Assembly (NCBI RefSeq): GCF_000024885.1
Contig: NC_013512.1
Span: 744,001-808,000 of the forward strand
Origin: Sulfurospirillum deleyianum DSM 6946
GTDB taxonomy: Bacteria > Campylobacterota > Campylobacteria > Campylobacterales > Sulfurospirillaceae
DNA length: 64,000 nucleotides
Reading direction: 5' to 3'
In this document: one piece after another, positions 1 to 64,000 of the stretch
How the letters are laid out: the number at the start of each line of letters is the position of its first letter
Numbering within the stretch: position 1 is the stretch's first letter
Translations under genes and position numbers: made by a program
Notes under the pieces: model-generated
Told to the model about the DNA's origin: nothing
Databases searched by the model: none
Seen by the model: only the letters and a program-made list of their open reading frames with translations

Positions 1-1004
1 TGTTTGTCTAAAAAACGCACAGGCGTATTGACAAAGCGCAAGGACTGGTTGAGCAAAAAAGGCTCAAGGTTAAATTTGTTGATTTTTTCATGGTTAAAAA
101 TATATTCGTGGTTTTCATCCGTCACAATTTTGTTAGGAGTGGAGGGATTGCGGAGTATCTCTTGTGCCATCTCTGCCGTGGTTTCTCCTAATTTATAGGT
201 TAAAATAGACTTCCCACCCACAATACCTCTGGTGATAAAAAAAGAATCTGTGGCAAAAACAGGAATTTGAAAGAGATCAATCGTATAAGCGATTTTATAA
301 TTTTTGTAAAACTGGTCGTAATTTCCACCGTAAAAAGGGATAAATAAAATGGCTTCATCGGGTACAAAAGTCGAAAATTTATCCCGCATCTCTTGCAGAC
401 TTAAATCCCCAATATACTCAATCTTACACTTTAAATGCATCGCATCAAGCGTATTTTTAATGGAAATGTTGGTTTTATCTTCAGGATTTTTTTCATTTAA
501 AATATAGAGTTTTTTAAGAGAGGGAATCATCGTCTGAATGATTTTGACATTATCCTCAATGGCTCTTTCTTTGAGGACTCCTGAAATTTTATTGGGAAGA
601 CCTTGTTTCAGCGCATCTTCATAGGAAAAAAAGTCCATACTAGAAAATAAAATACGCTCGTTCACAAAAAAGTCATAGTAGTGTCGCAGTAAAAAAATAT
701 AGGCGTGTTTATCCACAGGAATAATCAAATCATAACGGGTATGTTTGAGTTTGATCTCTAAGAGATTGCGAAGCGTGGTATAGTCATCCTTTGGAGTCGC
801 CGCTTTGCCACTCATATAGATGACATCCGCCTCAATGTCTGACTTTGCTAAAACATCTTTGATACCTAAGATAATATCATTGCTCCATTTAAAATTTTTA
901 GGATACGAGTCAATAATCAGCACACGTTTTTCTTCCTGCGCCATAAGGGTATGACTGAAAAATAAGAAGAAATAAAAAGCATAGAAAAAAGCGTTGTGTC
1001 GCAT
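1..1004 (-). CDS. Substrate-binding-like periplasmic sensor domain (partial, C-terminus off the left edge)
   Basis: Reading the minus strand from ATG at 1004 gives an open frame of about 334 codons that runs off the window. It begins with a hydrophobic leader (MRHNAFFYAFYFFLFF..) ending in a likely signal-peptidase site (LMAQE), then a fold-like string LIIDSYPKNFKWSNDIILG typical of ABC transporter substrate-binding-like proteins (ABC_sub_bind/Peripla_BP type). In Campylobacterota such domains often form the periplasmic part of sensor kinases or GGDEF/EAL proteins, so the missing C-terminus may carry a signalling domain; this is inference. No conserved ligand site was identified. The gene is separated from the upstream abgA-like gene by about 140 bp containing a TTACATGTAA palindrome (1104-1113). 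Confidence 0.7.
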   Translation of the reverse strand, partial: MRHNAFFYAFYFFLFFSHTLMAQEEKRVLIIDSYPKNFKWSNDIILGIKDVLAKSDIEADVIYMSGKAATPKDDYTTLRNLLEIKLKHTRYDLIIPVDKHAYIFLLRHYYDFFVNERILFSSMDFFSYEDALKQGLPNKISGVLKERAIEDNVKIIQTMIPSLKKLYILNEKNPEDKTNISIKNTLDAMHLKCKIEYIGDLSLQEMRDKFSTFVPDEAILFIPFYGGNYDQFYKNYKIAYTIDLFQIPVFATDSFFITRGIVGGKSILTYKLGETTAEMAQEILRNPSTPNKIVTDENHEYIFNHEKINKFNLEPFLLNQSLRFVNTPVRFLDK

Positions 1005-1143
1005 TAAAAACCTTAAAATCATAATAAACAATATAACGAAATTTTAGTGATTTTGGGTTAAATTTTTGTATAAAAATAACCCGATAAAGTAGATAAATTC
1101 TTTTTACATGTAACGATGCAGAGGAGGAATCCTCCGCATGATT

Positions 1144-2457
1144 TTATTGGGCACCTAGCATGTAGGCTGCACGTAAAAAGAGATCAACGCCTGTCACTAA
1201 ACAGCTTTCATCAAAGTCAAAAGATTGGTTATGATGTCCCGCTTCCAGTTTGGCTCCTATCATCATGTAACCGCTTTGTCCGCCTTGATTTTGCACCGCT
1301 TGCATAAAGTGAGCAAAGTCTTCACATGCGCCAAAATCGCACGTTTTTACAATGGAATCCTTGTCAATAAACGGTGAGGCAAGGGCTGCTTTTTCATACA
1401 CATCAGTGATAAAAGGAGAGCTATCGCCACCACTCGTACCACCCACATCTTTCACACTGTACCCTACGGAGTGAATTTTAGAAACACCCTCTAAAATATT
1501 CATGCATTTTGCTTTCATAAAATCATTCAGCTCTGTGGTCACACCTCTGGTTTCACATGCCATAAACGCATTGGGTGCAATAACATTGCGTCCTTCTCCC
1601 GCTTTTAGAACACCCACGTTAATGCGGGTAATGCCTTGACTGTGACGGGTAATGCCATGCATTAAAAGCGCTGCTTCAGCAGCGGCTAAAAGAGCGTTCG
1701 CTCCCTCTTCAGGTGCGCCTGCCGCATGAGCAGAGGTTCCATGAAAGGTGACGTCAAATTTTGAGGTGGCAAGAAAGTTATTGACCCCGCAAATAAGACC
1801 TCCACTTTTTTTAGACTGAAAGCCGATGTGTGCACCCAAAAGATAATCCACCCCTTTTAAAATTCCCGCTTTTTCCATAGCAACCGCACCTCTGGTTCCT
1901 TCTTCAGCCGTTTGGAAAATAAAACGAAACGTTCCTTTAAAATCCTCTTTATGCTCGCTAATGAGTTTAGCCAGTCCTAAGCCAATGGTAATGTGTCCAT
2001 CGTGTCCGCACGTGTGCGCAATCCCATCAATATCCGCACGAAATCCCTCTTTAAATGGGCGGTGCGCTAAGTCTTTACTCTCAGTGACATCCACAGCGTC
2101 TATATCAAAACGAAACGCTATGCAAGGGCCTTCTCGTCCTGTATCGAGTTCGGCGATAACGCCCGTAAGACCATCTTCCATCACATCCAAAAGAGTATAC
2201 TCTTCGGGGGAGAGAAGTTTTTTTGCACGAAGCAGTGCTTCTTCCAGTGCCTCTTTAGACCCCACACCTTGTCTAGCCTCTGGCACCATAATCTCACGCC
2301 CCATTTTGAGCGTATAGCCATAGGTTTTCAGTTTTTCAATAATTTTAGCGGTGGTAAAAAAAGTAAACCAGCCTGTTTCAGGGTGTTGGTGAAAAAATCG
2401 GCGTGTTTCTATGAGTTCTTTTTCTAAACTTTTTGCTCTTTGTGCAATGCTATCCAT
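1144..2457 (-). CDS. abgA: M20-family amidohydrolase, AbgA-like (p-aminobenzoyl-glutamate hydrolase subunit A type)
   Basis: A 437-residue protein, the size of E. coli AbgA. It shares that family's opening RRFFHQHPETGW, the metal-ligand segments FRFDIDAVDV and HTCGHDGH (about residues 110-155), QTAEEGTRGA with the catalytic/metal acidic pair, and the end motif GHHNQSFDFDE. AbgA-type enzymes are cytosolic binuclear-metal peptidases cleaving amide bonds to glutamate. The start lies 3 bp after the stop of the preceding carbamoyl-amidase gene, so it is the third gene of an operon with that amidase and a DcuC-type carrier. In E. coli the abg operon pairs AbgA with AbgB and the AbgT transporter; here the partner enzyme and transporter are from other families, so the natural substrate may differ. 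No partner AbgB is seen. Confidence 0.75.
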   Translation of the reverse strand: MDSIAQRAKSLEKELIETRRFFHQHPETGWFTFFTTAKIIEKLKTYGYTLKMGREIMVPEARQGVGSKEALEEALLRAKKLLSPEEYTLLDVMEDGLTGVIAELDTGREGPCIAFRFDIDAVDVTESKDLAHRPFKEGFRADIDGIAHTCGHDGHITIGLGLAKLISEHKEDFKGTFRFIFQTAEEGTRGAVAMEKAGILKGVDYLLGAHIGFQSKKSGGLICGVNNFLATSKFDVTFHGTSAHAAGAPEEGANALLAAAEAALLMHGITRHSQGITRINVGVLKAGEGRNVIAPNAFMACETRGVTTELNDFMKAKCMNILEGVSKIHSVGYSVKDVGGTSGGDSSPFITDVYEKAALASPFIDKDSIVKTCDFGACEDFAHFMQAVQNQGGQSGYMMIGAKLEAGHHNQSFDFDESCLVTGVDLFLRAAYMLGAQ

Positions 2458-2460
2458 TTT

Positions 2461-3699
2461 TTATCCTTCGTTTGCTAAGGTAATAAGGGTTTTAGTTATC
2501 ACTTCGGTAGCGCAAATAACATCATCCATATTCACTTCTTCAGCGATATTGTGGCTAATGCCCTCTTTGCAGGGTACAAATACCATGCCTGTGTGCGTGG
2601 CAACATAAGGCATATGCATCGCATCGTGTCCTGCGCCGCTTGGAAGCTCTAGGGTTGGAATCTGAAGTTTTTTTGCTTCTTCTTCAAGGGTTTCAATAAT
2701 TTTTTTATCAAGACTGACAGGTGTATCATGAGTGAGCTCTTTGAGGGTATAGATGAGTCCTCTTTTTTGCGCAATCTCTTCAATGCCTTTTTCAATCAAC
2801 ACCGCTGCTTTTTCAAGCGCTTTGGCGTCAATATCTCGAATGTCAATACCCATGCGAACACTGCCTGGAATGACATTGAGCACACCAGGGGTTGCGTTGG
2901 CAAAACCCACTGTTGCTACGGTAGTCTCCCCGGCTTCTTCTTTGGCAATCTTTTCTACATGTAAAATAATCTCTGCCGCACACGCAAGGGCATCGGAGCG
3001 CATATTCATGGGCGTAGCTCCTGAGTGGTCAGCTCTGCCTTGCAGGGTGAGTTCGTAGCGAATGGGTGCGGCAATACCTGTAACAATGCCCACAGGAATG
3101 CCTTTGTTTTCCAACACAGGTCCTTGTTCGATGTGTAATTCTAGGTAGGCGTAAAAGGTATCTGGGGAAAGTTTTGCACTCTCTATCGTTTCAACGGCAC
3201 ATCCAAACGCTTTGGCTGCTTCATAAAGGCTCACGCCTTCTTTATCTTTGAGCAGACTCAATGCCTCTTTGGAGAGTTTTCCTGCCATGACTTTACTGCC
3301 TACTGTTGCCATATTAAAACGGCTGGACTCTTCGCAGGAGAAAATAATCAGCTCCAAAGGGCGTTTATGAGAAATTCCATTTTCCTTGATGGTACGAATC
3401 GCCTCAAGACCACACATGACCCCTAGCGTTCCATCGTAAAAGCCACCCAAAGGAACGCTATCTAAGTGAGAGCCAATGGCAATGGAGGGAAGAGGAAGTT
3501 CCCCTTCAATACGCCCAAAAATATTGCCAATGGCATCTTCACGAATATTCATTCCTAAAGCCTGCATTAATGTTTTAATATAAGCACGTGCTTGGGCTTC
3601 TTCTTGGGAAAAAGCAAGGCGGCTCATGCCTCCTTGGGGTAATGCCCCAAAGGTGCTTATGGTTTGCATTTCTCTTTTTAATCGCTCTGCATTAATCAT
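2461..3699 (-). CDS. M20 N-carbamoyl-L-amino-acid hydrolase / allantoate amidohydrolase family protein
   Basis: A 412-residue protein of the hydantoinase/carbamoylase branch of M20 metallopeptidases. Visible family marks are GSHLDSVPLGGFYDGTLGV (metal-binding His and Asp, about residues 77-95), FSCEESSRFN (about 120), LHIEQGPVLE (about 190), ADHSGATPM (about 222) and PSGAGHDAMHM near the C-terminus (about 355). These enzymes remove a carbamoyl or ureido group from N-carbamoyl amino acids or allantoate in the cytosol. ATG at 3699 follows AAGGA with good spacing. It lies 9 bp after the DcuC-type gene and 3 bp before the abgA-like gene. Substrate cannot be chosen from sequence alone. Confidence 0.8.
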   Translation of the reverse strand: MINAERLKREMQTISTFGALPQGGMSRLAFSQEEAQARAYIKTLMQALGMNIREDAIGNIFGRIEGELPLPSIAIGSHLDSVPLGGFYDGTLGVMCGLEAIRTIKENGISHKRPLELIIFSCEESSRFNMATVGSKVMAGKLSKEALSLLKDKEGVSLYEAAKAFGCAVETIESAKLSPDTFYAYLELHIEQGPVLENKGIPVGIVTGIAAPIRYELTLQGRADHSGATPMNMRSDALACAAEIILHVEKIAKEEAGETTVATVGFANATPGVLNVIPGSVRMGIDIRDIDAKALEKAAVLIEKGIEEIAQKRGLIYTLKELTHDTPVSLDKKIIETLEEEAKKLQIPTLELPSGAGHDAMHMPYVATHTGMVFVPCKEGISHNIAEEVNMDDVICATEVITKTLITLANEG

Positions 3700-3708
3700 A
3701 TCGCATCC

Positions 3709-4977
3709 TTAAAATGCAAGCATAAAATAAGCAGTGATCAGTGCTAAAACCATTCCTAATGCGGTACGTTTGACCATATCAAAGGTAGAAACTTTTGCAA
3801 ATCCTGCACAAATAATGGCAGCACCTGCTAAAGGAGACATCGTGCGACCAATGGCACCACTAAGGGCGGCTAAAGAGCCCATACGCTCAATCGTTGTACC
3901 AAATTCCACCGCAAATGGTGTAACAGCTTTGTTAAATGCAAATGCCGCGGCATCACCTGATCCTGTAACAACAGCCAGTAAAAATGGTCCAACAGTTGCG
4001 CCAATAGATGCCATGCTAGGGTTGGAAATGAGTAGAGAAATAAAGGCATTCACTGCGCCTAAAGCTTGAAGACCTGAAACAAATACGGTGGCTGCAATGA
4101 TAATACCAAAGATTTGAGCATACGCCCCACCCATACCGTTAAAAAAGCCTTCTGAGACTTTTGCAGGATTGGTGCGAGTAATAATAACGGCTAAAAAAGC
4201 ACCAATCAGCATCGCTTCAGGCACGCCCATTTTAAGTAAAGGTACCCAGCCTGTAAAACCAAGAACTAAAATGGCTAGAGGGATGATATTAACGAGTGCA
4301 AAAAGAGGGTTGATTTTAAAGGTTGTGTCAATTTGAAAGTCTTTATCCTCAGAGACATATCCTTTGTGCTCTTTAAGGTAAATCGCTAAAAGTCCTAAGG
4401 CAATAGATGCCACCACGATACTGCTAATCGTAGCGAATTTGTGTGTATTGATAACCTCTAAAACGGAAACTTTTGCTAAATCAGCCACAAAAGGATTGTG
4501 TGAAAGTCCTGGACTTAACATACTGCCATAGGTTCCACTAAAGACCGCAGCCGCAGCCATAGCAGGGCGTACACCTGAGTGAATCAACAAAGGAATAAAA
4601 ATAGCACCCACCGCTGCGGCACAACCTGCGGCTGAGGGAAGGGCTACGTTAATGGAAAATGTCAGTAAAGAAGCTGCTGGAACAAGAAATATGCCTGCAC
4701 GTTTGAGTACATTACCCAGTAGGGCGACTAAGTGTTTGTCACAGCCTGTAATTTTAAGGACAGCGGCAAAACCTAAAACCGAACAAATCGCTTGAATCAG
4801 ACCACCTGAAACCATGACTTTTGAAAATGATTCAAAAGCTTTCATCGGTGCTAGGGCAAAACATGCCATAAAAACACCTGCAACTAAAAGCACAAGTTTG
4901 GTGTCATATTTTTTAACCAAAAAATAGACCACTGCCACTATAGTAAATAGGGCGATTGCAATCTTTAACATTTCCAT
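3709..4977 (-). CDS. DcuC-family anaerobic C4-dicarboxylate/organic anion transporter
   Basis: A 422-residue, strongly hydrophobic protein with about a dozen membrane segments and no signal peptide. The C-terminal pattern MSPLAGAAIICAGFAKVSTF followed by VKRT, and VVTGSGDAAAFAFNKAV, match the DcuC carrier family, inner-membrane carriers of C4-dicarboxylates and related anions. ATG at 4977 is preceded by AAGGAG at 8 bp spacing. It is first in an operon with two M20 hydrolases, which suggests that it imports (or exports products of) an N-acylated or N-carbamoyl amino acid rather than plain succinate; that is inference. The 156 bp upstream contain a TTTACATGTAAA palindrome (5117-5128) near the next gene. 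Confidence 0.75.
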   Translation of the reverse strand: MEMLKIAIALFTIVAVVYFLVKKYDTKLVLLVAGVFMACFALAPMKAFESFSKVMVSGGLIQAICSVLGFAAVLKITGCDKHLVALLGNVLKRAGIFLVPAASLLTFSINVALPSAAGCAAAVGAIFIPLLIHSGVRPAMAAAAVFSGTYGSMLSPGLSHNPFVADLAKVSVLEVINTHKFATISSIVVASIALGLLAIYLKEHKGYVSEDKDFQIDTTFKINPLFALVNIIPLAILVLGFTGWVPLLKMGVPEAMLIGAFLAVIITRTNPAKVSEGFFNGMGGAYAQIFGIIIAATVFVSGLQALGAVNAFISLLISNPSMASIGATVGPFLLAVVTGSGDAAAFAFNKAVTPFAVEFGTTIERMGSLAALSGAIGRTMSPLAGAAIICAGFAKVSTFDMVKRTALGMVLALITAYFMLAF

Positions 4978-5133
4978 GTTGAACGCTCCTTGAAAGATAA
5001 ATATCCTAGTAGTTTAAACTTTTAAGGAGATTTCTACATAATGTATTTTCTTAAAGAAATATTAATGTTTCTGAATTTTTAGGATACTTTTTACGTCGTT
5101 TTTGTGGCACTACATCTTTACATGTAAAAAGGA

Positions 5134-7122
5134 TTATAAACGCTCAGGTTTCCCAAAAAAATACCCCTGCGAATAATCAATCCCCATATCTTTTACCATT
5201 TTAAAAATAGTTTCATTTTCAACAAACTCAGCGACTGTTGTGAGCTTTTGTTTTTTAGCAAAGAGCATAATGGTCTCTACAATATGTTGATTGACTCTAT
5301 TGGTATGAATATTTCTAATTAAACTGCCATCAATCTTTAAAATATCAGGTTCAAAAAAGAGTAAGCGCTCAAAGTTAGAATATCCCGTTCCAAAATCATC
5401 AATCGCAATTTTAACCCCTTGTGCTTTCACCTCGTGGATAAACTGTTTGATCTGCAAAACGTCTTTCATATTTTCACTCTCTAAAAGTTCAAAAATAAGG
5501 CGAGGGGCGTGTTTTTTGTAGCGTTGTAAAAGCGTGTAAATCGTCTCTAAAATGCTCTCTTGCTCAATGTCTTGCATGGAGAGGTTAATAGAAATAGCGA
5601 CTTTAGGGATTTTTTCCAAGGCATTAAAAGAATTTTCTAGCACAATTTTGGTAATTTTTGTGGAGTAGCGCCCTTTTTTCGCAATGTCCAAAAAGGCGTG
5701 TGGGGCGAGTACATCTCCTTCTTCATTTAAAAGGCGCACTAAGGATTCGTATTTTTCAATCTGTTGGGTTTGGTTATTGACGATGGGTTGAAAATAGGAG
5801 AGGATATTTTGCCTCTCTATCGCCGTTTTAATCATATAGAGGGTTTCAATATTTTTCAAAGCAGTATGATATTCGATGTCGCTGAGTCCATCTGCATAAA
5901 TAATCGACTCTTTGGTCGCAATCGCATGGTCAATGCCAATTTTTGCATCTTCAAAGATTTTAAACACACCATAGGTATAACTGCACACCACGGAGATATC
6001 ATACTCAATGCCATCTACTTTGATTATATACTCCTTAACGCTAGAGAGAAACTGCTCTAGGGTTTCATATAACTCCTCTTTACTCGCTTGACAACTGCGT
6101 CTATCAATGACAAAGGCATATAAGCCATTTTCCAAAAAATAGACTTTCTGAAATCCACAAATGGAAGGCATAAGATAAAGAAGTGCTTTGTAAAATGTCT
6201 GTTCGATTTTGCTGATACTGGCTTTATCATAAAATTTTTCTAAAATCGCATAATCTTCGATTTGAATGAGGATAAGAACGCAGAGTTTATGTGCTTCTAA
6301 AAAATCAAAGAGTTGTTTTTTATCACTCATAATGGCGGTAATATCATGGCGCAGAGAAATATACTCTTCCACTTCACCATGTGCGTTTAAAAGAGGTTGA
6401 ATGGTTGTTTTTACATAGTAGCTTTTACCATTTTTGGAGCGATTTTTAACGATGCCCTGCCAGATTTTTTTCTCTGTTTTAATGGTATGCCATAACTCTT
6501 CAAAAGTGCTTCGTGGCATATCGGGGTGGCGAATGATATTATGACTTTTGCCTAAAAGCTCTTTTTCTTCATAGCCTGAGATGCGGCAAAATTGTTCATT
6601 GACATAGATAATTCGACCTTTTGCATCGGTTTTGGAGATAATCGAACTGGCATTGGTCACCTGTTTGTACTGTTCTAAAAGCAATGTTTTTTGACGGTTT
6701 TCTCGTCTTAAAATAATCGTATCAAGAATTTTTTGAAGTGTGGTTGCAAATTGGGCGAGGCTCAGTGGTTTAAAAAGGTAGCCATCCACACCGATGGTAA
6801 CGGTTTGAGGAAAAAGATGCGTTTCATGCAATTCCGAGAGTACAATGATAGCAACATCGCTGTTATGCTGACGAATTTTTTCTATAACCTCAATCCCTGT
6901 CATTAATGGCAAGGATAAGGTCGTAATAATCACATCAAGACGGTCATGATGGTTTAAATAGAGATGAAACCCCTCTTTACCATCTTGTGCTGTGAGGATA
7001 TGGTCGAAAAATTTTGAAAAAAGATGTAGCGCACTCTCTTTGGCATGTTCGTTATGCTCAAGGTATAAGAGGCGCATCTCCTTGCTCATTTCTCTGAGTG
7101 TCGCAATGTGTGGTCTTTCCAC
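5134..7122 (-). CDS. REC-PAS-(degenerate GGDEF)-EAL signalling protein
   Basis: 662 residues. Residues about 15-130 form a receiver-like domain, but the phospho-acceptor position four residues before the conserved Pro (LSLP, P72) is Thr68, not Asp, and the usual acidic pair is LEHNE, so it is probably not phosphorylated by the normal route; Lys118 (FKP) is kept. A PAS domain follows (about 150-270, VNEQFCRISGYEEKEL). Next comes a GGDEF-shaped region lacking the signature (LENGLYAF). The EAL domain (about 425-660) looks intact: YESLVRLL, INLSMQD, FELLESE, DDFGTGYSNF, LKIDGSLI and AEFVENE, predicting c-di-GMP phosphodiesterase activity. The GTG start at 7122 is chosen because AGGAG sits six bases before it; it overlaps the 3' end of psd by 65 bp, implying translational coupling. 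Confidence 0.85.
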   Translation of the reverse strand: MERPHIATLREMSKEMRLLYLEHNEHAKESALHLFSKFFDHILTAQDGKEGFHLYLNHHDRLDVIITTLSLPLMTGIEVIEKIRQHNSDVAIIVLSELHETHLFPQTVTIGVDGYLFKPLSLAQFATTLQKILDTIILRRENRQKTLLLEQYKQVTNASSIISKTDAKGRIIYVNEQFCRISGYEEKELLGKSHNIIRHPDMPRSTFEELWHTIKTEKKIWQGIVKNRSKNGKSYYVKTTIQPLLNAHGEVEEYISLRHDITAIMSDKKQLFDFLEAHKLCVLILIQIEDYAILEKFYDKASISKIEQTFYKALLYLMPSICGFQKVYFLENGLYAFVIDRRSCQASKEELYETLEQFLSSVKEYIIKVDGIEYDISVVCSYTYGVFKIFEDAKIGIDHAIATKESIIYADGLSDIEYHTALKNIETLYMIKTAIERQNILSYFQPIVNNQTQQIEKYESLVRLLNEEGDVLAPHAFLDIAKKGRYSTKITKIVLENSFNALEKIPKVAISINLSMQDIEQESILETIYTLLQRYKKHAPRLIFELLESENMKDVLQIKQFIHEVKAQGVKIAIDDFGTGYSNFERLLFFEPDILKIDGSLIRNIHTNRVNQHIVETIMLFAKKQKLTTVAEFVENETIFKMVKDMGIDYSQGYFFGKPERL

Positions 7123-7945
7123 TCAATTCTCCTAGTGCTTGTCCAAATTTAATATGTGCAATATCTTTTAATTCTAAGGAAACAGACTCTTTTTCAAAGA
7201 GCATCACAATGGTTGATCCCATCTCAAACATCCCTAGCTCTTCTCCTTTTTTCATCCAAAGATTATCGTAAAGATAGCATTGTTGTAAAGCGCCTTGGGC
7301 GTTGGTTTGAATACGCTCATCAAACGTAAATGAAATTTTTCCCACATTGAGCGCCCCGACAAAAACCATATAAAAAAGTTGGTTCTCTTTGGTGTAGCAC
7401 TCTAGCACCACACGTTCATTCTCCACAAATAGTCCCTCAATTTTTTTAAGCCATTTAAAATTGACAGGATAGAGTTTTCCAGGAATGTGTACCGCTTTGG
7501 CAATACGCATATCAATAGGAACATGGTAACGGTGGTAATCCCTTGGAGCGAGATAAAAATTGACAAAATCACCACCTTCAAGGCGATCTTTCTCTTGTTT
7601 AGCGATATAATCGCCCAAAAGCGCACGGACACTGTACGAAAAGCCTTTAATTTGAAGGGCTAAGTCATGTTTTACTTTGCCATACGCACTAATGGTACTA
7701 TCGCACGGAGAGATAAGCGTTTTTTCATTGATATTAAAAAGACGTTTGTGTTTGAGCTTTCGTGTAAAGAGTTTGTTAAGGCTTGGATAGTTTTTTGCCT
7801 CTTCAAATTCACTCAAATCAACTTTCATCGTCGAAACGTAGCTTTTGTTGATAGCGATTTGAAGGGCTGGTGGGAACTCTTTTGACGCAAAAACGCCAAA
7901 AACACGAGACGCAATGGAGCTTTTAAATTTTGGATAACGTTGCAT
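7058..7945 (-). CDS. psd: Phosphatidylserine decarboxylase proenzyme
   Basis: 295 residues. Converts phosphatidylserine to phosphatidylethanolamine at the inner membrane using a pyruvoyl group made by self-cleavage. The cleavage motif is MGST at residues 242-245 (LGST in most relatives), and the conserved SPCDSTISAYG (about 79-89), DYHRYHVP (about 136-143) and FVGALNVG (about 195-202) are present. The sequence is of the shorter Campylobacterota type. Its last 65 bases overlap the downstream REC-PAS-EAL gene in another frame. The C-terminal tail after LGELSGK is short and probably variable. The divergent dbpA gene begins 87 bp away. Confidence 0.9.
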   Translation of the reverse strand: MQRYPKFKSSIASRVFGVFASKEFPPALQIAINKSYVSTMKVDLSEFEEAKNYPSLNKLFTRKLKHKRLFNINEKTLISPCDSTISAYGKVKHDLALQIKGFSYSVRALLGDYIAKQEKDRLEGGDFVNFYLAPRDYHRYHVPIDMRIAKAVHIPGKLYPVNFKWLKKIEGLFVENERVVLECYTKENQLFYMVFVGALNVGKISFTFDERIQTNAQGALQQCYLYDNLWMKKGEELGMFEMGSTIVMLFEKESVSLELKDIAHIKFGQALGELSGKTTHCDTQRNEQGDAPLIP

Positions 7946-8031
7946 AAGACTCTTTCGTAAATGTAATTAAAGAATTGATTATACCAAATGATTGTAAGGT
8001 TTTTATAAAAAAATGTGATACTATTTTCACC

Positions 8032-9423
8032 ATGAAAAAACAAACAACTCCCTTTAATCATTTGATTCAAAACAGCGCTATGCTGGAAACTTTAACGCGT
8101 TTGGGGTACCATAACATGACCCCTATTCAAGAAGCTTCATTGCCTTTTATTTTAGAAGGACGTGACATTGTTGCCAAAGCAAAAACAGGCAGTGGCAAGA
8201 CACTTGCCTTTGGTTTGCCGCTACTTTTAGCTTTACATGTAAAACAGATGCGCATCCAATCGGTGGTTTTGTGTCCCACGAGAGAACTTGCTGAACAGGT
8301 GAGTGCGGAGCTTCGTAAATTAGCGAGTTTTACACACAATATTAAAATCGTCACTCTATGCGGGGGCGCTCGTTTTGTGCCTCAGTGTATCTCTTTGGAA
8401 CATGGCGCACACATTGTGGTCGGCACACCGGGGCGCATTTTGCAGCATTTGCAAGAAAAAACCATCAACTTTGAGCACATTAAAACACTCGTACTTGATG
8501 AAGCAGATAGAATGCTGGATATGGGCTTTTACGAGGATATCGAAAAAATCATCGCTAAAATGCCCAAAGAGCGTCAAACTTTGCTTTTCTCCGCCACGTT
8601 TCCCAGAGAAATAGAGCAGATGTGTCAAGAGGTGCAAAAAGAGGCGTTACAGATAAGCGTTGAAGAAGAGCAAAAGAGCGCACCTCTTAGCATCTCTCAA
8701 ATCGCCTTAAAGGTCGAAGAGCGTGAAAAAGAAGCAACGCTTGAAGCGTTTTTATTAAACGAGATGCCAAAGTCGGTCATTATCTTTTGTAAAACCAAAG
8801 TGGCGGTTTCAGCATTGCAAAGCTCTCTGTACGAAGCAGGTTTTGATGCGCTTTGTTTGCATGGTGATTTGGAGCAGATAGCCAGAGATGAGAACTTACT
8901 GCTTTTTGCCAACGGCAGTGCGCAAATTTTAGTTGCCACCGATCTTGCTGCACGAGGACTGGATATCAAAGATGTGGAGATGGTCATCAACTATGAGCTT
9001 CCGCATACCATAGAAATCTACACGCATCGCATCGGCAGAACGGGGCGCATGGGCAAAGAGGGCAAAGCAATTAGCTTTGTGACACCTAGCGAAGAGAGCT
9101 TTTTGCATGAACTAGAAAGAGTGGGATTTGCCTTTACATGTAAAGATGCACGTGAGATTTTACCTTTACATGTAAAACCTAAAAGAGCTGAATTTATCAC
9201 GCTGTGTATCGATGGCGGTAAAAAACAAAAAGTGCGTGCGGGTGACATTTTAGGTGTTTTAACCAAAGACATTGGTTTAGAGGGAAGCCTCATTGGCAAA
9301 ATTGATATCTTAGAAAAATACGCCTACGTTGCCATAAAGAGAGAATACGCCGATAAAGCCTTTAACGGACTCTGCGCTACGACGATTAAAAACAGACGGT
9401 TTAAGATATGGAAGTTGGGGTAA
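8032..9423 (+). CDS. dbpA: DEAD-box ATP-dependent RNA helicase, DbpA type
   Basis: The start is placed at ATG 8032 (MKKQTTPFNHL..) because the family begins with this Q-motif region; a longer frame opens upstream at 7975 but its extra 19 residues are unlike the family. Seen in order: Q-motif (TPIQEASLP), Walker A AKTGSGKT (residues 50-57), PTRELAEQV, TPGR, LDEADRMLDMG, FSATFP, ARGLDIKDV and HRIGRTGRMG. The last 75 residues (ITLCIDGGKKQKVRAGDILG..) are the DbpA RNA-binding domain, which in E. coli directs the helicase to 23S rRNA helix 92 during 50S assembly. Three TTACATGTAA palindromes lie inside the gene (8233, 9134, 9166), read as LHVK or FTCK. Confidence 0.88.
   Translation: MKKQTTPFNHLIQNSAMLETLTRLGYHNMTPIQEASLPFILEGRDIVAKAKTGSGKTLAFGLPLLLALHVKQMRIQSVVLCPTRELAEQVSAELRKLASFTHNIKIVTLCGGARFVPQCISLEHGAHIVVGTPGRILQHLQEKTINFEHIKTLVLDEADRMLDMGFYEDIEKIIAKMPKERQTLLFSATFPREIEQMCQEVQKEALQISVEEEQKSAPLSISQIALKVEEREKEATLEAFLLNEMPKSVIIFCKTKVAVSALQSSLYEAGFDALCLHGDLEQIARDENLLLFANGSAQILVATDLAARGLDIKDVEMVINYELPHTIEIYTHRIGRTGRMGKEGKAISFVTPSEESFLHELERVGFAFTCKDAREILPLHVKPKRAEFITLCIDGGKKQKVRAGDILGVLTKDIGLEGSLIGKIDILEKYAYVAIKREYADKAFNGLCATTIKNRRFKIWKLG
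9133..9176. repeat. Closely spaced pair of TTTACATGTAAA palindromes inside dbpA
   Basis: Two exact copies of the 12-base palindrome occur at 9133-9144 and 9165-9176, in different reading frames (FTCK and LHVK). They belong to a family of 18 exact TTACATGTAA copies in the window, starting at 1104, 5118, 8233, 9134, 9166, 10808, 13046, 23542, 41441, 43108, 44201, 48280, 48574, 52486, 57265, 58780, 61337 and 61658. Function unknown; see findings. Confidence 0.8.
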
Positions 9424-9443
9424 GTTTTTAAAAAGGGAAAGTA

Positions 9444-10769
9444 ATGTCTAGATATATGCTTATTAATGGGGAAAATCAGCGTATTTATAATAAATTTTTA
9501 GAATTTAAAGAGAGCTTCTTTGATAGGGGTCTCTCTTTTTTTGATAAAAATATACAGCTTTTCGATAATGATGAAGTTTTTGATGAATTTGAGCAAAGAT
9601 GTATTACAAATTATGATTCATCTGCTAAAAATCACGAAGAAAAATTTTTCAAACAACTCCAAGGTTCATCTGCAAAAGTAAGACATTATTTTGCCAATCT
9701 TTCTTGGTTACATGATTATCCAATTTATGATAAAAAGATAGCAACAAAACATAATGAATTAAAGCAGTTTTTAGATACTTATTACATAGAGGAAAATGTT
9801 GAAAAAAGTTTAGCTGAAGCTGGTATTGCATCTTATGGAAACTTGAGATTTCGTATTTATGAAGATATCGTTTTTTTACATTTTTTTATAAAAGAATATC
9901 GTAAAACAAACTCAAATCCGCATGATATTATTAAAGATATTAATTTGACAAAATTAAGAAATGAACTTTCAGATGAAAAATTTAATAATGTTCAAGCTGT
10001 TCCATCAAGGCATATGCTAAATTACCTTTTTAATCCCGATTATTATGAACCGATAGTAGATTCTGCATCTAAACGAAAGATAGTTGAGTTTTTTAACTAT
10101 GATTGCTTTAAACAAGATATAGATGATTGTATTTATCAAATTAGAGAAACACAATTTGGTTTTGAAGATAGTATCTATGAATATGTCTTGAACAACGAAG
10201 ATAATTCCACAAGAAAATCTATAGCAACAATTATTAAGTATGATAAAGAAGATAATAAATCTGATGATTTGATAATACTTAATTGTACGGCTGATAGCAA
10301 TGAAGACTTATTTGAAAATGCAAAACGTAAATTAGAGAATGGAATCAGTGCTGAAGAATTAGTATATCAGTCAATCAAAAAAAATGTAGATAAAAAAGTA
10401 TTTGTCAATCATTTTGTAAAATATTATCATGCAGAGATTGGGATTGTTGTTGAAAATTTTGATAAATTAATTCATTACTCAAAACATTATAATCGATATG
10501 CCCCTTTTGATCTCATTTCAACTAGAGGGCAAGAGCTTATATTTATCGAAGTAAAAAGTACTTTAGGTAATGAAATATATTTTTCGCGCAGTGAAATTAA
10601 GTTTGCATATAAACATTTAGACAATTATCAAGTTAAAGTTGTTAAGGATAAAATCATATATGATATTGATATAAAAGATACTATTAAAGAAGTATTTGAA
10701 ACATTGTATGATAATCAACAATCATGGCAATGCGAGACAATACAATTTAAAGTTCACTTTAACAACTAA
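9444..10769 (+). CDS. Probable PD-(D/E)xK nuclease-like protein with C-terminal DUF3883-type domain
   Basis: 441 residues, markedly more AT-rich and Asn/Lys/Tyr-rich than its neighbours, suggesting horizontal origin. The N-terminal 300 residues are not recognised. Residues about 330-410 read YAPFDLISTRGQELIFIEVKST..EIYFSRSEIKFA, the pattern of the DUF3883 / NO VEIN C-terminal domain, a restriction-endonuclease-like fold; the putative catalytic residues are Asp356, Glu369 and Lys371. Such domains are frequent in restriction and other anti-phage proteins, but no methylase or helicase partner is adjacent. ATG 9444 has a purine-rich GGGAAAG in front. It sits alone between dbpA and yebC, pointing to a single-gene insertion. 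Confidence 0.65.
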   Translation: MSRYMLINGENQRIYNKFLEFKESFFDRGLSFFDKNIQLFDNDEVFDEFEQRCITNYDSSAKNHEEKFFKQLQGSSAKVRHYFANLSWLHDYPIYDKKIATKHNELKQFLDTYYIEENVEKSLAEAGIASYGNLRFRIYEDIVFLHFFIKEYRKTNSNPHDIIKDINLTKLRNELSDEKFNNVQAVPSRHMLNYLFNPDYYEPIVDSASKRKIVEFFNYDCFKQDIDDCIYQIRETQFGFEDSIYEYVLNNEDNSTRKSIATIIKYDKEDNKSDDLIILNCTADSNEDLFENAKRKLENGISAEELVYQSIKKNVDKKVFVNHFVKYYHAEIGIVVENFDKLIHYSKHYNRYAPFDLISTRGQELIFIEVKSTLGNEIYFSRSEIKFAYKHLDNYQVKVVKDKIIYDIDIKDTIKEVFETLYDNQQSWQCETIQFKVHFNN

Positions 10770-10801
10770 AACCTTTTACAAGTAAAGAGAAAAAAGGCTA
10801 G

Positions 10802-10823
10802 AGGGCTTTACATGTAAAGCCCT
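10802..10823. terminator. Perfect palindrome, probable bidirectional terminator containing TTTACATGTAAA
   Basis: A 22-base perfect palindrome between two convergent genes: arms AGGGCTTTACA and TGTAAAGCCCT. On the plus strand it is followed by AAAAAG only, but on the minus strand (downstream of yebC) CTAGCCTTTTTT follows, so it may end yebC transcription. The centre is the TTTACATGTAAA repeat. Confidence 0.6.
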
Positions 10824-10831
10824 AAAAAGTG

Positions 10832-11542
10832 TTAACCAATGTTCGTATAAACCGCTTGAACGTCATCGTCATCTTCAATTTTTTCAATGACCTTTTCAAT
10901 GTCCACCATTTGCTCTTCTGTGAATGAAAGAGGGGTGTTGGCAATGCGCTCTAGGGTTGCTTTAGTGAGGGTGATGCCAAGGCTATCAAACGCACTGTTT
11001 AGGCTTCCAAAGTTGGTGTAATCCGCATAAACCAGTACCACGCCATCTTCTTCTTCAATCTCTTCAAGCCCTGCATCAATGAGTTCTAACTCAAGTGCTT
11101 CAATGTCCATGTCAGGTGTTTTAGCAAATTCAAAAACGGCTTTGCGTGAGAACATAAAATCCAGTGAGCCGTTGTTAAGCATCTCTGCGCCTGATTTTTT
11201 AAAGGCACTTTTAATGTTCGCAACGGTTCGGGTGTTATTATCGGTGGCGCATTCGACAAAAAAGAGTGAACCATGCGGTCCTTTGCCCTCATAGGTCACT
11301 TCGCTAAGCGTTTGGGCATCTTTCCCAAGCGCTCGTTTAATGGCGGCATCAATGTTGTCTTTAGGCATATTTTCCGCTTTGGCATTGAGAATGGCGGTAC
11401 GAAGTTTTGCATTACTTTCAGGGTCACCACCTCCCTCTTTTGCTGCCATCATAATGGCACGGCCAAGTCTAGGAAATACACGGGACATATTTCCCCAACG
11501 CTTCATTTTTGCGGCTTTTCGGTATTCAAACGCTCTTCCCAT
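10832..11542 (-). CDS. yebC: YebC/PmpR family protein
   Basis: 236 residues, full family length. It opens with [21 protein letters not shown], and family strings [31 protein letters not shown] and [20 protein letters not shown] are present; the acidic C-terminus is normal. YebC/TACO1 proteins were first described as transcription regulators (PmpR) and more recently as ribosome-associated factors that relieve stalling, particularly at proline stretches. The gene stands alone, convergent with the nuclease-like gene and divergent from the LUD gene 95 bp away. Confidence 0.92.
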
Positions 11543-11636
11543 AGGGTTTTATTCCTTCTTCAGTATATGATTTGTTTTTCTAATTATACCTTTTTAAAAA
11601 TAAGAGTATTATTTTGCAAAAACAAAGGAAATAGGG

Positions 11637-12233
11637 ATGGAAAATCTAAAAAAAGTGTATGAAAAGCATGGATTTGAGTTAATTTGTATTCCTAACAAAG
11701 AAGAGGCGCTTCGTGTGGCAATGAGTTTTGTGAAACCACAGATGCGCATTGGTTTTGGAGGCTCAACCAGTGTCAAAGAGATTGGGTTGTATGAGTATGT
11801 GACTTCACGCAAAGACATTACGCTCTTTAATCAATACGAATCAGGCATTAGCATGGAAGAAAATGTAGAACGAAGAAGGCAAGGGCTTTTGGTGGATTTG
11901 TACATTTGCAGCACCAATGCACTGAGTAAAAATGGCGAACTCATTAATGCTGATGGAAGTGGAAATAGAGTTGCGGCACAAATGTTTGGACCTAAAAAGG
12001 TTTTGATTATTGCGGGTAAAAATAAACTGGTTGAGACGATTGAGGATGGATTTAAGCGGATTCGTGAGGTTGCAGCACCTAAAAATCTTGAGCGCATGAA
12101 CAACGTTGCCAAAAGTATGGGAAAAGTACCTCGTTATACTCTTGAAACGATAGGACAGAAGTTTAGTTATATCACTGGGGATGAGGTAGGTAGAACGAGC
12201 ATTATTTTAGTCGATGAGGATTTAGGTTTTTAA
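11637..12233 (+). CDS. LUD-domain protein (LutC-like)
   Basis: 198 residues of the LUD domain (lactate utilisation, formerly DUF162): IGFGGSTSVKEIGL (about 39-52), DLYICSTNALSKNGELINADGSGNRVA (about 85-111) and GPKKVLIIAGKNKL (about 117-130). In LutABC the LUD protein LutC joins two iron-sulfur proteins in L-lactate oxidation, but neither lutA nor lutB is adjacent and stand-alone LUD proteins of this size are common and uncharacterised. Its stop codon overlaps the stop of the convergent outer-membrane gene by 4 bp. Confidence 0.8.
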   Translation: MENLKKVYEKHGFELICIPNKEEALRVAMSFVKPQMRIGFGGSTSVKEIGLYEYVTSRKDITLFNQYESGISMEENVERRRQGLLVDLYICSTNALSKNGELINADGSGNRVAAQMFGPKKVLIIAGKNKLVETIEDGFKRIREVAAPKNLERMNNVAKSMGKVPRYTLETIGQKFSYITGDEVGRTSIILVDEDLGF

Positions 12234-13012
12234 AATTTTGTGGTGAAATTGATGCTAAATTGGTTTTCTTGTTTATCGATGCCTGTTTTATCGTAAGCAA
12301 TGCCAAGATTAAAATCTTTTGAAAGTTCATTGAGTTTAAATGAACTATAAATGCCTGTGTAAGAGAGGGTGTTTTGGGTGTCATTGGCGATGACATAGCG
12401 TGAGCCAAATAACATATCTTTACGAAGCGCATAATTAACATCGAGTGCATAGGCCTGCGTATTGGGTGCGTAGTTGTTGGAGCTTAATGTCGAAGAGGTG
12501 GGCAAAAGGGTGTCTTTGCCATCTAAATTACTATTGGCATCATGCATTCCATCAAACACTTTCGAGTATGCCACGTAGCTTCCAAAATTTTCATAATTCA
12601 TTTGTGCTTTCATACCCAGCGCATTGACCATAGAAATATCACTTTGGCTAAGTGTTTGCTTATAGGTATCTGTATAGTAGTTTGCACTAAGTTTATATCC
12701 AAAATCAGACGATTCTTTTGCATAGAGTGCTTCTGTGTAGTAAAGGGTGTTTTCACTCTCACTAAAAGCAGTTTGTGTCGCAAAAGACTGAGTGGCAAGT
12801 TCAACTTTTAAGCCTCCTATGGGCGCACTTTGGTAACGAAAAAGAAGTTTTTGTGTGCGTGATGCAGAGTAGGGATTTGCATCTTCTACGCCTTCATCAT
12901 ACGTTGCGTTTATTTTATGACTTAAATTGCCATCGAGTAGGGCATCTATGAGTGTATCAGCTGCAAAAAGTGTATGGGTAAAAAAAATGAAGTTAAAAAT
13001 GAGTTTTTTCAT
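12230..13012 (-). CDS. Short outer-membrane beta-barrel (OprD/porin-like) protein
   Basis: 260 residues with a signal peptide (MKKLIFNFIFFTHTLFAAD) and alternating aromatic/polar strands such as KLSANYYTDTYKQ and MKAQMNYENFGSYVAYSKVF, ending in FTTKF with a terminal Phe, the usual signal for BAM-dependent outer-membrane insertion. It resembles the barrel of epsilonproteobacterial OprD-family porins but is shorter than the roughly 400-residue norm, so it may be a reduced member or a different small barrel. Substrate unknown. Convergent with the LUD gene and followed upstream by groEL on the same strand. Confidence 0.6.
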   Translation of the reverse strand: MKKLIFNFIFFTHTLFAADTLIDALLDGNLSHKINATYDEGVEDANPYSASRTQKLLFRYQSAPIGGLKVELATQSFATQTAFSESENTLYYTEALYAKESSDFGYKLSANYYTDTYKQTLSQSDISMVNALGMKAQMNYENFGSYVAYSKVFDGMHDANSNLDGKDTLLPTSSTLSSNNYAPNTQAYALDVNYALRKDMLFGSRYVIANDTQNTLSYTGIYSSFKLNELSKDFNLGIAYDKTGIDKQENQFSINFTTKF

Positions 13013-13027
13013 GATATGTGAGAGTGT

Positions 13028-13047
13028 AAAGCCACAAAAATGGCTTT
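13028..13047 (-). terminator. Possible groEL terminator hairpin
   Basis: Downstream of groEL on the minus strand, AAAGCCA and TGGCTTT arms enclose six bases; a TTTACATGTAAA palindrome (13045-13056) overlaps one arm. The T-run lies in the loop rather than after the stem, so termination strength is uncertain. Confidence 0.35.
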
Positions 13048-13072
13048 ACATGTAAAAAGCAGAGGGAATGAT

Positions 13073-14722
<1,650 letters not shown>

Positions 14723-14744
14723 CTAAATTTTTTTTAAATTTTAA

Positions 14745-15011
14745 TTATAAAACACCCAAAATATCATCGAGGTTCATTACCAAATAGGTTTTCCCATCGA
14801 GTGTTAGTTCTGTACCAGCATATTTGCCAAATACAACTTTATCTCCAAGTTTGACAAGTCCTTTTTCTTCAACTTTAGGACTAATAGCTCTAACAATACC
14901 GCTAAGAGGTTTTTCTTTGGCATTGTCAGGAATGATAATACCTGTTGCAGTTGTAGTAGCTTCTTCGATTCTCTCAAGAAGTACACGTTTACCAAGTGGT
15001 TTGAAAGTCAT
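14745..15011 (-). CDS. groS: Co-chaperonin GroES (Hsp10)
   Basis: 88 residues from ATG 15011 ([17 protein letters not shown]); AAGGA precedes it by about 7 bases. A longer frame from 15086 would add 25 residues that overlap the operator and are not part of the family. Family strings: [27 protein letters not shown] and [10 protein letters not shown]. Caps the GroEL ring. First gene of groESL. Confidence 0.97.
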
Positions 15012-15036
15012 GTGTTCGTCCTTTTGACTAAAATTT

Positions 15037-15063
15037 TTAGCACTCGTTTGTTGCGAGTGACAG
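15037..15063 (-). promoter_or_regulatory. CIRCE-type operator upstream of groES
   Basis: TTAGCACTC, nine spacer bases, then GAGTGACAG. The CIRCE consensus is TTAGCACTC-N9-GAGTGCTAA, so the left arm is perfect and five of nine bases of the right arm match. This is the known binding site of the HrcA heat-shock repressor, placed 26 bp before the groES start. hrcA itself is not in the window. Confidence 0.85.
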
Positions 15064-15223
15064 AATTTTACTTGAAAATCATTCAAAAGTCAAGAAAAAA
15101 ACGCTTAAAGTTTAGTCTATAATGCTCAATGTTTTTTAGTTTTTGAATGCAAAATATAAAATATTTCAAAATTAACCTAACTATAAGTTTCTTAACTATA
15201 TAATTCCAACCTCTTTTAACCAC

Positions 15224-15300
15224 GTCAAGGTAGCTCAGCTGGTTAGAGCGCTGGTCTCATAAGCCGGAGGTCGAGGGTTCGAGTCCCTCTCTTGACACCA
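15224..15300 (+). tRNA. tRNA-Met (CAT anticodon)
   Basis: A 77-base cloverleaf: acceptor GTCAAGG pairing with TCTTGAC (one G-U), D-arm AGCTCAGCTGGTTAGAGC, anticodon loop CTCATAA (CAT), T-arm GAGGGTTCGAGTCCCTC, discriminator A and encoded CCA. Elongator versus initiator was not settled; the paired first base G-C favours elongator. The 3' end serves as the attachment site of the integrated element. Confidence 0.93.
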
Positions 15301-15308
15301 CTCACTCC
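15278..15308 (+). other. Left attachment site (attL core) at the tRNA-Met 3' end
   Basis: TTCGAGTCCCTCTCTTGAC then ACCACTCACTC. The right-hand copy reads TTCGAGTCCCCCTCTT then ACCACTTACTC, lacking GAC and with two substitutions. Confidence 0.65.
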
Positions 15309-15424
15309 TACAATACACTTTAATATCCATCAACTTAATCATTAAAAGTACCTAAAAATAGGCAACATTTGAATTTTTTCCTACAAATAGCATTTATATT
15401 ATTCAGATGAAAATAATATTTTTT

Positions 15425-15496
15425 GCAGTAGGATTTACAGTAGAAGAAAATACTGTATACAGTATTATGAAAAACTACTGTAAAAAAAGGTACTGC
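15425..15496. promoter_or_regulatory. Nested inverted repeats of TACTGTA in front of the integrase
   Basis: Three concentric inverted pairs: the perfect palindrome AATACTGTATACAGTATT (15449-15466); TTTACAGTAG (15434-15443) with CTACTGTAAA (15475-15484); and GCAGTA (15425-15430) with TACTGC (15491-15496). The integrase ATG follows two bases later. The outer left part recurs near the right end of the element (30714-30731). This arrangement fits an autorepressor operator and/or integrase/Xis arm-type binding sites; no direct evidence separates these. Confidence 0.7.
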
Positions 15497-15497
15497 G

Positions 15498-16757
15498 ATG
15501 CCCAAAAAAGTTCTCCCATTAACCGATACAGAATTGAAAAAATCAAAGATTCAAGAAAAAACCTACCGTTTAACTGATGGTGCAGGGCTTTATTTATTGG
15601 TAGAACCTAATGGTTCAAAGGGCTGGAGGTTAGATTATACTCGACCAAATGGTGGTCGTAACACTATCTCATTGGGGACTTATCCTACAATTACATTATG
15701 CGAGGCAAGAGAAAAGCGTGATGAACTGAAAAAGCAGATTAAAAAAGGTGTTGATCCCTCTTTAGAACGAAAGGGAGTGAAAGAACTCCAAAGAGAAGAA
15801 AAAGAAGCTGATCATGCCGAAGAGGAACGTAAACAAAATACTTTTGAAAAAGTTGCAAGAGATTTTTTTGAAAGCATTACTATCGAACTTGTTCCAAAGT
15901 ATCACTCATCAAAACTAGCTCGATTAGAAAATCATATATTTCCTTACATGGGCAATATTCCTATAGACCAAGTAAGTCGTTTGATGATTATAGAGCATTT
16001 AGAACGACTTAAAGCCGCAAATAAAATAGAAACTGCACGACGAATACTTAATATCATTGAACAAGTTTATCGTTATGCTGTTACACATGAGCTAGCTCCA
16101 CATAACATTATTGCTGACATTGATAAACGCTACGTTATAGGCAAAAAAGAGGTACGACATTTCCCTACAATCACTGATCCAGTTGAGATAGGAAAACTTG
16201 TCCGCATGATTGACGAATATCCAGGTGATATCTCAACTAAATACGCGTTGAAGCTTGCTATATTGACGGCACAACGTCCATACAATATCCGCTTTGCGGA
16301 GTGGAACGAATTTGACTTAGAAAGAGATGTATGGCAGATTAGCGCGGAAAAAATGAAAATGAAACGTCCACATATTATTCCAATTATTCTACAAATAAAA
16401 ACTATCTTACGGGAACTTGAACCTTTTACTAAAAATAGATCACAGTATTTGTTCCCAGCACTTACATCAAATGTTCGGCCAATTAGTGAAAATACCATGA
16501 ATCAAGCATTGCGACGTCTCGGTTATACCAAAGAAGAGATTGTCTCTCATGGATTTAGAGCAATGTTCTCAACAATTGCAAATGAACATATTCCTGAACA
16601 TGGTTTTCACAGTGATATTATTGAACGTCATTTAGCACATAGCGAACAAAATAAAACCAAAGGAGCATACAATCGCGCAGAATATTTGAATGAACGACGT
16701 GGATTGATTGAATGGTGGGCTAATTTCTTAGATAAAGTGAGAATGAATAAGCCTTAA
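15498..16757 (+). CDS. int: P4-type tyrosine recombinase/integrase
   Basis: 419 residues. An N-terminal DUF4102-like arm-binding domain (LTDTELKKSKIQEKTYRLTDGAGLYLLVEPNGSK; then DYTRPNGGRNTISLGTYPTITL), a core-binding SAM-like domain (about 115-205), then the catalytic domain. Catalytic signs include LTAQRPYNIRFAEW (first Arg, Arg256 region), SHGFRAMFSTIANE in the HxxR box, ERHLAHSEQNKTKGAYNRAEYL with the His and Tyr nucleophile. It lies 198 bp from the tRNA-Met 3' end, the usual target of this family. Regulated, probably, by the nested palindromes directly upstream. Confidence 0.92.
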   Translation: MPKKVLPLTDTELKKSKIQEKTYRLTDGAGLYLLVEPNGSKGWRLDYTRPNGGRNTISLGTYPTITLCEAREKRDELKKQIKKGVDPSLERKGVKELQREEKEADHAEEERKQNTFEKVARDFFESITIELVPKYHSSKLARLENHIFPYMGNIPIDQVSRLMIIEHLERLKAANKIETARRILNIIEQVYRYAVTHELAPHNIIADIDKRYVIGKKEVRHFPTITDPVEIGKLVRMIDEYPGDISTKYALKLAILTAQRPYNIRFAEWNEFDLERDVWQISAEKMKMKRPHIIPIILQIKTILRELEPFTKNRSQYLFPALTSNVRPISENTMNQALRRLGYTKEEIVSHGFRAMFSTIANEHIPEHGFHSDIIERHLAHSEQNKTKGAYNRAEYLNERRGLIEWWANFLDKVRMNKP

Positions 16758-16931
16758 ACTCTAACTAATAATCTTCAAAATCTTCTATATATGTTACAAA
16801 AATAAACATATTCAAATAAAATTTTTATCCAAATAATCTTCAAAATAAATAAATTTATATTTAAAAAAAATAGTTAAATATTAAAAATATAATAAATATA
16901 ATGTTTTAGGCTTTTTTTACTGATTTTTGAC

Positions 16932-16938
16932 AATATAA
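16932..16938. repeat. Target-site duplication of IS copy 1 (left)
   Basis: AATATAA directly before the IS end; the same seven bases follow the other end at 18466-18472. Confidence 0.75.
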
Positions 16939-18465
16939 CTCATCTTTCGCACCTAAATCCCAGCAATTCTTGAGTTGCACTTCGTAGTGTAGCAATTATA
17001 CTGGTAAAATCCTTATTGTTCTTTACAATCTCATCAATTTGTGCTATTTTGTCCATTATTTCAATAAACGCTTGCATAGCAATAGAAAGCGTGTAGAGTT
17101 CACACTCCAAATCTTTAAATAATCCACCAATGGTTTTTGGCTCATGGCTGATTCTATTGATGTAGCTGACAATATTGTAAGCAAAGAATGAAAGTGTCAT
17201 TCTAGCAATCAGTGCTTCATAGATTCTATTTTCTTCTTGTCCAAACCCAAAGTATTCTCTGAGCTCTTTATAGCCTTGTTCTATATCCCATCGTCGTTTA
17301 TAAATCTCAATAATCTCTTCATCATTGAGTTCTAAATCGGTGGAGACAATAGGGATGAGATTGTCGGTGGTTTTAATAAAAACAATTTTGAGTTTCCCTG
17401 CATTTTTATGTTCAACAACGGTTGAAAAATAGCTAAAGCGAATCTTCTTGCCATATGTTCCCACTTTGGCATTTTTAAGCTTTTTGTGTTTTTCATACAT
17501 GGCATTCAGTGTTTTTTCTTTGTCATTAAAGTTCCAAATCTTAGTGTTGTTAGCAATTCTTGAAATGACCTTTAGACCCAAATCGTTCATCTCTTGGATA
17601 AAGGCTGGTTTAGAGTACCAACTGTCAACCAGCAAGTAATCAGCGTATATACCACTGTGTACAGCTCTTTTTACCATAGCCAATGCTATCTTAGACTTAC
17701 CCTCCATAATCTCCATTCTTCGTTTGTAAGCGTTGCAACGGATATCGAGTTCTGTACTAAACTCTTCAACTTTAACGCGGGCATAGTTTCCCATGCTCAT
17801 TGCAAAATCTATCATAAAATTTGAATAACCATCACTATAATTCAAAGAAACAACATTGATCCCTCTAATGGTTCGCTTCTCTTTATTGCTCCAAAGTCCA
17901 TCACGACTCCCCTCTATATATTTACCTGTTTTACCCTCAACCGTATCATCCATAATAAAGACTTTTATTGACGAAGCATCTTGGACTTTATGCAAAAGCT
18001 TGATGATTTTTAAAGTGCTTAAAGAGAGAAGTTTTCTCCAGTTGTAGCTACTATTTTGCAAAAGTCTGTAGTAGGTGTCTTTTTTAAAACTCTCATTGCT
18101 TTGGTGCATAAACGAAGATATCTTTTTATTCATCACCAACATATAGACAAAGTGTAATACAACAAGATAGGGGGCTACGCCTTCTCTTTTCTTTACAAAG
18201 TTAGCACGGTGTAAAATACTCTTGATGTTTAAGAGTTGCAGTGTTTGATATATGGGGTTTTTAAGCGTTGTATTTATGGCCGATAGGATCTGTTCTTGAA
18301 GATTCATGGATGATATTCTTTATTTTTATTATAGCTAAAAGTGCCTAATATAGGGCTTTAACAGACTTTTTTCATTTGTCAATATGGAGATGGCACTCTT
18401 CTAAACGCTCGAAAGAATAGCCTTTTTAGACTATTCTTTTATTGGAATTAGGTGCGAAAGCTCAG
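16939..18465 (-). mobile_element. IS4-family insertion sequence, copy 1 (1527 bp)
   Basis: Ends share CTTTCGCACCTAAWTCC as imperfect inverted repeats and the element is flanked by AATATAA on both sides. Identical in length, and in the translated transposase, to copy 2 at 25423-26949, which is in the opposite orientation. Between integrase and alpA; no gene is obviously broken. Family assignment from the transposase Y-(2)-R-(3)-E signature. Confidence 0.88.
16940..18307 (-). CDS. IS4-family DDE transposase (copy 1)
   Basis: 455 residues. DDE residues are suggested by VFIMDDTVEGKTG (about 116-128), YLLVDSWYSKP (about 227-237) and YKRRWDIEQGYKELREY (about 347-363; Y-(2)-R-(3)-E). Transposase amino-acid sequence is identical to copy 2. 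Both copies are intact, so the element may still be active. The stop codon lies in the terminal inverted repeat flank. Confidence 0.9.
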   Translation of the reverse strand: MNLQEQILSAINTTLKNPIYQTLQLLNIKSILHRANFVKKREGVAPYLVVLHFVYMLVMNKKISSFMHQSNESFKKDTYYRLLQNSSYNWRKLLSLSTLKIIKLLHKVQDASSIKVFIMDDTVEGKTGKYIEGSRDGLWSNKEKRTIRGINVVSLNYSDGYSNFMIDFAMSMGNYARVKVEEFSTELDIRCNAYKRRMEIMEGKSKIALAMVKRAVHSGIYADYLLVDSWYSKPAFIQEMNDLGLKVISRIANNTKIWNFNDKEKTLNAMYEKHKKLKNAKVGTYGKKIRFSYFSTVVEHKNAGKLKIVFIKTTDNLIPIVSTDLELNDEEIIEIYKRRWDIEQGYKELREYFGFGQEENRIYEALIARMTLSFFAYNIVSYINRISHEPKTIGGLFKDLECELYTLSIAMQAFIEIMDKIAQIDEIVKNNKDFTSIIATLRSATQELLGFRCER

Positions 18466-18472
18466 AATATAA
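18466..18472. repeat. Target-site duplication of IS copy 1 (right)
   Basis: AATATAA, pairing with 16932-16938. Confidence 0.75.
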
Positions 18473-18526
18473 TTTAACCTTTTAAGCCATAATACTTAAT
18501 TATGAGTGATTTATCTGCAATTTTTA

Positions 18527-18586
18527 TTGACAATTAATAGATATTTGTAATTTTTATTGACAACAAAAATAAGAAATTATTATAAT
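18527..18586 (+). promoter_or_regulatory. Sigma-70-like promoter with duplicated -35 block
   Basis: TTGACA (18557-18562), 18 bases, TATAAT (18581-18586). The 15-base block AATTTTTATTGACAA occurs twice, 30 bp apart (18519-18533, 18549-18563), so a second TTGACA lies at 18527-18532. Likely drives alpA and the genes after it. Confidence 0.55.
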
Positions 18587-18702
18587 TGTAATTTTCTTTT
18601 GTTTGTAGTAGGATGGTCTTGTTTGAAGAAAATGACTTCACTTTCTTGGGTATTAACTGGTAGTGAAGACATATCAAAACATTCATGTTACAAGGAATAC
18701 AA

Positions 18703-18897
18703 ATGGAAAATATTTATAGTCCAGTATTACGCGAAAAAAAAGCGGCAGAGCGTTTAGCCGTCGCTACGTCGACACTTTGGCTATACACGAGACAAGGTAA
18801 ATTGAAGTCAATACGATTATCACCAAAAGTGACTGTGTGGTTACAATCTGATTTAGATGCCTTTATACAAAGTCGAATTGAAGATATAGAGAAATAA
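18703..18897 (+). CDS. AlpA-type helix-turn-helix regulator / excisionase
   Basis: 64 residues from ATG 18703, chosen because AAGGA stands at the right distance and the family starts here; a frame from 18685 adds six residues. The MerR-like winged HTH is visible in KKAAERLAVATSTLWLYTRQGKLKSIRLSPKVTVWLQSDLDAFI. AlpA/Xis proteins control integrase expression and excision of P4-type elements. Stops 2 bp before the next gene. Confidence 0.75.
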   Translation: MENIYSPVLREKKAAERLAVATSTLWLYTRQGKLKSIRLSPKVTVWLQSDLDAFIQSRIEDIEK

Positions 18898-18899
18898 TT

Positions 18900-19289
18900 A
18901 TGGCTGAGCGACGAATGTTTGCTAAATCAATAATTGACAGTGACCTATTTTTAGATATGCCAATATCTTCTCAATGCTTATATTTTCATTTAGGGATTAG
19001 AGCAGACGACGATGGCTTTGTTAATAATCCAAAAAAAATTGCAAAAATGATTAATGCGAATGATGATGATATGCGTATATTGTTTGCTAAAAAATTCATT
19101 ATCACTTTTGCAAGTGGCGTAATTGTAATTAGTCATTGGCGTGTTCACAATTACATTCAAAAAGACAGATACAAGCCAACTACTTTTCACCAAGAAAAGG
19201 CAGTTTTGGGCACTGATACAAATAATGTATACACTTTGGATACAGAATGTGTACAAGTTGGATACGCAGGTAAGGTAAGGTTAGGCTAG
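18900..19289 (+). CDS. Phage/element replisome-organiser N-terminal domain protein, short
   Basis: 129 residues. The N-terminal 100 residues (MAERRMFAKSIIDSDLFLDMP..YFHLGIRADDDGFVNNPKKIAKMI) match the N-terminal winged-helix domain of phage replication organisers and DnaD-like initiators common in Gram-positive phages. Full-length members usually carry a further C-terminal region; this one ends soon after GKVRLG within a run of GGTAAG-like repeats, so it may be truncated. Directly follows alpA (2 bp gap), suggesting a joint early transcript. Confidence 0.6.
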   Translation: MAERRMFAKSIIDSDLFLDMPISSQCLYFHLGIRADDDGFVNNPKKIAKMINANDDDMRILFAKKFIITFASGVIVISHWRVHNYIQKDRYKPTTFHQEKAVLGTDTNNVYTLDTECVQVGYAGKVRLG

Positions 19290-19558
19290 GTAAGTCTCTT
19301 TTACACCAAAAAAGAAAAAAAGGACTTTCAAGTTAAAAAACTTATTAAAACTTACCTAATTTTGAATTTGGATTATGAGTGAAACTTAATTATTCAATGA
19401 TAATAAAGGCCTATACCCTAAAAATGGTTATTTCTTTGGTGTTCACAACAAGCTTTTGGATAAGAATGAGAGTTTTAAAAGTTATATAACTTTCAATGTC
19501 AAATCGTCAAATCCTTGGAATAGCTGAAATGAAAAAATATTATAAGGAAAGTACAAAG

Positions 19559-20335
19559 ATGAGAACGAAAACAAATTCAATTGTCTTAATTGCTTCATTA
19601 TTCTTGGTTACCAAGGTTTTCGGAGGTGCGGCGGCTGGTGGTGCAAGTGAGGTAACACAAATTTTAAATAATGCTCAACTTATAATGCAATATGCCAAAC
19701 AAGTTGAGCAATATACAACACAACTCAGTAGCCTATCTCAACAAATCCAACAAACTCAAGCAATGCTCCAAAATCTTCAACAGCTATCACCGTCACAATG
19801 GAGTATGTTTTCTCGTGATCTTGTTCAATTAAAAAACTTGGTGCAACAGTCTCAAGGGGTTACGTTCGCCGCGTCAAATCTTGACAGTCAATTTTCAACA
19901 ATGTATCCAGGATATGACAGTCAATTTTCATCTGCCGGTCAATCTTATTCAGCCCGTAACACGACGTTTTCAAACCAATACAAAAACATCAATGCAAGTA
20001 CCAGGGCGAACACTAACGGCGCGCTCAAGTCTCTCAATTTACAAATGGAGGACTTTACAAGTGATGATGAAACAATGGCCACATTGCAAGCACAAAGTCA
20101 AAGTGCGGACGGACAAATGAAAGTAGCACAAGCGGCGAATGAAATTGCTCTACACCAAACAGAAGAGAATAAAAAACTCCGTTGGACTTTAATGACACAA
20201 GCAAGCACCGAGGCGGCTTGGATCGCGGCACAGAATGAGAAAGAAACGGCACAGCAAGCTTTATCAGAACGTCGCATAAGTGTTGAAAAAACAGATAAAT
20301 CAAATGGCAAATCAATAGATACTTTTATCAAATAA
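19559..20335 (+). CDS. trbJ: TrbJ-family conjugal transfer protein
   Basis: 258 residues from ATG 19559 (MRTKTNSIVLIASLFLVTKVFGG, a signal peptide; AAGGAAAG upstream). A longer frame from 19496 lacks a signal sequence. The mature part is a Gln-rich coiled coil (ILNNAQLIMQYAKQVEQYTTQ..QQIQQTQAMLQNLQQL), the hallmark of TrbJ/VirB5-type periplasmic proteins that stabilise the type IV secretion pilus. The next gene starts 10 bp later. Confidence 0.75.
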   Translation: MRTKTNSIVLIASLFLVTKVFGGAAAGGASEVTQILNNAQLIMQYAKQVEQYTTQLSSLSQQIQQTQAMLQNLQQLSPSQWSMFSRDLVQLKNLVQQSQGVTFAASNLDSQFSTMYPGYDSQFSSAGQSYSARNTTFSNQYKNINASTRANTNGALKSLNLQMEDFTSDDETMATLQAQSQSADGQMKVAQAANEIALHQTEENKKLRWTLMTQASTEAAWIAAQNEKETAQQALSERRISVEKTDKSNGKSIDTFIK

Positions 20336-20345
20336 GGAGTTACCA

Positions 20346-20711
20346 ATGTATAAATTTAATCCTATGACACAAACAATTGTAGAAGTCAAGGAAGCTACAC
20401 GTTTTGAGAGAATTAAAAGAACACCTGTCCCAGGGTGGGTTATGCTTTTAATTACTTTTGTACCACCGTTGTTAATTATTTTGTGCTTAATTGGTTGCGG
20501 TAGCGAAGAGATTAAAACCGTTGAATATTATAAAACACATGTTGATGAGGGCAAAGCTAAGATAGCAGAGTGTAAAAATAATCCTGGCGTTATGAAAGAA
20601 AATCCTAATTGCATTAATGCAATTGCGGCATATCGAGAGAGCGACACAAAACATGTTCATCCAAAAGGTAAAACAATGGATGATTTTATGCCAACCTACA
20701 CCAAAGAATGA
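20346..20711 (+). CDS. EexN-like entry-exclusion protein with extended N-terminus
   Basis: 121 residues. From the cysteine in LIGCGSEEIKTVEYYKTH to ECKNNPGVMKENPNCINA it parallels the EexN lipoprotein at 27642-27902, which has a normal lipoprotein signal. Here the lipobox-like LIGC is preceded by about 50 residues with a cytoplasmic-looking stretch (MTQTIVEVKEATRFERIKRTPVPGW) and one membrane segment, resembling a fusion to another Trb-type leader. EexN proteins block redundant conjugative entry. Sits between trbJ and trbL, 8 bp before the latter. Confidence 0.65.
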   Translation: MYKFNPMTQTIVEVKEATRFERIKRTPVPGWVMLLITFVPPLLIILCLIGCGSEEIKTVEYYKTHVDEGKAKIAECKNNPGVMKENPNCINAIAAYRESDTKHVHPKGKTMDDFMPTYTKE

Positions 20712-20718
20712 GCCTAAA

Positions 20719-21903
20719 ATGAAAAAGATCATTTTCTTTCTTTTCCTACCGGTCTTTATTTTTGCCGCAGTAAGCCCCGATAATCAAACGCAAACCTTGT
20801 TAACTGATTTTCAAGTGGCAAGTGTTTCGTGGAGAGCTTCTTTTCTTCCCGCGGCAAAATATGTTTTTTGGTCATTGGTAACGATTGACATGGTGATTGA
20901 ATTTGGATTTATTGCACTCAAAGGAGAGCTTGGATTTGATGCGATTTTTGTACCATTACTCCGAAAAATTCTTATAGTTGGTTTTTTCCTTGCACTGTTT
21001 CAATATAGCAATTGGTTAATTTCAATACCGAGTTCTTTGAGTCAACTTGGAAATCAAGCCAACGGTGTTTCTGTTGACGTTGATAGTGTCCTCAATTATG
21101 GAATTGATATTGTCAATGATCTTTGGAAAGGCATATCCCTCTTTCATATAGGCGATTCATTAGCTTTAGTTATTACGGGAATAATTTTAATCGTCTCTTT
21201 TGCTTTAATGAGTGCTCAACTCTTTGTTACAACCGTAAAAATGTACGCACTTTTATCTGTTGCCCCATTGGTTTTTTCCCTTGGGGGGCTAGGTCAAACT
21301 CGACAAATGGCATATAATCCTATTTTTGCGATTATGAAAGTTGGGTTTGAATTATTATTTTTAAAGCTGTTTATGGGGCTTACGATTAATAAGATGAAAG
21401 ATTTTGCGGCTAATGTTGACACGGATAACAACTCAATTTTAACCATGATAGCAATGGCCATTCTAATGGTGTGCGTTGTGCAGATGATCCAAGGACTAGT
21501 TGAGGCTATTTTATCAGGTTCTTTGGGTTCAAATTCAACCACCGGGCTTGGCTCTGCAAGAGCTATGATGAGTGGAGCGACTGGTGCGGCCGTTGGTGCG
21601 GTCGGAATGGGTGCGGCAGTTAAAGTGGCATCAAATCTCGCCAAAGAACAAAGAGCTGGTGGCGATTCTTCGGCATCAACATTTAAAAATCTCCGCTCCG
21701 CTTTTGCTGATGATGTCAAACGATCCTTTGCGGGTGAAAATATCGGTGGAGGTTCCATAGGTGGACGTATGGCTTTTAAACATTCTAGTGCTATAGGGCT
21801 AAGCGGTCAATCACAAACACGAAGCACATTTGATAGCGTACAAAAAAGTAATTTTCAACGCGAAAATGAAGAGCAAGCTTTTGCCGCATCTCAAAAAGAG
21901 TAA
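20719..21903 (+). CDS. trbL: TrbL-family conjugal transfer inner-membrane protein
   Basis: 394 residues from ATG 20719 (MKKIIFFLFLPVFIFAA, signal). A longer frame opens at 20617 inside the EexN gene and is not used. Several membrane segments (about 45-260) and then a Gly/Ser/Ala-rich soluble tail (GSLGSNSTTGLGSARAMMSGATGAAVGAVG). TrbL/VirB6 forms part of the inner-membrane channel of type IV secretion. Without trbB, C, D, E, F, G and I nearby it cannot build a full channel. Three bp before the next gene. Confidence 0.8.
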   Translation: MKKIIFFLFLPVFIFAAVSPDNQTQTLLTDFQVASVSWRASFLPAAKYVFWSLVTIDMVIEFGFIALKGELGFDAIFVPLLRKILIVGFFLALFQYSNWLISIPSSLSQLGNQANGVSVDVDSVLNYGIDIVNDLWKGISLFHIGDSLALVITGIILIVSFALMSAQLFVTTVKMYALLSVAPLVFSLGGLGQTRQMAYNPIFAIMKVGFELLFLKLFMGLTINKMKDFAANVDTDNNSILTMIAMAILMVCVVQMIQGLVEAILSGSLGSNSTTGLGSARAMMSGATGAAVGAVGMGAAVKVASNLAKEQRAGGDSSASTFKNLRSAFADDVKRSFAGENIGGGSIGGRMAFKHSSAIGLSGQSQTRSTFDSVQKSNFQRENEEQAFAASQKE

Positions 21904-21906
21904 ACC

Positions 21907-22590
21907 ATGAATCTTATTATCCGACCTAATCATCAAGAACATGATCCTTCGTTAAGCGAATGGGAACGATTGGCATTTTATAACCTTGTCTGTTTTTTTA
22001 GAATGTATCTTTTAGACGCTCCAAATAAGGAAAATTTAACGATCAAGGCAAATACGATAAAAGATATGATCAACTTCTCTTCGATCAAAGAAGCGGCATA
22101 TAGTGAGCAATATAGACGTCATTTTATCTTAAACGAAGATCATCGAAGCAAAACCGTGATTGATCAGCTATTTAATTTGCTTGGAAGTGACCTAAACTTT
22201 TCTTTGGAGTTAAACGAAAAAGGACAGTCTAAAAGATTTTCTTTTTTTTCCTCTATTGCAATTTCAAAAGATTTACAGACGTTTACGCTTGTCCTTAATC
22301 CTGAATTCTGCCAATTGATACTTGAGCATTACAGGCTTTTAATCCATCACGAATGGATCAAAGCGGGGATTACTGATTTGGCGGCATTGTATATTTTTGA
22401 CAAAATAAACAACCACTCAAATGTTTTTTCAATGATCATTTCACTTGATATAACAGATGAATACGAAGAGGCGCTTGAAATGTATCAATCAGGTATTGAA
22501 GAAATAAATGCAAAAGCAGACCTTCTACTCTTGATAGAGCCAATTATAAGCAATGGTCAACCCAGGGCACTTAAGATTAGAGAGAATTAG
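21907..22590 (+). CDS. Possible replication initiator (Rep-like) protein
   Basis: 227 residues, not clearly assigned. Weak likeness to plasmid initiator Rep proteins: an N-terminal helical domain, then SIAISKDLQTFTLVLNPEFCQLILEHY and LAALYIFDKINNHSN, reminiscent of winged-helix initiators. The main support is context: eleven bases after the stop begins an array of seven 10-bp iterons. It could equally be a relaxosome or element-regulatory protein. Confidence 0.4.
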   Translation: MNLIIRPNHQEHDPSLSEWERLAFYNLVCFFRMYLLDAPNKENLTIKANTIKDMINFSSIKEAAYSEQYRRHFILNEDHRSKTVIDQLFNLLGSDLNFSLELNEKGQSKRFSFFSSIAISKDLQTFTLVLNPEFCQLILEHYRLLIHHEWIKAGITDLAALYIFDKINNHSNVFSMIISLDITDEYEEALEMYQSGIEEINAKADLLLLIEPIISNGQPRALKIREN

Positions 22591-22600
22591 GTATTTTTAC

Positions 22601-22670
22601 ACAATTATAGGCAACTATTCGCAACTTTAGCCAACTATACGCAATTAAACGCAACTTTCGCCAATTATGC
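22601..22670 (+). repeat. Seven tandem 10-bp iterons (consensus SCAAYTWTWS), candidate origin
   Basis: Seven adjacent decamers in exact 10-base register, e.g. GCAACTATTC, GCAACTTTAG, CCAACTATAC, GCAATTAAAC, GCAACTTTCG. About 17 bp further (22687-22715) two to three copies occur in inverted orientation, so a 25-base segment forms a long imperfect inverted repeat with the array. One-turn spacing places every copy on the same DNA face. Typical of initiator or relaxosome binding. Confidence 0.75.
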
Positions 22671-22732
22671 ACCTACAATCAATGTATTTGCGTAAAATTG
22701 GCTAAAAGTGCGTAACGTATGAGGACAAGATA

Positions 22733-22754
22733 GGCCAAAGTTTAACTTTGGCTA
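22733..22754. other. Hairpin upstream of the mobilisation genes, possible oriT element
   Basis: GCCAAAG (22734-22740), loop TTTAA, CTTTGGC (22746-22752), 48 bp before the TraJ-like gene. MOB_P origins of transfer contain an inverted repeat close to nic and lie beside the traJ-type gene. No convincing nic consensus was found, so the oriT assignment is by position only. Confidence 0.4.
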
Positions 22755-22801
22755 CTTGAATTTACTCACGCTTTGCGTTCGACATAGAATAAGGATTGAA
22801 C

Positions 22802-23161
22802 ATGGAAAATGAAATCACGATACGAAACAAAGTTATAGGTATTAAATGTACTAAAAGTGAGTATGAAGACATAAAAGATTCAGCGTATATATTCGGGATG
22901 AAGCCATCAACGTATATGAGAAGCCTTGCCCTGAATTATCCACGCACCAGTCGTATTGATGCGATGGCTTTTTTGGAGTTGGGTAAATGTCGAGGAGACC
23001 TCGGCCGTCTTGGAGGACTTCTCAAAATGTGGCTTACCAATAAAAATCGACGTACGGGATTAGATGAAATGGATGTTAAAGTATTACTTGAAAAGATAGA
23101 AATGAGACAAGACGAAATCATCGCATGTACTCATAAATTGGTGGCGTTCAATGATCGTTAA
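22802..23161 (+). CDS. TraJ/MobC-type relaxosome accessory protein
   Basis: 119 residues from ATG 22802, placed by AAGGA six bases upstream (a TTG at 22796 is too close to it). The N-terminal half is a ribbon-helix-helix-like DNA-binding region (ITIRNKVIGIKCTKSEYEDIKDSAYIFGM..STYMR) and the centre reads GDLGRLGGLLKMWL, characteristic of RP4 TraJ-like proteins that bind beside nic and recruit the relaxase. The last 11 bases overlap the relaxase gene. Confidence 0.8.
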   Translation: MENEITIRNKVIGIKCTKSEYEDIKDSAYIFGMKPSTYMRSLALNYPRTSRIDAMAFLELGKCRGDLGRLGGLLKMWLTNKNRRTGLDEMDVKVLLEKIEMRQDEIIACTHKLVAFNDR

Positions 23162-24716
23162 AAAAATAGCCAAAATGAAGAAAGCCGGTCAAGGAAGTTT
23201 TTCAGGATTAGCTGATTATCTTATAGACGTTAAACACGAAGGCGAAAAGGTGATGGGACATCATTTTTCTAATTGTAATTTTGAAAATGATTTTTCATTG
23301 AATATCAAAGAAATTCATTGCACTCAGCAAGTTAATACAACGGCAAAAAGCGACACAACGTATCACTTGATAGTGGCATTCCAGGAAGACGAAAACCCCT
23401 CACTAGAAATTATGCAATCAATCGAAGATGAATTAGTCAAAACCGTTGGCTTTGAATATCATCAACGCTTAAGTGTCATTCACGACAATACCAACAATCT
23501 ACACATGCATATTGCGATTAATCGCATTGATACTCAAAACTTTACATGTAAAAAAGAGATGCTTGGAGATATTCGTATGCTTCAGGAAAAAGCGGCCGAA
23601 CTTGAGGAAAAATATGGCCTTAAAAAAACCAATCATGTTCCCCAAAATAGAGATCCGGTAAAAATCAAAGATAAAGAGATACACACTGGTGTCAAAAGCT
23701 TTTTAACCTGGATCAAAGAATCGGCATTACAAGAGATCAAAGACGTTATAAAAGATGAAAATGCATCGCTTGAAACGTTACAAAAATCATTCAATAAATA
23801 CAACCTTGAGTTAAGAGAAAGAGGCGCGGGATTAGTGATTTCGGATAAAAGTCGTGCGCTCTATGTTAAAGCGTCTGATGTTGACCGAGACCTTTCTAAA
23901 AACAATCTTATCAAACGTTTTGGAACGTTTACAAAGATATCAATAGACGAACCGATTATGACGCAATTTGGAACTAAAAGCTCTTCGCTTTGGGCCGAAT
24001 ATAAAACCATTATGCATGAAAGACAAACGAGTCAAAAAGAGTTACTCGATCAATATTCACATAAGAGCAAAACGGCATTTACGGAGCTAAAAAACGATTA
24101 TGCAGAACGTAGAGCATTGGTTAAAAGCGATCCAAAATTAAATCCTTACGTCAAACGCGAAGTCTATCGGTTGCTCAATGGTGAGCAAGCAAAAGCCTTT
24201 AAAGAATTAAAAATAATGTTGAATGAAGAGCGAGCAACAATTTCTCAAAAAAATCGATACCAAACATACACTGATTTTTTAATTGATAAAGTCGCGATTG
24301 GTAATGTCGATGCAGTCAAAACATTACACCGCAAAGCCATAGATGATCCAAATGTAAATGCGCTCATTTTACAAGATGAAACGAAAGAGAGCCTATTTTT
24401 ACATATCCTTCCAGGGCAAAAGCCTCACGTATCAAAAAGTGGTTCGATTTTCTATAAAATTGACGGAGGCAAAATCATCGATACTGGGCGTACATTAAAG
24501 CTCGTATATGAAAAAAGTGAAACTGCTTTTAGGGAGTTTATGGATTTGGCAAAAATCAAATTTGGAACTATGAACACGCTTTTAATCCAAGGAAATACGG
24601 AATTTAAAAATATGGTTTATGTGCTGAATGAATCGATGAAATTGGGACTAAAGTTGCCTAAGCAATATCAAAAAATAGATTATGAAAAATCAGAGAAGAA
24701 AGGAATGGAACTATGA
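23151..24716 (+). CDS. MOB_P relaxase (TraI/MobA type)
   Basis: 521 residues. The N-terminal relaxase domain has motif III LSVIHDNTNNLHMHIAINRI (His-x-His histidine pair coordinating the metal; about 100-120) and the earlier QQVNTTAKSDTTYHLIV region. The nucleophile Tyr of motif I is probably Tyr23 (SGLADYLID). The C-terminal 200 residues contain YTDFLIDKVAIGNVDAVKTLHRKA and end in a region typical of LPD7-containing TraI-like proteins. Nicks oriT and pilots the strand. Contains the only TTACATGTAA inside the accessory DNA (23542). Confidence 0.88.
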   Translation: MIVKKIAKMKKAGQGSFSGLADYLIDVKHEGEKVMGHHFSNCNFENDFSLNIKEIHCTQQVNTTAKSDTTYHLIVAFQEDENPSLEIMQSIEDELVKTVGFEYHQRLSVIHDNTNNLHMHIAINRIDTQNFTCKKEMLGDIRMLQEKAAELEEKYGLKKTNHVPQNRDPVKIKDKEIHTGVKSFLTWIKESALQEIKDVIKDENASLETLQKSFNKYNLELRERGAGLVISDKSRALYVKASDVDRDLSKNNLIKRFGTFTKISIDEPIMTQFGTKSSSLWAEYKTIMHERQTSQKELLDQYSHKSKTAFTELKNDYAERRALVKSDPKLNPYVKREVYRLLNGEQAKAFKELKIMLNEERATISQKNRYQTYTDFLIDKVAIGNVDAVKTLHRKAIDDPNVNALILQDETKESLFLHILPGQKPHVSKSGSIFYKIDGGKIIDTGRTLKLVYEKSETAFREFMDLAKIKFGTMNTLLIQGNTEFKNMVYVLNESMKLGLKLPKQYQKIDYEKSEKKGMEL

Positions 24717-25422
24717 TTTACTCACTTTTTCATCAAGAATAACTATGTTAAAATAACAATGAAAATTCATATTAAAGTTTTATTTACATGTTATAAGTAT
24801 TTTTATCGCCAATTTAGTGGTACTTGCATTAGTTTTAATTACAAATAACTTTTTACTAGGGAAGACCAATGACACTCTCTCAATTAGATGAATTAGCAAA
24901 TATTATTGATAGAGATTGTAAAGAAAAAAACGAAAAAGAGCTACATACAATTATTTCAATAAATCAAGAATATGTCGAGACTCTATTTGATTCAAAAATA
25001 AAAGCAACGTTATATTATTTTTTAGCAAATGCTTGGAGTGCATTAAGAACAATTAAGCAAGAACAAAATACATCTGTAATTTGGTATTATGAACAACATG
25101 AACTGAATCAAGAGATTATTCATCTTCGCAAAGCTAGGAATGAAAAAGATTTCTCGAAATTACGAATTGAATATCAATGTTCTATACTGACAAATTTGGC
25201 AAATATTTTCAGTCATGCTGGTAGAACAATTCAAGCAATAAGATTATACTCTCAAGCTCTAAATATAGAATCAAATTTTTTCATGGCTCAAGCTAATAGA
25301 GGTACATGCTTTTTAACATATGCGAGGTTAGACCATGATGAAGACAATAGAAGTATTTTTGTCAAGTTTGCATATGATAATTTAAAAGAAGCAATAAATA
25401 AAATTTCTCTTTATATTAATAA

Positions 25423-26949
25423 CTGAGCTTTCGCACCTAATTCCAATAAAAGAATAGTCTAAAAAGGCTATTCTTTCGAGCGTTTAGAAGAGTGCCATCT
25501 CCATATTGACAAATGAAAAAAGTCTGTTAAAGCCCTATATTAGGCACTTTTAACTATAATAAAAATAAAGAATATCATCCATGAATCTTCAAGAACAGAT
25601 CCTATCGGCCATAAATACAACGCTTAAAAACCCCATATATCAAACACTGCAACTCTTAAACATCAAGAGTATTTTACACCGTGCTAACTTTGTAAAGAAA
25701 AGAGAAGGCGTAGCCCCCTATCTTGTTGTATTACACTTTGTCTATATGTTGGTGATGAATAAAAAGATATCTTCGTTTATGCACCAAAGCAATGAGAGTT
25801 TTAAAAAAGACACCTACTACAGACTTTTGCAAAATAGTAGCTACAACTGGAGAAAACTTCTCTCTTTAAGCACTTTAAAAATCATCAAGCTTTTGCATAA
25901 AGTCCAAGATGCTTCGTCAATAAAAGTCTTTATTATGGATGATACGGTTGAGGGTAAAACAGGTAAATATATAGAGGGGAGTCGTGATGGACTTTGGAGC
26001 AATAAAGAGAAGCGAACCATTAGAGGGATCAATGTTGTTTCTTTGAATTATAGTGATGGTTATTCAAATTTTATGATAGATTTTGCAATGAGCATGGGAA
26101 ACTATGCCCGCGTTAAAGTTGAAGAGTTTAGTACAGAACTCGATATCCGTTGCAACGCTTACAAACGAAGAATGGAGATTATGGAGGGTAAGTCTAAGAT
26201 AGCATTGGCTATGGTAAAAAGAGCTGTACACAGTGGTATATACGCTGATTACTTGCTGGTTGACAGTTGGTACTCTAAACCAGCCTTTATCCAAGAGATG
26301 AACGATTTGGGTCTAAAGGTCATTTCAAGAATTGCTAACAACACTAAGATTTGGAACTTTAATGACAAAGAAAAAACACTGAATGCCATGTATGAAAAAC
26401 ACAAAAAGCTTAAAAATGCCAAAGTGGGAACATATGGCAAGAAGATTCGCTTTAGCTATTTTTCAACCGTTGTTGAACATAAAAATGCAGGGAAACTCAA
26501 AATTGTTTTTATTAAAACCACCGACAATCTCATCCCTATTGTCTCCACCGATTTAGAACTCAATGATGAAGAGATTATTGAGATTTATAAACGACGATGG
26601 GATATAGAACAAGGCTATAAAGAGCTCAGAGAATACTTTGGGTTTGGACAAGAAGAAAATAGAATCTATGAAGCACTGATTGCTAGAATGACACTTTCAT
26701 TCTTTGCTTACAATATTGTCAGCTACATCAATAGAATCAGCCATGAGCCAAAAACCATTGGTGGATTATTTAAAGATTTGGAGTGTGAACTCTACACGCT
26801 TTCTATTGCTATGCAAGCGTTTATTGAAATAATGGACAAAATAGCACAAATTGATGAGATTGTAAAGAACAATAAGGATTTTACCAGTATAATTGCTACA
26901 CTACGAAGTGCAACTCAAGAATTGCTGGGATTTAGGTGCGAAAGATGAG
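25423..26949 (+). mobile_element. IS4-family insertion sequence, copy 2 (1527 bp)
   Basis: Same length, ends and transposase as copy 1 but inverted relative to it, so the pair brackets the mobilisation genes like a composite transposon. Unlike copy 1 it lacks identical 7-bp flanks. Confidence 0.88.
25581..26948 (+). CDS. IS4-family DDE transposase (copy 2)
   Basis: 455 residues, identical in translation to copy 1, with the same DDE and YxxRxxxE motifs. Its stop TGA lies within the ATGAG end. Confidence 0.9.
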   Translation: MNLQEQILSAINTTLKNPIYQTLQLLNIKSILHRANFVKKREGVAPYLVVLHFVYMLVMNKKISSFMHQSNESFKKDTYYRLLQNSSYNWRKLLSLSTLKIIKLLHKVQDASSIKVFIMDDTVEGKTGKYIEGSRDGLWSNKEKRTIRGINVVSLNYSDGYSNFMIDFAMSMGNYARVKVEEFSTELDIRCNAYKRRMEIMEGKSKIALAMVKRAVHSGIYADYLLVDSWYSKPAFIQEMNDLGLKVISRIANNTKIWNFNDKEKTLNAMYEKHKKLKNAKVGTYGKKIRFSYFSTVVEHKNAGKLKIVFIKTTDNLIPIVSTDLELNDEEIIEIYKRRWDIEQGYKELREYFGFGQEENRIYEALIARMTLSFFAYNIVSYINRISHEPKTIGGLFKDLECELYTLSIAMQAFIEIMDKIAQIDEIVKNNKDFTSIIATLRSATQELLGFRCER

Positions 26950-27214
26950 TTATTTATCAGTGTTGTTGAACCAGAAGCGCAAAAAATTAATGAAATAAGA
27001 AATTATTTGGAACATAAATTTATCAATATTAAGGCTATAGATATAACTAACTCAGATAGAGAAAAAATACCAGATATAACGATAGATGATTTAGAAGAGA
27101 AGACATTGCACTTAGCGCAAATGGCTCGTGAAGCTCTAATATATCTATCAGCTACAATATATCAAGAAGAATGTATTAAAAATGAAAATCTTAGTTTATT
27201 GCAGGAATTAAAGA

Positions 27215-27622
27215 CTAAATCTTAAGCTCTCTAATCAGGCGTTCACGCTCACCGGTTGGATTAGCGAAGAGTTTTTCTTTGGTGTCCTCTGTCAGTATCA
27301 TGATATCGCCGAATAGCTCTGAAGTGTCAAGTTCTGCACAATAAGCCATATTTTTAACCGTAAGCTCATCCATGTAATCATCATCCATGTAATCATCATC
27401 CATGTAATCATCATCCATGTAATCATCATCCATCTGGTCGTTATAAAGGCCAATAGCATTGCCGTGTTCAATCGTTGCGATCGTTCTAAGCAATAGAAGC
27501 TTTTCACGCTTATTTGTGTCTTGTTCTTGCACCAAATAGTGATTAATCTCTTTAATCTCTGCGACATACAAACTAGCGGCCTTTTTGATTTTTTCACATG
27601 TAGCATTATTTAAAATTGACAT
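27215..27622 (-). CDS. Unrecognised 135-residue protein with MDDDY tandem repeats
   Basis: The start is placed at ATG 27622, seven bases after GGAGG; a longer frame to 27739 overlaps the EexN gene. Helical Lys/Glu-rich N-terminus (EKIKKAASLYVAEIKEINHYLVQEQDTNKREKL), then four copies of MDDDY encoded by a 15-bp direct repeat, then an acidic C-terminus. No family recognised. Last gene of a leftward operon with EexN; the stop overlaps the HEPN remnant by 11 bp. Confidence 0.6.
   Translation of the reverse strand: MSILNNATCEKIKKAASLYVAEIKEINHYLVQEQDTNKREKLLLLRTIATIEHGNAIGLYNDQMDDDYMDDDYMDDDYMDDDYMDELTVKNMAYCAELDTSELFGDIMILTEDTKEKLFANPTGERERLIRELKI
27367..27434. repeat. 15-bp tandem repeat (four full copies plus partial)
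   Basis: Unit CATCCATGTAATCAT at 27367, 27382, 27397 and 27412, then a partial copy. In frame within the 27215-27622 gene, giving MDDDY repeats; copy number could vary by slippage without a frameshift. Confidence 0.9.
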
Positions 27623-27641
27623 TTTAATCCTCCTTGATGGT

Positions 27642-27902
27642 TTAAAATTTGTCAAATTTTTTGGCATCTGTTGCTTTGCTTGGGTCAATCTCAATACCAC
27701 TATGAAATTTTGCAGAGGCGGCATTAGCGCAATTAGCATTTTCTTTACTTGCCCCAGGGTTATTTAGGCACTCTTTTATTTTAGCGTCTCGTTCCGCAAT
27801 ATGTGTTTTATAATATTCAACGGTTTTGACTTCTTCGCTTCCACATCCAGTTAAACTGAAAACAATTGCAACAAATACCGTGCTTAAAATAATTTTTCTC
27901 AT
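27642..27902 (-). CDS. eexN: EexN family entry-exclusion lipoprotein
   Basis: 86 residues. Lipoprotein signal MRKIILSTVFVAIVFSLTGC with the lipobox LTGC (Cys20), then GSEEVKTVEYYKTHIAERDAKIKECLNNPG..NCANA, the EexN pattern. Surface or periplasmic lipoproteins of this kind prevent entry of related conjugative elements. A paralogue lies at 20346-20711. 20 bp before the MDDDY-repeat gene. Confidence 0.8.
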   Translation of the reverse strand: MRKIILSTVFVAIVFSLTGCGSEEVKTVEYYKTHIAERDAKIKECLNNPGASKENANCANAASAKFHSGIEIDPSKATDAKKFDKF

Positions 27903-28013
27903 AGATGATCCTTGAAGATTGAGTTATAAAAATGATTGCTATAAATGAGTATATTTTATACTCTCCATAAAATTTAATTCATTTAATTTCGGTTCTTGCT
28001 GCATATATCCACA

Positions 28014-28241
28014 TTAAGCACCCCTTATGTTCAAAATTTCCGCTGTTGCTTCTTCATAGGTAATTATTTTAGTTTCGGTTCTTACTGCTCGATCAATTTC
28101 AACACGATTTGGGAACATTCCTTCAATAGATAAATGGCCAATCATCCATTCGATATTTCTGTACTGCTCAGGGGTAAGTTTGTTTTTGTATTCATCAAGA
28201 ATGGCTATGCTTTCCTCTTTATTTATTGGTGTATTAATCAT
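28014..28241 (-). CDS. VbhA-like antitoxin domain protein, copy 1
   Basis: 75 residues: KEESIAILDEYKNKLTPEQYRNIEWMIGHLSIEGMFPNRVEI. The central helix plus (S/L)xxEG is the pattern of the antitoxin domain of VbhA, which blocks Fic AMP-transferases. No Fic (HPFxxGNGR) protein occurs in the window. Copy 2 is about 70% identical, 81 bp upstream. Family assignment moderately secure. Confidence 0.6.
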   Translation of the reverse strand: MINTPINKEESIAILDEYKNKLTPEQYRNIEWMIGHLSIEGMFPNRVEIDRAVRTETKIITYEEATAEILNIRGA

Positions 28242-28322
28242 TTTAGAACATCACCTAGATTGGCAACTAAAAAGCGATTTTGTCCAAAAACTTTCAAGTG
28301 GAATTTTAAAATATATCCCATA

Positions 28323-28550
28323 TTAAGCAACCCTGGTTCCCAAAATTTCCGCCATTTCTTGTTCTCGTGTAATTTCTCCGGTTACTGTTCTTACAGATCG
28401 AACAATTTCAACACGATTTGGGAACATGCCTTCAATGGATAAATGTCCAATTGCTCGTTCAATGCTTCTATATTGTTCCTGAGTGAGTTTAGTTTTATAC
28501 TCATCAAGAATTGCTATGCTTTCTTCTTTATTTATTGGTGAATCAATCAT
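28323..28550 (-). CDS. VbhA-like antitoxin domain protein, copy 2
   Basis: 75 residues, a tandem duplicate of the previous gene (KEESIAILDEYKTKLTQEQYRSIERAIGHLSIEGMFPNRVEI). The C-terminal 20 residues differ most. Probably arose by local duplication; a third, broken copy is at 29680-29880. Confidence 0.6.
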   Translation of the reverse strand: MIDSPINKEESIAILDEYKTKLTQEQYRSIERAIGHLSIEGMFPNRVEIVRSVRTVTGEITREQEMAEILGTRVA

Positions 28551-28691
28551 CTTAACCCCTCTATGTGATTATAGATTTTCAATATTGTACTATGAGAATA
28601 ATATTATGTGAATAAATCAATCGTTTTTTAGTAATCTTTAAGGTTAATTATATGAATACTTTTTTACTAAACTTCGACGGTAAGATGCTTT

Positions 28692-28828
28692 CAAGAGGTT
28701 TTTATACAAAACGTTTCCCCCCCCCAAAAAAAACGCACATATTCCCCCCCATGCATTTATTAGTGATTTGTAATCCAAATCATTTGTTGAGAAATTTTAC
28801 TATATAGTGCTCCCAAGAGGTTTTTATA
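28692..28828. repeat. 15-bp direct repeats flanking two poly-C tracts
   Basis: CAAGAGGTTTTTATA at 28692-28706 and 28814-28828. Between them lie nine C (28717-28725) followed by eight A, and seven C (28744-28750). The rest of the 28551-29032 gap is AT-rich without a recognisable gene. Confidence 0.8.
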
Positions 28829-29032
28829 AGCTTTTACTTAAGGTAAGCAAATGACGAGATAAAACTATTTAAAATACTAAATTGGAGTATGTCTTAAAAA
28901 ATACATGCCTATTTTTGCGCTTAATTCAACAATAATATAAGATTTTTTAAGAAAATTAAATAAAATATGATGAAAATTTCATATTTAATATAGTATTCTT
29001 TTTAATCGATATCAACTTTATAGGAGATTAAA

Positions 29033-29611
29033 ATGAGGTTTAATTGGGTAATGGTTTTTGTTGTAGTTATGGTTTTCTTGACTGGCTGTGTTGAAAAACA
29101 GAATACAACTTTGCATAATAGTAATGAAAGATTTGAGAAATACAATAATACAAACCATATTGTTGGAAATAAAGCAAGCGCCATAGCAACGCTTATTTAT
29201 GTACAGGAAGTTGATGATAAAATAGTTGATAAAATAACTTTCTATATAGATAAATTCCCTTATGATGTAACGTTCAATTTATGTCAAGATATGAAATCTT
29301 ATCGTGACTTTAAGACGGTATTTACAGATGAAAAGACTAAAGAGAAAACGCCTCAATATTTTCAAAATAGTATTAATTGCCAAAGTGCGCTAAATATGCA
29401 AATATCTCAAAATGACTTTAAGGCTTTAATTGATTTTAATTTATTTGATGGTTTTAATATAGTTAATTTCGATGGATTTGAGAAAAAACTACCAGTTGAA
29501 CAACCTTTTCAAAGTTCAGGTTATGTGATAAGAAAAGCATATGATAAACAACTTATCCACCAAGATATAGATCGTAAACAACTTATATATTTTCAGTTTT
29601 TACAATATTAA
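29033..29611 (+). CDS. Putative lipoprotein of unknown function
   Basis: 192 residues with a lipoprotein signal (VMVFLTGC). The mature part is Asn/Lys/Phe-rich, with paired cysteines (LCQDMK, NCQSAL) that could form a disulfide. AT-rich. No family recognised. Preceded by GGAG at suitable distance (ATAGGAGATTAAA ATG). Confidence 0.65.
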   Translation: MRFNWVMVFVVVMVFLTGCVEKQNTTLHNSNERFEKYNNTNHIVGNKASAIATLIYVQEVDDKIVDKITFYIDKFPYDVTFNLCQDMKSYRDFKTVFTDEKTKEKTPQYFQNSINCQSALNMQISQNDFKALIDFNLFDGFNIVNFDGFEKKLPVEQPFQSSGYVIRKAYDKQLIHQDIDRKQLIYFQFLQY

Positions 29612-29679
29612 AAGATGGGTTAGTAGGGTAGTTAATATACTTTGCTAACCCAGTATTCTTCCCAATATTATGAGGCTCG

Positions 29680-29880
29680 TTTGTCCATTGCTTCTTCGTG
29701 AGCAATTTCTCTATTTTCAGCTCTTACGGTTCTATTGATTTTAACATATATTTTTTCAATAGACGAATGACCAAATTGCTCGTTCAATATTCAGGTACAT
29801 CTTTGTAGTAGGTTTGTCTTTGTATTCACAAAGAATCGCTATATTTTGGCTTTTCATGTGAGTGTTTTCATTGATCTCTT
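29680..29880 (-). pseudogene. Degenerate third VbhA-like copy
   Basis: Minus-strand translation gives NIAILCEYKDKPTTKMYLNIERAIW, clearly cognate to ESIAILDEYKTKLTQEQYRSIERAIG, followed by several stops and frameshifts. It fills most of the gap between the lipoprotein and higA. Confidence 0.65.
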
Positions 29881-29913
29881 AAACCCTCTAATAAATTGAT
29901 AAGAGATTTTGAA

Positions 29914-30276
29914 CTAAAAAGCTATTTTACCCAACAAACTTTCGAATGGAATTTTAAATTGATAATGGAGCTTTTGTATCATTTCTACTGTTAAGCTTCT
30001 CTCCCCTTTGAGAACTTTTGAGACCCTTGTTTCATCACCCAATGCACTGACTAAATCTTTTTGCCTGAGTCCATCTTGCTCCATTCTAAACTTAATAGCA
30101 GATATGGGATCTGGAGCATCAATTTTATAGTGTTTTTCTTCATAGGCTTCAACAAGTGTTACTAAGATATCTAATTCGTCAAATTCTTTCGTATTAGGCT
30201 CGGCATCCATAAGTTTATCAATTCTTTTTAACGTTAGCGTATAATCACTGTCAGTTCTAATTGGTGTAATTTCCAT
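29914..30276 (-). CDS. higA: HigA-type XRE antitoxin
   Basis: 120 residues. The C-terminal half is an XRE helix-turn-helix (LRQKDLVSALGDETRVSKVLKGERSLTVEMIQKLHYQFKIPFESLL), the N-terminal half helical and acidic as in HigA. Binds and neutralises the HigB toxin and represses its own promoter. Starts 1 bp after higB. Confidence 0.88.
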   Translation of the reverse strand: MEITPIRTDSDYTLTLKRIDKLMDAEPNTKEFDELDILVTLVEAYEEKHYKIDAPDPISAIKFRMEQDGLRQKDLVSALGDETRVSKVLKGERSLTVEMIQKLHYQFKIPFESLLGKIAF

Positions 30277-30277
30277 T

Positions 30278-30577
30278 TCATATCTCCTCTACGTTTATAG
30301 CATCGTACTGCTCATGTGTGCCCACAAAACGTATATATACAACTTTTGCAGGGAAGTTTATTTTGACAACCAACCTATACTTGTTTCCATGAATATTAAA
30401 AACGACTCTATTGTTTTTGAGTATACTTGCATGGCGATATTGTTCTTTGATTTGACTAGGAGTTTCCCACTCGGCCTTGATCGCTTCTTTATACCAGGAT
30501 TCAAGAGAGCTCTTGCTATCTTTGTATAGCTCTTGCTCATAAAAGTCTTGTAAGGTTTTTTTTGAAATAACTCTCAT
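30278..30577 (-). CDS. higB: HigB-type mRNA interferase toxin
   Basis: 99 residues: MRVISKKTLQDFYEQ, then SLESWYKEAIKAEWETPSQIKEQYRHASIL and the beta-sheet VVFNIHGNKYRLVVKINFPAKVVYIRFVGTHEQYDAI, the HigB (RelE-superfamily) pattern with the conserved HxxYD end. Gene order toxin-antitoxin is normal for higBA. Confidence 0.9.
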   Translation of the reverse strand: MRVISKKTLQDFYEQELYKDSKSSLESWYKEAIKAEWETPSQIKEQYRHASILKNNRVVFNIHGNKYRLVVKINFPAKVVYIRFVGTHEQYDAINVEEI

Positions 30578-30713
30578 GGGCGTATTATATTCTTAAGTTG
30601 CCAATTTGTCAAGTTGTTTTTACATGCGACATAAGAAAATGAAATATCTTAAGATCGGTTTATAAATCATTGAAATCGTAATAGCTTTAATCTATAAGTA
30701 TCAATGTTTTTAT

Positions 30714-30731
30714 GCAGTAGTTTTTACAGTA
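30714..30731 (+). promoter_or_regulatory. Second copy of the integrase-proximal TACAGTA motif, candidate arm-type site
   Basis: GCAGTAGTTTTTACAGTA, against GCAGTAGGATTTACAGTA at 15425-15442 (16 of 18 bases). It lies 43 bp inside the right att copy. Confidence 0.6.
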
Positions 30732-30773
30732 TAAAAAGTAAATTATTCATATTAATCCCTAAAATAAGCATTT

Positions 30774-30800
30774 TTCGAGTCCCCCTCTTACCACTTACTC
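30774..30800 (+). other. Right attachment site (attR core), diverged
   Basis: TTCGAGTCCCCCTCTTACC then ACTTACTC, matching the tRNA-Met 3' end apart from a 3-base gap and two substitutions. Confidence 0.6.
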
Positions 30801-30853
30801 AAATAATCCCTAAATTTAGGCACTTTAAAAGACTTTTAAAAGAATTTTCCAAC

Positions 30854-31419
30854 CTATTTCCAACTTTGTGAATTTTTTATAGCATTTTCGTCATTTAATA
30901 ATTTCATTGCTTTCCCTAAACAAAATTCCTCAATCTCATACATCCCTTGATAGTAAAACTGATCCATATGCATTTCATCCATTTCTACTTCCATCCATTT
31001 GTTGGAAGTAATTTCATAAGATTCAAGCACATTAAATATCTTTTGAGCTGACCCTTGAAATATTGCTTGACACATAGTATAGCGTATTGCCTTTTTTTCA
31101 AAGAAGTCTAAATTGTTATAAATCTCTTGTTTGATTTCTATATCCGATAAAGTTTTTTTGTAAGCATCATAAAACTCTTTAATCGCCTTTCTATCAAACG
31201 AAGTTACTTCCTCTTTGGTTATCTCAAATGTAAAAATACTTTCCATTTCCATTTTCTCTAAAACTTCATAGATAGGTGTAGTTGATTGCTTTATCGTAAG
31301 TAAAATATCAGCATAGTTTTCTTTTAAATATTGATACATCTTGTCAATCTTGTTTTGTGTTGTATGGTAAAAGTTAGAAGTTCTAAATAACTTGTATTTT
31401 GAGAAATAGCTGGCTATAT
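30854..31419 (-). pseudogene. 5'-truncated gene of unknown function, cut by IS21
   Basis: The open frame runs to 31495 but the first 25 codons come from the IS21 end. The remaining 188 residues (DIASYFSKYKLFRTSNFYHTTQNKIDKMYQYL..EFCLGKAMKLL) are helical and acidic and not recognised. The missing N-terminus is not on the other side of the IS, where an integrase tail is found, so sequence has been lost. Its stop lies about 55 bp outside the right att site. Confidence 0.5.
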
Positions 31420-31518
31420 CGGAGAACTTGGACACCAAAGTCAGAAACACTTGGACACTTTGGTAAGGGATATTTTTAGAATTTAATTGTAGCATAAAGT
31501 GTCCAAGTGTTCTAAAAA

Positions 31519-32271
31519 TTATTCATAATCTTTTGCAATTTTTCCATATTTTGGTCTGAGTGAATCACCATCGATAAAGACTCTATGGGATGAGTTAACC
31601 ACTCTATCAAGTATCGCATCAGCGATGGTGTTGTTTTGTAAATAATCATACCAGTCTTTAACGGGAAGTTGGGATGTAATAATGGTTGAAGCCATTTGAT
31701 TTCGTGCTTCAATAATTTCAAAGAGATTGGTTGCATCATCTGCTGTAATGGGCGAAATGCCAAAGTCATCAAGAATAAGAAGTTTATAGCGTGCAAATCG
31801 TTTAACCAGATTTGTATAACTACCATCAATACGAGAAAGATTTATCTCTTCAAGCAGTGTTGCAGTTCGAATGTAATAAGCACTAAATCCCTCTTGAATC
31901 GCACGAATCGCAAAGCTTTCGGCTAAAAATGTTTTGCCTGTACCCGTTTTGCCATTAATGATAATATTTTGGCGTGCTCTGATAAAGTCCATAGAGGCTA
32001 AAGAGAGAATTTGTGCTTTGTTAATTTTTCGTTTTGGGTCATAATCTAAATCTTCAAGCAGTGCTTGTTTATTTTTGATTTTGGAAAGCTTTAAATTCAT
32101 AAAGACCCTTTTATTGTTTAAAAAAACATCTTGAGCTTGCAAGAGTTGATAGAGTCTCTCCTCAAAGCCAAGAGAATGATAGGCTATGTCTTCTATTTGC
32201 CTCATGTAAGCTTCTTTAAACCCTTTGTATCCTAAATCTGTCGTTAGATTGAGTATTGCTGTGTGATTCAT
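31519..32271 (-). CDS. istB: IS21 helper ATPase IstB
   Basis: 250 residues from ATG 32271 after GGAGG (the frame extends to 32346). Walker A NGKTGTGKT (about 104-112), Walker B LLILDDFG (about 163-170), NLFEIIEARNQMASTIITSQLP. AAA+ regulator needed for IS21 strand transfer. Intact. Confidence 0.9.
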   Translation of the reverse strand: MNHTAILNLTTDLGYKGFKEAYMRQIEDIAYHSLGFEERLYQLLQAQDVFLNNKRVFMNLKLSKIKNKQALLEDLDYDPKRKINKAQILSLASMDFIRARQNIIINGKTGTGKTFLAESFAIRAIQEGFSAYYIRTATLLEEINLSRIDGSYTNLVKRFARYKLLILDDFGISPITADDATNLFEIIEARNQMASTIITSQLPVKDWYDYLQNNTIADAILDRVVNSSHRVFIDGDSLRPKYGKIAKDYE

Positions 32272-32284
32272 AGTGATTTTCCTC

Positions 32285-33847
32285 CTAATGATAAATATTG
32301 CCACGAAGGTTATCGTGGTTATTAAACAGACTTTCTGATGCAACACTATTATTGACAGGTTTTTGCAGATAGAGTTTTTTATCCAGAATAGATCTGATAG
32401 AAGCTGTTGCTCTGATGTGATGCATCAGTGCATATTGCAACGTTAAATCAAGTTCCTCTTTCCCGTATAGTTTTGCCATGCTAAGGACTGCATTGAGTTT
32501 GCGATACGCATTGGGCGGATACGAAGCTTGTTCAAACTCTTTTTTGACCTAGGAGAGGGTATGGGCACCAATCGTATTGGCCCAATTCAAGAATCGTCCT
32601 GGATTTGTTTTTTCACTCTGGTACTGATGGTGGGAGGGCATATGCTCATGGAGAGTTGATACTTGTCCTACAAAGTGCAGTTTTGGATGAATGGCTATCT
32701 TTGTCCCTTTATAATGAATATCAACACTATGGCTTGAGTGCCATACTTGTACTCTTAATCCAAGGTATTGATAGGGCACAGAGTATTCACATCCTTCTAA
32801 AAAGATATGGTAATTTTGTGCTACAGTTGCTTCTTTAAATTCTTTATACAGATACCGCTGCAGTGGTAGTGCTTGTAAAAATGGCTGATCTAGTTCTTTA
32901 AAAAGTTCCGTCCTGCTTTTAGCGATGCGTTTAATAATTTTATGATTGTAAAGATCAAGCAGATTTGAGAGTGCTGCATTGAGTTCATCCACACTAAAAA
33001 AGGTGTGATGCCTTAGCCTTGCTAGTATCCACCGCTGTATTCCTTTGACGCCAAGTTCTACTTTTGCTTTATCTTTGGGCTTATAAGGACGTGCTGGTGT
33101 TACTGCCATAGTGTAATGTCTGGCCAGTGCTGCATAGCTTTCATTAATAACAACTCCCTCTTTTTTAGAATGTTTGATGACAGCACTTTTAAGATTATCA
33201 GGCACTACAATCTTAGGTGTACCTCCAAAAAAGTCATAGGCTAATACATGGGAGAGGATAAAATCTCGTTGTTTCTGAGAATAGGAGGCATGCACAAAGG
33301 TATACCCACTTGCTCCTAAAACCGCTACAAAGATTTGGGCTTTATAGACCTCACCTGTCTTTTGATTCACGATGGGAATGGTTAATCCACTGTAATCAAC
33401 AAACACTTTTTCACCAGCAATGTGCACTTGTCTCATGGATGGGTTGATTTGGTTTAAAAACCGCACGTAGTGTTCACGAAATTGCGTGTAGCTATACGCA
33501 TTAGTGGGATGGGCTTCTTTATACTCTTCGTGCAACAACGCTAAGGTTACTTTACTTTGTTGCTTTTTCTTTAGTTCATGATGGATGGTGATGTAATCAG
33601 GCATGACTTTAGACGCCTGTGGCGTAATCCCACATCCACACTCTGGGTAAAACAACTGCTCTTGCATCATTTCATTCAGGCTCAAGAAACGATCAATATC
33701 GACAGCTAACTCTTTAAATCGTGTGCAATAATTACTCACACTTCCTCTTGATGTCCCTGTGGCATTTGCACTTTGCCTTAGCGACAAACCTAACTTAAAA
33801 TGAAGCCGTAACACCTCACTGATTTTTCTCATGGATACCCTTTTCAT
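32285..33847 (-). pseudogene. istA: IS21 transposase IstA with in-frame amber codon
   Basis: The first 432 codons (HTH, then DDE core VFVDYSGLTIPIV; VVPDNLKSAV; KPKDKAKVELGV) end at TAG 32549-32551. Without that stop the same frame continues VKKEFEQASYPPNAYRK..MAKLYGKEELDLTLQYALMHHIRA to 32285, the normal IstA C-terminus. The element is therefore probably inactive unless the codon is suppressed. Confidence 0.85.
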
Positions 33848-34001
33848 CTCGACTCCAAATATGATTTATTTGAAGTATAGTTAGATTTAAAAATATCCCT
33901 TACTTAAACGAAACTGATTTATCGGAGTTCCTAAAAAAGTGTCCAAGTAATCACCGTTTTAGTGTCCAAATAAAACCGACATCACTGTCCAAGTAACTCC
34001 G

Positions 34002-34114
34002 TTTTTACCAGTCTCGCAGGACATGCGCAAGAGTATTCAATTACTATGAATACCTATGCTAACAAAGTGAATGTGAAGATTTTGAAAGAAGATATTGAGA
34101 AAGTAAATTACTAA
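34002..34114 (+). pseudogene. C-terminal tail of a tyrosine recombinase
   Basis: Translation TSLAGHAQEYSITMNTYANKV..IEKVNY then stop. LAGHAQE..TMNTYA is the His-box and nucleophile-Tyr region of tyrosine recombinases. The rest has been cut off by the IS21. Confidence 0.6.
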
Positions 34115-34240
34115 AAGTAGTTACATAGAAACTCTTTTTTTGACACTACTACAGTTCCATTTATATCTATCTTGTCATACTCTACATATCTAGAAAATGG
34201 TGGGTGCATTGATGTTGCATCTTTTACAACATACTTATAA

Positions 34241-35163
34241 AACCCAAACTGCTAGTTGAGAGAATGGTTTGAAAGTTGCTTTAGACTCCATAAAAAGCCG
34301 TGGGAGGCGAGATTATGGAGCGAGATATTGTAACAGTTTATTGCTTGATTGATGAGTATTTGAAGCTATCAGGTGTAAAAGATGATGTCAGAGCAGAGAT
34401 TAGTAACGCAGAGGTATTGCTGATTGGGTACATGGCAGTGAATGATTTTAGTGGTAACTACTATAAAGCCCATCAGGATGCAGTTGGTCAAAAGGATTGA
34501 TTACACGAGATTTTTGCGTCGCTTAGCCAAAATAAATGAAGTGTTATCAACACTATTTGCGTTTTTAGGCTCATTGTTTCAGCGATTAAACAGTGCAAAG
34601 ATTTACTCTGTTGATTCTTTTCCTGTTGAATTGTACCAAATCACAAGGCAAAGCAGAGTCAGATTGTGGAGTGATCCATCTTTGAAAGGTTATAATGCAT
34701 CCAAAGGGAGATTCTTTTATGGGCTTAAAGTCCATATGGTAGTCACAACCGATAAAGAGCCTGTAATGGTACATATCTCAGAAGGCTCCATACACGATGT
34801 TACGGCGGGGTATCAATTTATGCATCATCTACCCCAAAAATCAATCACGATTGGAGATAAAGGGTATGTTTCATCAAAGTTAGAAGCTTTTTTAAAACAG
34901 TTTGAGATTGTACTTTCACCCATTGGGCGTAACAACATGCAACAAGAAAACAAAGAAGATTATTTTACCAAGCGTAGAATTAGAAAAGGTGTTGAAACTG
35001 CCTTTTCTATGATCACTGCTAAGTTTGGTAAAGTGATTAAGGCTACAACCATTGGTGGCTTTTTAACAAAGCTTAGACTTTTCATCACCGCTTATGCTAT
35101 CAACTGCTTTTTGAAGCTTAGTGATGACAAAAAAGCTCTTCTGTTTAACTAGCAGTTTGGGTT
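34241..35163 (+). mobile_element. IS982-family insertion sequence, copy 1 (923 bp)
   Basis: Perfect 17-bp terminal inverted repeats AACCCAAACTGCTAGTT. Encodes a frameshifted transposase. Confidence 0.85.
34315..35152 (+). pseudogene. Frameshifted IS982 transposase
   Basis: Frame one: MERDIVTVYCLIDEYLKLSG..NDFSGNYYKAHQ, lost near 34475. Frame two continues QLVKRIDYTRFLRRLAK..YSVDSFPVELYQI..GIGDKGY-like ITIGDKGYVSSKLE..KRRIRKGVETAFSMI, carrying the DDE residues. Comparison with copy 2 shows the frames join around CATCAGGATG, so one base is missing or extra there. Confidence 0.8.
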
Positions 35164-35383
35164 TTTGAAATATAAAATAATGAAAAACTCATAATGAATT
35201 CTTATATGATAGGGAAACTTGGATTTTTGACAGAACCCTCAGCTATGCCTCAAAGAGCATAGACTTATGAGGGAATTTGTAAGACGCATTATACTTAAAA
35301 ATGGGCAAAATAAATGAATCGATTATGAAGTTTTGGCTTAATTTTAAATGTTAAAAAAAGACGATTAATTTAACATAGCTTAG

Positions 35384-35422
35384 AACCTATGTTAAAAAAT
35401 GATAGAAAAATTAACATAGGTT
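35384..35422. terminator. 12-bp perfect inverted repeat after the RelE gene
   Basis: AACCTATGTTAA (35384-35395) and TTAACATAGGTT (35411-35422), 15-base loop, abutting the toxin stop codon. A transcription end or regulatory RNA structure is plausible. Confidence 0.4.
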
Positions 35423-35719
35423 TCAATTGAGTCTTTTAAGTGCCTCTTTATAAACTTCGATCTCTTCTCGTTTGCCAATAGTAACAACATAAACCACCAA
35501 TTCATTGTCAATAATTTTATAGACAATTCGTATCTGTTTTTTAGAAACATAAGTTTTATAATAGCCTGTTAAATCAAGATTATTTTTATTGCCAAGGGGT
35601 TGTCCTCGAAAGGGAGAGTGTTGTAACCCAGCTAATTTTTTCAAGATTAAAATCACGACAGAATTATCAAATGCTTTTAAATCTTCTTCTACCAAAGGAT
35701 GGGTTTTTAGAGCATACAT
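35423..35719 (-). CDS. RelE/ParE-superfamily toxin
   Basis: 98 residues: MYALKTHPLVEEDLKAFDNSVVILILKKLAGLQHSPFRGQPL, then YYKTYVSKKQIRIVYKIIDNELVVYVVTIGKRE, the RelE fold with basic catalytic patch (K..R..K). Start shares one base with the antitoxin stop (35719), so the two are translated together. Confidence 0.88.
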   Translation of the reverse strand: MYALKTHPLVEEDLKAFDNSVVILILKKLAGLQHSPFRGQPLGNKNNLDLTGYYKTYVSKKQIRIVYKIIDNELVVYVVTIGKREEIEVYKEALKRLN

Positions 35720-36030
35720 TACAAAGACTTTACATCAATATTGAACTTTTGGGCTAATGCTTCAAGAGGAATATAAGAAGACAAGGGTGTCTCTTTTCGT
35801 GCTTGAATGGTTTCAAAAATTTGTTGATGTTCCATCGCTTCAAAAAGTGCTTCAAGTGATTTAAGGTGTTCATATTCATCAGTTGAAATGACCACTGCTT
35901 CAAGTTTGTTATTTTTTAAAATACCGATTTTTTCACACGATTCTTCTTTGATGCCTTTAAGAATTGCCGCAATTTTTTTAGTGAAGTCTGTAATCGATAA
36001 AAGCTCATTAGGAGCATACTTAACCGTCAT
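35719..36030 (-). CDS. Phd/YefM-type antitoxin
   Basis: 103 residues: LLSITDFTKKIAAILKGIKEESCEKIGILKNNKLEAVVISTDEYEHLKSLEALFE, the Phd/YefM DNA-binding N-domain; the C-terminal part would wrap the RelE toxin. First gene of the pair. Confidence 0.85.
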   Translation of the reverse strand: MTVKYAPNELLSITDFTKKIAAILKGIKEESCEKIGILKNNKLEAVVISTDEYEHLKSLEALFEAMEHQQIFETIQARKETPLSSYIPLEALAQKFNIDVKSL

Positions 36031-36096
36031 GGCGTATCCTTTAATTTATATGTGAATATTATAGTAAATTTAGTAGTAAATTACAAGTATGGCTTA

Positions 36097-36444
36097 CTAA
36101 CTCAATTTATATTTTTTCATAAAATCCTCTTTTTTAATAAAAGAATCGTGCTTTAAAATCTGAGAAAGTTCATTTTTTTCTTTTATGTCTATGGTGAGTT
36201 CTGACTCAGAAATTTCAAAAGAATTAGGCTCAAAAATCGTATCATTATTTTGAAGTGCTATTGCTATATAAGCTTTAAATGCTTCTTTGACTGCCTGTAA
36301 TGCTTCATCCTTGCTCTTTCCATCCCCCATTACGCCCTGAAAATCTTTGTAATAAGCAAACCACCCATTTCCATCTTCTGGTTGAACCTTTTTTACAAGA
36401 ATAGCATAGTTCAAATTTGTGTAATAGTTGATATCTTTTTTCAT
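36097..36444 (-). CDS. HicB-like antitoxin, without HicA
   Basis: 115 residues from ATG 36444 (GAAGGG upstream; a TTG at 36459 is an alternative). LNYAILVKKVQPEDGNGWFAYYKDFQGVMGDGKSKDEALQAVKEAFKAYI is the partial RNase-H fold of HicB. No HicA-like gene adjoins it, so it is an orphan or its toxin was lost. Confidence 0.7.
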   Translation of the reverse strand: MKKDINYYTNLNYAILVKKVQPEDGNGWFAYYKDFQGVMGDGKSKDEALQAVKEAFKAYIAIALQNNDTIFEPNSFEISESELTIDIKEKNELSQILKHDSFIKKEDFMKKYKLS

Positions 36445-36462
36445 AGCAATACCCTTCAACTT

Positions 36463-37662
36463 TTAATACAAAAACCCAAATAACCAAAGAGGAATTTTCT
36501 TAGAATTTTCCGTTGAATCCGTATCTATAACTAAATATGAGTTAGGAATATCTTTGATTTGATTAAAACTCTTACTCTCACCACCCACTTCAAAGGTATA
36601 GGCATTATCCACTAAAAAATCTCCATTATTAGCCACTTCAATCTTATGGATATGATACAGTTGAGAGACAAAAAAAGTTTCTCGAATAGTGCCTATTTTG
36701 GATTCAGTGCCAAAAGTATAGAAAATATTGGTGTTATTAAGATAAAGCTTTTCAGGCTTACTAAGCTTACTAATGCCTTTTTTACTACTTGTCACCATGT
36801 TGAGCAATCCACCAAGTTGGAGATGGTGAAGATAAGCATACAAGGTATTGCGGCTTACTTCAATGGCTGCCGCAATTTTAGTAATGTTCAGCTCAAACGG
36901 TTCGGATTCACTAATGATAAGAAGCAACTTTTTAAGTTTATGGGTAAAGTTAGGTTTTACCAATCCAAAATTGACCAAATCAATATCAATGGTTTGGTTA
37001 ATCACTGCATTGAGATGTCTTAGGTATTGATTGGTATCTTTAAAATAGAAAGGATAATATCCAAAAGTTAAATATTCATTGAAAAATTCTAAGGGCAGAA
37101 ATTGTTTTTCAAGGGTATTTACAATAGCCACATTGTTTTCTAAAAGTTCGTGTAATGTGTATTTTGGAAGTGTGATGGTATGCTTTAACTCTAAAAACTC
37201 ACGATAGGATAAACCATTCATCGTATAAAGCACCACACGCCTACTTAAATCTGCTTGTGAATTATAAATCGATGTGGCACATGAGCCTGTAAAAATGACG
37301 TGAAATTTGGGGTAAAAATCATAAATGGCTTTTAAATCCAAAGAAAAATTTGTGTATTTGTGAATCTCATCAATGATTAAGTGCGTTCCACCAATCTTCA
37401 CAAATTCTTCTGCTAATTCTATGAGCTTAATATCGATGTTGGTGGGATAGTCATATGAAAAATACAAAGACTTGTAAGGCTCATTTGTCTCTTTAAGGGT
37501 TTGAGTATATTGTAAAAGAAGCGTTGTTTTTCCAACACCACGGGCGCCTACAATGCCTATCATTTGAGAAGAAAAGTCTATGGCATCATACAAGTAGCGT
37601 TTATAAGAGCTTGCAAGCTCATTTAAGATTCTTTTTTCAAGTTTTCGTATATTGTCTAACAT
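36463..37662 (-). CDS. AAA+ ATPase with DUF4143-type C-terminus
   Basis: 399 residues. Walker A GIVGARGVGKTT (about 36-47), Walker B HLIIDEIHKY (about 93-102), sensor VIFTGSCATSIY; C-terminal winged helix (ITKIAAAIEVSRNTLYAYLHHLQLGGLL) and nuclease-like end as in AAA_14/DUF4143 proteins. These widespread proteins have no settled function and are often in islands. The next gene starts 18 bp after its stop. Confidence 0.8.
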   Translation of the reverse strand: MLDNIRKLEKRILNELASSYKRYLYDAIDFSSQMIGIVGARGVGKTTLLLQYTQTLKETNEPYKSLYFSYDYPTNIDIKLIELAEEFVKIGGTHLIIDEIHKYTNFSLDLKAIYDFYPKFHVIFTGSCATSIYNSQADLSRRVVLYTMNGLSYREFLELKHTITLPKYTLHELLENNVAIVNTLEKQFLPLEFFNEYLTFGYYPFYFKDTNQYLRHLNAVINQTIDIDLVNFGLVKPNFTHKLKKLLLIISESEPFELNITKIAAAIEVSRNTLYAYLHHLQLGGLLNMVTSSKKGISKLSKPEKLYLNNTNIFYTFGTESKIGTIRETFFVSQLYHIHKIEVANNGDFLVDNAYTFEVGGESKSFNQIKDIPNSYLVIDTDSTENSKKIPLWLFGFLY

Positions 37663-37728
37663 ATTAAATCCATTTTGTTAATTTAGAATTAACATTATAG
37701 TATATTTTTGTTTATTTTATATAAATAT

Positions 37729-38025
37729 TTAATCGTATAAATTCTCAACTGCTTTATTCATGGTAGAATCAGCCATTTTTGAATAGCGCAAACTTGTCTC
37801 AATAGAGCGATGGTTTAAAAGATGGCGCACTGTATTGAGCTCAGCACCATTATTTAAAACCGTTGTAGCAAAGGTATGCCTTAATGAGTGCTGCACAACT
37901 TTTTGTTTTCTATCTATCTTAGAGTTTTTATTAAAAAGGAGATTGAGTGCTTTTTGAAGATGTCTTGCATAGGTGTTTTTATGTGATTCAAATAGAGGTT
38001 TTTCTGTATCATTAATGTCGTGTCA
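37729..38025 (-). pseudogene. C-terminal fragment of a XerD-like tyrosine recombinase
   Basis: Minus-strand frame: KQKVVQHSLRHTFATTVLNNGAELNTVRHLLNHRSIETSLRYSKM..ENLYD, stop. HSLRHTFAT (HxxR box), LLNHRSIETSLRY (second His and Tyr nucleophile). The N-terminus is replaced by the truncated IS982 copy. Confidence 0.75.
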
Positions 38026-38592
38026 GACATAACCCTTATCTCCAATACCTGTTGCATTTTGTGGAAGTGTAGGAATAAGTTTATAAGCCACGTTAATATC
38101 AGAGACTTTTCCAAAAGAGATATAGCAACTCACGGGTTCTTTAGACGTTGTCGCTATCATATGCACTTTGAAGCCATAAAAGTATCGCTTCTTTGAAGCG
38201 TTATAGCCTTTTAAATCCGTATGACGCATCAATTGGCACTGTGTTTCTCTTTGGAGTTGACATAACTCTACAGGGAAAGAATCAATGGCATAAATTTGTG
38301 AAGGGTGTATGGTTGAAAAAAGCCCAGATAAATAGCCAAATACTGTTTCAATCACATAATGTAAATCATTGATTCTTCGAATAAACCTTGAATAATCAAT
38401 AGGATAGAAGAGTTTCGATGAATTTAAATACAGATGTGCTTTACGGTAATTTCCATTAAAATCACTTACCGCTAAATACGCCATAGTGAGTATCTCAGCA
38501 TTGGTAATTTTAGCACGCACATCATTTTTCACATTTAAGCCTTTTAACATTTCATCAATTAAACAATAGGTTGCTATAATTTTATGTTCCAT
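38023..38592 (-). pseudogene. Truncated IS982 transposase
   Basis: From MEHKIIATYCLIDEMLKGLN to IGDKGYV, where homology to copy 1 stops at the junction with the recombinase fragment. It retains two of three DDE regions. This copy has the frame intact across the site where copy 1 is shifted. Confidence 0.8.
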
Positions 38593-38678
38593 TGGAAGTC
38601 CCTTCTGCCACGAAGTTTTCCAATGGAATAACCAACTTTCGTTCCACATTTGTTCGTTTTTAACTAGCAATTTGGGTT
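38026..38678 (-). mobile_element. IS982-family insertion sequence, copy 2, 3'-truncated
   Basis: Right end AACTAGCAATTTGGGTT (38662-38678) matches copy 1 with one change; the other end is missing. Confidence 0.8.
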
Positions 38679-38865
38679 AACCTTTTTTATTTTGGCGCTC
38701 TTTGGCGTAAACATCCACTCTTGCAAAGAAGCGTTTTTTAAACAGAGCAATCTTTTCAAAAGAAGGCAATTGGTAAAACGTCAACTCTTTTTTTAAAGTC
38801 TCAATGGAAGCTTCAATAAGGCGTTTTTGTGCCATTAATTCCTTGAGCTTGAGATGTTGATTCAA
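38677..38865 (-). pseudogene. N-terminal fragment resembling TOTE-conflict-system primase/helicase proteins
   Basis: 62 residues: a coiled-coil opening (LKLKELMAQKRLIEASIETLKKELTF), then SFEKIALFKKRFFARVDVYAKERQNKKG, after which the stop lies in the IS982 end. TOTE archaeo-eukaryotic-primase proteins begin with a similar EKIALFRSLFRGREDVYARRW string. So the IS982 may have cut off a large defence-type gene. Assignment rests on one motif; start is a TTG. Confidence 0.4.
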
Positions 38866-38934
38866 GAAAAAACCTACAATGCCATAAACGCTTTTGCGCA
38901 GTCAACAACGATACGCTTCTTCGCTGGATAAGTG

Positions 38935-39798
38935 TCAAAGAGCTTTTGTTGTTGTATCGAGCCATTTCAACACTTCTGCATTGGCATTTTCCAGTGTTAA
39001 TGTGTAATGCTTCATAGAGAGTCGCACACGCAATCCATTATGAAAGTTATACCGCAGATAGTGGTTAAATCTCTCCACTTTTCCTTTGGTCTTAGCACGA
39101 TATGGTTTGCAGACTTTAATGCTAAAACGACAATGTTTGGCAAAGTCTTCAAAGAGTGGATTGAGTTTATGTTTGCCTCTACCATAGCTATTACGTCCTA
39201 AAATGACGGTTCGCATATTGTCATACAAACATTCCATTGGAACACCTCCAAAGTAGTTAAAAGCGTTCATATGGCATCCAATGAGTGTCTCAATCTTCTC
39301 ATTATTAACATACTCAACATACGAAGCTCTAGAATATCCCATTGTTGCCACAAATGCAGAGAGATTATCTTTAGGAAACTCAATCCAATCGACTTGCATC
39401 TGTTGGGATGGTTTGGTTTCAAAGCGAATAATAGGTTCATCTGATTTGGCTCGACTTCTTAACTCATATCTTTGGATCACTTGTTGTAACCAACGCAAAC
39501 TTCCATCATAGCCTAGCTTCTTAATCTCTTCATAAATCACGGTTAATGGGATTTCACTTTTCGTTTGCTCTGACATCTCTAGCATCTTTGCAATATGGGG
39601 TAAATAGGGATCAACACTATTAATCACGGGAGGTCGATTGATATGAGGAACATAATCATCAGGAAGATTGGCATAACGCCTTACAGTATCTCTTGATATA
39701 CCTAGCTTTCGTGCAATGGCACTTTTACTCAATCCCTCAGCTAAAAACTTCTTTATCATTTTAATTTCACCTTTTTTTAACACCAAACTCCTTTCCAT
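38935..39798 (-). pseudogene. Second, truncated IS21-family istA
   Basis: 287 residues: HTH (GLSKSAIARKLGISRDTVRRY), then MQVDWIEFP, CLYDNMRTVILGR and CKPYRAKTKGKVERFNHYLRYNF of the DDE core. It ends after LKWLDTTTKAL whereas IstA usually continues for 100 or more residues; no istB follows. Different subgroup from the 33.8 kb copy. Confidence 0.75.
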
Positions 39799-40004
39799 GA
39801 AATCTGAAAATGGAGTTTAACCAATCTAACTTGGTTTCTTAAGGTTTTAAATCAAAATGCAACTCTTAAATTACATTTTCAACTGACGAGTTTAGCACTT
39901 CGTCTGACAATAGGTGATTTAAATGCATTTCTCATGTTTACTAATGCCATGTATAATTTCATCAAATGAAAATATGCGTGTGTGACAGAAAAGGAGAATA
40001 TACA

Positions 40005-40499
40005 ATGGCTTTAAGGATAACAAACTTTATTAAAGGTATAAGTGGCATTGTGTTAATGGGCGCAATCACACTTCATGCAGAAGAAATTGGCTCAGTTGAT
40101 ACTGCTTTTGTGTTGGTTGGTGCCAATCACAAAATCGTCGTTGAAGCATTTGACGATCCGAAAATACCAGGGGTCTCTTGCCATTTATCACGGGCTAAGA
40201 CAGGGGGAATGAAAGGGACATTTGGAATTGCGGAAGATACGGCAGATGCGTCTATTGCTTGTCGCCAAACGGGAATAATTCATTTGCCTCAAGATGTTCA
40301 ATCTAAAAAAAAGGATGGGGAGCGGGTTTTTAAAGAATCAACCTCTTTTTTGTTCAAACACATTCAAGTTGTTCGTTTTTATGATGCGAAACGTCATACC
40401 CTTGTGTATTTAACCTACTCAGATAAGCTCATTGATGGCTCGCCCAAAAATGCAATTTCAACGGTTCAGATTTCGAATGCACTTTTTTCGTCTAAATGA
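40005..40499 (+). CDS. creA: CreA family periplasmic protein
   Basis: 164 residues from ATG 40005 (AAGGAG eight bases upstream). Signal peptide (IKGISGIVLMGAITLHAEE), then EIGSVDTAFVLVGANHKIVVEAFDDPKIPGVSCHLSRAKTGG, the CreA family signature. Function not established in any species. First gene after the accessory region. Confidence 0.88.
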   Translation: MALRITNFIKGISGIVLMGAITLHAEEIGSVDTAFVLVGANHKIVVEAFDDPKIPGVSCHLSRAKTGGMKGTFGIAEDTADASIACRQTGIIHLPQDVQSKKKDGERVFKESTSFLFKHIQVVRFYDAKRHTLVYLTYSDKLIDGSPKNAISTVQISNALFSSK

Positions 40500-40728
40500 A
40501 ACGGATAAATCGTAGATAGCATCGTATATTCTCCTCAAATATCCTGATGAAATCTTTACATGTAGAACAATAAAGCCTCTTTTTTATCTATCAAAAAGTG
40601 TTATCGTTTCGTTTTGATTCACTTAACTTTTGAAATACATATTATTTGATTACTCTTTATAGAGAATGTGTTACAATGAGAGGAATATGAGTTTGTTCTT
40701 GTATTAGATCAACCAAAAGGAGGAGATT

Positions 40729-42051
40729 ATGCGTCTCTCAAAGATAGTGTCAGTGGTATTGGTTGGGCTCCCTATTGCTGCTTTTTCATTAACTTTAGAA
40801 GAAGGGGTTCAATCTATTCTTTCTTCCAATCCAACGTTCAAAGAGAGTGTTGAAACTTACCGTGGCGTACTCAAAGAGTATAACATAGCAGAAAACGGTT
40901 ATTTTCCAACGCTTGATTTAGTGGGTTCATACGGTTATGAAAAAGTCAAAACATCAACGGGTATTGATAATGATGGCTTGATGGATGAAACCTCGCTGGT
41001 TTTAAACCAAAATCTTTTTAATGGTTTTGCCACAGAAAATACCATTCATCAGCAAAAAAGTAGACTTGATGCGGCGGCATTTGGGGTTGCGGAGAGAGCT
41101 GATAGAACGATTTTATCGTTTGTGAATGCGTATATTATGCTCTTAAAACACAAAGATTTATTGGTTTTAGCGCAAGAAAATGTCAAAACGCATGAGGCGA
41201 TTTATAAGCAAATTAAAGAGCGTTCCGATGCGGGATTTGGGCGTTTATCTGAAACGCAACAAGCAGGGAGTCGTTATACTTTAGCGCAGTCTAACCTCAT
41301 TGCACAGGAAAATAATTACAGAGATGCGATTTCTACCTTTGAAAAATTGTATGGAAAACGTGTTGAAGCGGATGAGTTGGCAAAGCCTATTTTTAATGCA
41401 ACTGTTCCTGCAAACTTTGATCTTATTAAAGAAAAAAGCTTTACATGTAACCCGTCTATCAAAGTCCAACAATCCAATATTCGCCTAGCTGATGCCTTAC
41501 ATGAAGGCAGTAAAGCAGCGTTTTACCCGAAAGTGGATTTGGAACTTGCGGGTACGGTTGAGCATGATACGGATGGCATTGATGGTAGAGATGAGACCTA
41601 TTCTGCACTGCTTAAATTTCGATATAACCTCTATAATAAAGGCGCAGACCTCTTAAACAAAGAGAAGTATGCGGTTTTGATGCTCAAAGAAAAAGAGACT
41701 CTAGCCAATCTTCAAAGAGGTTTGATGGAGAGTGTCACCTTCTCATGGGAGAGTTACAGCTCCACACAAAAAAGAATCGCTTTACTCAAAGAACATAGAG
41801 ATTTTAGTCAGCAAACACTCAACTCTTATCAGCAAGAGTTTGCCATTGGAAAGCGTGATTTGATCAATATGCTCGATGCTGAGGGTGAGTACTACTCTGC
41901 ACGTCAAGCGTTGGTTGAAGCGGAAGCGACTTTTGCTTATGCGCAGTATCGTCTCTTAGACAACATGGGTGTTTTGACAGAGTATTTTTATGATGATTTT
42001 GGCAAAACGTATCATGTCCCTGTTTGTTCACATAAAAGTACTTCTTTTTAG
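40729..42051 (+). CDS. lapE: TolC-family outer-membrane channel of type I secretion (LapE-like)
   Basis: 440 residues with a signal peptide (VVLVGLPIAAFSLTLEEGVQ). Two repeated helical halves (LLVLAQENVKTHEAIYKQIKERSDAGFGRLSETQQAGSRY; QQTLNSYQQEFAIGKRDLINMLDAEGEYYSARQALVEAEATFAYAQYRLL) are the TolC fold. Should export the adhesins with the ABC/HlyD pair below. AAGGAGGAG precedes ATG 40729. 25 bp before lapG. Confidence 0.9.
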   Translation: MRLSKIVSVVLVGLPIAAFSLTLEEGVQSILSSNPTFKESVETYRGVLKEYNIAENGYFPTLDLVGSYGYEKVKTSTGIDNDGLMDETSLVLNQNLFNGFATENTIHQQKSRLDAAAFGVAERADRTILSFVNAYIMLLKHKDLLVLAQENVKTHEAIYKQIKERSDAGFGRLSETQQAGSRYTLAQSNLIAQENNYRDAISTFEKLYGKRVEADELAKPIFNATVPANFDLIKEKSFTCNPSIKVQQSNIRLADALHEGSKAAFYPKVDLELAGTVEHDTDGIDGRDETYSALLKFRYNLYNKGADLLNKEKYAVLMLKEKETLANLQRGLMESVTFSWESYSSTQKRIALLKEHRDFSQQTLNSYQQEFAIGKRDLINMLDAEGEYYSARQALVEAEATFAYAQYRLLDNMGVLTEYFYDDFGKTYHVPVCSHKSTSF

Positions 42052-42076
42052 AACCGTGGCATAAAGCGGGGCAAAG

Positions 42077-42718
42077 ATGTGTAAAAAATTTTTCGTTCTG
42101 ATTGCGCTGGTTGTTTTAACACTCAGTTGCAATCAGGCGTTTTTTACACAAGAAGTGTTGCAAAAAGTTGAAGCAAAATATGGGCTCTACGCCAAAAGAA
42201 GGGTTGAATCACTCAATACACTTCTTGCGTCACTGCAAGGGAGTAGTGAAGGCGAAAAACTTGAAAAAGTCAATGCCTTTTTCAATCAAATGCAATTTGT
42301 CTCAGATCAAATGTTGTGGAAACAAAAAGATTATTGGGCGACACGGATGGAGTTTTTAGGTAAAGGAGCGGGGGATTGTGAAGATTTTGTGATTGCAAAA
42401 TACTTTACCCTCAAACAATTAGGTGTTCCGACCACCAAACTCTTTTTTACCTATGTTAAAGCGGTGAAATTTCAACAAGCACACATGGTTTTAACATATT
42501 ATGAGACTCCAAAATCCGTTCCCTTGGTTTTAGACAATATTAATTTTCAGATTTTGCATGCTACCAAACGTAAAGATTTGATTCCGGTGTACAGTTTCAA
42601 CGGTGATGCGCTTTATCTTGCAAAACAGCAAGGTTTAGGGCAGATTGTTCCTTCTGGGATGCAAAAAAACAAAAAATGGTTTGAGTTAGTCGATAAGATT
42701 AGGAGAGAAGAGTTATGA
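42077..42718 (+). CDS. lapG: LapG-type periplasmic cysteine protease (transglutaminase-like)
   Basis: 213 residues, hydrophobic leader, then a BTLCP domain. Catalytic triad Cys101 (GAGDCEDF), His136 (QQAHMVL) and Asp153 (VLDNIN) is complete. In Pseudomonas LapG cuts the N-terminal retention module of LapA at a TAAG di-alanine site when c-di-GMP falls, releasing the adhesin. Both adhesins downstream have TAAG. Overlaps lapD by 4 bp (ATGA). Confidence 0.92.
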   Translation: MCKKFFVLIALVVLTLSCNQAFFTQEVLQKVEAKYGLYAKRRVESLNTLLASLQGSSEGEKLEKVNAFFNQMQFVSDQMLWKQKDYWATRMEFLGKGAGDCEDFVIAKYFTLKQLGVPTTKLFFTYVKAVKFQQAHMVLTYYETPKSVPLVLDNINFQILHATKRKDLIPVYSFNGDALYLAKQQGLGQIVPSGMQKNKKWFELVDKIRREEL

Positions 42719-44679
42719 CACTTTTTAAACAGATAATCATTGTTTTATCCATATTTCAAACGCTTATTTTTGGTGCGGTGATGTGGTTTAACTTCAGCAG
42801 TTCTAATGAATACGTCACAGAACAAGCCTATACCGATGCGCTTCATACCGCAAATTCTCTAGGGCTTTCTATTAGTTCTGTTGCTTCGCTAGAAGACGTT
42901 TCCATGGCTGAAACAATGATTAATTCAGTATTTGACAGTGGTTATTATGAGAAAATCCTCCTTGAAGATATGGAAAAAAATGTTTTGGTTTCCAAAGAAC
43001 AATCCGTTATCGTTGCGGATGTTCCTGCGTGGTTTGTTGATTATATTAACGTCAATGTGCCTGTTGCTAGTTCTCAGATTATGCTCGGATGGACGCCTTA
43101 TGGCATGTTACATGTAAAGTTAAACAGTGGTCATGCATATCGTCAGCTTTGGACAATTTTTAAAGATGTTTTAGCCGTATTTGTGGGTGTTTCGCTTTTA
43201 GGTGTGGTGTGTTTACATTTTATTTTACGTCTTATTCTTCAGCCTTTAACGAGGGTCAAAGAGCAAGCAGAAGCAATTTTGGAGAATGACTTTATCTTTC
43301 AAAAAAACATCCCCTTTACCCAAGAACTCAAAAATGTTGTTTTTGCGATGAACAGTATGGTGAGAAAAGTCAAAGAAATTTTTGAAAAAGAGGCAGAGGC
43401 GGTTAAGCGCTATCATGAGCTTTTGTATTATGATGCTATTACACATCTTTATAATCGTCGTTATCTTACCCTAAAACTCAATGAATACTTAAGCAGTGAA
43501 TCCAAAGAGGCGCAAGGGGCGCTTATACTTATCTCGTTAAATGATTATGAGGGCATGAAAGCACATTTAGGATATGCCCAAAGTGAGGCGTGTATCAAAG
43601 CTATCGCAGAAGCGATTCAAACTATCACAGAGGCGTATAAGGCTTCGGTGTGTGCAAAACTGAACGAGACTGATTTTGCGATTTTAGTACCTTTGTCCTC
43701 TCTTGAACTTCCTTTGCCGCTTTGTGAAGAGATAGCAACAGCGATCAAAGCAGTCATGCAACAAGGTTATGGCTTAGATGAAAAAGAGTATTTTACTACG
43801 ATAGGGTATGCGCACTACACCCAAAAAATTGAGCCAAAAGAACTTTTTTCAAAGGCAGATTTTGCGCTCAGTGCCTCCAAAGCCAAAGGGGCTTTTTCCA
43901 TCCACCATTTTGAAGAGACGAATGGCGAAGTACCATTGATTCTGGGAAAAGAGGCGTGGTTGCATGAGCTTAAAGCAGCCATGGAATCAAAGCGTTTTAA
44001 ACTGGCACATCAAGAGGTTGTGCGTCTGGATAATGTGGAAGATATCTTTCACAGTGAGCTTTTTGTGCGCCTTGAAGATCAGCACCAGCATATTCACCAT
44101 GCGGGGTATTTTATGCCTATGGTGATGGATGTGAAATTGGGGGCGCAACTTGATCATTATGTGATTGAGCGTAGCCTTGAGCTTTTAGAAGAAAAACGTT
44201 TTACATGTAAAGCGTTGTGTATCAATTTAGGGAAAGATATTTTTCTGCAAAGCAACGAGTGGACATGGCTGGAAAATGCGGTTATGAAGTTTAAAAAAGT
44301 AGGGATGTCAAAGCTTTACTTTGAGATTGCGTGTGGGATGGATGTTCCCATTGAGCTTTTGGTGAAGTTTTCAAAATATATCCGTAGCTTTGGGTATGGG
44401 TTGGGAATGGATAATGTGGTGGTGACCAAAGAGGGGCTCGAAGCGATTGCGCAGATCAATCCTGCGTATATTAAAATCCACGCTTCGTATATGATTGACC
44501 TTTTTGGTGAGAGTGGGTTGGAGACGCCTCATCGTTCTTTAGGCATTATTGCGGATAGTATGGATATTAAGATTATTGCGACCAATGTTGAAACGCTTGA
44601 ACAAAAAGAGAAACTCGAAAAAATAGGCATACATTATATTCAAGGCAGTTTGATTGCTGAACCCAAAATGATAGGATGA
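42715..44679 (+). CDS. lapD: LapD-type c-di-GMP receptor with degenerate GGDEF and EAL domains
   Basis: 654 residues. Membrane segment 1 (about 5-25), periplasmic LapD_MoxY-like domain, membrane segment 2 (about 150-172), HAMP (about 172-225), GGDEF-like domain in which the signature is LNETDF, EAL-like domain in which EAL is ELF (HSELFVRLE) and DDFGTG is replaced (GLGMDNVVV). Both enzymatic sites are therefore lost, as in LapD, which binds c-di-GMP and holds LapG away from the adhesin. Overlaps the ABC gene by 4 bp. Confidence 0.88.
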   Translation: MTLFKQIIIVLSIFQTLIFGAVMWFNFSSSNEYVTEQAYTDALHTANSLGLSISSVASLEDVSMAETMINSVFDSGYYEKILLEDMEKNVLVSKEQSVIVADVPAWFVDYINVNVPVASSQIMLGWTPYGMLHVKLNSGHAYRQLWTIFKDVLAVFVGVSLLGVVCLHFILRLILQPLTRVKEQAEAILENDFIFQKNIPFTQELKNVVFAMNSMVRKVKEIFEKEAEAVKRYHELLYYDAITHLYNRRYLTLKLNEYLSSESKEAQGALILISLNDYEGMKAHLGYAQSEACIKAIAEAIQTITEAYKASVCAKLNETDFAILVPLSSLELPLPLCEEIATAIKAVMQQGYGLDEKEYFTTIGYAHYTQKIEPKELFSKADFALSASKAKGAFSIHHFEETNGEVPLILGKEAWLHELKAAMESKRFKLAHQEVVRLDNVEDIFHSELFVRLEDQHQHIHHAGYFMPMVMDVKLGAQLDHYVIERSLELLEEKRFTCKALCINLGKDIFLQSNEWTWLENAVMKFKKVGMSKLYFEIACGMDVPIELLVKFSKYIRSFGYGLGMDNVVVTKEGLEAIAQINPAYIKIHASYMIDLFGESGLETPHRSLGIIADSMDIKIIATNVETLEQKEKLEKIGIHYIQGSLIAEPKMIG

Positions 44680-46838
44680 GAATGGAACCAGAAATCGCAA
44701 AAGAGTACGCAAAAGATCCTTTGTTATCGTGCTTAGTCCTTTTTACAAAGCTTTACAATGTTCCTTATAGTGCTGAAGCACTCGTGGCGGGTTTGCCCAT
44801 TGAAAAAGGGGTTAATTCTGTGGAGCTTTTTTCCATAAAAGGGGGCTCAAAATCCCTTTTCTCTCGTGCGGCACAACGTGCGGGATTTGTTTCGAAATTG
44901 GTTCAAAAAGAGTTGGATGAACTCTCTTCTTTGGTGTTGCCTTGTATTTTAGTGCTTAAAAACCGCTCAGCATGTATTTTGGAGCGTTTTGATGAGACGC
45001 ATACAAAAGCGAAGATTATTCACCCTGACATTACAGAGGGTGAGGATTGGGTTGAGATAGCCACTCTTGAAAAAGAGTATATGGGGTTTTGCTTTTTGCT
45101 CAAGAAAGAGTTTGCCTTTGATAGCCCTCGGGAACGTCTTTTAAATAACACAGGAACCAGCTGGTTTTGGGGTACGCTCAATCGCTCAAAGCAAATTTAC
45201 ATGGATGTGATTATTGCATCTTTTTTAATCAACCTCTTTATTTTGGCAAGTCCCTTATTTACGATGAACGTTTATGATAGAGTGATTCCTAACAATGCCA
45301 TAGAAACACTCTGGGTTTTAGCCCTTGGGGTGTTTATTGTCTATCTTTTGGATATTGTTTTAAAGTTTACACGCTCGTACTTTTTAGAAATCGCAGGAAA
45401 AAAGAGCGATGTGATTATGTCTTCTATTTTGTTTGAAAAAGTGATGGATTTGAAGATGGCGGCACGTCCAAAATCGGTCGGTGCCTTTGCCAATAACCTG
45501 AAAGATTTTGATGCGATTCGCAACTTTTTTACCTCTTCGACCTTAGCGGCACTCATTGACCTTCCTTTTGCATTGATTTTTTTAGGGATGGTCTATTTTA
45601 TTGCGGGATATATGGTTTTAGTGCCGATTGTTTTGATGATTTTTATTTTGCTTTATACGCTGAGTGTGAAAAATGCTTTAACGCAAAGTATTGAGAGCAC
45701 TTACCATGCCTCAGCAGTCAAAAATGGCATTTTGATTGAGAGTTTAACGCTCTTAGAGACCATTAAAGCCTTTAGTGCAGGAGGTCATGCTCAATGGAAA
45801 TGGGAAGAAGCCACAGGAGAGATTGCCAATCGTGGTTTAAAAGCTAAGATTTTATCGAGCTCTATTACAACGGTTACCTCATTTTTGATTCAGTTAGATT
45901 CTGTGGTGGTGGTGCTTTTGGGTGTGTATATGATTAAAGAGGTAGAGTTAACGATGGGTGGGCTTATTGCGGCGATTATCCTCTCTTCACGCGCGATTGC
46001 GCCGATGGCACAAGTGGCTGCACTGATTGCCAACTACGAACAAGCCAAAACGGCGTATAAGGCTTTAGATGACATTATGAAATTGCCTGTGGAGCGACCT
46101 GAAGGGAAGCGCTTTGTCCGTCGTGAAAAACTTTTGGGTACGATAGAGTTTAAAAATGTCACATTTGCGTATCCTGAAGCGCAAAAAAATTCCTTAGAAG
46201 GGGTCTCTTTTAAAATTAACGTAGGGGAAAAAGTAGCGATTTTAGGACGCAATGGCTCAGGAAAAACCACGATAGAAAAGCTTATTTTAGGGCTTTACGC
46301 ACCTGCTGAAGGGTCTGTGTTGATTGATGGGATTGATATCAATCAGATTGATCCTGTGGATTTGCGTAAAAATATAGGTTATGTTCCTCAAGATGTCATT
46401 TTGTTTCAAGGAACTGTTAAAGAAAATATCATTTATAAAGCTCCTTATGTCGATGATGAGGCTATTTTAAGGGCGGCACAAGTAGGGGGTGTTAATGAGT
46501 TTGTTAATAGCCATCCTCTAGGCTTTGATATGCCTATCTTAGAGCGGGGCGAAGGGCTTTCTTTAGGGCAAAGACAAAGTATTGCCATTGCAAGAGCTTT
46601 TTTGCTCGATGCGCCTATTCTTTTACTCGATGAGCCAACCAATTCACTGGACAATACGGCTGAAAATCACACGAAGAAACTTCTTAAAGAGCATATTGAA
46701 GGTAAAACAACGCTTTTAATTACGCATAAAATATCTCTTTTAGAGATTGTGGATCGTTTGATTGTGGTTGATAATGGACGTATTGTGATGGATGGTAAAA
46801 AAGAAGATGTACTCGCAAAATTAAATGGAACGAGATAA
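44676..46838 (+). CDS. lapB: Type I secretion ABC transporter/ATPase (LapB-like)
   Basis: 720 residues. N-terminal C39-like domain without catalytic Cys (about 1-150), six-helix membrane domain (about 165-440), ATPase domain with Walker A LGRNGSGKTT (about 525), signature LSLGQRQ, Walker B ILLLDEPTNSLD. Exports RTX adhesins in one step through HlyD and TolC partners. Followed by the HlyD gene after 2 bp. Confidence 0.9.
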   Translation: MRMEPEIAKEYAKDPLLSCLVLFTKLYNVPYSAEALVAGLPIEKGVNSVELFSIKGGSKSLFSRAAQRAGFVSKLVQKELDELSSLVLPCILVLKNRSACILERFDETHTKAKIIHPDITEGEDWVEIATLEKEYMGFCFLLKKEFAFDSPRERLLNNTGTSWFWGTLNRSKQIYMDVIIASFLINLFILASPLFTMNVYDRVIPNNAIETLWVLALGVFIVYLLDIVLKFTRSYFLEIAGKKSDVIMSSILFEKVMDLKMAARPKSVGAFANNLKDFDAIRNFFTSSTLAALIDLPFALIFLGMVYFIAGYMVLVPIVLMIFILLYTLSVKNALTQSIESTYHASAVKNGILIESLTLLETIKAFSAGGHAQWKWEEATGEIANRGLKAKILSSSITTVTSFLIQLDSVVVVLLGVYMIKEVELTMGGLIAAIILSSRAIAPMAQVAALIANYEQAKTAYKALDDIMKLPVERPEGKRFVRREKLLGTIEFKNVTFAYPEAQKNSLEGVSFKINVGEKVAILGRNGSGKTTIEKLILGLYAPAEGSVLIDGIDINQIDPVDLRKNIGYVPQDVILFQGTVKENIIYKAPYVDDEAILRAAQVGGVNEFVNSHPLGFDMPILERGEGLSLGQRQSIAIARAFLLDAPILLLDEPTNSLDNTAENHTKKLLKEHIEGKTTLLITHKISLLEIVDRLIVVDNGRIVMDGKKEDVLAKLNGTR

Positions 46839-46840
46839 TC

Positions 46841-48163
46841 ATGGCAAAGTATAATGAAAATGATTTGGAGTTTATGTCAAGTTTGAGTGAAGCAGTGCTT
46901 CAAAAAGCACCTAACTCTTCACGTAAAATGATTTGGATAATGGTGATTTCTATTGGGTGGCTTCTGCTTTGGGCGAGTATTGCGGAGATTGATGAATTAA
47001 CCAGAGGAGAAGGGAAGGTGATTCCTTCACAGCAACTTCAAGTGATTCAAAATTTAGAAGGGGGCATTGTTTCTGAGATTTTGGTCAAAGAGGGTGATCG
47101 GGTTAAAAAAGGGCAGATTTTACTTAAAATTGATGATAAAAATTTTGCCAGTTCGTATGGCGAAAACAGGCTTCGTTATATTGAGCTCAAAGCAAAATCC
47201 ATGCGCTTAGAAGCCGAAGCCAATGCTGAAGCGTTTGAGGTTTCACAAGATTTGGATGAGCAAATGCAACAACAAATTGTGTATGAAAAAAGTTTATATA
47301 ACTCTAATCAAGAACAACTGACAAAAACATTTCAAATTTTAAATGAGCAGATTAAGCAAAAAGAGAGTGAACTGACTGAACTCGAATCCAAAGTGGCGCA
47401 ATTAAGTACCAGTTATGATTTGGTTAAAAAAGAGATCGACATTATGGCACCATTGGTCAAAAAAGGCTTGGTCTCAGAGATGGAGTTTTTACAGTTAAAA
47501 CGCCAGACAAATAATGTTCAAGGCGAACTTCAAACCAGTAGATTGGCTATTCCCCGTGTGAAATCAGCCATTGCAGAAGTTCAAAATAAGCGTCTTGAAG
47601 CCGAGCTAAATTTTCAAAACAGAGCTAAAAAAGAGTTAAACGAAATTATTGCAGAAATGTCACGCTTAAATGAAGCCCAAACCAGTTTAGAAGATAGAGT
47701 AAAAAGAACGTTGGTTCGTGCCCCTGTGGATGGAACGGTTAAGCAACTTTTAGTGAATACCGTCTCAGGCGTTGTCAAACCTGGTATGGATATTTTGGAG
47801 ATTGTTCCGAGTGAAGACACCCTTTTGGTTGAAGCAAAAGTTAAACCCTCTGATGTTGGGTTTTTGCGTTTAGGGCTTGATGCGATGGTGAAATTTACAG
47901 CGTATGATTTTTCGATTTATGGTGGTTTAGCGGGGAAGGTAGTTTTTATTAGTGCTGATACCATTACCAATGAGCGGGGTGAGACGTACTATATTGTGCA
48001 TATCAAAACCGATAAAAATCATTTAGGTACGGTTGAAAAACCTTTGGAATTAATGGTCGGTATGACAACAAGTGTGGATATTTTAACAGGGAAAAAGACC
48101 GTGTTAGATTACCTTTTAAAACCCATTTTGAAAGCTAAACATAACGCCTTAAGGGAGCGCTAA
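46841..48163 (+). CDS. lapC: HlyD-family membrane fusion protein (LapC-like)
   Basis: 440 residues: short cytoplasmic N-terminus, one membrane segment (MIWIMVISIGWLLLWASIAE), lipoyl half-motifs (VIQNLEGGIVSEILVKEGDRVKKGQ; RAPVDGTVKQLLVNTVSGVVKPG), a long coiled coil between, and the family C-terminus. Bridges ABC exporter and TolC. One-base overlap with the next gene. Confidence 0.92.
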   Translation: MAKYNENDLEFMSSLSEAVLQKAPNSSRKMIWIMVISIGWLLLWASIAEIDELTRGEGKVIPSQQLQVIQNLEGGIVSEILVKEGDRVKKGQILLKIDDKNFASSYGENRLRYIELKAKSMRLEAEANAEAFEVSQDLDEQMQQQIVYEKSLYNSNQEQLTKTFQILNEQIKQKESELTELESKVAQLSTSYDLVKKEIDIMAPLVKKGLVSEMEFLQLKRQTNNVQGELQTSRLAIPRVKSAIAEVQNKRLEAELNFQNRAKKELNEIIAEMSRLNEAQTSLEDRVKRTLVRAPVDGTVKQLLVNTVSGVVKPGMDILEIVPSEDTLLVEAKVKPSDVGFLRLGLDAMVKFTAYDFSIYGGLAGKVVFISADTITNERGETYYIVHIKTDKNHLGTVEKPLELMVGMTTSVDILTGKKTVLDYLLKPILKAKHNALRER

Positions 48164-48771
48164 TGGTCATACTCTACTCTTCACATCCTGAAGTGATTGC
48201 AACATGGCAAGCGGCATTAACGTCTGAACAGTGTGAAGTGTGTCACTATGAGAAAGCGCTTTTTGCTCATTTAAATGCGTTACATGTAAAGACTATTTTA
48301 GTGATGGAAGAGCGTCATTATGGAGAAGATTTGGAAGGTTTTTTAGAACAATTACGAGATGAGTATCCTTGGGTAAGTACCATTGTTTTAAGTCAAAAAC
48401 CAACCTATGCGCAAGGTTCTATACTGTTAAAATATGGCATTAAAGCGTATGGAAATACGCACATGGCACCGGTGCATTTGAACGAAGCTCTTTTGGTTGT
48501 AAAAAAGGGAAACGTCTGGCTTTATCCTGAATTTATCCAGACGATGATTCAAACACTCTCTTCTCAAAAATCGTTACATGTAAACCAAAATCTTCTTGAA
48601 AAACTCTCTTGCAAAGAGAAAGAGATTGCCTCGCTCATCAAAGAAGGGTTGAGTAACAAAGAGATTGCGCTTAGAGAAGGCATTACTGAGCGTACTGTGA
48701 AAGCACATTTAACCTCTATTTATGAAAAAACGGGTCTTAAAGACCGTCTCGCTTTGGCTCTTGTCCTCTAA
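48163..48771 (+). CDS. LuxR-type transcription regulator with atypical receiver
   Basis: 202 residues. The C-terminal LuxR HTH is clear (LSCKEKEIASLIKEGLSNKEIALREGITERTVKAHLTSIYEKTG, about 145-190). The N-terminal 120 residues fold like a receiver (TIVLSQKP.. ILLKYGIKAYGNTHMAPVHL) but the phospho-acceptor strand is VMEERHYG with no clear Asp-Pro pattern. This makes it VpsT/CsgD-like, a family known to control biofilm genes, sometimes by binding c-di-GMP; c-di-GMP binding here is inference. Last gene of the lap operon, just before the adhesins whose promoters share an inverted repeat. Confidence 0.82.
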   Translation: MVILYSSHPEVIATWQAALTSEQCEVCHYEKALFAHLNALHVKTILVMEERHYGEDLEGFLEQLRDEYPWVSTIVLSQKPTYAQGSILLKYGIKAYGNTHMAPVHLNEALLVVKKGNVWLYPEFIQTMIQTLSSQKSLHVNQNLLEKLSCKEKEIASLIKEGLSNKEIALREGITERTVKAHLTSIYEKTGLKDRLALALVL

Positions 48772-48809
48772 CAAAAAACTTTTTTTCATTTTTAATTTTT
48801 CGTCAGTTT

Positions 48810-48831
48810 CTATTGTACATAGGTACAATAG
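48810..48831. promoter_or_regulatory. Inverted repeat operator of adhesin 1
   Basis: CTATTGTAC-ATAG-GTACAATAG (9-bp arms). Thirty-two bases further a -10-like TATAAG (48863-48868); ATG 48889 lies 58 bp from the arm. The same repeat occurs before adhesin 2. Confidence 0.65.
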
Positions 48832-48888
48832 ACCTCCTTTTTCTTTTGTGTTAGCATGGTTGTATAAGCAAATAAAAGGGGTTTTATC

Positions 48889-51800
48889 ATGGCACTTTCA
48901 ATTGGAACGATCAAAGAGATTAAAGGTCTTGTTATTGCAAAAGGTATGCAAGGAGAAGAGCGGGTATTAAAAGTAGGTGACACACTCTTTTTGAGGATAC
49001 GATACGTACCTTTGGAGCAGACTCGAAAGTGATTCTTGCTTTGATGGACGGGAAAGAGATAACCCTAGCGGGCAATGATGATATTTTCTTAGATAAAAGC
49101 GTTTATGTCGCTGAAGGATTTGGGGAAGAAGCCGTCGTTTCTAGCCAAACGGTCGGTGATGTGATGTCTGGAAAGAGTGTTGAAGAGATGCAGGCTGCGC
49201 TTTTAAGAGGTGAAGATGTTAGTGAGCTTGAAGCGACTGCTGCGGGAGAGGGTGGTGCACCTGTGGGGGGTGAGATGTCAACCAATGCGATGGCACGTTA
49301 CCTTACAGGAGGTAGTGAGAGTAATGTCGTAGCGGATTATCGTACTCTTGACGTAGGTACGGGTGAGGATGTCACATATGTTCCTCCCACAGCACCTCTT
49401 GAAGAAGCTGCTACGGTTGTCGTTGCAAACAGTGCGCCATTAGCAGGGGATGATAGTGTTGTCACCAATGAGGATACACCTCTTTTAGGGACACTACCTT
49501 TGGCCACAGATGTGGATGGTGATGCCATTACTTATGCGTTGGTAGGAGGTACGACTTCTGGAACGGTTGTTCTTAATGACAATGGAGGCTATACCTATAC
49601 CCCCAATGCCAATTATCACGGTGGAGATTCTTTTACATACAGTGTCACCGATAGTAATGGTGCGAGTAATACGTATACCGTTTCGATTGATGTTTTACCT
49701 ATCAATGACACGCCAATACTGGGCAGTGCCGTAGTTGGTTTGGATGAAACCGATGTGATCTTAAGTACGGGTGGAACCCTTAGTGGTGTGGTTGATCCTG
49801 ATGCAGGTGAAAACGCTTACGTTGCTCAAAGTAATGTTGGAGGAACCTATGGTGTCTTTAATTTAGCCACGGATGGTACATGGAGCTATGTGGCAAACGC
49901 CGCTTACAATGAACTTAACGCCGGCGATGTGATTAGTGATACCTTTATCATTAAAAGTGTGGATGGAACGGTTGATAGCAGTGTACAAGTGAGCATCACC
50001 GGTACCAATGATACCCCTGTTTTAGGCAGTGCTATTGTAGGACTTAATGAAACCGATGTGATCTTAAGTACGGGTGGAAACCTTGGTGGGGTGGTTGATC
50101 CTGATGCAGGTGAAAACGCTTACGTTGCTCAAAGTAATGTTGGAGGAACCTATGGTGTCTTTAATTTAGCCACGGATGGTACATGGAGCTATGTGGCAAA
50201 CGCCGCTTACAATGAACTTAACGCCGGCGATGTGATTAGTGATACCTTTATCATTAAAAGTGTGGATGGAACGGTTGATAGCAGTGTACAAGTGAGCATC
50301 ACCGGTACCAATGATACGCCAGTTTTAGGCAGTGCTATTGTAGGACTTAATGAAACTGATGTGATCTTAAGTACGGGTGGAAACCTTGGTGGGGTGGTTG
50401 ATCCTGATGCAGGTGAAAACGCTTACGTTGCTCAAAGTAATGTTGGAGGAACCTATGGTGTCTTTAATTTAGCCACGGATGGTACATGGAGCTATGTGGC
50501 AAACGCCGCTTACAATGAACTTAACGCCGGCGATGTGATTAGTGATACCTTTATCATTAAAAGTGTCGATGGAACGGTTGATAGCAGTGTACAAGTGAGC
50601 ATCACCGGTACCAATGATACCCCTGTTTTAGGCAGTGCTATTGTAGGACTTAATGAAACCGATGTGATCTTAAGTACGGGTGGAAACCTTGGTGGGGTGG
50701 TTGATCCTGATGCAGGTGAAAACGCTTACGTTGCTCAAAGTAATGTTGGAGGAACCTATGGTGTCTTTAATTTAGCCACGGATGGTACATGGAGCTATGT
50801 GGCAAACGCCGCTTACAATGAACTTAACGCTGGTGATGTGATTAGTGATACCTTTATCATTAAAAGTGTGGATGGAACGGTTGATAGCAGTGTGCAAGTG
50901 AGTATCACCGGTACCAATGACACGCCTGTGGCTTCTTACCATGAATTTACAACCGCTGAGGATACTGCCATTACCCTTACGGATGCGCAATTATTGATAG
51001 GTTCAAGTGATATTGACGCAAACGATGTTTTAAGCATTGATAATGTAGCGCTCAAAGATCCAGCCAATGGAACGTTAATCAGTAATGGTGATGGAACGTA
51101 TACGTTTAATCCTTCACATAATTACAGTGGTAGTGCTATTGAGCTTAGTTATACGCTGACAGATACGAGTGGGGCAACCAGTACGCAAGATGTGATGATT
51201 CATGTAACACCTGTTGCAGATGCGCCGTTGCTTCAAACCAGTGTGCTACAAGGTGATGTCAGTTATGGTACTGAGTACGAAGCTCCTGTGTTTAACGGTC
51301 ATTTAAATGCTGGCTCAACAACGGGAAATATTCTTTTTAATGGTTATACAAAGCAAGCAATCATTGACATCAAGAGTTATAAAACTTCTGTGGATGAAGG
51401 ACGTATAGTCTTTTTAAGAGATGGCGAATTCGTCAAAGAATTCTTGATGGATACGTTGTTACCTACCGCTAATAATCAGTCTATACAGCTTGTTTTGGAT
51501 TCGGATGAGTATTTTAACATGGTGCGTATCGACAATTTTGCGGACGGTAGTGATAAAAACGCAGAGTTTAAGGTTGATAGTGTGAGTTTGGTAGCGCCTA
51601 TTACCGTAGAGTATCTTCTCAATATCGATGCCGCACTGAGTGATAGCAGTGAAATGTTAACGCCTGTTATGATTGAAAAAGCATCATTACCTGATGGAGC
51701 AAGCCTTTATGAAAACGGTGTGGTGGTGTATGACGTTGACAATGATGGCTACTATGTTGTTGACCCAGATGCAGAGATTACGTTTACGACAGATCGTTAT

Positions 51801-52454
51801 ATAGGGGTGGATGAAATTAATGCCATTAGTAGTAGCGTTACCTCTTGGGATGGTGCAGATTCCGCGACAACAACGCAAAGTTCCTATAATGAAATCTCGG
51901 GAACATTGGGCGATGATACGTTATCTGGAACCGAAGGTGATGATTTACTCAGTGGTAATGATGGAAATGATAGCCTAAGTGGTGGTTTGGGTGATGATTT
52001 TCTTGATGGAGATGAAGGGGTAGATGCTCTTTATGGTGGTGTAGATGATGATGTCTTAGTCTATGATAGCGCTGATAGCCAAATAGATGGCGGTGATGGA
52101 TTAGATACACTATTGGTTGGGGATTCGAATATTGATTTCAATCTAATTGATGATGCAAAACTAGAAAATATTGAAGTGATTGACCTCTCAAGAGCAGATG
52201 TGTCCATTACCAATTTGAATCCACAAGACGTCTTTGACATGACGGACGATACCAGTACCATTTTGAAAATTATAGGAGATAGCAGTGATGCTGTTGCCAG
52301 TACGATTATTGCAGGGGAAGATTCACCATGGAATGTCTCTGCGGATCAAACAGGTGTTGATGAAGGTTTTGTACGTTATGAGGGTGCACTGCCAGATAGC
52401 ACACCTGTATATATTGATGTACAAGATAGCATTGTTCATACTGATTTTGATTAA
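48889..52454 (+). CDS. LapA-like RTX adhesin 1 with frameshift in the retention module
   Basis: ATG 48889 begins MALSIGTIKEIKGLVIAKGMQGEERVLKVGDTLF, the retention-module start shared with adhesin 2, but the frame is lost in a run of five T at 48988-48992; one extra T would restore FEDTIRTFGADSKVILALMDGKEITL. From GTG 49029 the second frame encodes 1141 residues: the rest of the retention module, the TAAG site for LapG (49236-49247), four VCBS-like repeats (49698-50909), cadherin/VCBS-like domains, RTX nonapeptides (GDDTLSGTEGDDLLSGNDGND, about 51900-52080) and the C-terminal type I secretion signal. Either a pseudogene, a slippage switch or a sequencing error. Confidence 0.85.
49698..50909 (+). 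repeat. Four tandem 303-bp repeats in adhesin 1
   Basis: Units start at 49698, 50001, 50304 and 50607, exactly 303 bp (101 residues) apart. Units 2-4 are nearly identical at DNA level; unit 1 differs more at its beginning. Confidence 0.92.
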
Positions 52455-52455
52455 A

Positions 52456-52487
52456 ATTCAGAGGGATTTTTCCCTCTGAATCTTTTT
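52456..52487 (+). terminator. Rho-independent terminator after adhesin 1
   Basis: ATTCAGAGGGA, loop TTTT, TCCCTCTGAAT, then CTTTTT; the TTACATGTAA palindrome overlaps the T-run end (52486-52495). Confidence 0.85.
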
Positions 52488-52533
52488 ACATGTAAAGATA
52501 TAAACGCCTTGTATGCGTCTTGTTATCTCTTCT

Positions 52534-52553
52534 TATTGTACTAAAGTACACTA
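52534..52553. promoter_or_regulatory. Inverted repeat operator of adhesin 2
   Basis: TATTGTAC-TAAA-GTACACTA, followed by a good -10 TATAAT (52589-52594) and ATG 52614, 60 bp from the arm. Matches the operator before adhesin 1 in sequence and spacing. Confidence 0.65.
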
Positions 52554-52613
52554 TTAAAAATCTTCTCATTTTGTTATTATCGCGCGTTTATAATACTGAG
52601 AGAAGGATAATGT

Positions 52614-55600
52614 ATGGCACTTTCTGTGGGTTTGGTGAAACAATTAAGTGGTTTAGTCATGGTAAAAAATGCTATGGGTGAAGAGAGAGTTTTAGCTATT
52701 GGAGATACGATTCATTTTGAAGAGACGATTAGTACCTTAGGTGCTGGGTCTCGTGTGATGCTCTCTTTGTCTGATGGACGAGAAATTACATTAAATGGAA
52801 ATGATGGTTTAAAAATAGATGCGAGTGTTTATACATCGAATGAGGGTTTTGGGCATGATGCCGTAGTTGCAAATCAAACGGTGAATGCGATTATTTCTGG
52901 AGCAAGTGTTGAGCAAATACAAGCTGCTTTGCTAAAAGGTGAGGATATTTCAAACTTAGAAGCAACCGCTGCCGGTGAAGCTGGAACATCCACAGCTTCT
53001 TCTTTGATGTCAGGCTTTGCGACAGCACGCTATGTTTCAGGTGGTAATGAGAGCAGTGTAGAATCTTCACAACGAAGTATAGATGAAACGCCCAACGATG
53101 AAACACCTTTGATACTGACGGATACACAAGCGACTCAAACCACCACATCCATGAGTGAAGTGATTACTGATACTACGCCTCCTGATAGTTCCAAACTTGC
53201 TATTACCAATATCGTTGATAACACAGGCAATTATGCTTCAGTAACCATCAGTGGAACAGGCGCAGAAGAGGGCAATACGATTACCCTTTACGATGAAGAT
53301 AATAACGTGGTTGCAACAGCCATTATTCAAGCTGATGGGACATGGAATGCGGATATTTCAAATCTCCCTAATACTCCAGTGGGTGACAATGAATTTTTTA
53401 AAGTCACAGAAACGGATGCTTCAGGCAATACCACAGCGCAAAGCACAGCAGTACACTATTATCACGGGGCTGGAACAGGAGCATATACGGAACAAACGGA
53501 TGATTTTGTCCTTTTAGGAGATGGCAATGATCTCGTGTACACCGATAGCGCTTCACCTATAGCTTATAGAGACGATAGCAATGATACACTTGTCATTGAT
53601 GGGGGCAATGGAGCTGATACGGTTCTCTTTGGCAAAAATGCTTCTGAATATACCATAACGACCACCGCCAGTGGTTCTATTTTGGTGAGTGAAAATGTAA
53701 GCAGTGATAGCGATGGAAATGGCATAGGCGATGTCACAGAGCTTAGAAATGTGGAGAAACTTCAATTTTTAGATGGTGCTTATTATCCATACAATACGGC
53801 TGCGACATTAAGCGTAACAACCGTCACTACCTTTGTAGAGGATGCCAGCAGTAATGGTGTAGGTAGTGTTGTTGCACATTACAGCACCTCAGACGTGGAT
53901 GGGGATAGCGTGAGTGTGAACTTAAGCGATACGACGCACTATGCACTTGATGGCAGTGGCAATGTAACGCTAACTGCCGCAGGAGTAGCTTTGGTGAATG
54001 CAGGCAGTGATTTACCCGCATTTACACTAACACCCAACGATGGTAAAACATTAGGGAGTGCCGTGAGTGTTGACCCTAGCGTGACTGTCGTTAATGATGC
54101 ACCTATTGCTTCCGCTTCAAGTGATAGTGTGAATGAAGATGCGCTTTCTGTATCCATTACCCCTGTGCAAGGTGGAGTCAATTTACTCGCTGGTTTAAGT
54201 GATGAAGATACCAGCAGTGGGCATAGCATTGCACAAATTAGCAGTGACAATTCACATTATACGGCGGTAAGTAGCAGTGGAACACTGATAAAAGTAGGTT
54301 TTAGCTATACCAATGCAGAAGGTGCTACCTCAACCATTTATCTTCCCGTAAAAATCAATACCGATGGCAGTTATGCCATCTCTCAAAGTGAACTCTTAAA
54401 TGCTATTCCAGAAGGGCAAAGCGCAACGGGAAGTTTTTGGTACACCATTAGCGATGGTGAAACAACCAATAATCTCTCCATACCACAACAATTTACCATG
54501 ACCATTCTAGGACAAAATGATGCGCCTGAGGTGAATGTGACCACTCTTGAGACAATGCAAACAAATGCAGATATTCCTGTGATGGTTAAACTCTCAGGTG
54601 ATAGATTTAACACGAGCACAGGCGATGCGCCTAAGTTTAATATTTACGTTGATGGTGTAAAGCTTAATGACTCACCCCTTAGCGTTGAAGAGTTCCGTAG
54701 TTATAACATTTCAAGTTCTTTGGGAAGTGTAGCACGTCAAACTTCGTACGAATACGTTACCTTTGATGTGGCGCAAGGCACAAAGAGTATTGCGATTGAG
54801 TTTGTTCAAGATGCGTATGAAGGGGGTGGCGATACGGATGGTGATGGCTACAGCGAGGATAGAAACCTTATTGTAGATTCTATTACCATTGGTGGAACAG
54901 TGAGTACGGGAGCCAATGGTACGCTTCAAATCAGTGGTGGAGTTACCCTTCAAGCGGAAGATAAAAGCGTTTCAAGTTACATAGCAAGTGGCACGGATAG
55001 GAGCGGTACGGAGACCATGGCGTGGAATGGAAAAATGACATTTAATGTCGAAAATGCAGTTGCTGGTGCTACATCCAATGCATCGTTTCAAACGGAAAAT
55101 TTTAATGAAGATGTTGTGAGTCAAACGGGTGTGACAGGAAGCGTTTCTCTTTTAAATGGAGCAACGGATGTCGATGGTAAAACTTCAGATTTAACAATTT
55201 CCCAAGCGGATGGCAGTAGCTTTTCTGCGCCTATTGTCGTGACATTTAATATGAGTGGTGGAGGGAGCTTTGATGCCAATGTGACATTAAAGAGTAATGG
55301 AGAGTATAGCATCGAAGCAAATAGTGCTTTTAATACTATCCCTCAAGGAGAAGTTGCAACGGGCAGTTTTGATTTTTACATCAGAGATGCCAATGGGGGT
55401 GTTTCTGAAAAACAGACGTTTACGATGAATGTTGAAGGAAAAAATGACGCTCCTATAGCGGTGAATGATACATTAAATATAACAGAAGATACAAGTACAA
55501 TATTTACCTTAGCACAATTGATGGGTAATGACACGGACGTTGATAGCTCAGCTTTAAGTATTCATAGTGTGACCAGTGGCACGAATGGCACAGCATTTTT

Positions 55601-57230
55601 AAACAGCAATGGAACCATCACATTTACCCCTAATGAAAACTTTAGTGGTACAGCAGATTTTACGTATACCATAAGCGATGGCACAACGGTTTCAAATGCT
55701 GCAACTGTAAGTATAGTTGTCTCTTCTGTAGCGGATGCGCCTGTGCTGTTTACACAAAATATCACTGCCCTTAATCAAGGAGCGACGGTTATATCGACAC
55801 ATCAAAGCGATACAATTATTACAGCACAAGGGGTAAACTATTCGAACGGTGTATCTCAGACAAACCTTGAAGTAGAGTTAGGTGTAAATGCTAACTATCT
55901 TGACACCTTTAATCCTAATGGAAGTGATAGTGGTACCGTTAACGTTATTGATGGTAAAGTGAGTGAGTCACACTATACGATGGGTATAGGCATGAGTGTT
56001 TCATGGGATTACAGTTTTAGAAACGGTGAAGATTATGCAAATCAAATTTCGGATGGTTTTAATGATATTGTGGTTCTTTTAGTGACAGATCCTCTAGGCG
56101 TTAAAACCTCTTATATCGTCAATGCGTCTGAAATGACAGGAACAACATTTGTTAATAATGGAACGTACAGTTATACAGCAAGCATGGAAGGAAATTATAC
56201 GTTTGCATGGTTGGTTTTAAATGGAAGTGATGTTAATAAAGACTCCTCTTTATCCCTTTCAAATGCTAATTTCAAACTTGCAGGAGACAATACGGTTTAT
56301 GGCGCTCCTATTTCGCTCAGTTCATTGTATGCTACACTTGGTGATACAGATGGCTCTGAAACACTAAGTGTAGTCATTTCTGGAGTTCCGAGTAATGCTA
56401 CTTTCTCAAGTGGAACAAAAAATAGCGATGGTACATGGAGTTTTAGTGAGAATGATTTAGAAGATCTTTACCTCTTACCTGCTGATAATTACACAGGAAT
56501 GATCAACCTTTCCATTACCGCAACAGCAACGGAAGCCAATGGCAGTAGTGCAAGTGTTTCAGAAATTATGAGTGTTACCATTTCCGAGACTTCATCCCTT
56601 CTCTCTGGAACGGAAAATACTAATACATTAAATGGAACAAATGAAAATGATTTAATGCGTGGATACGCGGGTAATGACACACTTAATGGAAATAACGGTA
56701 ATGATATACTCTTTGGTGGTGCAGGAAATGATATATTAAATGGGGGTAATGGAAGCGATACGCTTGATGGTGGTGTAGGGAATGACATTCTCAATGGAGG
56801 TAATGTCAATGATACGCTCGATGGTGGAGCGGGAGTTGACCAACTTTACGGTGGAAATAATAATGACATCTTCGTGTACGATAGCGCTGATAGTGTTATA
56901 CATGGTGGTAATGGTGTAGATACTTTGCTCTTTTCTCACGATGCAACGGTTGATTTAAGCGGCATTACCGATGGAAAAATAGAGAGCATTGAAGTGTTGG
57001 ATTTAACTAAGGCGAGTGTTGAGCTGAGCATTAATCCAGCCGATGTTTTAAATATCACCGATGATAGTAATACCATTTTGAAAATTTTGGGTGGTAGCGA
57101 TGATACATTGCATGGCACAGGCTGGACCCAAACCACGGGCGCAGATGCTGGATTTACCCGCTTTGAAAGCAGTGACCATGTGGTTAAAATGGATGTGCAA
57201 GAGAGCATTGTTCATACCGACTTTCATTAA
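52614..57230 (+). CDS. LapA-like RTX adhesin 2
   Basis: 1538 residues, intact. Retention module at the N-terminus (1-115: MALSVGLVKQLSGLVMV..VLAIGDTIHFEETISTLG), TAAG site at residues 118-121 for LapG, an Ig-like domain (about 190-285), VCBS/cadherin-like repeats (about 400-1250) with NDAP and DVDG turns, RTX nonapeptides (about 1345-1425: GNDTLNGNNGNDILFGGAGND..), and a secretion-signal C-terminus ending VQESIVHTDFH, nearly the same as adhesin 1 (VQDSIVHTDFD). Exported by the LapBCE-like system and held on the surface until cut. AGAAGGA lies before ATG. Confidence 0.92.
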   Translation: MALSVGLVKQLSGLVMVKNAMGEERVLAIGDTIHFEETISTLGAGSRVMLSLSDGREITLNGNDGLKIDASVYTSNEGFGHDAVVANQTVNAIISGASVEQIQAALLKGEDISNLEATAAGEAGTSTASSLMSGFATARYVSGGNESSVESSQRSIDETPNDETPLILTDTQATQTTTSMSEVITDTTPPDSSKLAITNIVDNTGNYASVTISGTGAEEGNTITLYDEDNNVVATAIIQADGTWNADISNLPNTPVGDNEFFKVTETDASGNTTAQSTAVHYYHGAGTGAYTEQTDDFVLLGDGNDLVYTDSASPIAYRDDSNDTLVIDGGNGADTVLFGKNASEYTITTTASGSILVSENVSSDSDGNGIGDVTELRNVEKLQFLDGAYYPYNTAATLSVTTVTTFVEDASSNGVGSVVAHYSTSDVDGDSVSVNLSDTTHYALDGSGNVTLTAAGVALVNAGSDLPAFTLTPNDGKTLGSAVSVDPSVTVVNDAPIASASSDSVNEDALSVSITPVQGGVNLLAGLSDEDTSSGHSIAQISSDNSHYTAVSSSGTLIKVGFSYTNAEGATSTIYLPVKINTDGSYAISQSELLNAIPEGQSATGSFWYTISDGETTNNLSIPQQFTMTILGQNDAPEVNVTTLETMQTNADIPVMVKLSGDRFNTSTGDAPKFNIYVDGVKLNDSPLSVEEFRSYNISSSLGSVARQTSYEYVTFDVAQGTKSIAIEFVQDAYEGGGDTDGDGYSEDRNLIVDSITIGGTVSTGANGTLQISGGVTLQAEDKSVSSYIASGTDRSGTETMAWNGKMTFNVENAVAGATSNASFQTENFNEDVVSQTGVTGSVSLLNGATDVDGKTSDLTISQADGSSFSAPIVVTFNMSGGGSFDANVTLKSNGEYSIEANSAFNTIPQGEVATGSFDFYIRDANGGVSEKQTFTMNVEGKNDAPIAVNDTLNITEDTSTIFTLAQLMGNDTDVDSSALSIHSVTSGTNGTAFLNSNGTITFTPNENFSGTADFTYTISDGTTVSNAATVSIVVSSVADAPVLFTQNITALNQGATVISTHQSDTIITAQGVNYSNGVSQTNLEVELGVNANYLDTFNPNGSDSGTVNVIDGKVSESHYTMGIGMSVSWDYSFRNGEDYANQISDGFNDIVVLLVTDPLGVKTSYIVNASEMTGTTFVNNGTYSYTASMEGNYTFAWLVLNGSDVNKDSSLSLSNANFKLAGDNTVYGAPISLSSLYATLGDTDGSETLSVVISGVPSNATFSSGTKNSDGTWSFSENDLEDLYLLPADNYTGMINLSITATATEANGSSASVSEIMSVTISETSSLLSGTENTNTLNGTNENDLMRGYAGNDTLNGNNGNDILFGGAGNDILNGGNGSDTLDGGVGNDILNGGNVNDTLDGGAGVDQLYGGNNNDIFVYDSADSVIHGGNGVDTLLFSHDATVDLSGITDGKIESIEVLDLTKASVELSINPADVLNITDDSNTILKILGGSDDTLHGTGWTQTTGADAGFTRFESSDHVVKMDVQESIVHTDFH

Positions 57231-57234
57231 TGAT

Positions 57235-57259
57235 AAAAGGAGGCGATTTGCCTCCTTTT
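57235..57259 (+). terminator. Terminator after adhesin 2
   Basis: AAAAGGAGGC, loop GATTT, GCCTCCTTTT: a 10-bp perfect stem with T-run in the second arm, followed within six bases by TTACATGTAA (57265). Confidence 0.85.
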
Positions 57260-57348
57260 ATTCTTTACATGTAAAAAATTTTATAACGATACCATCGCTT
57301 CTTTTAGTTTAAATCTATTTTGACTATGATGTGCTCTACAAAAGACAT

Positions 57349-57478
57349 CTTGCAAAACTCCTTTTGCAAGAAAGAAAAGCACCTAGTGTGCAGGGGCATT
57401 CCGCCGAGGAAAACTTAGTGTTAACGTAGCCTTTAGAGCTTTGCTTTAAAGGTGTGCTAAGAGTTCTGCAAGAACTCT
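57349..57478 (+). ncRNA. Structured leader upstream of the ThrE-type exporter
   Basis: Three perfect or near-perfect stems in 130 bases: CTTGCAAAA/TTTTGCAAG (57349-57370), CCTTTAGAGC/GCTTTAAAGG (57430-57452) and AGAGTTCT/AGAACTCT (57460-57478), with a GC-rich single-stranded segment (GGGGCATTCCGCCGAGG) between. No match to a riboswitch class I know. Could be a cis-regulatory RNA, an attenuator or an independent small RNA. Confidence 0.45.
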
Positions 57479-57535
57479 AAAATAGAAAAAGGATACCTTA
57501 CGATTTCACATGAAGAACAGACAAGAATCACGACG

Positions 57536-58267
57536 GTGGTGGTTCGTGTGGCAGTGATGCTTCTTGAATACGGTGCTGAAAGTCGTTTGATTGAACAGCT
57601 CTCTTCTCGTTTGGGTGTTGCTTTAGGGTGTACCTCTGTTGAGATGTCTCTTATTCCCTCTGCGGTTGTTCTCACCACACTTGTTGGTGATTCTTCCGTG
57701 ACGACAACACGACGTGCGCAAGAACAACCTATTAATCTCTCTATTGTCCATCAAATTGTGACGATTTGCATTGAGACAGAGAAAAATCCTTGCGATATTA
57801 TGACGGTTGAGCGAAAATTGATGGCGATTCATGCGGATGCGTATCCTGTATGGTTATTGATTCCTATGATTGGTTTTTCGTGTGCGGCATTTAGCCATTT
57901 GCATGGTGCGGATTGGTCTGGATTTTGGATTACTTTTTTGGCAGCTTCGGTTGGAATGATAGTACGAAGAGAGCTTTCTCATCGCAATTACTCTTTATTA
58001 ATCGTTTTTGCTTTTACCGCATTTGTCTGTACGCTCATTGGTAGTTTGTCCTTTTATAATGGGCTGAGTACTACGCAGAGTGTTGTGCTCTCTTCAAGTG
58101 TTTTATTGCTCGTTCCAGGTTTGCCTTATATCAATTCGATGTTGGATGCTTTTAAAGGTTATATCAGTATGGGATGGGGGCGTTGGACACAAGCGACGTT
58201 ATTGACCCTGATGTCTTCTCTTGGCATTATGCTTGCCATGGGGCTTTTAGGTCTTAAAGGATGGTAA
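57536..58267 (+). CDS. ThrE-type threonine/serine exporter, N-terminal subunit
   Basis: 243 residues from GTG 57536: LLEYGAESRLIEQLSSRLGVALGCTSVEMSLIPSAVVLTT is the soluble DUF1212/ThrE_N region, followed by five membrane helices. In-frame homology-like sequence reaches further upstream (SHEEQTRITTVVV), with no ATG, GTG or TTG; AAAGGA at 57488-57493 would fit a start at ATT 57503. The true start is therefore uncertain and may be non-canonical. Works with the next gene as a two-subunit exporter. Confidence 0.8.
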   Translation: MVVRVAVMLLEYGAESRLIEQLSSRLGVALGCTSVEMSLIPSAVVLTTLVGDSSVTTTRRAQEQPINLSIVHQIVTICIETEKNPCDIMTVERKLMAIHADAYPVWLLIPMIGFSCAAFSHLHGADWSGFWITFLAASVGMIVRRELSHRNYSLLIVFAFTAFVCTLIGSLSFYNGLSTTQSVVLSSSVLLLVPGLPYINSMLDAFKGYISMGWGRWTQATLLTLMSSLGIMLAMGLLGLKGW

Positions 58268-58269
58268 CA

Positions 58270-58734
58270 ATGGCTTGGATACCTCTTTTACTAGATGCGT
58301 TGTGGGCAGCGATTCCCTCCGTTGGATTTGGGATGATTTTTAACGTGCCTCGTTCGACATTACCCTTGTGTGCTTTTGGTGGTGCGTTTACGTACGGACT
58401 AAGAGAAATCTTGATAAACAATGCGCTTTCCATTGAACTTTCGACGTTTATTGCGGCGACTGCGATAGGCATTATAAGTGTTTTTTGGTCTCGTCGTTAT
58501 GTGATGCCTCGTCCTGTGTATACGGTTCCTTCTATTATTCCTATGATTCCAGGGACGTATGCGTATGAAATGATGATTAGCTTAGTTCGAATGAATAGTG
58601 ATGGTGTGAGTGATGTTCTGCTTTCTGGTTTTATTCAAAACGGTTTGCATGCGATTAGCATTTTATTTGCGATTGCTTTTGGATTGGTGTTGCCTTCGAT
58701 GTATTATACCAAGCGTAAAAAACCTATTATTTAG
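58270..58734 (+). CDS. ThrE-type exporter, C-terminal (DUF3815-like) subunit
   Basis: 154 residues from ATG 58270 (AAAGG upstream; ATG 58261 is an alternative overlapping the previous stop). Four to five helices: LLLDALWAAIPSVGFGMIFNVP, LREILINN.., IISVFWSRRYVMPRPVYTVPSIIPMIPG. The PxxxIPMIPG string is typical. Confidence 0.8.
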   Translation: MAWIPLLLDALWAAIPSVGFGMIFNVPRSTLPLCAFGGAFTYGLREILINNALSIELSTFIAATAIGIISVFWSRRYVMPRPVYTVPSIIPMIPGTYAYEMMISLVRMNSDGVSDVLLSGFIQNGLHAISILFAIAFGLVLPSMYYTKRKKPII

Positions 58735-58794
58735 TTATTTTATACTATTTTGAAAGAACATTTTTATAGAAAATCTTTTTTACATGTAAGAATA

Positions 58795-58818
58795 AAAAGC
58801 CCCCTAAAGGGAGCTTTT
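58795..58818. terminator. Bidirectional terminator between thrE pair and the metal ATPase
   Basis: AAAAGC..CCC AAA GGG..GCTTTT hairpin located between convergent genes; a TTACATGTAA copy (58780) precedes it. Confidence 0.7.
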
Positions 58819-58820
58819 AG

Positions 58821-60875
58821 CTATTTGTGTGTGAGTACTCGTGTGGCATTAAGTACGGCAATGAGGGCAACACCTACATCGCCAAAAACCGCTTCCCACA
58901 TGGTCGCAACACCAAACGCACCCATAATGAGAATCGCCCCTTTGACTCCGAGGGCAAAGATGATGTTTTGCCACACAATCGTATGGGTTTTACGTGCAAT
59001 TTTAAGGGCAGTGGCGACTTTGGTAATTTCATCGGTCATAATCACCACGTCAGCCGCTTCAATGGCAGCGTCAGAGCCAACTCCACCCATGGCGATACCT
59101 ACATCAGAGCGTGCTAACACAGGTGCGTCATTAATTCCATCGCCGACAAAAACGGTTTTGCCTTTGCCCTGTTTGCGTGCCATGATTTCTTCGAGTTTTT
59201 CTACTTTTTGATGTGGTAAAAGTTCCGCCTCAATTTGGGTAATGCCCAGTTTTTCACCCACACTTTGCGCCGTGGCTTTATGATCGCCCGTGAGCATAAT
59301 AATTTCGTTAATTCCCAAAGAGCGAAGCGCTAAAATAGCTTCTTTACTCTCTTCTTTTGGGGTGTCCTCAATGATGAGATACCCCACTAACTCTCCCTCT
59401 AACGCAACATAAACAACGCTCTGCGGTGTGGTAATGCGTTCATGCGCAATGCCTTGCTCATGAAGCAGTTTATCATTACCCACAAGAATGGTTTGCCCAT
59501 CAATGTGTGCTTTAACCCCATACCCCGCAAGCTCTTCATAGTGTTCGACGTTGCCTTCATGAGAAGCGTTATACGCTCTTTTAATCGAGAGTGCTATGGG
59601 GTGGTTGGAGTGCATCTCTGCAAGGGCTGCGAGTCTTAACACCTCTTCTTCACTTTTGGTAGAAAGTGCTTGAATGCGTGTCACACTAAAAATACCTTTG
59701 GTAAGCGTTCCTGTTTTATCAAAAACAACTGTATCGACCTTTTGAAGGGCTTCAAGAAAGTTACCCCCTTTGATTAAAATACCATTACGTGATGCCCCAC
59801 CAATGCCTCCAAAGAAGCTCAGCGGAATAGAAACCACCAGTGCGCAAGGGCAAGAGACAACTAAAAAGACTAAAGCACGCCTAAACCACTCACTAAATTC
59901 TGCTCCTTCGATGAAAAGAGGGGGTAAAAAGGCGAGTAGGGCAGCGGAGATGACCACAAAAGGGGTGTAGTACTTAGCAAAATGGGTAATAAACTGCTCT
60001 GTTTTAGCCTTTTTATTGCTGGCATTTTGAACCAAATCGAGAATTTTTGAAACCGTCGAATCGGCAAAAAGTTTGGTGGTTTGAACCAGTAAAAGACCTG
60101 TTTTATTGATGCTTCCAGAGAGTACCTCTTCGCCTTTACTCACCTCTTTGGGCAGGGTTTCACCGGTAAGGGCGGAAGTGTCAAGTGTGGATGAACCCTC
60201 CACAATCACACCGTCTAAAGGAATTTTTTCCCCTGCTTTAACCAAGATGAAGCTACCCAAAGGCACATCATTGGGGGAGACTTTTTGCTCTCCACTCTCT
60301 GTTTTTAGGTTTGCAAAATCGGGGCGAATATCCATGAGTTTGGTAATGGATTTGCGTGAACGAGCCACAGCCAAGTCTTGAAAAAACTCACCAATACGGA
60401 AGAAAAGCATGACCGAAACACCCTCAGGATACTCGCCGATACTAAAAGCACCCACAGTGGCTAAACCCATCAAAAAGTTTTCATCAAAGAGTTTTCCTCT
60501 AAAAAGATTACGAAGTGCGGCGTAGAGAATCTCGCCTCCCACTAAAAGAAAACTAGCGACGTAGGTTGCAAGCATCCATGGATGGCTCTCATCCATAAAA
60601 AGGGCAAAAACAAATAAAACAGCCCCGACACAAAAGGCATAAAACTGCGATGAGTTAAGCATCTCTTTGAGGCTTTCATCACTATGTCCGTGGTGATGGT
60701 GATGGTCGTGCTCATCGTGGTCGTGGTCATGAGAAACATGGGTGTGCGTATGCTCATCTTGTGCATGATGGTGGTGCTCATTTTTGGCATTGACTGGAAC
60801 GATAGGTTCACACCTTGAGCAACAACTTTGCGTTGACTCACAGCTTTTGGGTTCTTTAGAAAATGGCATGCTCAA
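58821..60875 (-). CDS. zntA: Zn/Cd/Pb-translocating P1B-type ATPase
   Basis: 684 residues. N-terminal Cys cluster (SCESTQSCCSRC) and a long His/Asp/Glu tract (about 32-68, HDHDHDEHDHHHHHGH), probable metal-binding. Membrane CPC motif VVSCPCALVVSIPLSFFGG, phosphorylation DKTGTLTKG, HP motif MHSNHPIAL, hinge GDGINDAPVLARSDVGIAMG, then the KGA end typical of Zn/Cd type ATPases. No classical HMA domain, the His-rich tail stands in its place. Downstream of the ArsR gene, overlapping it by 20 bp. Confidence 0.92.
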   Translation of the reverse strand: MSMPFSKEPKSCESTQSCCSRCEPIVPVNAKNEHHHHAQDEHTHTHVSHDHDHDEHDHHHHHGHSDESLKEMLNSSQFYAFCVGAVLFVFALFMDESHPWMLATYVASFLLVGGEILYAALRNLFRGKLFDENFLMGLATVGAFSIGEYPEGVSVMLFFRIGEFFQDLAVARSRKSITKLMDIRPDFANLKTESGEQKVSPNDVPLGSFILVKAGEKIPLDGVIVEGSSTLDTSALTGETLPKEVSKGEEVLSGSINKTGLLLVQTTKLFADSTVSKILDLVQNASNKKAKTEQFITHFAKYYTPFVVISAALLAFLPPLFIEGAEFSEWFRRALVFLVVSCPCALVVSIPLSFFGGIGGASRNGILIKGGNFLEALQKVDTVVFDKTGTLTKGIFSVTRIQALSTKSEEEVLRLAALAEMHSNHPIALSIKRAYNASHEGNVEHYEELAGYGVKAHIDGQTILVGNDKLLHEQGIAHERITTPQSVVYVALEGELVGYLIIEDTPKEESKEAILALRSLGINEIIMLTGDHKATAQSVGEKLGITQIEAELLPHQKVEKLEEIMARKQGKGKTVFVGDGINDAPVLARSDVGIAMGGVGSDAAIEAADVVIMTDEITKVATALKIARKTHTIVWQNIIFALGVKGAILIMGAFGVATMWEAVFGDVGVALIAVLNATRVLTHK

Positions 60876-61233
60876 ATCCTCGTGGTTCTAATATATGCTC
60901 TAAGCCTTGATTGAAAATACTTTTAATGTGTTCATCATCCAAGGAGTAAAAGACCACTTTTCCCTCTTTGCGATGTTTGACAAGTCGTGCTTGACGAAGG
61001 ACACGAAGCTGATGAGAAATGGCAGACTGACTCATACCTAAAAGCACAGCAATGTCACAAACACACAGTTCTGCTTCAAAAAGTGCAGAGATAATCTTAA
61101 CCCGTGTGGTATCGCCAAAGACTTTAAAAAGCTCCGCCAAATCATAGAGCTTCTCCTCTTGTGGCATCTTTTTTTTAACGATTTCAATGAGGTTTTCATG
61201 CAAAATATCGCAACTGCAAAATTCATCACCCAT
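60856..61233 (-). CDS. ArsR/SmtB-family metal-responsive repressor (CadC-like)
   Basis: 125 residues. Winged helix LAELFKVFGDTTRVKIISALFEAELCVCDIAVLLGMSQSAISHQLRVLRQARLVKHRKEGKVVFYSL; the ELCVCD metal motif and an N-terminal CSCD suggest a thiolate (Cd/Pb/Zn) site. Represses the ATPase until metal binds. Probable operator 61260-61283. Confidence 0.92.
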   Translation of the reverse strand: MGDEFCSCDILHENLIEIVKKKMPQEEKLYDLAELFKVFGDTTRVKIISALFEAELCVCDIAVLLGMSQSAISHQLRVLRQARLVKHRKEGKVVFYSLDDEHIKSIFNQGLEHILEPRGFEHAIF

Positions 61234-61259
61234 AAAGGCTCCTTTTTACTTATGTTTGT

Positions 61260-61283
61260 ACATATGAACAATTATTCATATGT
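61260..61283. promoter_or_regulatory. ArsR-type operator
   Basis: ACATATGAA, six bases, TTCATATGT, 26 bp before the arsR start; the ArsR/SmtB operator form is ATATGAACAN(0-2)TGTTCATAT. Confidence 0.75.
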
Positions 61284-61361
61284 TAGAGCAAGGTAGATTA
61301 TAAAATCCTTAAAGTGAGAGTCGAACTCAAAATGTTTTACATGTAAAGAGAGATAATCTTT

Positions 61362-61586
61362 TTGGTCAAAAATATTTGACTGATAAAAAAGAGGCAAGTC
61401 TACTTTTTGGTAAGTTTCAGGAAACTTTATGTACTATCTCTTATCTGCTTCAACCCTCTAAACGATATGCTAAAAATGCATATTTAAGTTTCTTTTAAGT
61501 TTTTTTTCTACTTTTTTTAGACCTTTTTAGCCTAAGCTTACCTATGGTACATTTTCTCAAAATTGGTCAAAAACTTTTGACTGATA
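61362..61586. repeat. Pair of 24-bp direct repeats upstream of the formate dehydrogenase operon
   Basis: 61362-61385 and 61563-61586 agree at 22 of 24 bases; each starts TTGGTCAAAAA and ends TTTGACTGATA, with internal dyad GTCAAA..TTTGAC. The rest of the 61284-61717 gap is AT-rich and has no gene. Confidence 0.75.
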
Positions 61587-61652
61587 GAATAAATAAAAAG
61601 ACAAAAATAGGGTTTTGTTTCTACAAAGATTCCGTGTTTTCCCTTGTTTGAG

Positions 61653-61679
61653 AGGCTTTACATGTAAAAAGCCTTTTTG
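61653..61679 (+). terminator. Hairpin with TTTACATGTAAA loop and T-run before torD
   Basis: AGGCTTT, ACATGTAA, AAAGCCT, then TTTTT. It lies about 40 bp upstream of the torD start, so could attenuate transcripts entering the operon. Confidence 0.55.
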
Positions 61680-61717
61680 GTCTGTTTTTATTGACTTTAA
61701 AAAATGAGGAATGAACC

Positions 61718-62461
61718 ATGTTAAATAAAGAATCCGTCAATAAAGCCCGTTCTCTCTATTATGGTTTTCTGAGCAAGTTGTTTGTTTTTACGACAAGCCC
61801 AAGTCGTTATGAAGGTTTGAGTGAGGCTTTGGAAGTGATGGCTCAAAATCCATTGGATGAAAACTCAGGTGAGGCGCTAAGGGAAATTCAACTTTTTTTA
61901 GCTCACAACGGCGAGAGTGCTTTTATTCAAGAATACGACGATGTTTTTCATAATCCTTCTTATAAAGTGGTACGCAACACCGCTTCGTATTATGATGAAG
62001 GGGTTGAAAGCGGTAGAAAACAGCTTGAAGTAAAAAATTTCCTTGCAAAAACAAAAATCAGACGTAATGAGCAATATTTTAAAGAGAATGAAGACAGCGT
62101 TGGGTTTATCTTTACCTTTATGCATGAGCTGATTGAACTTATTATGAATGAGCAAAAAGAGTATGACTCTTTGCAACACTGCCTTTATACAGAGGTGATT
62201 AATCCTTTTATTGATGAGTTTATTATCAAAGTGTATGAGCATCCCATGGCACGTATCTACAAATCGGTCGCCATTGTTTTAAATGCGTTTATGGCGTTTG
62301 AGCGTCTCTATTTTGATGTCGCAAAACCTCCTTTAAAAGAGGTGGAGCGTATTCAAAAACCACAACCTTTGGAGATGGTCTCAGGTGCGGAAGCCAAACG
62401 TAGAGCAGAGAATAAGGCTAAAAAAGAGGCAGACAAAGCCAAAAAAATGGCAGAAGTCTAA
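61718..62461 (+). CDS. TorD/DmsD-family chaperone for formate dehydrogenase
   Basis: 247 residues, all-helical. SLYYGFLSKLFVFTTSPSRYEGL, IQEYDDVFHNPSYKVVRNTASYYDEG and ENEDSVGFIFTFMHELIE are the TorD pattern (YxxLxxLF, ExxxxF, H-E). Highly charged Lys/Ala tail. Such chaperones insert molybdenum/tungsten cofactor into and guard the Tat peptide of the catalytic subunit encoded two genes on. Confidence 0.85.
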   Translation: MLNKESVNKARSLYYGFLSKLFVFTTSPSRYEGLSEALEVMAQNPLDENSGEALREIQLFLAHNGESAFIQEYDDVFHNPSYKVVRNTASYYDEGVESGRKQLEVKNFLAKTKIRRNEQYFKENEDSVGFIFTFMHELIELIMNEQKEYDSLQHCLYTEVINPFIDEFIIKVYEHPMARIYKSVAIVLNAFMAFERLYFDVAKPPLKEVERIQKPQPLEMVSGAEAKRRAENKAKKEADKAKKMAEV

Positions 62462-62472
62462 AAGGCAGTCCT

Positions 62473-62516
62473 AAGGGATTGCCCAAGGCTATAAAGATGG
62501 CTTTGAGCAATCCCTT
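62473..62516 (+). other. Long stem-loop between torD and the Tat genes
   Basis: Arms AAGGGATTGCCCAAGGC and GCTTTGAGCAATCCCTT pair at 15 of 17 positions. No T-run, so it is more likely an mRNA processing or stability element separating expression of torD from the enzyme genes. Confidence 0.55.
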
Positions 62517-62548
62517 GAAAGAGGGATTATCTCATAAGGAGGTGCTCA

Positions 62549-62746
62549 ATGAACGAAAGCAGACGTGGCTTTGTTAAAAAAGCTGCACTTGCAGGTGCGA
62601 TGACCGCCGTTGGCGTAGCCAGTGCACACGCAAGTTCTTCTGGTTCAAAAAGTTCAAATGGCGTTGTTGTAGGGAAGTCTCCCAAAAAAGAGATTACCTA
62701 TAAGAAAACACAAGCGTGGGAAGATTATTATAAATCTGCTCTATAA
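62549..62746 (+). CDS. Small Tat-signal protein of the formate dehydrogenase region
   Basis: 65 residues: NESRRGFVKKAALAGAMTAVGVASAHA (Tat signal with RRGFVK), then SPKKEITYKKTQAWEDYYKSAL. It matches the small Tat-target protein encoded just before fdhA in Campylobacterota. AAGGAGG precedes ATG. Role unknown, possibly a structural partner. Confidence 0.8.
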   Translation: MNESRRGFVKKAALAGAMTAVGVASAHASSSGSKSSNGVVVGKSPKKEITYKKTQAWEDYYKSAL

Positions 62747-62763
62747 ATTAGGAGGCACACATC

Positions 62764-64000
62764 ATGCAAAATGATACCATCCGTGCTCTAAGCACGACTG
62801 TGGGTCGTCGTTCTTTCCTCAAAATGGCAGCGGTTGCAAGCGTTTTTGGTGCAACATCAAGCTTTGCGAGTGAAAAAGTAACGAGAGCCGCAACAGAGGA
62901 AGAGGTTAAAAACCCATTTCCTGGAAGTAAAAAAGTTAAAACTATCTGTACATCTTGTTCTGTCGGATGTGGTGTAATCGCAGAAGTTCAAAATGGCGTA
63001 TGGGTTCGTCAAGAAGTTGCTCAAGACCACCCAATAAGCTTAGGCGGACACTGCTGTAAAGGTGCAGATATGATCGATATGGTCAGATCTGAAGTACGTC
63101 TTAAATATCCAATGGTCAAAGAAAATGGTCAATGGAAACGTTTAAGTTGGGATGATGCGCTTAATCGTATCGCAACCAAATTAGCAGATTTAAAGAAAAA
63201 AGATGGCGCAGATGCCGTTCAGTTCTTAGGTTCAGCTAAGATGAGCAATGAGCAAGCGTACTATTTTAGAAAGTTTGCAGCCTTTTTTGGAACCAATAAT
63301 ACAGACCATCAAGCAAGAATCTGACACTCTTCCACAGTCGCTGGTGTAGCGAACACATTTGGATACGGTGCGATGACAAACTCTTTAGGCGACATTCAAA
63401 AGTCTAAAGCGATTATTATTTTTGGTGCAAACCCAGCGGTGAATCACCCTGTTGGTTTCCAACATTTCTTAAAAGCAAAAGAGCGCAATAACTCTCAGTT
63501 GATTGTTATTGACCCACGTTTTACAAAAACGGCGGCAAAAGCAGATATTTATGCACAAATTCGTCCAGGAACTGATATTCCTTTTATGTACGGAATGCTT
63601 AATATTATTTTCCAAAACGGTTGGGACGATAAAGAGTATGTTGACGCACGTGTTTTTGGTATGGATAAAATTCGTGAAGAAGCCAAAAAATGGACACCTG
63701 AACTCGTTGAAGATGTCACAGGCGTTCCAGCTCAAACACTCATTCAAATTACCAATCTTTATGCAAAAAATCGTCCAGGAACGTTGATTTGGGCAATGGG
63801 TCTAACCCAACACAGCATTGGAACCAGCAATACACGTATGGCACCAATTCTCCAATTAGCGCTTGGTAATATGGGTAAAGCAGGTGGTGGTACCAACATT
63901 CTAAGAGGTCATGATAACGTCCAGGGTGCGACTGATATGGGATGTTTAGCTGACTCACTTCCAGGATATTATGGTTTAGTTCCCGTTGTTTGGAAGTATT
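62764..64000 (+). CDS. fdhA: Formate dehydrogenase major subunit, selenocysteine-containing (partial)
   Basis: ATG 62764 after AGGAGG. Tat signal GRRSFLKM, 4Fe-4S cluster motif CTSCSVGCGV..GGHCCKG, then molybdopterin domain. In-frame TGA at 63322-63324 sits in ARI-U-HSSTVAG, the position of Sec in FdhA; the frame continues HSSTVAGVANTFGYGAMTNSLGD..IDPRFTKTAAKAD..GGTNILRGHDNVQGATD to the window end. So it is a selenoprotein, not a pseudogene. Oxidises formate in the periplasm. C-terminus off the right edge. Confidence 0.93.
63322..63352 (+). promoter_or_regulatory. Selenocysteine UGA with candidate SECIS hairpin
   Basis: UGA at 63322-63324; 13 bases later TCGCT-GGTGT-AGCGA forms a 5-bp stem with GGTGT loop (63338-63352), in the place and form of a bacterial SECIS read by SelB. 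Confidence 0.7.

Follow-up and report, generated by a model that had tools for sequence, protein, structure and literature searches.

A MITE-like insertion and a separate, putative non-canonical start codon in front of thrE in Sulfurospirillum deleyianum

Prokaryotic MITEs, the ERIC and Correia elements among them, have been reviewed (PMC10969869, of which the available portion is drawn on here). Conserved AUU or AUA start codons are described for infC, cvfC1 and ccpN in the accessible part of another article (PMC13009471). Both kinds of system bear on the region in front of a ThrE-type gene of S. deleyianum DSM 6946, analysed here in a window of 64,000 nucleotides (the whole stretch of DNA studied, NC_013512.1 positions 744,001 to 808,000; coordinates below are those of the window, and all features lie on its + strand). 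Two things very probably stand side by side at this locus, an IS5-type MITE inserted before thrE and a separate, older non-canonical start belonging to the whole genus.

The start region of thrE

The thrE-like gene (PF06738; Pfam ThrE, 1.9e-53) occupies 57500..58267, starting from ACG 57500 or ATT 57503, and its partner (PF12821, ThrE_2) occupies 58261..58734. Residues are numbered (P0001) with ATA 57482 as residue 1. The first ATG, GTG or TTG past the upstream stop in this frame is GTG 57536, which is residue 19, and relatives conserve the residues that precede it, confirming the initial annotation's remark that a canonical start is missing at the homologous N terminus. thrE was found in 19 of the 24 Sulfurospirillum genomes. 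All 19 loci carry the Shine-Dalgarno sequence AAAGGA (57488..57493 in the window), with AAA GGA at residues 3-4 and ACG AT[TC] TC[AG] at residues 7-9, and none has an ATG, GTG or TTG between it and residue 18. S. arcachonense likewise has no such codon there; its locus reads TGA CTT AAG GGA TTT CCC ACG ATT TCA, and stops lie directly upstream. The Shine-Dalgarno sequence can pair with the bases that follow it (AAGG-AUA-CCUU, 57489-57499), a tiny hairpin that could mask it; the S. arcachonense equivalent is GGG-AUUU-CCC.

The pattern of change places the beginning of the protein close to this motif. Over residues 9-25 the mean pairwise differences at codon positions 1, 2 and 3 are 0.149, 0.068 and 0.500. 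Over residues 3-7 they are 0, 0.129 and 0.140, a non-coding pattern, and upstream of residue 3 they are about 0.5 at each position, with no coding constraint. Constraint, seen as a third-position excess, thus begins at codons 8-9. Twenty loci from outside the genus were collected: one like that of S. arcachonense, 12 with at least 49% identity, and seven remote ones (at most 34%) that were left unused. All 12 of the closer homologues, which lie outside the ACG-AUY group, have an ATG at residues 3-8. A search of viral contigs found no ThrE relatives.

Canonical codons do occur elsewhere: 8 of the 19 loci have ATG as residue 1, 4 have GTG as residue 19, and every one has ATG as residue 26. The eight with an in-frame ATG at residue 1, upstream of the Shine-Dalgarno sequence, could start there, as could three further genomes with an ATG upstream of residue 1; a start at codon 1 was rejected for the genus, as only 8 of the 19 have the ATG. 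A small upstream ORF at ATG 57510 was also considered. It needs CAT or TAT at codon 10, present in only 6 of the 19, and is not a general explanation.

These comparisons support the non-canonical start suggested by the initial annotation and extend it across the genus (19/19), where a codon of this kind would be the one in use. Conservation of such a start throughout a genus is a modest surprise, and putative control of thrE by the non-canonical start alone is possible.

The codon that the initial annotation had called best placed is ATT 57503..57505, after AAAGGA. Its position and the Shine-Dalgarno sequence are confirmed, but ACG 57500..57502 is placed at least as well. The two candidates lie 9 and 6 nt, respectively, from the Shine-Dalgarno sequence. 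Initiation at AUU 57503 (AUY in the genus), a weak start of the infC and cvfC1 type, with the ACG kept merely as part of the initiation region, is a reading that we hold to be evenly poised. AUU and AUA starts behind a strong Shine-Dalgarno sequence are documented and conserved in bacteria, according to the accessible part of the source (PMC13009471), and codon 8 is AT[TC] in 19/19 (ATT in 11, ATC in 8). Against it, a spacing of 9 nt is rare, being found in 1 of 17 AAAGGA-ATG cases and in 2 of 48 in a broader count, and the ACG is invariant, whereas elsewhere in the gene the third base is fixed in none of the 53 fourfold codons whose amino acid is invariant (0/11 for Thr).

The same invariance, of an ACG present in all 19 genus genomes and in the neighbouring S. 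arcachonense, argues for ACG 57500 itself. Its 6-nt spacing is the modal local one (7 of the 17 cases; 14 of 17 lie at 5-7 nt; 13 of 48 at 6 nt in the broader count). Because the third base is invariant, the spacing is optimal and the homologues of sister lineages have an ATG, ACG may be the start codon of a bacterial chromosomal gene conserved in this genus and in S. arcachonense, although we regard this as tentative and somewhat doubtful. Initiation at ACG involves a second-position mismatch with the anticodon of the initiator tRNA, for which strong rejection is expected, and a limited look through the literature brought up no such start in bacteria. The comparative evidence favours ACG, and on chemistry we lean slightly to AUU.

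It is very unlikely that translation begins at GTG 57536, or internally at ATG 57557, and that the upstream conservation is not at the level of protein. The Pfam ThrE alignment does start at residue 19 and the ATG of residue 26 is universal in the genus, but the third-position-biased change in residues 9-25 speaks for translation of that segment, the homologues of other genera begin upstream with ATG, and a start at ATG 57557 would truncate the beginning of the domain. The initial annotation had named an N terminus at GTG 57536, together with the absence of a conserved structure, as the outcome that would count against it; this codon is GTG in only four of the 19 loci.

A dispersed, structured repeat upstream of thrE

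The three strong stems reported in front of the gene are present. Hairpin A lies at the left end (57348..57371, arms 57348-57357/57362-57371), hairpin D at 57430..57452 (arms 57430-57439/57443-57452) and hairpin E at the right end (57460..57478, arms 57460-57467/57471-57478). Their arms are perfect or near-perfect, and the 201-nt stretch folds better than its shuffles (z -2.77; 2 of 200 shuffles were as good).

The segment that holds them is a MITE, a transposable repeat dispersed in the genome. A search of the S. deleyianum genome (a single contig of 2,306,351 bp) with 57340-57540 gives 27 matches including the thrE copy, and 22 of the others span at least 92 nt with 73-88% identity. The part common to the copies runs from AGAC to CTCT and is 136 bp long (57343..57478 at thrE), so that the repeat is short, multicopy and without a transposase gene. 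It was matched in all 24 Sulfurospirillum genomes, with 1-37 matches per genome, and at the level of the family in 30 of 44 genomes, the matches outside the genus being weaker. A MITE in a 5' leader is ordinary biology; the repeat family is apparently new, since no description of this repeat, or of a Sulfurospirillum MITE, was found in the open-access literature, judged by titles and abstract beginnings.

A set of 65 copies was assembled, 25 of the 27 from the S. deleyianum genome (two short matches were omitted) and 40 from relatives, picked among the longer, better matches. A longer form of the repeat carries a 17-nt insert, TTTTCACAGAAACTGCG or a near-identical sequence, in hairpin D (L049:7494-7646, L051:3054-3206, L053:3030-3180, L054:2936-3089 and L042:10020-10172), and in some copies the end of the insert can pair with the upstream AAAACGCAGT strand. 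Species can differ at orthologous sites in which of the two forms, long or short, they carry. In the S. deleyianum genome two like-oriented copies adjoin, separated by AAT (L042:9878-10172), one having inserted at its neighbour's end.

Covariation was counted after setting aside 11 copies that were long or divergent, which left 54 of the 65. In a six-helix model 95.2% of the cells are paired and 15 of 46 pairs show changes on both sides (5/12 helix pairs in hairpin A, 5/11 in D, 0/8 in E). The cells with both-side changes number 73, compared with 22.4 in shuffles, and slid versions of the model are far worse, a comparison in which the model has the advantage of having been built from the same alignment. 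Because these counts exceed those of the shuffles and the slid versions, the hairpins are maintained, in DNA or RNA; covariation among copies goes beyond that expected of decaying DNA, hinting at a function. The kinship of the copies counts against many independent compensatory events. In the strand test, G.U and A.C pairs number 121 and 53, with shuffled means of 165 and 99.

Eight pairs of copies occupying orthologous sites were compared. In two of them other copies are closer relatives than the ortholog, which ranks 33 and 16 of 64, a pattern that would fit replacement or conversion of copies. The genes that flank the 25 own-genome copies, taken from a crude ORF caller, are oriented (upstream/downstream) +/+ in 11 cases, -/- in 8, +/- in 5 and -/+ in 1. 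Because the copies are related, some of them perhaps through conversion, and the orientations of their neighbours are mixed, we claim no leader function for the repeat.

Termini, target duplications and empty sites

The repeat ends in imperfect inverted repeats of 18 nt. All 18 bp of the left one, AGACATCTTGCAAAACTC (57343..57360), recur unchanged at each end of a 916-bp insertion sequence, and the right one (57461..57478) is 83% complementary to the left. The thrE copy is bounded by a target duplication of AAA (57340..57342 and 57479..57481; AAA/AGAC...CTCT/AAA). Perfect 3-bp duplications flank 37 of the 59 copies that pass a length and end-letter filter (six were dropped, two of which have such a duplication as well), compared with a mean of 14.0 in shuffles, none of 10000 shuffles being as high; the other 22 have no perfect duplication. 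The duplicated triplets are mostly AAT or ATT.

The 916-bp insertion sequence is held by 16 of the 30 loci fetched around DDE_Tnp_1 matches. Its flanking triplets are identical in 15 of the 16 copies, and 14 of these are AAT or ATT. It has two overlapping ORFs with HTH_Tnp_4 and DDE_Tnp_4, which match an IS5-family model below the cut-off, as expected of split halves; we take it to be of the two-ORF type of the IS5 family, in the IS427-like subgroup. The repeat thus has a terminus in common with an autonomous insertion sequence of the same duplication length, in the thrE copy at the left end only, the right end having diverged. Beyond the termini the two show no internal similarity in excess of shuffles. 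MITEs that have only their termini in common with an insertion sequence need no interior derived from it. The repeat is probably mobilised by an IS5-family transposase, judging from these ends and duplications. The 916-bp insertion sequence was not seen in the S. deleyianum genome, where none of 11 PF01609 matches has its ORF length (4 of the 11 loci were inspected). A transposase gene with a 459-aa frame occurs in the window at 17171-17683 and 26205-26717 and has eight copies in the genome.

The repeat lies before thrE in only two of the 19 genomes, S. deleyianum and Sulfurospirillum sp. S9C671. In 16 of the 17 repeat-free genus loci a TATGAT, the probable -10 element of the thrE promoter (57325..57330 in the window), stands 16-19 nt before AAAGGA, in ten of them 18 nt; the remaining locus has no TATGAT. 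In the occupied site of S. deleyianum this distance is 157 nt, and 18 nt when the element and one AAA are subtracted. Strain S9C671 has a further, internally shortened copy of the repeat, which separates the preceding gene from its terminator and is absent from S. deleyianum, so that presence and absence differ at a second orthologous site. The probable terminator of the preceding gene, which is repeat-rich and encodes 1538 aa, is a perfect 12-bp hairpin followed by a T-rich stretch (57233-57261).

The initial annotation had proposed that the stems form a structured RNA controlling amino-acid export. Strong covarying hairpins and a low folding energy would suit a conserved cis-regulatory RNA of thrE, a riboswitch or attenuator, but with the repeat before thrE in 2/19 genomes, 27 dispersed matches beside unrelated genes, mixed gene orientations around the copies and no Rfam match at the gathering score (at a permissive threshold only weak matches, mainly over the upstream terminator), this reading is scarcely credible, and a leader specific to thrE is refuted because relatives have empty sites. 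The structure is conserved, as that of a repeat family and not of a thrE leader. The stems and the missing start codon are both real and are unrelated to each other. Because 17 of the 19 thrE loci have no repeat, the disappearance of the canonical start from the Sulfurospirillum lineage did not depend on it.

Proposed course of events and comparison with described systems

In the lineage of S. deleyianum and S9C671, the 136-bp non-autonomous element would have landed in the short 5' untranslated leader of thrE, duplicating AAA; an IS5-family transposase, with the terminal repeats as its substrate, probably moved it. The insertion would have stretched the distance between TATGAT and the Shine-Dalgarno sequence from 18 to 157 nt and added several hairpins to the leader, and any effect on expression would be incidental. 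In the whole genus, thrE would be translated from a codon other than AUG, GUG or UUG in the conserved hexamer ACG-AUY behind AAAGGA; weak, IF3-sensitive initiation would keep the membrane exporter ThrE low.

The locus offers a transposon footprint told apart from a leader that looks like a riboswitch, and a natural case, running through a whole genus, of a non-canonical start for which two neighbouring codons are candidates. Use of ACG would be a large surprise, and the limits accepted for start codons in bacteria would then have to be revised. The repeat family, with its covarying hairpins, is a model for the reshaping of 5' regions by MITEs.

Compared with infC, cvfC1 and ccpN as the accessible part of the source presents them (PMC13009471), thrE likewise keeps a weak start across species behind a Shine-Dalgarno sequence. 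It differs in that this sequence is only AAAGGA and not extended, in its two adjacent near-cognate codons, and in being a transporter gene. The 5' end of S. deleyianum infC reads TTG AGT AAA, without an AUU start.

The repeat resembles prokaryotic MITEs, as described in the available portion of the review (PMC10969869), in being short and non-coding, in its AT-rich targets, terminal inverted repeats and short target duplications, and in its hairpin-forming transcripts and mostly intergenic dispersal. Unlike the MITEs reviewed there, it combines IS5-type termini with 3-bp duplications, is found mainly in Sulfurospirillum, and has internal hairpins with compensatory changes among its copies. With the 916-bp IS5-family insertion sequence it has in common the 18-bp terminus, at the left end of the thrE copy, and the 3-bp AAT or ATT duplications; the insertion sequence differs in its 916-bp length, its HTH_Tnp_4 and DDE_Tnp_4 ORFs and its dissimilar interior.
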